Notes under the pieces: generated by a model
Told to the model about the DNA's origin: nothing
The model's database searches: none
What the model saw: only the letters and a program-made list of their open reading frames with translations
Program-made: the position numbers and the translations under genes
Shown: positions 1 to 31,948 of the stretch, piece by piece
Numbering within the stretch: position 1 is the first letter of the stretch
Layout of the letters: the number at the start of each line of letters is the position of its first letter
IMG/VR virus record: IMGVR_UViG_3300036652_000180
Coordinates: 1-31,948 of that record
Strand: one strand, 5' to 3'
From: a virus
Length of the DNA stretch: 31,948 nt

Positions 1-100
1 CTCTACGGCAGCTACCTCGCCCCGAAGTTCACCGACATCCCCCTCTCCGGCACGGCTGGCTCCACCCTGCTCACCGACTGCCAACTCGCCATCACGGAGA
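1..100 (+). repeat. 100-bp perfect direct repeat, copy 1
   Basis: Bases 1-100 match 12678-12777 without a mismatch, in the same orientation and reading frame. The match runs to the window edge, so the true repeat may be longer. It breaks off at base 101 (c here, t at 12778). Confidence 0.9.
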
Positions 101-114
101 CGGTCGAGCAGTAG
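1..114 (+). CDS. 3' fragment of a distal-tail-like protein gene (partial)
   Basis: The window opens inside a reading frame that ends at TAG 112-114. The last 38 codons are visible and the 5' part lies off the left edge. The first 100 bases are identical to 12678-12777, inside the complete distal-tail-like gene at 12369-12800. The first 33 residues are therefore the same, with only the extreme C-terminus differing (ETVEQ here, EISYTGGT there). Seen: exact identity up to the window edge and abrupt divergence at base 101. Inferred: either a very recent duplication of a tail gene next to the head genes, or an assembly join at a repeat. Nothing can be said about the missing N-terminus. Confidence 0.6.
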   Translation, partial: LYGSYLAPKFTDIPLSGTAGSTLLTDCQLAITETVEQ

Positions 115-158
115 ACTAGGCCGAGTCCCGCTCGACACAGCAAAGGAACGTCCTGGTC

Positions 159-380
159 ATGGCACTGAGGCACGTATCGGCGGCCGAGATCGACGCGGCT
201 ATCGCTGAAGCTATCGCGCAGGCCGTTGCTGCCATCCCATTCGGCGGCCCCGTCGCGCACGTCACCGCGCCTGACGCCACGGACGGCCCGTCGTCCATCA
301 CCCTCGCCAACGCCAACAAGGTCGCGATCAACGCACTAATAGTGCTGCTTGAGTCGCTTGGCTACCTGATTCCGGCGTAG
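159..380 (+). CDS. small hypothetical phage protein (73 aa)
   Basis: The ATG is preceded by AAAGGA at 142-147, slightly far from the start at 11 bases. The product is 73 residues, Ala-rich and mildly hydrophobic, with a run of helix-forming residues near the N-terminus (about residues 8-30) and a hydrophobic C-terminal stretch around INALIVLLESLGYLIPA. No catalytic motif is visible. Small proteins of this look, with a central PDATD-type loop and a helical C-terminus, occur beside head or fibre genes in actinophages, but that resemblance is from memory only. It sits between the tail-gene fragment and the first head gene, 4 bases upstream of the latter. I do not assign a function. Confidence 0.6.
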   Translation: MALRHVSAAEIDAAIAEAIAQAVAAIPFGGPVAHVTAPDATDGPSSITLANANKVAINALIVLLESLGYLIPA

Positions 381-384
381 TGTC

Positions 385-1884
385 ATGCCTTCAGGAATCT
401 CCCCCGGTGGCCGCCCCATTGACGAGAGCCCGCTCGGCACCGGCAAGAATTGGGTGACCAAGGCTGGCGGGCTGCCCGGATACATCCGAGGCGTGGCCCG
501 AGGCATCGCCAAGAAGCACGGCGGCAAGGTCACGTCGGCCGACATCGCCGAGGCCATCGGCCGTATGAAGGTGTGGGCCGCCGGAGGCGATGGCGTCCAC
601 CCCGCAGTCCAGGCGGCAGCAGCCGCAGCCATCGCTGAGTTCGAGGCAAAGGCCAAGGCCGCGCACTCCCTCTCGAACGTCGGCGGTACTCTGGACTTCT
701 CGCGCAGAGAGGATCTTGAGTTGGCTATCGCAAACTTCGGCGGCAAGAAGGCTGCCCCGTTCGGCTCGAAGCAGTCGGACGCCAAGAAGGTCGCTGCCAA
801 AAATCGCGCCAAGGCGAAGTGGACCAAGGCCAAGGACGACGCCGACGACAAGGCTCACGGCATCAAGGACGGCTCCCCGGCCGACAAGAAGCTCGACGCC
901 AAGCGCGGCGTCAAGGACATGGCGCGCACCGGAGCCGAGGACATCGCGCTCGGCAAGGACGGCGCGAAGTGGAAGCACGGGTACATCCCGGAGAACGCCG
1001 CAGCGGTCGCGCTGAAGGAGCACCGCAAGCCCGGTAGCTCCGGCGCGAGCAAGGGCTCAGCTCAGGTGAAGGCCAACGCGACACGAGTCGCGCGCAAGGC
1101 TGAGCCGCTGAACGTCGCCGTCGCCCAGAAGCCCAAGCGCAGCGTCAAGGTCTCCGGCGACTACCCCGGCCACGGCCCCACCGAGCACAGCAAGGTCAAG
1201 GCTCAGCTCGGCGCGACGCACGCCAAGAAGCCGCAGCACATCTACCTGACCAACGAGCAGCGCAAGAGCCTGTCCGACGTGGCCCTGAAGGAGCACGTCG
1301 CGACGCACACGGCGGCAGCCGAGCGCGCCCGCTCGACGGAGCACACGGCGAATCACAAGAACGAGGCGCTGCTCGCGAAGCGCGAGCTGGCCCGTCGAGC
1401 GGCGGCCAAGAAGCGCGCCGAGAAGCCGAAGCCGTCCGAGGTCGCCAAGGCCGCCGCAGCCCACAAGAAGTCCGGGCTCGGCAAGCTCAGCGACGAGGAA
1501 CTCGGCCAAAAGCTCTTGGACGGCAGCCTGTCTGCCGAGGACCGGCGCGTGCTGACCGGGGAGCAGGCTCGGCGTCTGGCCGAAGGAGAGCAGCGGATTC
1601 GCGCACTCCACGGCGACATCGCCAAGAGCGGCATCGACGTGAAGGCCGTGAAGGGTGAGGACATCGGCCGGTTCTTTTCGATCTTGGAGAAGCACGCGCC
1701 GCCTCAGATCAAGGCCCATCTCGAACGCATCCGCAAGAGCCGGACCAGTCAGTCTCTCAAGCACTCGGTCAACCTCGAAAAGCTGCTTGAGTTCGTGCAG
1801 CACGGCATCGTCGTGACCGTCGTGGCCGCCGCTGTCGGCGGCCCACTTGTCAGCGCGCTCGGACTCAAGGCAGGCGGCGGCTGA
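385..1884 (+). CDS. basic Lys/Ala-rich head-region protein with C-terminal hydrophobic segment (499 aa)
   Basis: The N-terminal 90 residues contain a phage head-region domain recognisable by NWVTKAGGLPGYIRGVARG (about residues 22-40) followed by an Ala-rich helix. The middle 300 residues are very rich in Lys, Ala and Arg and look extended or coiled, as in a DNA-associated or scaffold-like protein. Residues 196-213 carry a module (W-K-HG-Y-I-P then NAAAVALKEH) that recurs at the start of the next gene. Residues about 475-497 are strongly hydrophobic (IVVTVVAAAVGGPLV), which is unusual for a capsid protein and could insert into a membrane. No MuF core is recognised. It precedes the capsid protease gene. 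Possible roles are an internal or ejected head protein or a head-assembly factor. The start has only a weak ribosome site. Confidence 0.75.
   Translation: MPSGISPGGRPIDESPLGTGKNWVTKAGGLPGYIRGVARGIAKKHGGKVTSADIAEAIGRMKVWAAGGDGVHPAVQAAAAAAIAEFEAKAKAAHSLSNVGGTLDFSRREDLELAIANFGGKKAAPFGSKQSDAKKVAAKNRAKAKWTKAKDDADDKAHGIKDGSPADKKLDAKRGVKDMARTGAEDIALGKDGAKWKHGYIPENAAAVALKEHRKPGSSGASKGSAQVKANATRVARKAEPLNVAVAQKPKRSVKVSGDYPGHGPTEHSKVKAQLGATHAKKPQHIYLTNEQRKSLSDVALKEHVATHTAAAERARSTEHTANHKNEALLAKRELARRAAAKKRAEKPKPSEVAKAAAAHKKSGLGKLSDEELGQKLLDGSLSAEDRRVLTGEQARRLAEGEQRIRALHGDIAKSGIDVKAVKGEDIGRFFSILEKHAPPQIKAHLERIRKSRTSQSLKHSVNLEKLLEFVQHGIVVTVVAAAVGGPLVSALGLKAGGG
994..1023 (+). repeat. 30-bp direct repeat (copy 2 at 1928-1957)
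   Basis: The 30 bases coding NAAAVALKEH are identical in the 385-1884 gene (994-1023) and near the start of the 1886-2761 gene (1928-1957). Flanking codons for W, HG and P are similar but not identical. Confidence 0.9.
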
Positions 1885-1885
1885 C

Positions 1886-2761
1886 ATGGCCGAAGGTGCC
1901 CGCTGGCATCACGGGTGGGTGCCTGCAAACGCCGCAGCGGTCGCGCTGAAGGAGCACAAGCTCCCCGAGATCCACAAGAGCGACCTCTCGTCCGGCGACG
2001 CCCGGCGCTCGCGCGCTGTGTCGAGCGCCGAGTTCCAGCGAGTCGCGCGGCGTGGCGCGGCCAAGTACAAGCTCCGCTCGGGGCAGTCGAGCCCGCACGC
2101 GCTCAAGGGTGACAAGCTGAACGCGCTCATCGACCGCGCTCACACCGAGGCGATGAAGCCGTGGGGAGGTCTCACGACCGACTCGCACACCGGCAAGGAT
2201 CTCCCCGGCAACGCCGACAAGTACGCGCTCACGGCGCGCGCTCCGGGCATGGACACAGTGAGCGTGCCCGAGGGTGCCTCGAAGGCCGAGTTTGCGAAGG
2301 CTATGCGCCAAGCGGTGCAAAAGTACGGCCCGATCCTCGACCGTAAGGGTCACTCGCTCGGCGTGTTCCATGACAACGACAAGGGCACCATCGACATCGA
2401 CCCGGTGCTGATCGCGGACAACCTCAAGGACGCCGAGGACATCGGAGCGTTTACACACGCTGTCGGCGGCGCGTACCATTTCAAGAGCGGTGACGGGTTC
2501 TGGCCCCCGCACGTGAAGGAGACCGTCAGCATGGCGAAGGCGACGCACAAGCTCGTGGACCTCGCGGTGCTCACCGCAGCCCGGCGCAAGGAGATCCCCG
2601 CGCGGCTCTTCGCGCTCCCGCCGGACGGCTACCCGATCCCTGACCGCGCGCACGCGCTGGCCGCGCTCTCGTTGGTCTCCCAGCACGGCACGCCGCAGCA
2701 GCAGGCCATCGTGAGGGCCGCAGTGCGGAAGCACTACCCGGACATCAAGGTATCCTCGTGA
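1886..2761 (+). CDS. head-region protein with repeated HG-P-NAAAVALKEH module (291 aa)
   Basis: The ATG at 1886, one base after the previous stop, is preferred over an in-frame TTG at 1847 inside the upstream gene. Residues 7-24 repeat the module of the upstream protein. A central part (HSLGVFHDNDKGTIDIDPV onward, then FTHAVGGAYHF) looks like a folded alpha/beta domain that I cannot name. The last 45 residues (YPIPDRAHALAALS, then QHGTPQQQAIVRAAVRKHYP) match a short helical domain common in actinophage head-region proteins, here by recall. The stop overlaps the protease start as GTGA. The setting suggests a minor head or capsid-assembly protein. No enzyme motif is evident. Confidence 0.75.
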   Translation: MAEGARWHHGWVPANAAAVALKEHKLPEIHKSDLSSGDARRSRAVSSAEFQRVARRGAAKYKLRSGQSSPHALKGDKLNALIDRAHTEAMKPWGGLTTDSHTGKDLPGNADKYALTARAPGMDTVSVPEGASKAEFAKAMRQAVQKYGPILDRKGHSLGVFHDNDKGTIDIDPVLIADNLKDAEDIGAFTHAVGGAYHFKSGDGFWPPHVKETVSMAKATHKLVDLAVLTAARRKEIPARLFALPPDGYPIPDRAHALAALSLVSQHGTPQQQAIVRAAVRKHYPDIKVSS

Positions 2762-3909
2762 CCATGACCGAATCCCGGACGATTGTCGCCCCCACCGTCG
2801 TCAGTGACTTCGCGAAGGCAGGCCCCCTGGCCTACTGGAAGCAGGTGCTCCCGCAGCGCCAGGTCCACTACACGACCAAGAGCGGCAAGCGCGCCGTCCT
2901 GAACTTCGATCAGAAGTACCTCACCGACCTCGCCAACGCCTTCCACCAAAAGGTGCTCGACCAGACCCCGTTCCTGCTCGCCAACGCCGACAACGCGCAC
3001 ACAATGGACCCCGAGCGATTCAGGGGTCAGGTGGTCGATATGCGGCTGGCGCGCGAGGGTGAACCGCTTGGCCTGTATGCGAAAATCGCCTTCCCGAGCG
3101 AGGCCGCCGCGCAGGCCGTCCTCACCAACCCGAACCTCGGCGTCAGTGCCCGTATCCGTGAAGGCGTCGATACGCCGGACGGGTCCGTCGTGCCGCGCGC
3201 TATGATTCACGTGTTGGGAACGCTCGACCCGCAAGTGACGGGAATGGCACCGTGGGTGCCTGCCGTAGACTTGAGCTTCGACCCGAACGACATGATTCTG
3301 GACCTGAGTGGAGCAACCGTGGCTGAGAACGAGCTGCCCGGCGCAGAGGCGTCGGCGGAAGAGATCGACGCTCTGACCGAAGAGCAGCTCGATCAGTGGA
3401 TCGAGCAGTACGCCCCCGAGCTGCTGACCGCAGACCCCGAAGAGGTCGTGGACGAGCACGAGGACCCCGAGCACAGCGAGAGCCCCGAGAGCCCCGAGGG
3501 TTCTCACGAGAAGGAATTGGAGCCTGCATTGAGCGCCAAGGCACAGCAAGACATCGAGTTGGCGACTCAGCGGGCAACCGCCGCTGAAGAGCGCGCCAAC
3601 GAGGCCCTCCGGCAGATGGCCGAGGCCAAGTGGGAGACGTTCCAGAGCAAGCAGCTCGACCTCGGCGTCGAGCCCTGGGTGCTCGACCTCGCCAAGCCCG
3701 TCCTGAACCGGCCGGAGAGCATGACCATCGACCTCTCGAACGAGGGCGGCGAAAGCCTCGACGTGGGCTCCATCGTGCGGAAGCTCGTGGAGGGCTACAA
3801 GGGCACCGTGGATCTCTCGAAGGAGCAGGGCCACTCCGGCGTTACCGTCAAGGAAGGCGACCCCGACGCCGAGATGATGGCGATGTGGGACGCTCAGTTC
3901 GAGAACTGA
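2758..3909 (+). CDS. capsid maturation protease fused to scaffold (383 aa)
   Basis: This protein would process the procapsid and guide shell assembly. The N-terminal 180 residues match the Mu-I/U35-type serine protease pattern. They carry the block NADNAHTMDPERFRG with His81, then LYAKI, then NLGVSARI with Ser130, the likely catalytic His and Ser. From about residue 195 the chain becomes very acidic, then forms a charged helix or coiled coil (about 255-300), and ends in a short acidic tail. That is the usual scaffold half of protease-scaffold fusions. GTG at 2758 overlaps the upstream stop, and ATG at 2764 is an alternative two codons in. It is followed by a decoration-like gene and the major capsid gene, the standard order. 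The fold is confident; the exact catalytic residues are inferred. Confidence 0.88.
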   Translation: MTMTESRTIVAPTVVSDFAKAGPLAYWKQVLPQRQVHYTTKSGKRAVLNFDQKYLTDLANAFHQKVLDQTPFLLANADNAHTMDPERFRGQVVDMRLAREGEPLGLYAKIAFPSEAAAQAVLTNPNLGVSARIREGVDTPDGSVVPRAMIHVLGTLDPQVTGMAPWVPAVDLSFDPNDMILDLSGATVAENELPGAEASAEEIDALTEEQLDQWIEQYAPELLTADPEEVVDEHEDPEHSESPESPEGSHEKELEPALSAKAQQDIELATQRATAAEERANEALRQMAEAKWETFQSKQLDLGVEPWVLDLAKPVLNRPESMTIDLSNEGGESLDVGSIVRKLVEGYKGTVDLSKEQGHSGVTVKEGDPDAEMMAMWDAQFEN

Positions 3910-3953
3910 TCCGCTAGACTCAAGCACAACGACGAGACAAGGACAAGACAGAC

Positions 3954-4427
3954 ATGGCAGCCATCACGCGGCACTCAAGCGGTGACGCCGAGACCTACGA
4001 GGCCGTGGACGCGAACCTCGCGGCCGGTGTCCTCGTCATCCCATCGACTACGGCTACCAACTCGGGCCTTCAGGGTGTGAAGGTCGCGGGCGACGCGGCC
4101 CCCAACGTCCTCGGCGTCTCGATGCGCTCGGCCGTCACGTTCGCCAATCAGGCGGCGGCAGAGGTCGGCACCGGCTCGGACGGCTATCCGTTCGTGGACG
4201 TTGCTGTGCCGGACGCCACCCTGGCGGTCGAGAACCACGGCATCTTCCCGCTGACCTACACGGCCGTCGCCGTGGCCTACGGTGCCCGCCTTTGCGCGGC
4301 TGCCTCCGGCGGGGTCCGCGCGTGGGTGTCCGGCACCGACTTGGCTGACGCCATCGTCGGTTGGTGCGCCGAGCCGGGTGGAGTTTCCAGCTCCGGCGGC
4401 GTCGCCCTCGTCCGGCTGAACGTCTGA
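3954..4427 (+). CDS. head decoration-like protein (157 aa)
   Basis: The protein is small, Ala/Val/Gly-rich and almost certainly beta-rich. It starts with ITRHSSGDAETYEAVDANL and contains GVLVIPSTTATNSG, GVKVAGDAAPNVLGVSM and ALVRLNV segments. This resembles DUF2190-type or other capsid-stabilising decoration proteins, which bind the outside of the mature shell. Its place between the protease/scaffold and the major capsid gene is where such proteins usually lie. No signal peptide, membrane segment or catalytic motif is seen. The preceding 44-base gap has an A/G-rich leader with only a weak ribosome site. The family call rests on size, composition and position. Confidence 0.75.
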   Translation: MAAITRHSSGDAETYEAVDANLAAGVLVIPSTTATNSGLQGVKVAGDAAPNVLGVSMRSAVTFANQAAAEVGTGSDGYPFVDVAVPDATLAVENHGIFPLTYTAVAVAYGARLCAAASGGVRAWVSGTDLADAIVGWCAEPGGVSSSGGVALVRLNV

Positions 4428-4469
4428 TCCGCAACAACCAAGACCGAGTAGAGGAAAGGTAACGCCGAG

Positions 4470-5486
4470 ATGGCAACCAACATCATCAGCGTGCAGGACG
4501 GCCCCCGGCTTACCGTGAGCATGATGCTCAAGAGCCCCACGCTGATCCCGCGACGCATCTTGCGGAACATCGACCAGATGTTCCTGGTGCAGGACGTTCT
4601 CCGCAAGGCGAGCGACGCGCCGTCCGGCTCGGTGATCTACTTCGAGAGCACCCCGTTGTTCTCCGAGGACGACCCGGCGATCCTGGACGAGTTCGGCGAG
4701 ATCCCCGTCACGAACGGCTCGCTCGGCACCCCCATGATGGTCCGCACCGTCCGACGCGCGCTTGGCCTCCGGGTCAGCAAGCAGATGATTACGCGGAACT
4801 CCGTGGACGCCGTGCAGTTGCAGATCGACCAGATCCGCAACACGATGGTCCGCGCGTGGGAGGACGCCTTCTTCTCGGCCCTGGTCGCGAACGCCAAGGT
4901 CCAGGTCCTCACGACCGACGCGGCCTGGGGTGCCTCCGGCAGCCACATCCGCAAGGACGTGAACGGCGCGAAGTACCTCGTCAAGAACGCGGCTGCTGAC
5001 GCCGCCGGGAAGCAGAAGTTCGGCTTCGTCGCCGACACGCTCATCATCTCCACGGAGACTGAGACCGACTTCCTCGACAGCGACGAGGTTTCGACCCCGT
5101 ACGTCGGCAACATCGCGGACAAGAACCTCAAGTACACCGGCCTCCTGCCCAACAAGTTCCTCGGGCTCGATGTCATGGTGTCCTGGCGGATGAGCGTTTA
5201 CGCTCCCTCGGCCGCGCTGGTCTGTCAGCGGAAGATCATCGGCGGTCTGTCCGACGAGCGCCCGCTTCAGTCCACTCCGATGTACGGCGAGGGCAACGGC
5301 CCGAACGGCGGCCCGCGTGAGGCGTTCCGCTGTGACGTGACCCGCCAGTCCGCGATCTTCGTGGACCAGCCCCTCGCGGCTTGCTTCATCGCAGGTGTCA
5401 ACGGTGGCTCCGGCAACTTCGGCTCGAACGCCATCGCCTACAGCGCGGGCTCGGCCGAGACCTACCCGGTCAACGCCAACGCCTGA
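4470..5486 (+). CDS. major capsid protein (338 aa)
   Basis: This is the shell-forming protein. Evidence is its position after the protease/scaffold and decoration genes, its size, and sequence blocks typical of actinophage capsid proteins of the HK97-like or E-like group: MLKSPTLIPRRILR near the N-terminus, then GSVIYFESTPLFSEDDPAILDEFGEIP (quoted in part), then LGLRVSKQMITRNSVD and a helix with RNTMVRAWEDAFFSAL. The C-terminal third has the compact beta segments expected of the axial domain. The upstream leader has AGGAAAGG at 4453-4460. A strong terminator follows within 20 bases of the stop, matching the need to transcribe this gene heavily and separately. No N-terminal scaffold domain is fused to it. 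Confidence 0.9.
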   Translation: MATNIISVQDGPRLTVSMMLKSPTLIPRRILRNIDQMFLVQDVLRKASDAPSGSVIYFESTPLFSEDDPAILDEFGEIPVTNGSLGTPMMVRTVRRALGLRVSKQMITRNSVDAVQLQIDQIRNTMVRAWEDAFFSALVANAKVQVLTTDAAWGASGSHIRKDVNGAKYLVKNAAADAAGKQKFGFVADTLIISTETETDFLDSDEVSTPYVGNIADKNLKYTGLLPNKFLGLDVMVSWRMSVYAPSAALVCQRKIIGGLSDERPLQSTPMYGEGNGPNGGPREAFRCDVTRQSAIFVDQPLAACFIAGVNGGSGNFGSNAIAYSAGSAETYPVNANA

Positions 5487-5498
5487 TAGCTAGGCCCT

Positions 5499-5541
5499 GA
5501 AAGGCCCCGGTAGCGTATGATCTACGCTACCGGGGTCTTTC
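5499..5541 (+). terminator. strong intrinsic terminator after the capsid gene
   Basis: Arms 5505-5517 (CCCCGGTAGCGTA) and 5523-5535 are perfectly complementary over 13 bases around a 5-base loop. Pairing extends outward through one G-U and five more pairs (GAAAG against TCTTTC), giving about 19 pairs. A T-rich tail overlaps the 3' arm. The A-tract/T-tract symmetry would allow termination in both directions. Confidence 0.9.
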
Positions 5542-5575
5542 CGTTTGACCCCTTCCACACAAGGAGCACCACGAG

Positions 5576-5977
5576 ATGCCCACTTCCACGACCAAGACCG
5601 CGCCTCCGGCTCAGGCCGACGAGGGTGCCAAGGCGGCCAACCCGGACGCCGACCTCAAGGAGTACGTTGTCACTGGTCACGCGATCACGTACCGCACCGG
5701 CAAGGGACGCGGCGACGTGGCCCGGTTCATGCGCGGCGCGCGCCTGATCCTGCACTCGACCGAGCAGCGTGTGAAGGAACTCGTCCAGTGCGGCTCGATT
5801 GCGCTCCACGAGCCCGGCAAGAAGCACATCGCGGTCACGGCCGCGTCGGTGTTCCGCAAGCTCGGCGCTGGCGACGACCCGGCCCATCCGCCGGTCCAGG
5901 ACGTGCTGCCCGTCAAGGCGCGCACGGCCAAGGCAGTGACCCCCTCGACGGCAGACAGCACGCCTGACGACGAGTGA
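5576..5977 (+). CDS. hypothetical head-tail region protein (133 aa)
   Basis: The ATG has a clear AAGGAG at 5561-5566. The first 25 residues are Thr/Ala/Pro-rich and probably disordered. A folded core (about 27-100) runs from DLKEYVVTGHAITYRTGKGRG to VTAASVFRKLG. The tail is again disordered and ends in acidic residues (DSTPDDE). The core looks like a small alpha/beta adaptor with two basic patches, and I do not recognise the family. It is the first gene after the capsid terminator and directly precedes the tRNA and the connector gene, so a role at the head-tail junction is plausible but unproven. Confidence 0.75.
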   Translation: MPTSTTKTAPPAQADEGAKAANPDADLKEYVVTGHAITYRTGKGRGDVARFMRGARLILHSTEQRVKELVQCGSIALHEPGKKHIAVTAASVFRKLGAGDDPAHPPVQDVLPVKARTAKAVTPSTADSTPDDE

Positions 5978-5984
5978 GCAAGGC

Positions 5985-6059
5985 GGCGGGGTAGAGCAGC
6001 TCGGAGTGCTCGCCAGTTTCATACTCTGGAAGTCGCAGGTTCAAATCCTGCCCCCGCCT
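5985..6059 (+). tRNA. tRNA with CAT anticodon (Met-type), CCA not encoded
   Basis: A full cloverleaf can be drawn. The acceptor stem 5985-5991/6052-6058 has seven perfect G-C pairs. The D stem GAGC/GCTC is at 5994-5997/6008-6011. The anticodon stem is 6013-6017/6025-6029, with a T-T mismatch next to the loop. The anticodon CAT is at 6020-6022, preceded by T33 and followed by A37. The T stem GCAGG/CCTGC is at 6035-6039/6047-6051 with loop TTCAAAT. The discriminator is T6059. Position 1:72 is a G-C pair and the anticodon stem lacks the three G-C pairs of initiators, so it should act in elongation (Met) or, if modified at C34, as Ile. The D and T arms look initiator-like. It lies between two head genes, probably in the same transcript. 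Confidence 0.88.
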
Positions 6060-6072
6060 CAAAGGAGACACG

Positions 6073-6627
6073 ATGGCTTACAGCACGCCCGCGATGGTTC
6101 GTAACGCCGTCAACCCGACCGGCGACGGCTCGCAGCCGAGCCCGGCCAACACCCGGACGGCGGCCGATCTCTCGGACGCCGAGCTGGCCGACTTCATCGC
6201 TGAGGCCGACGCGCAGATCGACGCCTACATCGGCGGGTACTACGCCGTGCCAGTGGCCCCCGTCGCGTCCGGGGATGTCCTCGGCGACGGCGCGGCGGTC
6301 GGCGCGATCCCGCACCCCATCGACTACTGGTCCCGCAACCTCGCGCTCTACTTCGCCACGCTGGCGATCCGCAAGTCACAGGACTTCGCCGACACCGACC
6401 CGGTGGCCCGGCGCTACAACGGCACCATCAGCGCGCTCAAGCAAATCGCCGCCGGTCAACTCCGGCTCTCTCTGCCGGACAACACGTCGGGAGCGGCTGG
6501 CGCTGGCGTGGGCAGCGCGCTCAATCCGACGTACTCCGGCAACCTCTTTGATGCCAGGGATTTCAACCTCCACCCGATCAACGAGGTCTGGCCTCTGTGG
6601 CCCGATAACCCCGGACGGCCCTGGTGA
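6073..6627 (+). CDS. head-tail connector, DUF1320-like (184 aa)
   Basis: The protein would sit at the head-tail interface under the portal. The pattern is that of DUF1320/Mu gp36-like connectors: an N-terminal helix with a start like YSTPAMVRNAV, an acidic ADLSDAELADFIAEADAQID helix, the hallmark Y-I-G-G-Y-Y turn, a YWSRNLALYFATLAIR helix, and a later helix RYNGTISALKQIAAGQL. The C-terminal 40 residues (NPTYSGNLFDARDF onward) are an extended tail. AAAGGAG at 6061-6067 is a strong ribosome site that begins immediately after the tRNA 3' end. The stop overlaps the next gene as GTGA. The family call is fairly confident. Confidence 0.85.
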   Translation: MAYSTPAMVRNAVNPTGDGSQPSPANTRTAADLSDAELADFIAEADAQIDAYIGGYYAVPVAPVASGDVLGDGAAVGAIPHPIDYWSRNLALYFATLAIRKSQDFADTDPVARRYNGTISALKQIAAGQLRLSLPDNTSGAAGAGVGSALNPTYSGNLFDARDFNLHPINEVWPLWPDNPGRPW

Positions 6628-7061
6628 GCCGGGGCACGTTCGGCGAGCGGATTCAAGAGCTGATCGAGCAGGTCGGCCACGGCCACCTGAAGGGCACCGT
6701 CGAGGTAGATCAGGTGTACGCCCACTACCAGCACGAGAACCCGCAGTTCGAGCACCCGCGCGGCGGCAAGGCGTTCTACCTCCGCGACCCGCTCTTTGCC
6801 AACGCCGACAGGTACATGGTGAAGCTCGCCGAGAAGGCGATCACGCGCACCGGCTCCGAGCTGAAGGACGGCATGGTCGAGAACATGGAGGACCTCTCGG
6901 GCAGGGTGCGCGACGAGGCCCCCATCGAGTTCGGCAACCTCAAGGAATCCGGCCACCCGAAGGTCAAGAGCGACGGCGTTACGGTCTACGACCGGCCGCC
7001 GGTTTCGCCGCGCCTGACCGAGGCCGAGATCCGAGCCCTGCAACGCGGGAGCGGACAGTGA
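6624..7061 (+). CDS. head-tail/tail completion protein (145 aa)
   Basis: The start is a GTG overlapping the previous stop. The best recognisable block is VYAHYQHENPQFEHPRGGKA followed by FYLRDPLF, characteristic of a neck or minor-capsid family common in actinophages. A central helix has paired Lys and Glu (ADRYMVKLAEKAITRTGSELK). The C-terminus includes an ESGHPKVKSDGVTVYDRPP strand pair, resembling HK97 gp10-type completion proteins that bind antibodies of gut phages less than tail rings, so the fold is inferred. Length and place between the connector and the tail terminator suit a role in closing the head or joining it to the tail. Confidence 0.75.
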   Translation: MSRGTFGERIQELIEQVGHGHLKGTVEVDQVYAHYQHENPQFEHPRGGKAFYLRDPLFANADRYMVKLAEKAITRTGSELKDGMVENMEDLSGRVRDEAPIEFGNLKESGHPKVKSDGVTVYDRPPVSPRLTEAEIRALQRGSGQ

Positions 7062-7495
7062 ACTTCAGCGACGTGGAGACGTTCGTCCACGACGGCTACG
7101 TGGCGCTTGGCTATGACGCGAACTCGGCCACCTTCCCGGTGCTCGATCCCGGCCCGGCGACCGACGCCAACCTCCAAAAGCTCTCGCCCGGCCGGGTCAT
7201 CTTCCTGACGCTCGGCGGCGGCGCGGGGGTCACGAGCGAGGACTTATTCGACCGGCCGTTCATCACCTGCCGGGTGATCGGCGACCAAGGCGACTACGCC
7301 GACGCCGAGACGCTGGCCCAGCAGCTCGACCACATGTTCCTCGCAGTGAATCAGGTCGCCAACCGGCAGATCGGCACGGCCCGCGTCCTGTACGTGGCGC
7401 GCGCCGGAGGCGGCCCGGTACTCTTGGAGAAGGACAGCGCCGACCGCTACCACTTCACAGTCACGTACATCACGGAAACGGGGACAGGACTTTGA
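7058..7495 (+). CDS. tail terminator-like protein (145 aa)
   Basis: GTG at 7058 overlaps the TGA of the upstream gene. The true gene is this 438-base segment, not the longer frame that opens upstream. The protein begins with a helix (FSDVETFVHDGY), has a beta region with LSPGRVIFLTLGGGAG, then FDRPFITCRVIGDQGDYADAETLAQQLD, and ends with beta strands RYHFTVTYITETGTGL. This alternation, the length and the order match the lambda gpU-like tail terminator family, a hexameric ring that stops tube growth. It precedes the tail tube gene by one small gene. No enzyme motif is visible. Confidence 0.75.
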   Translation: MNFSDVETFVHDGYVALGYDANSATFPVLDPGPATDANLQKLSPGRVIFLTLGGGAGVTSEDLFDRPFITCRVIGDQGDYADAETLAQQLDHMFLAVNQVANRQIGTARVLYVARAGGGPVLLEKDSADRYHFTVTYITETGTGL

Positions 7496-7809
7496 GGCCA
7501 CACGCTCTGCCGGACAAGCCGCCCACCGCTGGCGAGCAGCTCAGCGAGGACGGCGGCGACGCACCTGAGACGGTGCCCGTCGCGTTTCGCCCGGAGCCTC
7601 CGGCTGTGGTTGCCCCAAAGCCCGTGTTGCCCAACCTGGACAAGCAGGCAACCGTTCGGCTCGTGCTCGACGGGCCAATGTGGGTTCGAGCGTTTCGAGC
7701 ATCCGATACACTGACCATTGACCGTTCCGGCGTTCTCGTTCCCGAGGCCGACGCCGAAGCACTCGTCGCGTCGGCAGCCAAAGCCGGGGCATCCGTAAAG
7801 GTAGGCTAG
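7492..7809 (+). CDS. small hypothetical tail-region protein (105 aa)
   Basis: The best start is a TTG that overlaps the preceding TGA (TTGA at 7492-7495), following the overlap style of the neighbours. The first 45 residues are Pro/Glu/Ala-rich and probably disordered (PPTAGEQ, PEPPAVVAPKP). The second half (about 50-105) is a small beta-alpha domain with TVRLVLDGPMWVRAF and a TLTIDRSGVLVPEADAEALVASA segment. That C-terminal pattern suggests a compact module that might cap or bind a tail protein. I do not recognise a named family. It lies 5 bases before the tail tube gene. Confidence 0.68.
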   Translation: MRPHALPDKPPTAGEQLSEDGGDAPETVPVAFRPEPPAVVAPKPVLPNLDKQATVRLVLDGPMWVRAFRASDTLTIDRSGVLVPEADAEALVASAAKAGASVKVG

Positions 7810-7814
7810 ACAAC

Positions 7815-8663
7815 ATGACCATCGGCAATCTTTACGACGCCAACAACGTCGTCGTCGGTCAAGCGGCAGCGTTCATCGCCGCGAGCGGCACGCCGCTCCC
7901 CGCCTTCGACAAGGCGAACCTCGCCGACCCCTTCGACCCGACGCCGTTCGTCAGCTACACGTTGACAGTCTCGCCGACCTCGACGTGGACGCTGAGCTAC
8001 GGCGGGCAGGCCACTTCGAGCCTCGCGGACACGAGCACGTCGGCTGAGATCGAGACCGCGCTCGCCGCGCTGTCCACGGTCGGCGCTGGCAACGTGACCG
8101 TCACCGGCACGACCGGCGGCCCGTACACCGTCCTCTTCGATGAGCAGGTGTCCGGCAAGACCTTCACGGCGACCATGACGACCGGGACCGTGCCCACGAT
8201 CTCCGGTGGCCTCTGGACCGCAGTCGGCGCGACCGACCAGGGCTGGAAGTTCGGCACGAACAAGAGCACGCAGGCCATCACCATCGAAGAGCAGAGCACC
8301 CCGGTCAGTCAGGCGATCACTTCCCAGAACGTCACCATCGAAGGTGCGCTCTCGGAGGACATCTCGCGGACCCTGGCGCTCGCGTGGAACGCTTACGTCA
8401 CGTCAACCGCAGCGGCGGCGGGCGTCCCCGGTTACGATGAGGTCACGCTGACGGACGACGTGCTCTACTACGCCGTCTGCCTCGTGTCGAGCAACGACAA
8501 GGGCTACCCCAAGTGGACCTATGCCCCGAAGTGGTCGCAGCTCTCGAACGCCTCGACGGACTTCCGCCGGGCCGCTGGCAAGCACATGTACCCGGTGATC
8601 TTCGAGACCCTCTGCAAGCCGTCCCAGATCACGACGGTCAACTTCCAGGCCCCCGGCTCCTGA
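7815..8663 (+). CDS. major tail tube protein with an inserted beta domain (282 aa)
   Basis: This is the protein that polymerises into the tail tube. It follows the tail terminator and precedes the tail chaperones, the standard order. The N-terminal 40 residues (IGNLYDANNVVVGQAA) and the region after residue 140 (GWKFGTNKSTQAITIEEQSTP, TSQNVTIEGALSEDISRTL, and a C-terminal MYPVIFETLCKPSQ) give a typical actinophage tube fold. Between them, at about 48-128, lies an Ala/Thr/Gly-rich beta module (YTLTVSPTSTWTLSYGG, then AEIETALAAL, then GGPYTVLFDEQ). It resembles a domain repeated in many actinophage and environmental surface proteins, and is probably an insertion exposed on the tube. The start has only a weak ribosome site. 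Confidence 0.82.
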   Translation: MTIGNLYDANNVVVGQAAAFIAASGTPLPAFDKANLADPFDPTPFVSYTLTVSPTSTWTLSYGGQATSSLADTSTSAEIETALAALSTVGAGNVTVTGTTGGPYTVLFDEQVSGKTFTATMTTGTVPTISGGLWTAVGATDQGWKFGTNKSTQAITIEEQSTPVSQAITSQNVTIEGALSEDISRTLALAWNAYVTSTAAAAGVPGYDEVTLTDDVLYYAVCLVSSNDKGYPKWTYAPKWSQLSNASTDFRRAAGKHMYPVIFETLCKPSQITTVNFQAPGS

Positions 8664-8675
8664 TCGAACGGCGTG

Positions 8676-8697
8676 GCCCCGGCCGTATAAACGGGGC
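8676..8697 (+). terminator. weak hairpin after the tail tube gene
   Basis: GCCCCG at 8676-8681 can pair with CGGGGC at 8692-8697 around a 10-base A/T-containing loop. No T-tract follows. It lies in the only gap of this block and could lower read-through from the abundant tube gene into the chaperones. It may also be chance in GC-rich DNA. Confidence 0.3.
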
Positions 8698-8726
8698 ATC
8701 CGCACACACCGCACAAGGAGAAGATC

Positions 8727-9155
8727 GTGGCAACCGCACCAAAGTTCGTTCTGGCCGAAGAGCTGGACACCCTCGAATACGACTTCCGCACCCCGGCGCG
8801 GCCGGACGCGCCCCACGGCGTCATCCCCGAGCCGACGACCAAGCAGCTCGATACCTTCTCGTCCACCCTCCGGCACATCATGGCCCCGATGGCGGCGCTG
8901 GTCGCCGACAGGTCCGAGCCGGAAGCCGAGCTGTCAGCCGCCGACGTGGCCGCCGCGATGGCGACGGTCGATGAGGACGAGGCCAAGTCTCGCGCTCTGC
9001 TCGATGAGCTGGTGGTCGCGGTCGCGGCCGTCTGCTCGAACACGCCTTCGGTGGCCGACATCGAGGACCTCCCCTACCGAGGCCAAAAGGCGTTCATCGG
9101 CTGGATCATGGGAACCTTCCTCGACCCGGAATCCAACGCGCTCGCCTCGAAGTAG
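8727..9155 (+). CDS. tail assembly chaperone, G-type (142 aa)
   Basis: The protein would hold the tape measure protein during tail assembly. It lies between the tube and tape measure genes. It starts at GTG 8727 with AAGGAG just upstream (8715-8720). The sequence is acidic and helical after a short beta start (FVLAEELDTLEYDF), with a large helical part (AELSAADVAAAMATVDEDEAKSRALLDELVVAV) seen in part, and the end GWIMGTFLDPESNALASK. This is the usual look of the first of the paired chaperones. The second frame overlaps its 3' end, so a minor -1 frameshifted product is likely. The call is mostly from position and composition. Confidence 0.78.
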   Translation: MATAPKFVLAEELDTLEYDFRTPARPDAPHGVIPEPTTKQLDTFSSTLRHIMAPMAALVADRSEPEAELSAADVAAAMATVDEDEAKSRALLDELVVAVAAVCSNTPSVADIEDLPYRGQKAFIGWIMGTFLDPESNALASK

Positions 9156-9190
9156 TCGCAGGCGGGCGCGGACGCCGACTAGAGCTTTAC

Positions 9191-9457
9191 ATGGCACGCC
9201 GATACTTCGGTCTCGGAACGGCCGAGTGGGATAACCTTCTATGGTGGGAGCGCGCGCTCTACCTGGAAGGCTTTGAGCAAGAGGGGCTGGTGTCTGACGG
9301 CGATGCACCGCAACAAGACGGCAGCCCGGACCCTGGCACGACGCGCGTCCACGACATCGGCAACAACGTCGGAGACGCTGCTCGCCTTGGGTTCAAGGAA
9401 GTCACCCTCGATACCTCGACCGGAGAAGTCCGGCGAGTGGGGCGGCCTCGCACGTAG
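9191..9457 (+). CDS. tail assembly chaperone, T-part, probably made by frameshift (88 aa visible)
   Basis: This frame is shifted -1 relative to the chaperone gene before it and is open from 9008, so it overlaps that gene's last 148 bases. The ATG at 9191 has no clear ribosome site. The first residues, RRYFGLGTAEWDNLLWWERALYLEGFEQEGL (quoted in part), have the fG...W..W...Y.E pattern of the C-terminal half of G-T chaperones. This suggests it is normally translated as an extension of the upstream protein. The rest is Asp/Gly-rich and less structured. It ends 65 bases before the tape measure gene. Independent initiation at 9191 cannot be excluded. Confidence 0.7.
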   Translation: MARRYFGLGTAEWDNLLWWERALYLEGFEQEGLVSDGDAPQQDGSPDPGTTRVHDIGNNVGDAARLGFKEVTLDTSTGEVRRVGRPRT

Positions 9458-9522
9458 CCGGAGTGGTGACCCGGCCTCGGTGTGTGGCGTGCGAGGTACG
9501 CCCCTGTCTCAGGTGAGCTGAG

Positions 9523-12372
9523 ATGAGTGAGTTCAACGCGGGGAGCATCGTCGGCTCCCTGGACCTCGACCGCGACCCGTTCACAAGGGGTCTGGAAGAG
9601 GCTAGGCGGCAAGCTGACGAGTTTTCGTCCCGGAGGCACACTTCTACCCTCGATGTGGACACGAGGGTCGCAGCGGCCGAGATAGACGCCTTCGAGCAGC
9701 GCCTCCGTGACATCCGCAATCCCACGATCCACCCGGACGTGGATACGCGCGTCGCAGCCGCCGAGCTTGAGGCGCTCGAACGGCGGATTCAAGAGGTCAC
9801 GCGGACCCGCACCGTGGACATCCGCATCAATCAGCAGGGCACGCCCGGTCGCGGCGGCGGCGGCGCTGGCGGGGCCGGTGGCGGCCTCGGGGGCATCCTC
9901 GGTAGCCTCGCTCTGCCGACGCTCATCGGCTCGATCCTGCCCGCCATCGTCCCGCTGACCGGCGCGGCCACGGGCCTCAGTCTCGCGCTCACATCTGCCT
10001 TCACACAAGGCGCGCTGTCTCTCGGGATCTTCGCCGCCGTCGCCAAGAGCGATCTCACCGAGGTCTCGAAGGCGATGAAAAAGGTCGGCGGCGACGCGAC
10101 CAAGCTCCCGGCCCAGCTTCAGCCGGTCGGCAAGGCCATCGAGCAGTGGCATTACGCCATCGCCGCGTTCAAGCAGGAGACCAACGCCTCGGTCTCTGGC
10201 GCGCTCGTGGCCGGTATCCACGCCATCGGCTCCGCGCTGCCCACCCTTGTCCCGCTCGTGAACGCCACCGGCAGCGCCCTGAAGGGTGCCTTCGGGATCT
10301 TCCAGCAGTTCCTTACCGGCCCGACGTTCAAGAACTTCATCGACCTCACACGGCGCGACATCGGCCCGGCGCTCACCGGCATGGCCCAGATCCTCTCGCG
10401 CGTGTTCACCGGGCTCTTCCGGCTCTTCCAGGTGTTCAATCCGCTGCTCGCCGGGATCGGCCGCGAGGCTGACAAGATCGCGGGCAAGTTCGCCATGTGG
10501 ACGTTCAGCCCCAAGTTCGGCGTGTGGGTGCGCGGCATCTACCACGACCTCGTGCTCTTGGAGCCGCTCGCCAAGGCCATCGGCGGCGCGTTTATGTCGC
10601 TGTGGCACGCGCTCGGCTCGGGTGGAGGCGGCGCAGTCACCTTCCTGACGACGATTTTCAACACGATCAAGCAGCTTCAGCCCGCGCTGACAGCCATCGT
10701 GCAGCTCTTCTCCCCGTTCCAACTGCTGATCGAGAAGCTGCTCCCGACGCTCGTGCCGTTCGTGAACCTCCTGGGGCAGCTCGCCACGGCGATCATCCCC
10801 CTGCTCGACACCACCGTCGCCGCGCTGGTCTCGGGCATCGGCGGCATCCTCAAGGTGCTGTCGCCGGTCGTGCGCGCCCTGACCGAGTTCTTTGACAAGA
10901 TCAAGCCCGCCGACAAGGTGCTCGGCATCATCATCGCGAGCTTCATCGGCCTCAAGGTCGCCCTCATCGCCATCCGAGCGGCGGCGGCAGCCAACCCGAT
11001 CATCCTCCTGCTCACTGCGCTCGCCGTCGTCGCGGTCCTCATTGTGGATCACTGGAAGGGCTTTTCTCGGTTCTGGATCAAGCTCTGGGGTGACGTGTCG
11101 CGGTTCTTTGTCCGCATCTGGCACGACATCTTCGACTTCCTCAAGCAGTGGGGGCCATTGATCCTCGCCGTGCTCGTGCCGTTCATCGGAATCCCGCTGC
11201 TGATCTTCCAGCATTGGGGAGCGATCTCGCACTTTTTTGAGCGCATCTGGAACGACATCTACGGGTTTTTCAAGAAGTGGGGGCCGCTCATCCTCGCGGT
11301 CCTCGTACCCTTCCTCGGCATCCCTCTGCTGATCTTCCAGCACTGGAACCAAATCGTCGGGTGGTTCAAGGGCATCTGGAACCGCGTGTGGTCCGACATC
11401 AAGCAGTGGTGGGGGGACATCGAGTCGTTTTTCAAGGGGCTCGGCGGCAAGATCGTCGCGATCTTTTCGGCCGCCGGGAGCTGGCTGCTCCGCGCTGGCC
11501 GCAACATTATGACCGGGCTGTGGAACGGGATCAAGGTCGTGTGGAAAACGATCTTCGACTTCTACGCCAAGGTCTACAGCGTGATCTTGCACTTCTTTGC
11601 GAGCGCGGTGAACTGGCTGCTGCGCGCCGGTCGGGACATCATCACGGGCCTCTGGAACGGCATCCGCACCGTCTGGCAGACGGTCTACAACTTCTACGCC
11701 TCGATCTACGGGACGGTCCTGCGCTTCTTTGGGAACGCGATCTCGTGGCTGGTGAACGCCGGTAAGGACATCCTCACCGGCCTTTGGAACGGGATCAAGA
11801 ACGTCTGGGACGCCGTGACGGGGTGGTTCGGCAACCTCTGGCACCACATCACCGACTTCTTTGCCGGAGCGGGTCAGTGGCTCATCGACGCCGGTAGGGC
11901 CATCCTGAACGGCCTCTGGAACGGGCTCAAGCAGGTGTGGAACGACCTCACCGGCTGGATCGGCGGCCTCGGTCACTGGATCAAGAGCCACAAGGGGCCT
12001 ATCGAGGCCGACCGCGTGCTGCTGCTGGACGAGGGCCGCGCGATCATGCAGGGCCTCCACCGGGGTATGCGCGAGACGTTCGAGAGCCTGGTCAAGCCCT
12101 ATGTGACCGGCCTCGGCGGCGAGATGAAGGCGGCGTTCGGCGACGCCGGGCTCAGCGCCAACGCCACCCTGACCACGGCGGCGTCTGTGACCCTCGCGGG
12201 GCAGGCCCAGCAGCAGGCGAAGATGGCCGACCAACTCGACCGCATGGTGGCGGCGCTTCAGGCACTCCCCGGCGCGACCGGCGACGCCGTAGGCTCTTCG
12301 GTGGCCGACAAGTTCGACCGCGCCACCGCAAAGCAGACCGACTCCATGATCGTCGCATTGAGGACCGCATGA
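9523..12372 (+). CDS. tape measure protein (949 aa)
   Basis: This protein sets tail length and is ejected with the DNA. The largest product of the window, it lies after the chaperones and before the tail tip genes. The first 120 residues form charged helices with repeated VDTRVAAAE segments. A Gly-rich linker and a hydrophobic Ala/Leu region (about 125-190) follow. The centre is highly hydrophobic, with several membrane-like helices. From about residue 520 come Trp-rich repeats: two copies of a 43-residue unit, then four of a 44-residue unit beginning W-L-L-R-A-G-R with TGLWNG. The C-terminus has the KGP...D...L...G...M..GL..GM pattern typical of tape measures. No lytic domain is visible. At about 1.5 angstrom per residue the tail would be near 140 nm (inference). 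Confidence 0.92.
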   Translation: MSEFNAGSIVGSLDLDRDPFTRGLEEARRQADEFSSRRHTSTLDVDTRVAAAEIDAFEQRLRDIRNPTIHPDVDTRVAAAELEALERRIQEVTRTRTVDIRINQQGTPGRGGGGAGGAGGGLGGILGSLALPTLIGSILPAIVPLTGAATGLSLALTSAFTQGALSLGIFAAVAKSDLTEVSKAMKKVGGDATKLPAQLQPVGKAIEQWHYAIAAFKQETNASVSGALVAGIHAIGSALPTLVPLVNATGSALKGAFGIFQQFLTGPTFKNFIDLTRRDIGPALTGMAQILSRVFTGLFRLFQVFNPLLAGIGREADKIAGKFAMWTFSPKFGVWVRGIYHDLVLLEPLAKAIGGAFMSLWHALGSGGGGAVTFLTTIFNTIKQLQPALTAIVQLFSPFQLLIEKLLPTLVPFVNLLGQLATAIIPLLDTTVAALVSGIGGILKVLSPVVRALTEFFDKIKPADKVLGIIIASFIGLKVALIAIRAAAAANPIILLLTALAVVAVLIVDHWKGFSRFWIKLWGDVSRFFVRIWHDIFDFLKQWGPLILAVLVPFIGIPLLIFQHWGAISHFFERIWNDIYGFFKKWGPLILAVLVPFLGIPLLIFQHWNQIVGWFKGIWNRVWSDIKQWWGDIESFFKGLGGKIVAIFSAAGSWLLRAGRNIMTGLWNGIKVVWKTIFDFYAKVYSVILHFFASAVNWLLRAGRDIITGLWNGIRTVWQTVYNFYASIYGTVLRFFGNAISWLVNAGKDILTGLWNGIKNVWDAVTGWFGNLWHHITDFFAGAGQWLIDAGRAILNGLWNGLKQVWNDLTGWIGGLGHWIKSHKGPIEADRVLLLDEGRAIMQGLHRGMRETFESLVKPYVTGLGGEMKAAFGDAGLSANATLTTAASVTLAGQAQQQAKMADQLDRMVAALQALPGATGDAVGSSVADKFDRATAKQTDSMIVALRTA
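11101..11940 (+). repeat. tandem coding repeats in the tape measure gene
   Basis: Two 129-base units (equivalent Trp codons at 11149 and 11278) are followed by four 132-base units (equivalent Trp codons at 11482, 11614, 11746 and 11878). Spacing is exact but bases differ at many third positions, so the protein repeat is older than the DNA sequence similarity. Confidence 0.85.
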
Positions 12373-12800
12373 CACTCACACTCACCGCGCGGCTGAACAT
12401 TGATCGCGTCATCATCAACCTCGCGTCGGATCTCTCGCAGTTCGTCAGCGCGGGCTCGGCGGGTGCCATCGGCGGCGGCTCTTTCCGCGCCGACACAACC
12501 ACGCAGTCAGGGGAGTATCGCGAGTACGCGGACTACAGCACCCGGCTCGTGAGCGGGACCTCGAAGCTCCGTGTGCTGGACCCGATTGTGTTGCGTGCGC
12601 TGACCCCGGATCAGGTTGCCAAGATCAAGGCGTTCACGGGCAAGACCGTCCTCTTCCGAGACAGCTACGGCCGCAAGCTCTACGGCAGCTACCTCGCCCC
12701 GAAGTTCACCGACATCCCCCTCTCCGGCACGGCTGGCTCCACCCTGCTCACCGACTGCCAACTCGCCATCACGGAGATCAGCTACACGGGCGGTACGTGA
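12369..12800 (+). CDS. distal tail-like protein (143 aa)
   Basis: ATG at 12369 overlaps the tape measure stop as ATGA, and the stop overlaps the next gene. The product is small and beta-rich: LTLTARLNIDRVI, a block EYREYADYSTRLVSG, then SKLRVLDPIVLRALTPDQVAKIK, then VLFRDSYGRKLYGSYL and a final strand. This is consistent with a short distal tail (Dit-like) ring at the tail tip, a role also suggested by its place straight after the tape measure. Its 3' 100 bases (12678-12777) are identical to the first 100 bases of the window. The assignment is by position and size, since no strongly diagnostic motif is visible. Confidence 0.78.
   Translation: MTLTLTARLNIDRVIINLASDLSQFVSAGSAGAIGGGSFRADTTTQSGEYREYADYSTRLVSGTSKLRVLDPIVLRALTPDQVAKIKAFTGKTVLFRDSYGRKLYGSYLAPKFTDIPLSGTAGSTLLTDCQLAITEISYTGGT
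12678..12777 (+). repeat. 100-bp perfect direct repeat, copy 2
   Basis: This segment is identical to window bases 1-100. It codes residues from LYGSY to about LAITE of the distal tail-like protein. Confidence 0.9.
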
Positions 12801-13969
12801 TGCAGCCGCTCACCGCGTCCCCCCGGCAGAGCCTCTCGACACAGTTCGTCACGGATCTCTTGCAGAACAAGGCCAACATCAAGATCGCGTACGGCGCGCA
12901 CCGTTACGACGCCAACCTCACCTACGTCCAGGACATCACGGCTTGGATGTCCTCGGGCAGCTCGATCAAGAGCGACTCGACGGCCTCGATCCACCGCACC
13001 TGCACCCTCATGCTCGACTCGGACAACCCGGTGGTCTACGGCACCGATTTCGTCAAGCCCTACATGGACATCATCGACCCGGACACCGAGCAGGCGGCCC
13101 GGTTCTATCTCGGCGTTTACACGCTGAGCACGCCGACGTTCGACAACTCGAAGCGCCCGAGTGTGCTCTCGATCACCGGCTACGACCTGCTCTACTACCT
13201 CAATCAGCCGGTCGGCGATAGCGTGCAGGTGCTCGCCGGAGCGGACCCGATCACTGAAGCGCAGGCGCTCATCGCGGAAGCGTTCCCCGGCGCGGTCATC
13301 AACGCCGTGGACACCACGAGCACTCTCGCGGCCGACATGACGTTTCCGTTCGACGCCTCGAACCAAACTCTCTACCTCGACATCGTGAATCAACTGCTGA
13401 AGTCCGTCGGCTATCAGCCGTTGTGGGTGGACTGGAACGGCGTGTTCCAGCTCGTGCCCTACGTGACGCCCACGAGCACCAACGCCGAATGGACCTTCGA
13501 TCTCTCGGCCGACAAGAACATCGTCGCCGAGGCGCGCACGTCGCAGCAAGACCTCTTCAGCGTGCCGAACTGGTGGCGCTTCGTGATGCAGAACCTTTCT
13601 GGCGTGCCCGTCGAGGGGACGACGCAATACACCTACGTCGATAACTCGGCCCAGAGCCCCGGCAGTGCGGTCAACCGCAAGCGACTCATCAAGAAGATCG
13701 TTTCAGTGAGCGCGGCCGACTACGCCGGTCTGGTGAGCTACGCGCAGAGCGTCGTCGCGCAGGATCTCACGCCCGCCGAGCAGTTCACGGTCTCCACGAG
13801 CCCGTTCCCGCTGGCCTGGCAATACGACCAGATCCTTATGATCGACCCCAACCTCGACCTCGTGCCACCCCTCAAGTCCCGGCTCCGGCGCGTTCAGGCC
13901 CTCGTGTGGACCCTGCCCCTCGACGGGGCAGCGGACATGACGTGGACCTGGCAGACCGTCGCCACGTAA
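12797..13969 (+). CDS. minor tail protein / tail hub (390 aa)
   Basis: The GTG at 12797 and the ATG at 12800 are adjacent, and both overlap the upstream stop region, so either may be used. The protein has an N-terminal part with QSLSTQFVTDLLQ, then TYVQDITAWMSSGSSIKSD, and a beta-rich middle with HRTCTLMLDSDNP and YLGVYTLSTPTFD. A YDLLYYLNQPVGDSVQV helix follows, and the C-terminal domain ends in VWTLPLDGAADMTWTWQTV. This fits the hub or tail-associated proteins that follow the distal tail protein in actinophages. They close the tail tip and carry the fibres. No peptidase motif is visible. The function is inferred from order and composition. Confidence 0.8.
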   Translation: MMQPLTASPRQSLSTQFVTDLLQNKANIKIAYGAHRYDANLTYVQDITAWMSSGSSIKSDSTASIHRTCTLMLDSDNPVVYGTDFVKPYMDIIDPDTEQAARFYLGVYTLSTPTFDNSKRPSVLSITGYDLLYYLNQPVGDSVQVLAGADPITEAQALIAEAFPGAVINAVDTTSTLAADMTFPFDASNQTLYLDIVNQLLKSVGYQPLWVDWNGVFQLVPYVTPTSTNAEWTFDLSADKNIVAEARTSQQDLFSVPNWWRFVMQNLSGVPVEGTTQYTYVDNSAQSPGSAVNRKRLIKKIVSVSAADYAGLVSYAQSVVAQDLTPAEQFTVSTSPFPLAWQYDQILMIDPNLDLVPPLKSRLRRVQALVWTLPLDGAADMTWTWQTVAT

Positions 13970-13979
13970 GGTAGATCGC

Positions 13980-16538
13980 ATGGCAAAGGTCACCCAAGAC
14001 TTCCGATTCACCGGAGCGGCGCAGACGTTCACCGTCCCGGCGTACGTCACGGCTGTCTACTTCGAGCTGTGGGGTGCGCCCGGCGGCCAAGGCGCGTTCG
14101 GGACGTTCGGTGGCTTCGGGATCTCTGGCAGCTCCGGCGCGCTCGCGTACAACAACGGCTACGCCCAAAGCCTCATCAAGTACGCCGCCAACACCAAATC
14201 CCTCGTCGGCTATGTCGCGGGCACCCTCCCGGTGTCGTCCGGCGACAGCTTCGGCGTCTACGTCGGCGGCGCTGGCGGCTACGGGAACACCGGCAACGTC
14301 ATTGAGGGCACCACGTCCACACCGTCCACCACAAACTACGGCCCCGGCGGCTGGAACGGTGGCGGCAACGGCGGCTACTCGGACATCTCGGTCGGATTCG
14401 CTGGCTCGCAGCTCCCCGGCAACGGTGGCGGCGGCGCTACTGACATCCGCTCCGGCGGCACGGCGCTCTCGAACCGGATTGCGGTCGCAGGCGGCGGGGG
14501 AGGCGGGGGTGGAACGCACCCCGGCAGCGCCACCGAGAACACGGCTACGGCCAACCCAACCACACCCGACCCGCCCTACACCAACGACACGGTGCCCGGC
14601 TCTGGCGCGGGGGACGGCCCCAACTACTTCCCGACTGCTGGCCCGTCCTACGGCGGCAACGGCGGCGGCGTCACTGGCGGCACGGGTGGCGGCGCGTCGC
14701 GCGGCAGCACGCTCTCGGTCGCCAACTCGCAGGGCAAGGGCGGCTCGCAGACGGCGGGAGGCGCAGGCGGCACGGCGACCGGCACGTGGGGTGAAGCTGG
14801 CTCGGCTGGCGCTGTCGGGACCGGCGGGACCGGCGCGCACGTCACGACGGCTGACTTCACCGGCTCAAGCGACGCCTTCACTGCTGGCGGTGGCGGTGGC
14901 GGTGGAGGCTACTACGGCGGCGGCGGCGGCGCGTCCGGTAGCGAGACCGACAGCTCGCAGAACTTCGCCACGCACGGCGCGGGTGGCGGGGGAGGCTCGA
15001 ACTACCTCTCGGGCAGCTTCACCGGCACGGCGAGCTACGCCCACGTTCCCCCGGCGGGCATCGACGGACAGGTCGGCGTCAACGGCCTGGCGCGCGTGAC
15101 GTATACGCAGCCGCCGAACCCCCCGGCCATCTCGACGCCCAACGACCAGGACTTCATCAACATCAACGAGGCGCTCGTGGTCGAGTGGAGCTTCAGCTCG
15201 CTCGCGTCCGGCGCAGTGCAAGGCGGCTTCGATGTCGGCTACTCGGTCCACGCCGCCGACTCGTGGACGCTGCTGCTGAACCCCACGAGCACCAACAACT
15301 TCCTCTCGATCCCAGCGGGCACCTTCACCGGAGGCACGGCCTACGACATCCGGGTCCGGGTCTATGACCAGTACGGCGACGTGTCGAGCTACACGATCAT
15401 CGAGGTCCAGGCCATCGACGTGCCGGGTGCGCCCACGATCACGAGCCCGGCAGACGGCGCGACACTCTCGACCAACCCCTTCACGGTGGACTGGACCGTG
15501 GACGCCGGGGTGACCGAGACGATCTACCGCGTCAAGGCGCTCGACCAGAACGGCACCGTCCAGGTGGACTCCGGCGATCTCTACTCAAGCCGTGTAAACG
15601 CCTGCACGAACCCGAGCTTCGAGACGGACACGACCGGGTGGGGCTCGGTCGGCGGCATCACGATCTCGCAAAGCGCCGCGCACTCGGTCATCCCCTCGCA
15701 CTCCATGAAGCTCGCGTGGGTTACGGCCGGAGCGTTCACGCAGGCGGCCCGGTTCCCGTTCCCGACGATCCCCGGCAAGAGTTACACTCTCTCGGCGTAC
15801 ACCACGGTTGACACCGTGGGGACCGACCCGCCCATGCTGATCGAGGCGCTCGACGCCGATGGCGTGACGCAGCTCGGCAGCTACGAGGAAATGACGCCGG
15901 TCACGGCCGGTGTGTTCGTGCGCGGGTCCTGCACCTTCGTCGCCCAGAGCACCACGAGCTACCTCGCCATCGTCAACGTCAACCCGACGACCGCCGGACA
16001 GGTCGGCTACGTGGACGCGGTGCTGATCGAGTACGGCACGAACCTGAACGGGTACTTCGATGGCGGCAACGCCAATGGCAACCCTGGCACGGCCTCGTGG
16101 CAGGGCACCGCGAACCTCTCGGTCTCGGTCTTGACCGTCGCGAACGTGCTGAGCTACTCGGTGGACTGGCCTCTTCCGTCGCAGCCCATCACGATCATGG
16201 TCGAGTACGCCGACACGGTTGACCTGAACCTCTACAGCCCGGTCGGCACGAGCACGCCCGTCGTCAACCTGAACCCGCCGGACGCACCGACCGTCACGCT
16301 GACGATCAACAACGACGACGGCACCGTGCATCTCGGCATCGTCAACCCGCCGGGCACGTTCACGGCGATCTACAACGAGGTCTACCGGCAGGATCTCACG
16401 AACGGCACGCCCGAGGTCCTCGTGGCGACGCTGAGCCCGAGCACGGATTACACCGACTACACTGTGGTCACACAGACCCTCTACGCCTACCGCGTCAGGG
16501 CATACTCGTCGGACGGAGGCTTCGCCGATGCGACTTAG
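13980..16538 (+). CDS. glycine-rich tail fibre / receptor-binding protein (852 aa)
   Basis: The start lies 10 bases after the hub stop, with AAGGTAGATCGC before it. The N-terminal domain (FTGAAQTFTVPAYVTAVYFELWGAPG) is the glycine-rich adhesin-like module often found in phage fibres. Residues about 110-330 are dominated by Gly runs (GGGGGGGG near 180 and again near 305). Two fibronectin III-like domains follow (about 380-480 and from 481). The second appears split at about 535-715 by a jelly-roll carbohydrate-binding-type domain starting NPSFETDTTGW. A final beta domain ends at GGFADAT. The layout of anchor, flexible shaft and sugar-binding tips fits host recognition. Which sugar is unknown. 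Confidence 0.85.
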   Translation: MAKVTQDFRFTGAAQTFTVPAYVTAVYFELWGAPGGQGAFGTFGGFGISGSSGALAYNNGYAQSLIKYAANTKSLVGYVAGTLPVSSGDSFGVYVGGAGGYGNTGNVIEGTTSTPSTTNYGPGGWNGGGNGGYSDISVGFAGSQLPGNGGGGATDIRSGGTALSNRIAVAGGGGGGGGTHPGSATENTATANPTTPDPPYTNDTVPGSGAGDGPNYFPTAGPSYGGNGGGVTGGTGGGASRGSTLSVANSQGKGGSQTAGGAGGTATGTWGEAGSAGAVGTGGTGAHVTTADFTGSSDAFTAGGGGGGGGYYGGGGGASGSETDSSQNFATHGAGGGGGSNYLSGSFTGTASYAHVPPAGIDGQVGVNGLARVTYTQPPNPPAISTPNDQDFININEALVVEWSFSSLASGAVQGGFDVGYSVHAADSWTLLLNPTSTNNFLSIPAGTFTGGTAYDIRVRVYDQYGDVSSYTIIEVQAIDVPGAPTITSPADGATLSTNPFTVDWTVDAGVTETIYRVKALDQNGTVQVDSGDLYSSRVNACTNPSFETDTTGWGSVGGITISQSAAHSVIPSHSMKLAWVTAGAFTQAARFPFPTIPGKSYTLSAYTTVDTVGTDPPMLIEALDADGVTQLGSYEEMTPVTAGVFVRGSCTFVAQSTTSYLAIVNVNPTTAGQVGYVDAVLIEYGTNLNGYFDGGNANGNPGTASWQGTANLSVSVLTVANVLSYSVDWPLPSQPITIMVEYADTVDLNLYSPVGTSTPVVNLNPPDAPTVTLTINNDDGTVHLGIVNPPGTFTAIYNEVYRQDLTNGTPEVLVATLSPSTDYTDYTVVTQTLYAYRVRAYSSDGGFADAT

Positions 16539-17019
16539 GCTTCGCCCCAATACTCGCGAGCAAGCTCTGAACCTCTGGTCGTTCGTCGGCACGGTCCTGA
16601 CCGTGATTACGGCGTGGATCGGCCTCGGCTTTGCGCTCGACGGCAACCGCGCCGCCCGGAGTCCGGCCTACCACATCCTCATCAACGCCGTCCCCGGCGG
16701 AATGAGGACGGTCGGCGTCGTCCTGCTGGTCCTGGCGCTCGGTATGGCGTACGCCGTTTTGACCAAGTTTGACCGTCACTCTACGTGGGTGCTCCGTGTC
16801 TTTGCCGGGGTAGCCTTCTTGGTGGGCCTGAGCCAAGCGGGCTCATGGTTCGTGACCGGCGAGCTGGTCTGGGCTGGACCGTTTCTGTGGGTGGGCCAAG
16901 GGGCTCTTGCCGAGGGCATGGTGATCTTCCCGCCGGATGCGCTACCGATAAAGGAGGACACCCCCGATGCCGTCGAGCCTGATCGTTCTGGCCGAGGCGG
17001 CAACGGCGAGTGCCTCTAA
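16528..17019 (+). CDS. four-helix membrane protein of the lysis region (163 aa)
   Basis: ATG at 16528 overlaps the fibre gene's last bases. Four hydrophobic segments are visible, at about residues 16-38 (LWSFVGTVLTVITAWIGLGF), 56-77 (MRTVGVVLLVLALGMAYAVL), 85-107 (WVLRVFAGVAFLVGLSQAG) and 114-132 (AGPFLWVGQGALAEGMV). A 20-residue acidic and basic tail ends the protein. Such four-segment proteins are common in actinophage lysis cassettes, where some are thought to act as or with holins. That role is inference. Its 3' end overlaps the next gene by 53 bases in a different frame. Confidence 0.78.
   Translation: MRLRLRPNTREQALNLWSFVGTVLTVITAWIGLGFALDGNRAARSPAYHILINAVPGGMRTVGVVLLVLALGMAYAVLTKFDRHSTWVLRVFAGVAFLVGLSQAGSWFVTGELVWAGPFLWVGQGALAEGMVIFPPDALPIKEDTPDAVEPDRSGRGGNGECL
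16951..16958 (+). promoter_or_regulatory. strong ribosome site inside the upstream gene
   Basis: AAGGAGGA lies 8 bases before the ATG at 16967, inside the last codons of the four-helix membrane protein gene. It supports the overlapping start over any later one. Confidence 0.85.
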
Positions 17020-17389
17020 CCTCAAGCTCGCGCTCGTGTCAGCGGGCTCGGTCGTGGTGGCCGCTGTGATTCCCGCGCTGCTTTCCCGCCGAGAGCGCAC
17101 CCCACGCGAGATCAGCCACCTTCGAGCCGACGCTGAAGCTCAGCGGCAACGGCTCGAACACGAGGTCGAAGAGGCGCGAACCGAGGGGCAGGCCGCCGAG
17201 CAGCGCGAGGCAGACCTCGAAACGAAACTCGCCCGCCAAGAGCGATTTCTGTGGATTCTGGGATACGATCCAGAGACGCATGAGCGCGTCCGAGAGGCGC
17301 GAAGGGAGGCGACACCGGATGTCGGAGGAAGCGAGCCCGGAGCTGGTAGTCCAGACGGCATACCTCCTGGCGTTCCGCCGCCTGCGTAG
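16967..17389 (+). CDS. membrane-anchored coiled-coil protein, spanin/holin-accessory-like (140 aa)
   Basis: The ATG has a near-ideal AAGGAGGA. A hydrophobic segment (about residues 20-38, LALVSAGSVVVAAVIPALL) comes after a short N-terminus, followed by RRERTP and a long charged coiled coil (about 48-100) with heptad-like Glu/Arg/Leu. The last 30 residues are Pro/Gly-rich and probably unfolded. The single anchor plus long coiled coil recalls i-spanin or other lysis accessory proteins, but actinophages often lack classical spanins, so this is only a suggestion. It overlaps the genes on both sides (53 and 71 bases), which argues for coupled translation. Confidence 0.75.
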   Translation: MPSSLIVLAEAATASASNLKLALVSAGSVVVAAVIPALLSRRERTPREISHLRADAEAQRQRLEHEVEEARTEGQAAEQREADLETKLARQERFLWILGYDPETHERVREARREATPDVGGSEPGAGSPDGIPPGVPPPA

Positions 17390-17624
17390 GGGCTTGCTCG
17401 GGCTGGCGCTGGCCGTTCTGGTCATCGCTGGCGTCGGCGGTTGGGCCATCTACTCCCTCGGCGTCGAGCAAGGCCGCAGCTACACGAACCAGCAGATCCG
17501 GCTGCTTGCGTGCGGCGTGGTGAATCAGATCCCGCCCGGCGACCCGCTCACGGATTACGTCCGGGTGACGTACCGTTGTGGGAGCTACAACCCGCACACC
17601 GCAGTCATTCAACCCAAGAAGTGA
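17319..17624 (+). CDS. small single-span membrane protein (101 aa)
   Basis: ATG at 17319 is chosen over an in-frame ATG at 17280 because GGGAGG (17304-17309) lies 9 bases before it. The upstream extension is basic and looks like the shadow of the overlapping coiled-coil gene. One membrane helix is visible (about 24-44, GLLGLALAVLVIAGVGGWAI), preceded by RRLRRG, giving an N-in, C-out expectation. The outside part is about 55 residues with two Cys (LLACGVV and YRCGSY) that could form a disulfide. I do not recognise a family. Its position beside the holin suggests a lysis or envelope role. Confidence 0.7.
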   Translation: MSEEASPELVVQTAYLLAFRRLRRGLLGLALAVLVIAGVGGWAIYSLGVEQGRSYTNQQIRLLACGVVNQIPPGDPLTDYVRVTYRCGSYNPHTAVIQPKK

Positions 17625-17631
17625 GGAATCC

Positions 17632-17913
17632 ATGACCACTCCCGTCGCCCCCCTCGGCGCTGGTGAGGCCGCCGTCATTCAGTCAGCCGTGCTCGATCTC
17701 GCCAAGCGCGCCGGTCACACGTTCTGGCAGGCAGCCGCCGCGAACCTGACCGTCCTCTACGCCGCGAGCGGCCTGCACGTCCACGAGCTGCTCTCGATCT
17801 CCGGCGCTGAGAAGGCGCTCGTGACCGTGGTCGGCGGCGCTGCTGCTGCTGGCTTCAGCGCAGTCAAGACCCTGGTCGCGTCCTACCTCAGCTCCAAGAA
17901 GGCTCTCTCCTAA
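17632..17913 (+). CDS. holin, r1t-like (93 aa)
   Basis: The protein is small and has two hydrophobic segments (about 33-50, FWQAAAANLTVLYAAS, and 62-85, ALVTVVGGAAAAGFSAVKTLVAS). A short N-terminal amphipathic stretch precedes them and a Lys-containing C-terminus (YLSSKKALS) follows. The FWQAAA...A and GGAAAAGFSAVKTL patterns match the r1t holin type common in actinophages, which would make holes in the inner membrane and set the time of lysis. The start has a fair GAGGAA-type site. It is the last gene of the block and is closed by a hairpin. No endolysin gene is next to it. Confidence 0.75.
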   Translation: MTTPVAPLGAGEAAVIQSAVLDLAKRAGHTFWQAAAANLTVLYAASGLHVHELLSISGAEKALVTVVGGAAAAGFSAVKTLVASYLSSKKALS

Positions 17914-17953
17914 AGGGATGTGCCGGGTGATTGACTCCCACCCGGAGCCCCTG

Positions 17954-17988
17954 GCGACCCCCGTAGGTGTGGAATCTACGGGGGTCGC
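17954..17988 (+). terminator. hairpin terminator after the holin
   Basis: A perfect 13-base stem (GCGACCCCCGTAG at 17954-17966 against 17976-17988) surrounds a 9-base loop. There is no T-tract, so termination may be partial or factor-dependent. It separates the late unit from the one that starts near 18012. Confidence 0.7.
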
Positions 17989-17994
17989 GCCATG

Positions 17995-18020
17995 TTGGCA
18001 CTTGACAGCCATGCGATAAT
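17995..18020 (+). promoter_or_regulatory. candidate promoter with extended -10 (TGCGATAAT)
   Basis: TGCGATAAT at 18012-18020 matches the extended -10 form (TGnTATAAT) in all but one base. TTGGCA at 17995-18000 is a possible, short-spaced -35 (14 bases), and TTGACA at 18002-18007 is too close. The site sits just after the hairpin and 41 bases before the next gene, in the expected place for a new start. Confidence 0.45.
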
Positions 18021-18060
18021 GGAGTTGCACCACACCACCACCACACCGTAGGAGTCACCC

Positions 18061-18210
18061 ATGAGAACGTACGTTCGATCACGCCGCTTTGGCGTGAGCC
18101 TCGGCCCGGTCGCCACCCTGGCCCTGTCTCCCTTCCTGCTGCTCTACGTGGCGTATTCCGTGATTGCCGCGCCGGTTCGCTGGCTCTGCCGCCGGAGCGT
18201 GGCGGCATGA
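18061..18210 (+). CDS. small membrane protein (49 aa)
   Basis: This 150-base frame starts with ATG 18061 and has TAGGAG at 18049-18054. The product begins with MRTYVRSRRFG, then a long hydrophobic stretch (about 13-36, VATLALSPFLLLYVAYSVI) and a basic end (RWLCRRSVAA). One membrane helix with positive flanks on both sides is the only visible feature. The stop overlaps the next start as ATGA. The gene may couple translation of the next one or act as a small membrane-active factor. No family is recognised. Confidence 0.6.
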   Translation: MRTYVRSRRFGVSLGPVATLALSPFLLLYVAYSVIAAPVRWLCRRSVAA

Positions 18211-18812
18211 CCGCCGCCGGAGTGTTCGCCGCGCAGGCCGAGGTCTGCCCCGGCTGGACCGTCGAGCGACTGCGCCCCGGCAACGGCCTGCGTGGCGTCT
18301 CGGTCACTCGACCCGGCGAGAGCTTCGACTTCACCTGGCAGCTCAAGCCGCACACCGGGAACTACGTGTTCAAGCAGGGCTGGCACACCGTCTGGGAAGG
18401 CGAGCGGCGCTGGCGCGAGCCGTGGGAGAACCTAAAGGCCGCGCTCCGCGTGCTGAAGGACCCCGGCACCGTCCGGCTGACCGACACCGGCTACTACCGG
18501 CTCCCGTTCGATCCCGAGGCTGACGCCGCCGACATCTACCCGCGCCTCCGTGGCCGCGAGCTGACGTGGGAGAACTCGATCACCGGGATCGAAGAGAAAG
18601 CCATCGTGCCCTACGACGGCAAGCTCACCAAGCTCGACGCCGCGCCCGATCCCGCCAAGCGCGTGCTGACGTTCGCGAGCTACGAGGCCGGGCAAACGCC
18701 GGTCGCTGGCTACCCCCACGGCAAAGACACCCGCTGTGGCATCCGCTCCGTCAAGCTGAGCGCCATCCGTGGCGTCGGCTCCAAGTGCTACAAACCGAGA
18801 GGGGTCGTGTGA
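18207..18812 (+). CDS. hypothetical protein (201 aa)
   Basis: ATG at 18207 overlaps the preceding stop. The N-terminal 90 residues look alpha/beta with VCPGWTVERLRPGNGLRGVSV and SFDFTWQLKP, and a Trp-rich central part (GWHTVWEGERRWREPWENLKAAL). The second half has TDTGYYRLPFDPEADAADIYP and YDGKLTKLDAAPDPAKRVLTF segments, then a Cys-containing C-terminus. No catalytic or DNA-binding motif stands out. It begins the early unit, ahead of the helicase and nuclease genes, in a run of genes with 1-4 base overlaps. The function is unknown. Confidence 0.72.
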   Translation: MTAAGVFAAQAEVCPGWTVERLRPGNGLRGVSVTRPGESFDFTWQLKPHTGNYVFKQGWHTVWEGERRWREPWENLKAALRVLKDPGTVRLTDTGYYRLPFDPEADAADIYPRLRGRELTWENSITGIEEKAIVPYDGKLTKLDAAPDPAKRVLTFASYEAGQTPVAGYPHGKDTRCGIRSVKLSAIRGVGSKCYKPRGVV

Positions 18813-19207
18813 TGGCAGTCACCCTGCTACAGGAGGCGGCCGAGGCCGTCAACTCCGCGCTCTACCAAAGCGACTTCGAGCCGCTCGGCAACTCCGAGGG
18901 CGGCCGGATCGACTGGTGGCACCGAGGCGAGAAGGGAGGGATGAGGCAGATGCGCGTCGCCGTCGAGCGTAGCGAGGTCATCCCCTACCTGATCGTGGAG
19001 GCGCAGTGGCCCGCGCCGCAACCGGACGGGGGACGCGCCCGAGGGACGCAGCGGCTCACCGTACCGTGTGACGGTTCACAACCGCGCGATCAGGTCATCG
19101 ACGCCACCGTCGAGGTCGTGGTGAAGCTGCTCGAACTCTTCGGCGACATCCTCTCCGGGCAGGCCGCCATGCCGCCGCGCGAAGAGCAAGAAGAGGTCGA
19201 GCTGTGA
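18812..19207 (+). CDS. hypothetical protein (131 aa)
   Basis: The ATG shares one base with the preceding TGA. A ribosome site is unclear, so translation is probably coupled. The product starts with a helix (LLQEAAEAVNSALYQSDF), has a short beta part with GRIDWWHRGEKGGMRQMRVAVERS and YLIVEAQWPAPQ, then a helix (VIDATVEVVVKLLELFGDI) and an acidic, low-complexity end (REEQEEVEL). This is a compact globular protein without recognisable active residues. The acidic tail resembles those of the proteins further on. No function is assigned. Confidence 0.72.
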   Translation: MAVTLLQEAAEAVNSALYQSDFEPLGNSEGGRIDWWHRGEKGGMRQMRVAVERSEVIPYLIVEAQWPAPQPDGGRARGTQRLTVPCDGSQPRDQVIDATVEVVVKLLELFGDILSGQAAMPPREEQEEVEL

Positions 19208-19515
19208 ACACCCGCGAACTCATGGGCCTGCCGGACAAGGCCCACGCCGGGCCGACGCTGGTCGAGCAGCTCTGGCTCAAGCTCGACGGCGCTTACGCCC
19301 GCTGGCGGCGTTACCGGCAGCACGCTCGCAACGGCGAAGAGCTGCCCGCCGAGATCAACCTCGACTTCATGCACGGCCGCGTGGTCGGTCTTGTGCAGGC
19401 CATCGCGATCATGTCGCGCGGCGTGCTGGACGAGAACGGCGTGAAGGCCGAGTGCCTCCGGCGCTGGAAAGACCGGCAGGGGCTTGACAAATCCCAGCCC
19501 CCGGCGGATGCTTGA
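19204..19515 (+). CDS. hypothetical helical protein (103 aa)
   Basis: GTG at 19204 overlaps the preceding TGA (GTGA). The product is mainly helical and basic in the middle (LKLDGAYARWRRYRQHARNGE), with INLDFMHGRVVGLVQAIAIMS in the second half. It ends in RRWKDRQGLDKSQPPADA. The two helices could form a small DNA- or protein-binding adaptor. The gene is tightly placed between the preceding hypothetical gene and the helicase gene (3 bases apart), so a role with the helicase is possible, but this is inference only. Confidence 0.7.
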   Translation: MNTRELMGLPDKAHAGPTLVEQLWLKLDGAYARWRRYRQHARNGEELPAEINLDFMHGRVVGLVQAIAIMSRGVLDENGVKAECLRRWKDRQGLDKSQPPADA

Positions 19516-19518
19516 TCC

Positions 19519-21339
19519 GTGGCAATCACCGTCGAACTGGTCGAGGACCGTATCGAGCTGCGCGGATGGGTCGGGCCGAACACGCCCGACCTCTGCCGCC
19601 GTGTCGGTGGCGGCCGGTTCAGTAAGGTCGGCGGCAAGCACTGGCGCTACCCCGTCAGCATGACGACGTGCCGCCGGTTCCGCGAGGTATTCGGCGCTCA
19701 GCTCAAGATCGGCCCGGCGCTGAATCTGTGGGCTCGGCAGGCCAAGGCCGCCGAGGCTGAGCTGGACGCGATCAAGAGCATGGCCGTGGACGCCGCGCTG
19801 CCCTGCATCCGCACCTACGCGCCCGCGCTCCACGAGGCGGCGCGGCCGTACCAGCGCGCGGGCATCGCCTTCGGCGCTCGCGTCGGCACCTTCCTGCTGG
19901 CAGATCAGCCGGGCCTCGGCAAGACCGCTCAGGCCATCGGCACCGTGATCGAGCGCAACCGCGAGAAGCCGCTCTACCGGCACCTGATCCTCTCGCCCAA
20001 GATTGCGGCCGAGACAGTGTGGCCCGCCGAGGTCGCCAAGTGGACGCTCAGCGACTCTCAGGCTTTCCCCCTTGTCGGGACTAGGGCCAAGCGCGAAACG
20101 GCGCTCAGCGCCGCGCTGGGGGTCACCACGGGGCATGTCTTTGTCTGCGCGAACATAGAGATGGCGCGACTCAAGAACGGCGAGCCGCTCTGGCCGCAGC
20201 TCCACGAGATCGCGTGGGACACCGTGATCCTGGACGAGAGCCACCGCGCGCTCGTGCGGAAGAGCGTCAAGTCCGAGTCTCAGCAGCGGAAGGGCATCGT
20301 GGCGCTCAAGGCCCGCGACCGGATCGCGCTGTCCGGGACGCCCATGCGCGGCAAGCCCGAGCAGCTCTGGGGCACGCTGAACTGGCTCGACCCGAAGGTC
20401 TACAGCTCGTACTGGTCCTTCGTGGGGCAGTTCTACGAGACCGAGAGCAACGGCTTCAGCCGCCACGTCATCGTCGGCTTCCGGCCCGGCGGGGAGGACG
20501 CGCTCGCGAAGGCCGTCTCCCCGATCATGCTCCGGCGCACCAAGGCTGAGGTCCTGCCCGAGCTGCCACCCAAGACCTACGCGGGCTGGCACCTGATCCC
20601 CGGCGACGAGGGCTCACCGTTCGGCGTCTGGCTCACCCCCTCGCCCAAGCACGCGGCGCAGTACGCCGAGTTCGAGAGCGACGCGAGCATCGAGGCTGAC
20701 GGGGCCGAGATCATCGCGGTCGGCGCACTGGCCGAGCACACCCGCAAGGTGCAGCTCGCGAGCGCCGTCCACGGCATCCTCGGGGACGGTACGCTCATGC
20801 CGTCGTGCGACTCGGTGAAGTTCGAGTGGCTGATCGAGAAGTGCGCCGAGCTGGGGCTGCCCGACGAGGGCCGCCTCGTGGTCGCCTCCCGGTTCACCCG
20901 CCTCATCAACATCTTCGCCGCTGGTCTGGTCACCGCTGGCATCCCGGCGGTCGCGCTGACCGGCGAGACCAGCAGCAAGCGCCGTCAGGAGATCATGGAC
21001 GACTTCCAGAGTGACTCGCCCACCCACCGCGTCGTGCTCATCAACACGATGGCCGCCGGGGTCGCGATCACCCTCGACGCCGCCGACGATCTCGTGATGC
21101 TGGACGAGTCCACGGTGCCGGACGATCAAGAGCAGGTCGAGGACCGCGTTCACCGCGCGAGCCGGATGCACAACGTCACGATCCATTACCTCCGCACCCT
21201 CGGCACCATCGAGGAAGAGGTCGCCTGGATTGCGGCGGCCCGAGAGAGCGTTCAGAAGTACGTCCTGGACGGAGCGCGCGGCGTAGAGTACGCCCGGCAG
21301 CTCTACATCACCAAGAAGGAGCACACCAATGCCCGTTAA
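19519..21339 (+). CDS. SNF2/HARP-type DEAH helicase (606 aa)
   Basis: This is an ATP-driven DNA translocase expected to remodel branched or protein-bound DNA during replication or recombination. The SF2 motifs are in order: Walker A D-Q-P-G-L-G-K-T (residues 129-136), DEAH-like D-E-S-H (239-242), motif III ALSGTP, and motif VI Q..DR.HR.SR at 539-549. Between them lies the SNF2-like WSFVGQFY and MLRRTKAEVLPELPP region. An N-terminal 100 residues (VELVEDRIELRGWVG onward, with WRYPVSMTTCRRFREVFG) look like a HARP-type accessory domain. GTG at 19519 is close to the preceding stop. The protein is complete. Confidence 0.92.
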   Translation: MAITVELVEDRIELRGWVGPNTPDLCRRVGGGRFSKVGGKHWRYPVSMTTCRRFREVFGAQLKIGPALNLWARQAKAAEAELDAIKSMAVDAALPCIRTYAPALHEAARPYQRAGIAFGARVGTFLLADQPGLGKTAQAIGTVIERNREKPLYRHLILSPKIAAETVWPAEVAKWTLSDSQAFPLVGTRAKRETALSAALGVTTGHVFVCANIEMARLKNGEPLWPQLHEIAWDTVILDESHRALVRKSVKSESQQRKGIVALKARDRIALSGTPMRGKPEQLWGTLNWLDPKVYSSYWSFVGQFYETESNGFSRHVIVGFRPGGEDALAKAVSPIMLRRTKAEVLPELPPKTYAGWHLIPGDEGSPFGVWLTPSPKHAAQYAEFESDASIEADGAEIIAVGALAEHTRKVQLASAVHGILGDGTLMPSCDSVKFEWLIEKCAELGLPDEGRLVVASRFTRLINIFAAGLVTAGIPAVALTGETSSKRRQEIMDDFQSDSPTHRVVLINTMAAGVAITLDAADDLVMLDESTVPDDQEQVEDRVHRASRMHNVTIHYLRTLGTIEEEVAWIAAARESVQKYVLDGARGVEYARQLYITKKEHTNAR

Positions 21340-21793
21340 ATCCACCCCCGAAGGCGAAGCCATCGCGGCCGAGAAGTTCTACGAGTGGGCACAGGAGCGC
21401 CACCCGGAGATCGTCGCCCGATTCTCGCGCGTCCTCGAACTGCGCGGTCTCGAAGCCGTGATCGCGGGAGCCATCGAAGAGGCCAACAAGATCCGCGCCG
21501 AGCTGGGAGAGCCGGTCGGCCCCGTAGTCGTGGCCGAGGTCGCCCACCTGACCACCGGCACGGTCACCGAGGCGGCCAACCCCAAGCGCACCCGCACGCC
21601 GCGCAAGCCGAAGGACAAGCAAGCGCCCCCGGTGCAAGAGGTCGTGGAGCCGGTGCCGCCGGTCGTGGACAACGGCGACGACACCGTGACGTTCACGAGC
21701 ACCGAGGTCGTGGACGAGACGCCGCCCGAGTTCGAGCCGGACGACTTCGAGGACTTCGAGATCCCGGCCGACGACGCGAACGACGAGTTCTGA
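21329..21793 (+). CDS. hypothetical protein with acidic, Phe-ended tail (154 aa)
   Basis: ATG at 21329 overlaps the end of the helicase gene by 11 bases, with AAGGA upstream. The N-terminal half is helical (EAIAAEKFYEWAQERHPEIVARF, LRGLEAVIAGAIEEANKIRAEL). From residue 80 on, the chain is Pro/Lys/Thr-rich and then strongly acidic. It ends in DDANDEF, where a C-terminal Phe follows Asp/Glu residues. That pattern is seen in single-strand-binding proteins and T7 gp2.5, whose tail recruits partners. The core shows no OB-fold sequence I can recognise, so a partner-binding or recombination accessory role is only a suggestion. Confidence 0.72.
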   Translation: MPVKSTPEGEAIAAEKFYEWAQERHPEIVARFSRVLELRGLEAVIAGAIEEANKIRAELGEPVGPVVVAEVAHLTTGTVTEAANPKRTRTPRKPKDKQAPPVQEVVEPVPPVVDNGDDTVTFTSTEVVDETPPEFEPDDFEDFEIPADDANDEF

Positions 21794-21794
21794 G

Positions 21795-22913
21795 ATGGGC
21801 CGCCCTGTCGCGGGCACGCCGCACCTGAGAACGTCCGAGCGCAAGGATTTCAAGCGGTGCGTGGCCCGCTGGGACTGGCGCTGGCGCAAGGGGCTCGTGC
21901 CCAAGTACCCGCGCCCGGACGCGCGGTGGTTCGGCACCGGGATTCACCTGGCGCTGCAACACCGCTACAGCCTGCCCGGCACCGAGCGCGGCTACAACGT
22001 GCTCGGCGTCTGGCGTGACTACTGCAACGACGAGGCCGCCGGGGTCTGGGTGACCGATGAAGAGGACGACCAGCACCCGAAGTGGGTGGACGCCCGCGAG
22101 CTAGGCGAGATCATGCTCGGCGGCTACCTGGACGAGTACGGGCTCGACCCGACGTGGCACGTGCTCTCGGCCGAACAAAGGTTCGAGTTCCCGGTCCCCT
22201 ACCCCAAGCGCGAAGGCACGATGGTCCTCTACAACGGGACGTTTGACTTCGTGGGCCGCGATCTTGAGACGGACGGCTCGCTGTGGCTGTGGGACCACAA
22301 GACCGCGAAGCAGATCACGCTCGACCACCTGCCGCTTGACGATCAAGCTGGCAGCTATTGGGCCGTGGCCTCGAAGGTGCTGTCCGATCAGGGCATCATC
22401 CCGCGCGGCGAGAAGCTCGACGGCATCCTCTACAACTTCCTCCGCAAGGGGAAGCCGGACCCGCGCCCGCGCAACGCCGCCGGGCAGTACACGAATCAGC
22501 CCACCAAGGAGCACTTTCTCAAGTCGCTCACCGAGGCGGGGTGCATCGTCCACGGCAAGATGACCAAGGATCGGCTGATCGAGGAAGCCGAGAAGTGGGG
22601 AGTGACGGTGCTCGGCGAAGTATCCGAGCGGCAGCCTCCGGCGCTCTTCCACCGCGAGCCGGTGTACCGCACTGCGCCCGAGCAGCGCACACAGATCCGC
22701 AAGATCCAGGCCGAGCATTTGCATATGGACGCAGTGCGACGTAGGCTCTTACCGATCATCAAAACACCGACCCCCGACTGTCGATGGGACTGCGACTATT
22801 TCCAGATGTGTGAGTTGCAGGAATCCGGCGACGACTGGCAGGCATTCCGGGACGGCTCATTCAAGAAGTCCGATCCCTACGCTGACCACCGCGAGTCCGC
22901 AGACGCGGACTGA
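21795..22913 (+). CDS. Cas4/RecB-like PD-(D/E)XK nuclease with probable Fe-S cluster (372 aa)
   Basis: This would be an exonuclease that resects DNA ends for recombination. The nuclease core is visible as NGTFDFVGR with Asp151, followed by LWLWDHKTAKQ with Asp167 and Lys169, the standard D...DxK layout. An upstream AEQRFEF helix could bear the first acidic residue. Four Cys can bind a 4Fe-4S cluster: Cys22 near the N-terminus and Cys329, Cys333, Cys339 at the C-terminal end (C-x3-C-x5-C), as in Cas4 and AddB. The start is 1 base after the preceding stop. It lies beside the helicase and a RecA-like ATPase. Not a CRISPR gene here, since no array or cas partner is present. Confidence 0.85.
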   Translation: MGRPVAGTPHLRTSERKDFKRCVARWDWRWRKGLVPKYPRPDARWFGTGIHLALQHRYSLPGTERGYNVLGVWRDYCNDEAAGVWVTDEEDDQHPKWVDARELGEIMLGGYLDEYGLDPTWHVLSAEQRFEFPVPYPKREGTMVLYNGTFDFVGRDLETDGSLWLWDHKTAKQITLDHLPLDDQAGSYWAVASKVLSDQGIIPRGEKLDGILYNFLRKGKPDPRPRNAAGQYTNQPTKEHFLKSLTEAGCIVHGKMTKDRLIEEAEKWGVTVLGEVSERQPPALFHREPVYRTAPEQRTQIRKIQAEHLHMDAVRRRLLPIIKTPTPDCRWDCDYFQMCELQESGDDWQAFRDGSFKKSDPYADHRESADAD

Positions 22914-22938
22914 GCACACACCCACCAAGGAGAAAGAA

Positions 22939-23499
22939 ATGCAGAACGACCTGCAAGAGAAGTCCGAAGAGGCTTGCGCCCGAATGAACGAGATGGTGCA
23001 GGAGTTGTTCGGCGGCCGGGAACCCGGTGAGGACGGCGACGGCGACGGTTGGTTCGTCGCCGCGATCCACACGCCCGACATGCCGTCCGGCGGCGTGATG
23101 TCGTTCGCGTCGCTGCCCTACGCCGAGGCCATCGGAGCGGCAACGATGCTCGCGATGGTGTTCACCCGGAAGCACGAGGAACGGCAGATGTCATTTGTCG
23201 TGCGCGGCTTCAGTGACGTGGACGCCCGGCGTCTGTCGATGGTGGAGGCGTACAGCCGCCACTACGAGGCGGGCACCAAGGTCGCCAACGTGATCGAGTT
23301 GGTCGCGCAGTTCGACGCCGCCGAGTTCGACACTCGCGACGAGATCCGCGCCCAGATCGAGGCGCTGCTCGAAGAGATCCAAGCGGACGCCGACGCCGAC
23401 CTCGAAGCCAAGCTCACGGCATCCGCCGCTGAGCACGAGGTCGAGATCGGGCTCGCGATGTCCGACGCTGCGAATTGGGGGCACAACCCGAATGAGTGA
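22939..23499 (+). CDS. hypothetical acidic helical protein (186 aa)
   Basis: ATG at 22939 follows AAGGAG (22927-22932). The longer frame that opens upstream lies inside the nuclease gene and is rejected. The N-terminal 80 residues contain a small beta segment (GWFVAAIHTPDMPSG) and FASLPYAEAIGAATMLAMVF. The rest is long helices, first YSRHYEAGTKVANVIELVAQF and then a very acidic coil (EEIQADADADLEAKL). No catalytic motif is visible. The stop overlaps the ATPase start. Charge and shape suit a protein that binds DNA-handling partners rather than DNA itself. The function is unknown. Confidence 0.72.
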   Translation: MQNDLQEKSEEACARMNEMVQELFGGREPGEDGDGDGWFVAAIHTPDMPSGGVMSFASLPYAEAIGAATMLAMVFTRKHEERQMSFVVRGFSDVDARRLSMVEAYSRHYEAGTKVANVIELVAQFDAAEFDTRDEIRAQIEALLEEIQADADADLEAKLTASAAEHEVEIGLAMSDAANWGHNPNE

Positions 23500-24328
23500 C
23501 GAGACCGAGGACGCGCCCAAGGCGCGCAAGCCCAACTCGGACGACGTGACAGGGGAGCAGGCAACCGACCTGCCCCCGGTCACCGACCTGGACGAGTTCA
23601 CCGAGTACCTCTGCATGTTGGCGTACTCGGACCCGTTCGTCGGCAAGACCTGTCTCGCCGGGAGCGGTGGCGAGAAAATGCTCATCATCGCTACCGAAGA
23701 GGGAACCTTTACGGCACGCCGGATGGGCTCGAAGGCCAAGACCGTCCGGGTTCGCTCGTACAAGCAGATCGGCGCGGTTGTGAACCAACTGCGCCGGACT
23801 GGCGCGTACCAGGGCTTTGCGCCCGAGTGGGTGGCCGTGGACACGCTCGGCGGGATGCAAGAGCTGATCCGTACCGGCGTGCTGCTCGACCCGCCGAACA
23901 AGAAGCCGCGCAACATCGACCAGCCCGAGCTTCAGGACTACGGCGTGATGATGTCCCGCTACCAGCGGCTCATCAAGGCGTTCAAGGACGACGTGCCGTG
24001 CCACGTGCTCTTCCTCGCCCACGCTCAGCACATCGAGGACGAGGACGGCAACCCGCTCATCATGCCGGACATTCAAGGGAAGTGGGGGACCAACGACAAG
24101 AGCACGGCCGCCCGCTGGACCATGAGCAAGGTTCACGCCTACGGCGCGCTCCGCGTGGTCAAGCCCAGCAAGGCGGAAGATTCGGTGCGGCGCTGGCAGT
24201 TTGCCTCGGCAGGGCCATACCGAGGGAAGGACCGTTACGGGGTGCTCTCTCCGTACGTGGACAACCCCAACCTGAAGGAAATCGCGGCGCGAATCATCGC
24301 GTCGAACACCACCACCAAGGAAGGCTGA
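23492..24328 (+). CDS. Sak4/RecA-like AAA_24 ATPase (278 aa)
   Basis: The protein would help single-strand annealing or strand exchange in phage recombination. The first 40 residues are acidic and disordered. The Walker A is S-D-P-F-V-G-K-T at residues 46-53: the GKT is intact but the first, usually invariant, Gly is Ser. The Walker B region is EWVAVDTLG with Asp117, and HVLFLAHAQH follows as a sensor-like strand. This order and length (278) fit the Sak4-like AAA_24 family of actinophages. It overlaps the acidic gene before it and is 1 base from the SSB-like gene after it, a usual pairing. The altered Walker A should be checked before assuming ATPase activity. Confidence 0.85.
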   Translation: MSDETEDAPKARKPNSDDVTGEQATDLPPVTDLDEFTEYLCMLAYSDPFVGKTCLAGSGGEKMLIIATEEGTFTARRMGSKAKTVRVRSYKQIGAVVNQLRRTGAYQGFAPEWVAVDTLGGMQELIRTGVLLDPPNKKPRNIDQPELQDYGVMMSRYQRLIKAFKDDVPCHVLFLAHAQHIEDEDGNPLIMPDIQGKWGTNDKSTAARWTMSKVHAYGALRVVKPSKAEDSVRRWQFASAGPYRGKDRYGVLSPYVDNPNLKEIAARIIASNTTTKEG

Positions 24329-24329
24329 A

Positions 24330-24890
24330 ATGCCCAAAGCCAACGTCCGACTCGGCGAGTTCGCCGACATCGAGCCCGCCGCTGGGTTCACCGATTACAC
24401 CGGCCCGGTGCCTCCGGCCGGGCTCTACCACTGCACGCTGAAGTGGATGAAGCTCACCAAGAATGGGTCCGGCGACCCGATGTTCAAGGTGATCTTCGAG
24501 GTCTCCGAGCCGAAGGGCAGCGAGAAGGCGAAGTACAACGGCTACGCCATCTGGCACAACGCCAACATCACCCGCGTCGGTGCGCCCTACCTGAACGCGA
24601 TGCTGGACGCGCTCGGGCTCGGACGCTCGGACGACATCATCCTCTCGGACGACGGAGGCAAGGAAGAGCGCGTGGTCAAGATCGGCCGCAAGAAGGTGGA
24701 CGGGCTGACCGTGCTCGTGAACACCAAGCGGAAAGAGTGGCCCGAGGATTCCGGCGACTGGACGCTGGCCGCCCGCGCGTTCGCGAGCACCGGCAACACG
24801 GTATCGGTGGAGAAGGACGCCGAGCCCGACAGCGAGCCGGACGCCGAGCCGGACGCATGGGATGTGCCGGACGACGGCGACTCGTTCTGA
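24330..24890 (+). CDS. single-strand-binding-like protein, DUF669-like (186 aa)
   Basis: ATG at 24330 lies 1 base after the ATPase stop. The core (residues 20-155) is beta-rich with GLYHCTLKWMKLTKNGSGDPM, FKVIFEVSEPKGS, YAIWHNANITRVGAPYLNAML and a later DGLTVLVNTKRKEW, consistent with an OB-like DNA-binding fold. The last 30 residues are a very acidic PDSEPDAEPDAWDVPDDG stretch ending in DSF. The C-terminal acidic tip with Phe is the feature of SSB and T7 gp2.5 proteins. Phages often place a DUF669-type protein after a Sak4-like ATPase. The call rests on this tail and the setting rather than on a proven motif. Confidence 0.78.
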   Translation: MPKANVRLGEFADIEPAAGFTDYTGPVPPAGLYHCTLKWMKLTKNGSGDPMFKVIFEVSEPKGSEKAKYNGYAIWHNANITRVGAPYLNAMLDALGLGRSDDIILSDDGGKEERVVKIGRKKVDGLTVLVNTKRKEWPEDSGDWTLAARAFASTGNTVSVEKDAEPDSEPDAEPDAWDVPDDGDSF

Positions 24891-24906
24891 GTCCTGCTGA
24901 TCCGCG

Positions 24907-24952
24907 CCCGGCGGGGGCTGACCACACCGACCCCGCCGGGCTTTCCCTCTCT
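24907..24952 (+). terminator. intrinsic terminator after the SSB-like gene
   Basis: A perfect 10-base stem (24907-24916 against 24931-24940) surrounds a 14-base loop and is followed by CTTTCCCTCTCTT. It lies between the SSB-like gene and the DNA polymerase gene, so the polymerase block may be partly separate in expression. Confidence 0.8.
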
Positions 24953-24962
24953 TGGAGTCAAG

Positions 24963-26825
24963 TTGCCACTCATCACCGCTGAGATCGACGGCGAAGCCGT
25001 CAAGGTCTTTGCACTCCCACCCTCTGACCCGGAACGCCGCGCCCACTTCGGCGGTCGCTGGCGGCAGTTCTGCGAGTCGGAAACGATCTTCGGCCTGGAC
25101 GTAGAGACCACGGCCATTGACGAGGACCTCGGTGCCTGGCACCCGGACGCGAAGCTGCGCGCCGTGCAGTTCGGCACCGCCACGCAGGCGTGGATGCTCG
25201 ACCCCACTGACCCGTTCTGGCGTCGGCGCATCGTCGGGCTCTTGAATGACCCGTGTAAACGCTTTGTCAGCCACACGAATTACGACGTGCTGTGGATCTT
25301 GCGCGAGTTCGGGATCGACCTCGGGGTGGACGACCGCTCGCTCGACACGTTCCCGATGGCCGCGCTGCTGCGCCCCGGCGAGACCAACGCGAAGGACCTC
25401 AAGACCCTCTCGACCATCTTCATCGACTGGCAGCTCGTGGCCGCCGAGAAGGAGATGCACGCCCGGTTCTACGAGCTGGCCCCCAAAGAGGCGCGCAAGG
25501 GCACCACGACCAAGAACGGGCTGAAACCCGGCAAGGCGCTGAAGGCGTGGGGCTTCACGAACATCCCCCTGGACGACCCCTCATTCAGCCGCTACGGCGG
25601 TTTCGACGCCATCTACGTACGTCGGCTGCTCGACATCCTGAACGCCCGTCTCCGTGCGGCTGGGATGGCGCGGTTGGGCCGCCGCGAGCAGCGCATAGAG
25701 CGGTTGATGACCGCCGTGCAGGTGCGCGGCCACAAGCTCGACGCCGAGTACACGCTCGAACGGCTGAACGAGATCAACGCGACGTTCGAGGCGGCCGACA
25801 ACTACGTCCAGCGCGTCTGCGACTGCAAGAGCGGCTCGCCCAAGGTCGGGCTCTGGCTCGAAGGCAACGGCGTCAGCTTCGTGGAGCGCACGCCGACCGG
25901 CCGACCGAAGCTGGCGAGCGAGCAGCTTGAGTACCTCGTGGAGCTGTACGAGCCCGGCACGCCCGCTGGCGACGTGCTGGCGGCGCTGCTGACGCTCTCG
26001 ACGCACAAGAACATGCGCTCGAACCTGGCGCAGTGCTACCGCGCCCAAGACCGCAACGGCTTCGTCCACCCGCGCATCCTCACGCAGCAGGCATACACCG
26101 GCCGCATGTCGATGAGGAACCCGCCGATGCAGACTTTCAAGAAGGGTCCGCTCAGGGGGTGCTTTGTCGTAAGCGCGCCCGGCAACGTGTTCGTCGGCGC
26201 TGACTACGAGGGGCAGGAGATCCGCATAGCGGCGGCGTTCAGCGACGACCCGCTGCTCTGGCAGATCGTCCTCGAAGGGCTGAGTCAGCACGTGCTCACG
26301 GCCGAGCGGATCTTCCCCGACTTCGCTGGCAAGGAAGAGTCGCCGGACCAGTACAAGGCCGCGAAGATCCTGGACTTCGCCCAGCAGTACATGGCCGGGC
26401 CTAAGAAGATCGCCGCTCAGCTCGGCAAGCCGTACGCCGAGGGCAAGGCGCTGTGGGCCGCGTGGCGCAAGACCTACGCCGGTCTGGTCCGGTGGAGCGA
26501 GCACGTCGCCCGGTTCGACTCGATCACGAACCCGTGGGGCCGCCTGATCCCGCAAAACCCGTTCAAGCCGTACGCAAACGGCAACTATGCGATTCAGTCC
26601 TCCGGCCGCGACGCTCTCGGCGACGCGCTGGTCAACCTGGACGCTCGCGGCTACGGTCGCAACATCTGGCTCCCGGTCCACGACGAGATCATCCTCGAAG
26701 TGCCCGAGAGCGACGCCGAGCACGCCTGCCGCGTCCTCGAAGAGTGCATGTACACCAAGATCGGCGATATGGAACTCACCGCAAAGGCCGAGATCATCGG
26801 CACCCGTTGGAGTGGAGAAAAGTGA
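24963..26825 (+). CDS. family A DNA polymerase with 3'-5' exonuclease (620 aa)
   Basis: This is the main replicative polymerase. The TTG start at 24963 has GGAG at 24954-24957. Exonuclease motifs are present: GLDVETT (Asp46, Glu48), SHTNYD, and Y-G-G-F-D. Polymerase motif A is D-Y-E-G-Q-E-I-R from Asp414, motif B reads K-I-L-D-F-A-Q-Q-Y at 468-476, and motif C is H-D-E at 573-575. The 5' nuclease domain of cellular Pol I is absent, as in phage enzymes. In motif B the usual N-F-G and the Arg four residues before the Lys are changed (D-F-A, and Tyr464). It is the first gene after a terminator and overlaps the next gene by 4 bases. Confidence 0.93.
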   Translation: MPLITAEIDGEAVKVFALPPSDPERRAHFGGRWRQFCESETIFGLDVETTAIDEDLGAWHPDAKLRAVQFGTATQAWMLDPTDPFWRRRIVGLLNDPCKRFVSHTNYDVLWILREFGIDLGVDDRSLDTFPMAALLRPGETNAKDLKTLSTIFIDWQLVAAEKEMHARFYELAPKEARKGTTTKNGLKPGKALKAWGFTNIPLDDPSFSRYGGFDAIYVRRLLDILNARLRAAGMARLGRREQRIERLMTAVQVRGHKLDAEYTLERLNEINATFEAADNYVQRVCDCKSGSPKVGLWLEGNGVSFVERTPTGRPKLASEQLEYLVELYEPGTPAGDVLAALLTLSTHKNMRSNLAQCYRAQDRNGFVHPRILTQQAYTGRMSMRNPPMQTFKKGPLRGCFVVSAPGNVFVGADYEGQEIRIAAAFSDDPLLWQIVLEGLSQHVLTAERIFPDFAGKEESPDQYKAAKILDFAQQYMAGPKKIAAQLGKPYAEGKALWAAWRKTYAGLVRWSEHVARFDSITNPWGRLIPQNPFKPYANGNYAIQSSGRDALGDALVNLDARGYGRNIWLPVHDEIILEVPESDAEHACRVLEECMYTKIGDMELTAKAEIIGTRWSGEK

Positions 26826-27463
26826 GCAAGAAAAAGATCGAACCCCCTTTGCCGCCGTCGAGCGCCCAGCTCGTTTGGTTCGACCCCGGCAGCACGACCG
26901 GCATCTTCATCGTCAACGTCGAGCCCGCGTGGCTGGCCGGGGAGGGACGCGCGAACCTGGCCGGTCTGCGCGACGCGATCCTGACGTTCGACCACATTCA
27001 GGTCGGCCGGTTGGAGCGCGCCGCCGAAGGGCTGTGCGAGATCCCAGAGGCCACGCTTGAGGCCGCCGACTCGCACGGCATCAAGGTCCACGACCTGCAA
27101 GAGCTGAGGTCCGTGCTGGCCGGTCTCGACGTGCTCGCCCGGCACCCGTTCGCGGCGTGGGGATACGAGGACTTCCGCGTGCGGCAAATCTCGCAATCGG
27201 ACGACTTCCTGTCCTCCCCGCGCGTCGGCAGCTCGCTCCGTGACGCCATGCTGCTCGGCAACCCGCCGCGCCCGCCGTTCCGGCAAGATCCCTCGGATAT
27301 GCTGGCACTCCCGGACGAAAGGATGCAGGCGCTCCGTCTGTACCGGCGAGGGATGCCACACGCCACCGACGCGGCCCGGCATGGCGCGCTCTTCCTGCGC
27401 CGCGCCCGGCAGGACGCCGACCTGCGAGCCGAGGCGTGGCCGCATCTCTTCGGAGGCCGGTGA
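26822..27463 (+). CDS. RuvC-like Holliday-junction resolvase (213 aa)
   Basis: This would cut branched DNA before packaging or during recombination. GTG at 26822 overlaps the polymerase stop (GTGA). The RNase H-like acidic centre is visible in three places: F-D-P-G-S-T-T-G with Asp21, G-Y-E-D-F-R with Glu116 and Asp117, and T-D-A-A-R-H with Asp183. These match the RuvC-like proteins of actinophages (DPG.TTG, .ED, D..RH). A helical middle and a basic C-terminus (RLYRRG, RRARQD) complete it. The start of the next gene shares its stop. It is smaller than some resolvases but all key residues are present. Confidence 0.85.
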   Translation: MSKKKIEPPLPPSSAQLVWFDPGSTTGIFIVNVEPAWLAGEGRANLAGLRDAILTFDHIQVGRLERAAEGLCEIPEATLEAADSHGIKVHDLQELRSVLAGLDVLARHPFAAWGYEDFRVRQISQSDDFLSSPRVGSSLRDAMLLGNPPRPPFRQDPSDMLALPDERMQALRLYRRGMPHATDAARHGALFLRRARQDADLRAEAWPHLFGGR

Positions 27464-27642
27464 TGGTTGCGATCCCGGTTCGGCGCTCGTGCTCGTGCGG
27501 GCTCACTCTGCGCCCGCGACCCGAGCCATTGACGCGCGGCGTCAATGTGCTCTATTGCCCGCACTGCGACACACCTTGCAAGGTCTCGAAGGCCACGTGC
27601 GAGCTGTGCAAGAAATCACTGAGGACGGTTCACGATGGCTGA
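27463..27642 (+). CDS. small zinc-ribbon protein (59 aa)
   Basis: ATG at 27463 overlaps the previous stop. The protein has seven Cys, with CSCG near residue 9, CPHC and PC around 32-38, and CELC at about 46-49. This is the spacing of a zinc ribbon or double knuckle that binds nucleic acid or protein. It is fitted tightly between the resolvase and primase-helicase genes, overlapping the latter by 8 bases. The setting suggests a factor of the replisome, perhaps linked to the primase, but no partner can be read from the sequence. Which Cys pair bind metal is inferred. Confidence 0.75.
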   Translation: MVAIPVRRSCSCGLTLRPRPEPLTRGVNVLYCPHCDTPCKVSKATCELCKKSLRTVHDG

Positions 27643-29983
27643 CGCGCCCGAGAACACACAGCTCTGGTATTTGCAGGGTCTCCTGCGCCAGAACGGCTGC
27701 AAGTACGGCCAAGGGGACGATTGGCAGTGCCCGGCGCACGATGACGACAATGCTTCCCTCGGCGTCAGCCAAGGCGAGAAAGGCGTCGTGCTGCACTGTG
27801 CCGCCGGTTGCCACCCGACCGAGGTCCTGGCCGCGCTCGGAACCACCTGGCCGATTGTGTTCGCCTACGAGCCCGGCGACCCGGCGTTCAAGGAGACGCC
27901 CGACGACGCGGGGCAGGCTCGATCCGGGCAGAAGTCGCTCGAAGATCAGGCCAAGGCGCACGGCGGCGTCGTCAAGCGCACGGCGTACGAGTACCGCACG
28001 CCGGAGGGCGACCTGGCGCGCAAGGTGATCCGGTTCGACTTCGGCGACGGCACCAAGACCATCCGGCAGAAGATCCATGACAAGCGCCCGGTGCTCTTCC
28101 GCTACGAGCTGCTTCGCAAGGGCATCGACGCGGGCCTGCCGGTGTACGTGGTCGAGGGTGAGAAGAGCGTGGACCGGCTGAACGCGGTCGCTGGCAAGGG
28201 TGAGCAGCGGCGCGCTGTGGTCACCTGCTCGCCCGGCGGCTCGCAAGGCTGGACGGACGGCCACGGCGCGCTGCTGGCCGGTGCCTCGAAGGTGGTCGTG
28301 ATCGCCGACTATGACGAGGCAGGGTTCAAGTACGCCCGCGACGTTCGTGACTCGCTGCTCGGCCTGCTGCCCACTACGGCGGTCTCGGTTGTGCGCTCGG
28401 CGACGGGAAACCCCGGCGATGACATCTGCGAGCACCTGGACGCCAAGTTCAAGATCCGCGAGCTGGTCCCGGTGGACCTGGACGCCGAGCTGGCGGTTGA
28501 CAAGGTTGACGACGTGCCCGACGACGAGATCGGGCTTCGCTTGCCCGACGTGATCCCGGTCGAGCGTGACCCGGACGCTGAGCCGCCCGCTATGGGGCTC
28601 GCGTGGCCGTCCTCGAATCAGCCCTCGGATGTCGCCGAGAAGCTGGCCGCCAACATCACGTGGGCCGGTCACTGCCGCATCCGCAACTGGCGCGACCAGT
28701 GGCTCTATTGGATACCCGAGGTCGGCTCGTACGTGATCTTGGAAGAGAAGCAAATGCGCGGCCAACTGCGCGAGATCCTCAAGGACAAGCGGACCAAGAA
28801 CGCCGAAGGCGAACTCGTGCCGTGGAACCCGACCAGCTCCAAGCTGAAGGGGGTCATGGACATGCTCGACGGGCTCGATGACGTGTTCGTGCCCGCCGAC
28901 TACTCGCCCGGCTACCGCTTCAGCGGCGAGGATGACGACGACCGGCTCTATCTGCAACGGCAGGTGATCGACCTCAAGACCTACGAGACTCTGCCGCCGT
29001 CGCCGGACTACTTCGTGCTGTCGGCTCTGCCGTGGACCTATGACCCGGCGGCGTCCTGCGCCCGCTGGGAGCAGTTCCTCATCGAGGCGTTCGACGGCGA
29101 CGCGGAATCGGTCGCGCTGCTGCAAGAGTGGTTCGGCTACGTGCTGACCAGCGACACGTCGCACCAGAAGTTCCTCTCGCTCTACGGCCCTCCTGGCAGC
29201 GGCAAGTCCACCATCGCTCGTGTGCTGCGCGGCTTGCTCGGCAAGCACGCGGTCGAGTCGGTGACGATTGAGTCGCTCGGCTCTCCGTTCGGCATGGCGC
29301 AGATGGCCCGCGCCCGGCTCTGCATGATGAGCGATGTCTCGTGGACAATGCGCGAGATGGACACCGTGGTCCAGACGCTCAAGGGGGTGACCGGCGAGGA
29401 CGAGTTGCGGATCGAGGACAAGTACGAGAAGGCGTATTCGGCCTACGTGTCGGCCCGGCTGATGTTGGTCTCGAACGAGCGCCCGTTCCTGCGCGATCCG
29501 TCCGGCGCGGTCATGCGGCGGTTGATGGTCCTAGAGACATCGGCCACGGTGCCCTCTGAACGGCGTTCTGCGGGGCTCTACGGCGAGTTGGTAGGTGAGA
29601 TGCCCGGAATCCTGAATTGGGCTCTCAGCGGCTTGCGTAGGCTGCGCGAACGGGGTGCGTTCACGGTGCCTAGCTCGACCGCTGGCGAACTGGAAGAGAT
29701 CGCCCGTGCAACTACCGAGCTGGGGACGTTCATCGAAGAGCGGTGCGAGCTGGGGGCCGACCTGCACGTGTCGGCGGCCGAGTTCGGTGACGCCTACCGG
29801 GCATGGCGCGAGGCGCAAGCTATCCAATTCCAGCCCAACAACCCCCAAATCGGACGAGAGCTGCGGTCGCTGCATCGCTCGATCACGGGCAAGGTGATGG
29901 GGAGCGCCCGCAAGGGGACACAGGAGCGCCACTACATCGGCATCACTCTCCGTGAGCGGAATCTGTCGATTGGGGGTCGGTGA
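27635..29983 (+). CDS. primase-helicase with zinc-binding, Toprim and SF3 domains (782 aa)
   Basis: This would unwind DNA and lay down primers. A CHC2-type zinc element is seen as C-P-A-H at residues 32-35 and H-C-A-A-G-C-H at 54-60. A Toprim domain follows with V-E-G-E-K (Glu174) and A-D-Y-D (Asp225, Asp227). The linker is acidic. The C-terminal half is a D5/SF3-type helicase with Walker A G-P-P-G-S-G-K-S-T at 518-526, and LMLVSNERPFL as the sensor region. The end is helical (winged-helix-like). GAGGA precedes the start. Such all-in-one proteins are common in actinophages. It is the last gene before the repeat-rich region that may hold the origin. Confidence 0.92.
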   Translation: MADAPENTQLWYLQGLLRQNGCKYGQGDDWQCPAHDDDNASLGVSQGEKGVVLHCAAGCHPTEVLAALGTTWPIVFAYEPGDPAFKETPDDAGQARSGQKSLEDQAKAHGGVVKRTAYEYRTPEGDLARKVIRFDFGDGTKTIRQKIHDKRPVLFRYELLRKGIDAGLPVYVVEGEKSVDRLNAVAGKGEQRRAVVTCSPGGSQGWTDGHGALLAGASKVVVIADYDEAGFKYARDVRDSLLGLLPTTAVSVVRSATGNPGDDICEHLDAKFKIRELVPVDLDAELAVDKVDDVPDDEIGLRLPDVIPVERDPDAEPPAMGLAWPSSNQPSDVAEKLAANITWAGHCRIRNWRDQWLYWIPEVGSYVILEEKQMRGQLREILKDKRTKNAEGELVPWNPTSSKLKGVMDMLDGLDDVFVPADYSPGYRFSGEDDDDRLYLQRQVIDLKTYETLPPSPDYFVLSALPWTYDPAASCARWEQFLIEAFDGDAESVALLQEWFGYVLTSDTSHQKFLSLYGPPGSGKSTIARVLRGLLGKHAVESVTIESLGSPFGMAQMARARLCMMSDVSWTMREMDTVVQTLKGVTGEDELRIEDKYEKAYSAYVSARLMLVSNERPFLRDPSGAVMRRLMVLETSATVPSERRSAGLYGELVGEMPGILNWALSGLRRLRERGAFTVPSSTAGELEEIARATTELGTFIEERCELGADLHVSAAEFGDAYRAWREAQAIQFQPNNPQIGRELRSLHRSITGKVMGSARKGTQERHYIGITLRERNLSIGGR

Positions 29984-29990
29984 CCATGTG

Positions 29991-30247
29991 GATGACAGCA
30001 GTGCTGTCATACATCGCGGTTGCTGTCATACGGTTGACCTGCGGTGGAAACGCGGATGACAGCGATGACAGCAACTTCTTTCCTTTGCGTATGAGGAAGG
30101 TAAGTAGAGAGGGGAGGGGTGTGTGCGCCCGCACACCCGCACATACGTATAAAGGTGCAAGAGTGCTGTCATACACGTCATCTCTGTCATACATGCAGGT
30201 CAGAGGCATATTCTTGCTGTCACCGCTCTGTCATCGCTCTGTCATAC
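29991..30247. repeat. iteron-like array of CTGTCAT in both orientations
   Basis: Exact ATGACAG copies lie at 29992, 30056 and 30065. Exact CTGTCAT copies start at 30004, 30023, 30166, 30184, 30228 and 30239. A one-mismatch copy (CTGTCAC) starts at 30217. Many are extended to GCTGTCATAC or GATGACAGC. The first two form a perfect 19-base palindrome at 29992-30010. The last three are 11 bases apart, one helical turn. This looks like binding sites for one protein, as at an origin or operator. Confidence 0.85.
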
Positions 30248-30347
30248 GTGATGTGGGTCACAGAGAGGCGAGCTGGAAGGACCGTGGAGGGCATGAAATT
30301 GCTCCCTCACCCTGGCCGAGCAGCTTTCCAGCCTCTCGCGCGGGTCT

Positions 30348-30369
30348 GGCGCTCTCGTTTGAGAGCGCC
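30348..30369 (+). other. perfect hairpin 1 (GGCGCTCTC stem)
   Basis: A 9-base perfect inverted repeat, 30348-30356 against 30361-30369, has a GTTT loop. It is the first of three closely spaced stem-loops. Confidence 0.8.
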
Positions 30370-30378
30370 GCTCCGAAC

Positions 30379-30398
30379 CGAGAGCACTGCTCTCGTTT
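30379..30398 (+). terminator. hairpin 2 with short T-tract
   Basis: CGAGAGC at 30379-30385 pairs with GCTCTCG at 30389-30395 around a 3-base loop, followed by TTTAT. It is short but terminator-like. Hairpin 1 uses related arms (CTCTC/GAGAG), so the two could also pair alternatively. Confidence 0.45.
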
Positions 30399-30405
30399 AT
30401 ACAAG

Positions 30406-30431
30406 TCGAACTGACTCGCCAGTCAGTTCGA
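30406..30431 (+). other. perfect hairpin 3 (TCGAACTGACT stem)
   Basis: An 11-base perfect inverted repeat, 30406-30416 against 30421-30431, has a CGCC loop. It could be a protein-binding dyad or an RNA stem. Its sequence is unlike hairpins 1 and 2. Confidence 0.8.
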
Positions 30432-30505
30432 TCTTGAGGCTCGACGCAGCGCGACTGCGCGCCACGCAGCGCAGGCGGCAGTACGCAGACGCCGGTCCTC
30501 TGAGA

Positions 30506-30518
30506 GGCCGCTCTGTGG
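30506..30518 (+). repeat. GGCCGCTCTGTGG direct repeat (copy 2 at 30570-30582)
   Basis: The 13-base unit occurs twice, 64 bases apart. Copy 2 is also part of a GGCCGC/GCGGCC stem (30570-30587). It is followed by two overlapping, mutually exclusive stems (30595-30618 and 30610-30629). Confidence 0.75.
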
Positions 30519-30664
30519 AGCGCCGCTCAGCGACCGCTCTCGGGGGTGGTCCTATGACCCACGGCGTAGGGCCGCTCTGTGGCGGCCGTCCACTGAAGGC
30601 CGCCGTGAGAGGGCCTTCTGGGTGGCCCTTGACAGACCGGCGTCAGTGTGGGAGCGTGTTGCTC

Positions 30665-30844
30665 ATGGACGACACCGACACCGATTACGCGGACGATGGC
30701 TGGCTCGAACAAGCGTTCGAGGACAGCGTGAGTGGCTACCTGTACGAGGACGGCTTCACTGACGAGGACGAGCCTGCCGAGCCTGCTGCTGCTGACTACG
30801 ACAGCGCAGACTACGGCGAGGCGGGTCCTCCGTGGTGGCCCTGA
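30665..30844 (+). CDS. small highly acidic protein without basic residues (59 aa)
   Basis: ATG at 30665 has GGGAG 10 bases upstream and a TTGACA at 30629-30634. The longer frame that opens at 30119 crosses the hairpins and is rejected. The product has 13 Asp and 7 Glu, no Lys, Arg or His, and many Tyr and Trp, and ends in PPWWP. The N-terminal half (DDGWLEQAFEDSVSGYLYED) could form an amphipathic helix. Strong negative charge on a small protein is a feature of DNA mimics such as anti-restriction and anti-CRISPR proteins, but also of many harmless acidic proteins. No family is recognised. It stands alone between two non-coding regions. Confidence 0.65.
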   Translation: MDDTDTDYADDGWLEQAFEDSVSGYLYEDGFTDEDEPAEPAAADYDSADYGEAGPPWWP

Positions 30845-30873
30845 GCCAAGGGAGGGCCGAAAACCCACGGCCG

Positions 30874-30924
30874 TACGGTGCGATTGAGCGAGCGCGTTGC
30901 TCGCTCGAATCGCGCTCCACCGTA
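30874..30924 (+). other. 51-base near-perfect hairpin
   Basis: TACGGTG (30874-30880) pairs with CACCGTA (30918-30924). The inner CGATTGAGCGAGC (30881-30893) pairs with 30899-30912, with one bulged C. Five bases (30913-30917) bulge between the stems and the loop is GCGTT. It could be an attenuator, RNA element or cruciform. No T-tract follows, so it is not a standard terminator. Confidence 0.75.
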
Positions 30925-31131
30925 GCTGCCTGGCTGCTGGCTGGCAGGGGGGAGTGCCGCGCACGCGCACATGCGCGAGCGTCGCACCACCCCACCCCCT
31001 ACCCGCGAGAAAGCTGGGAAATCGACGGGCGGGGGGCGACTAGGCCGTACAGGGAAACACCCCCTCCCGTTTTCCAAACCCCCACGGTTTCGGCCACGAG
31101 CTACGGTTGAAAAAATCCTCCCCCGTTTCGC

Positions 31132-31160
31132 TTGACACCAACCCCCACCCGTGAGCTAAT
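31132..31160 (+). promoter_or_regulatory. sigma-70-type promoter
   Basis: TTGACA at 31132-31137 is a perfect -35. GCTAAT at 31155-31160, 17 bases later, matches the -10 in four of six bases. It lies 37 bases before the next ATG. The downstream TAATGGA and CACACCACC pattern recurs near the 18012 promoter. Confidence 0.65.
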
Positions 31161-31196
31161 GGACTCACACCACCCGCACCACCAAAGGAGCACACC

Positions 31197-31385
31197 ATGA
31201 CACGCAAGGATTACGAGCTGATCGCCAAGGCGGTCGCGTCAGCACACGACGCGGCCACGAGCCAAGCCGAGGACTTCGGCGTCAGCTTGGCGGCCGTCAC
31301 CATCTGCCGCGAGCTGAAGGCCGCGAACCCCCGCTTCGACCAGAGCCGGTTCCTGCTGGCCTGCACCCCGGACGTGACGGCATGA
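31197..31385 (+). CDS. small hypothetical protein (62 aa)
   Basis: ATG at 31197 has AAAGGAG at 31184-31190. The product is helical, starts with TRKDYELIAKAVASAHDAA, contains one Cys in VTICRELKAANPRFD, and ends with LLACTPDVTA. The YELIAKA and R-F-D...R-F-L pattern resembles short phage proteins of unknown function often found in early or right-arm regions of actinophages, from memory only. It heads a run of small overlapping genes. No function is assigned. Confidence 0.72.
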   Translation: MTRKDYELIAKAVASAHDAATSQAEDFGVSLAAVTICRELKAANPRFDQSRFLLACTPDVTA

Positions 31386-31570
31386 GCAGCCACCACGCAC
31401 CCCGAGGCGACCGCCGCTCCCAGCCCTTTGAGCGCGCATCTGCTCTCAAGCGCGAGGGGTGGGAGTTCGCCACCACGTACGCGACCTACCCGACCACCGA
31501 GGACCGTGAGCACATCGAGCGCACCTTCGGCGTCCCCACGGCCGCCGACTACATCGAGGCCATCCGGTGA
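31382..31570 (+). CDS. small hypothetical protein (62 aa)
   Basis: ATG at 31382 overlaps the previous stop as ATGA. The first 20 residues are basic and polar (HHAPRGDRRSQPFER). The remainder (WEFATTYATYPTTEDREHIERTFG) looks like a small helical fold ending in ADYIEAIR. No motif for catalysis or DNA binding is certain. The gene's stop overlaps the next start as GTGA, so the three small genes are probably translated together. Confidence 0.68.
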   Translation: MSSHHAPRGDRRSQPFERASALKREGWEFATTYATYPTTEDREHIERTFGVPTAADYIEAIR

Positions 31571-31812
31571 GCGCCCTCACGTTCGAGATGAGCGTCGCGA
31601 CAGCCGCCGCCATCCGGCCGTACATCCAGCCGTGGCGGGAGCCGCTCGACCTCTGCTGCCTCGTGGCGATCCACAACTGCGAGCCGTGCTACGCCTGCCA
31701 CTGGCCGCTGGCCGTCCGGGTGGTCACCCGCCTGCCCGCCGACTACTTCAGCGACGAGAGCATCGCCGACCGCGAAGAGGCGAAGAGCTGGGACTTCTAC
31801 CCGGACTGGTGA
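31567..31812 (+). CDS. small Cys-rich hypothetical protein (81 aa)
   Basis: GTG at 31567 overlaps the previous stop. The sequence has a Cys cluster (LDLCCLVAIHNCEPCYACHW) with CxxC-type spacing (C-E-P-C, C-Y-A-C) that could bind zinc. The C-terminal part is acidic (DESIADREEAKSWDFYPDW). It may be a small zinc-binding regulator or a partner of a larger protein. No family is recognised. It ends 120 bases before the partial gene at the edge. Confidence 0.66.
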   Translation: MSALTFEMSVATAAAIRPYIQPWREPLDLCCLVAIHNCEPCYACHWPLAVRVVTRLPADYFSDESIADREEAKSWDFYPDW

Positions 31813-31863
31813 CGCGCCGCTCCGCTCGCGCTAGACCCCGCTAAAAAATCTAGAACTGAACCC

Positions 31864-31869
31864 TTGACA
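31864..31869 (+). promoter_or_regulatory. TTGACA box, candidate -35 only
   Basis: A perfect TTGACA lies 64 bases before the edge gene, but no good -10 is found at 16-18 bases. The preceding A/T stretch (31844-31856) could help DNA opening. Confidence 0.3.
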
Positions 31870-31932
31870 CCGGCCCCGCAAGAGCGGAAGCTGGACCTAG
31901 CACCAAAACCACACACCAACCCAAGGAGAGAC

Positions 31933-31948
31933 ATGAACACCGCAAGCC
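31933..31948 (+). CDS. start of a truncated gene at the right edge
   Basis: ATG at 31933 follows AAGGAGAG (31923-31930) with good spacing and reads MNTAS before the window ends. Too little is visible to judge the product. Confidence 0.5.

Follow-up and report, generated by a model that had tools for sequence, protein, structure and literature searches.

The tRNA Gene and Its Surroundings

The window analysed here is a stretch of viral DNA of 31,948 bases, whose host is probably among soil actinobacteria. ARAGORN finds a single gene in it, a tRNA-Met(CAU) on the plus strand at 5985-6060, and the sole Rfam match is RF00005 at 5985-6059, where the cloverleaf scores 56.7 bits against a gathering score of 29; Rfam thus agrees with the coordinates given in an earlier sequence-only reading of this DNA. 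When the whole window was dinucleotide-shuffled 200 times, ARAGORN called two tRNAs in total and none with a CAU anticodon (about 0.01 expected), and a second metagenome contig (17.9 kb), identical to the window over 9 kb, contains the same tRNA. The tRNA(CAU) at 5985-6059 is a real tRNA.

The gene lies in the head operon, as the sequence-only reading had placed it. On the plus strand, it follows a major capsid protein gene (4470-5486; phrog_1650 match) and a 133-amino-acid gene to which sequence and PHROG scan assign no known function (5576-5977), and it precedes a head-tail adaptor gene (6073-6627; phrog_195 match). The stop codon of the 133-amino-acid gene ends 7 nt 5' of the tRNA, and the Shine-Dalgarno sequence AAAGGAG of the adaptor gene (6061-6067, plus strand) begins one base past the tRNA 3' end (U73). 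The 3' end therefore does adjoin a ribosome site as first described. The further suggestion that tRNA processing competes with translation is weak, because the predicted cloverleaf excludes positions 6061-6067 and a cut past U73 would keep the entire Shine-Dalgarno sequence on the downstream mRNA.

The acceptor stem GGCGGGG/CCCCGCC closes with G1-C72 and is followed by U8 and A9. The D arm GAGCAGCTCGGAGTGCTC (5994-6011), which is of initiator type, has the stem GAGC/GCUC with A11-U24 and the loop AGCUCGGAGU. The anticodon stem-loop (6013-6029) reads CCAGU UUCAUAC UCUGG and is followed by the variable region AAGUC and the T stem GCAGG/CCUGC. Every pair of the acceptor, D and T stems is intact. 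The 3' end is U73 followed by CAA, so that CCA is not encoded; these two features had been overlooked. The G-C pair at 1:72 and the T-T mismatch reported earlier are both present, the latter as U.U at 31:39. The loss of all three G-C pairs of the anticodon stem had been overstated, as 29:41 is A-U and 31:39 is U.U whereas 30:40 is still G-C.

At least ten capsid relatives of the window phage lack the tRNA. Capsid relatives at 38-77% identity largely keep the gene order and have no tRNA at this junction, in longer contigs of the capsid group (15-51 kb) no tRNA anywhere passes the Rfam cut-off, and prophage relatives in genomes, with capsid proteins 34-41% identical, have none in the fetched flanks. 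Judged by this absence from its capsid relatives, the tRNA is evidently a recent insertion in one lineage. It was also considered as the remnant of an attachment site, and this was rejected: the tRNA is complete and inside the head operon, and Pfam and PHROG scans named no integrase.

Two other features of this region were seen. A GC-rich hairpin followed by CTTT can be picked out by eye past the capsid stop codon at 5507-5541, with similar hairpins 3' of the capsid gene in four relatives (L004, L005, L009, L015); the terminator scan did not list the hairpin at 5507-5541. In five relatives (L004, L005, L006, L009, L015), the stop codon of the 133-amino-acid homologue falls within a GAGTAG(R)CT-like, -10-like motif just 5' of the adaptor gene, and in the window (5975-5990) the tRNA occupies the place of this motif.

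Initiator Marks and Class Affinity

In bacterial initiators, the 1:72 mismatch directs formylation and excludes the tRNA from the A site, and the P site requires three G-C pairs in the anticodon stem (PMC11231383). Formylation also relies, to a minor degree, on A73 and on pairs 2:71 to 4:69; A73 doubles as a Met identity element that is almost strictly conserved across all domains (PMC9976931). The window tRNA has in common with actinobacterial initiator tRNA-fMet its body, A11-U24 (the R11-Y24 pair typical of bacterial initiators), G2-C71, C3-G70 and G4-C69. It lacks the 1:72 mismatch, having the strong pair G1-C72, as well as the loop CUCAUAA, A73 and the set G29-C41, G30-C40 and G31-C39, which is canonical in 22/22 host actinobacterial initiators. 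With actinobacterial elongator tRNA-Met it shares A9, the closed 1:72 end, the loop UUCAUAC (found in 11 sampled actinobacterial elongator Met tRNAs) and the 5' acceptor strand GGCGGGGTAG, which is identical to that of an elongator tRNA-Met of a Nocardioides genome (L285). Host elongator tRNA-Met, however, has A73 and the D stem GCUC/GAGC with Y11-R24, whereas the window tRNA has U73 and GAGC/GCUC. As U73 takes away the A73 determinant, charging with Met may be weak.

Covariance models were built from 12 host initiators and 11 host elongators. The window tRNA scores 74.9 bits with the initiator model and 67.1 bits with the elongator model. This margin of +7.8 favours the initiator class and is intermediate: host initiators have margins of +32 or +33, the six scored initiator-type tRNAs of cultured phages +15 to +26, and elongator L285, which was among the training sequences, -27. 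Compared with tRNAs taken from two actinobacterial genomes, the window tRNA matches an initiator best (59/74), elongator Met coming next (52/73), and across sampled Actinobacteria the best initiator reaches 60/75 and the best elongator 57/73. The initiator-like body noticed in the sequence-only reading is thus upheld by alignment and by covariance models, and a normal elongator was not the best host match. Descent from an initiator-type tRNA with loss of initiator marks is supported by the margin and by the best host match.

The exact 18-nt D arm is absent from the 22 distinct host initiators collected and is present in phage tRNAs L022-L030 and in one actinobacterial tRNA-Asp (L080, positions 1492-1567 of an actinobacterial genome). 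R11-Y24 is therefore not exclusive to initiators in Actinobacteria. An origin from tRNA-Asp was rejected, since full-length identity to Asp tRNAs is only about 50/75.

Nearest Relatives and Origin

The sequences nearest to the window tRNA are phage tRNAs at 62-67/75, led by L022/L023 (67/75) and followed by L026 and L024; the tRNA of L314 has the same D loop and stem. These belong to Beephvirinae-like metagenomic phages that carry a single tRNA(CAU). The phages L023, L024 and L026 have a phrog_1357 capsid, that of L024 being 70-74% identical to capsids of Streptomyces Beephvirinae, and their tRNA immediately precedes the scaffold and capsid genes. In common with the window tRNA, these tRNAs have a closed 1:72 pair, a GGAGU D loop and a place in a head-gene operon. 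They differ in A1-U72 or U1-A72, in A73, in an encoded CCA and in having position 31:39 paired. They also lie 5' of the scaffold and capsid genes whereas the window tRNA lies 3' of the capsid gene, and the capsid families are unrelated. Position 1:72 is G-C in the window, A-U in L022, L024 and L026, and U-A in L314, and two T-stem pairs also covary among these five. Since 1:72 is always Watson-Crick yet differs among the sister tRNAs, the closed end is maintained.

The location of tRNA genes in a head operon is a known arrangement, as Abafar and the cultured Beephvirinae to which it is related (L499-L503) have 14-22 tRNAs directly upstream of their scaffold and major capsid genes, so that all of these tRNAs are probably produced together with the late operon. 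Among them, the arrays of Streptomyces Beephvirinae (Immanuel3, Manuel, FlowerPower, Dennebes) hold about 20 tRNAs; the tRNA-Met in these arrays lacks an initiator body and differs in its D arm.

The sequence-only reading had proposed a host initiator recast for elongation. Initiator descent stands, whereas a direct step from the host does not fit well: no initiator of the Actinobacteria sampled is closer than 60/75 and phage tRNAs reach 67/75, so direct capture from the host was rejected. With phage tRNAs as its nearest relatives, the window tRNA more likely came from the phage tRNA pool, and transfer from a Beephvirinae-like phage is plausible.

Initiator-Type tRNA(CAU) in Other Phages

The window tRNA, with an initiator-type D stem and a CAU anticodon in a phage gene, belongs with other phage-encoded initiator-type tRNA(CAU). 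In cultured actinophages, initiator-type tRNA-Met/fMet is encoded by Myrna, ScoobyDoobyDoo, Phendrix, GodonK, Wakanda, Baudelaire and Clavibacter phage CN1A. These share with the window tRNA the A11-U24 D stem, an anticodon stem that starts GCCAG with A29-U41, and a similar T arm. Unlike the window tRNA, they keep A73, have an open or weak 1:72 pair, and lie outside head operons, mostly in tRNA arrays.

Pattern scans of viral contigs, with partly conditioned patterns and a structure-based filter, yielded 184 distinct tRNA(CAU) sequences with an initiator body. In the sample where the anticodon arm was conditioned least, 18/86 keep the canonical three G-C pairs, against 22/22 of the host actinobacterial initiators. 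The host initiators surveyed are from Actinobacteria, and the wider trend of change at 29:41 among viral tRNAs may stem from host composition. G1-C72 occurs in only 4/184 (the window, L189, L206 and L486). All four have a base other than A at 73, compared with 15/180 of the others (Fisher p about 1e-4, holding after collapse at 90% identity), in a post hoc test that includes the window tRNA; the association is a lead. L189 and L206 have the whole combination seen in the window, namely G1-C72, a weakened 31:39, UUCAUAC, a base other than A at 73 (C in both) and no encoded CCA, with margins of +5.8 and +6.5, respectively. Phages seem to have remodelled the initiator tRNA more than once.

Similar features occur further afield. 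Four tRNAs of Enterobacteriaceae and Aeromonas phages (L263, L265, L266, L270) are initiator-like tRNA(CAU) with U73 and an encoded CCA, and the one of phiEa21-4 among them also has a CCAGU/UCUGG stem with U31.U39, as in the window. In Arthrobacter phage Abidatro (L271, 1470-1540), the 3' half of an initiator tRNA lies near an HNH gene and is possibly an attachment-site remnant.

Proposed Function and Alternatives

We hold, with moderate confidence, that this is a functional phage tRNA of the initiator-type tRNA(CAU) lineage that has been moved out of initiation and works as an AUG elongator. It would be transcribed within the late head operon and excised by RNase P and RNase Z, and a host enzyme would add CCA. 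The CAU anticodon would direct charging, most likely with Met, while the closed G-C pair at 1:72 and a base other than A at 73 would prevent formylation. EF-Tu would then deliver the charged tRNA to internal AUG codons, of which 18 genes of the window (7,316 codons) contain 107. Against this stand the initiator-typical R11-Y24, U73 and the lack of an encoded CCA, and no other phage found in this group carries the tRNA.

Some of the same features fit a newly acquired tRNA that is decaying and has no role in translation, which we consider rather unlikely. The tRNA is confined to a single lineage, has a base other than A at 73 and no CCA, and its U.U at 31:39 could mark early decay; yet its acceptor, D and T stems have no flaw, covariation with sister tRNAs is seen at 1:72 and in T-stem pairs, and two independent phages (L189, L206) have the same combination.

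Anticodon nucleases of the host bear on the elongator reading and on one of its rivals. Several VapCs cut tRNA between the anticodon stem and loop, with tRNA-fMet among their targets (PMC8522696), and phage tRNAs bear anticodon-loop changes at cut sites (PMC10264068). For the AUG elongator held most likely here, nuclease evasion may be a further benefit, as its altered anticodon stem-loop may protect it against host nucleases whose targets are initiator or elongator Met tRNA. The same literature, together with the initiator body and R11-Y24, would suit a tRNA that is still an initiator, its anticodon arm altered against VapC so that it replaces the cut host initiator, and the seven cultured-actinophage tRNAs, with A-U at 29:41 and a mostly open or weak 1:72, resemble such a form. 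For the window tRNA this is unlikely, as G1-C72, U73 and U31.U39 mean that the formylation and P-site marks are gone. Phages are described as generally avoiding tRNA-fMet where VapC targets it (PMC10264068), and the many initiator-bodied viral tRNAs suggest a closer look at this view. In the established view, the 1:72 mismatch bars the initiator from elongation, and phages look to close that pair naturally. The resulting set of natural variants, with C.A, A-U, U-A or G-C at 1:72, a graded loss of the three G-C pairs and A, U or C at 73, is suited to testing how phages reassign or protect AUG tRNAs.

It is also conceivable, and in our judgement improbable, that phages have repeatedly made a separate CAU class (the window, L189, L206, L486), sealed by G1-C72 and with a base other than A at 73, that does not initiate, lacks full Met identity and may be charged unusually or serve as a nuclease decoy. 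Quite unlikely is that the window tRNA is a decoy absorbing host tRNA nucleases, or a signal for RNase P and RNase Z to cut between the capsid and connector genes. Its position 7 nt past a stop codon and 1 nt before a Shine-Dalgarno sequence would suit such roles, as would the weakening of normal Met/fMet identity by U73 and G1-C72; however, relatives have the same junction without a tRNA, and sister tRNAs with intact A73 and CCA resemble ordinary charged tRNAs.

Decoding of ATA, raised in the sequence-only reading for a modified C34 and here taken as lysidine modification, would fit the CAU anticodon with U36 and A37, but was rejected as very improbable, as only 6 ATA stand against the 107 internal ATG in 7,316 codons, A73 and C4-G69, identity elements of bacterial tRNA-Ile (PMC9976931), are replaced by U73 and by G4-C69 as in Met tRNAs, and the presumed host Ile2 CAU tRNA matches at only 47/71.
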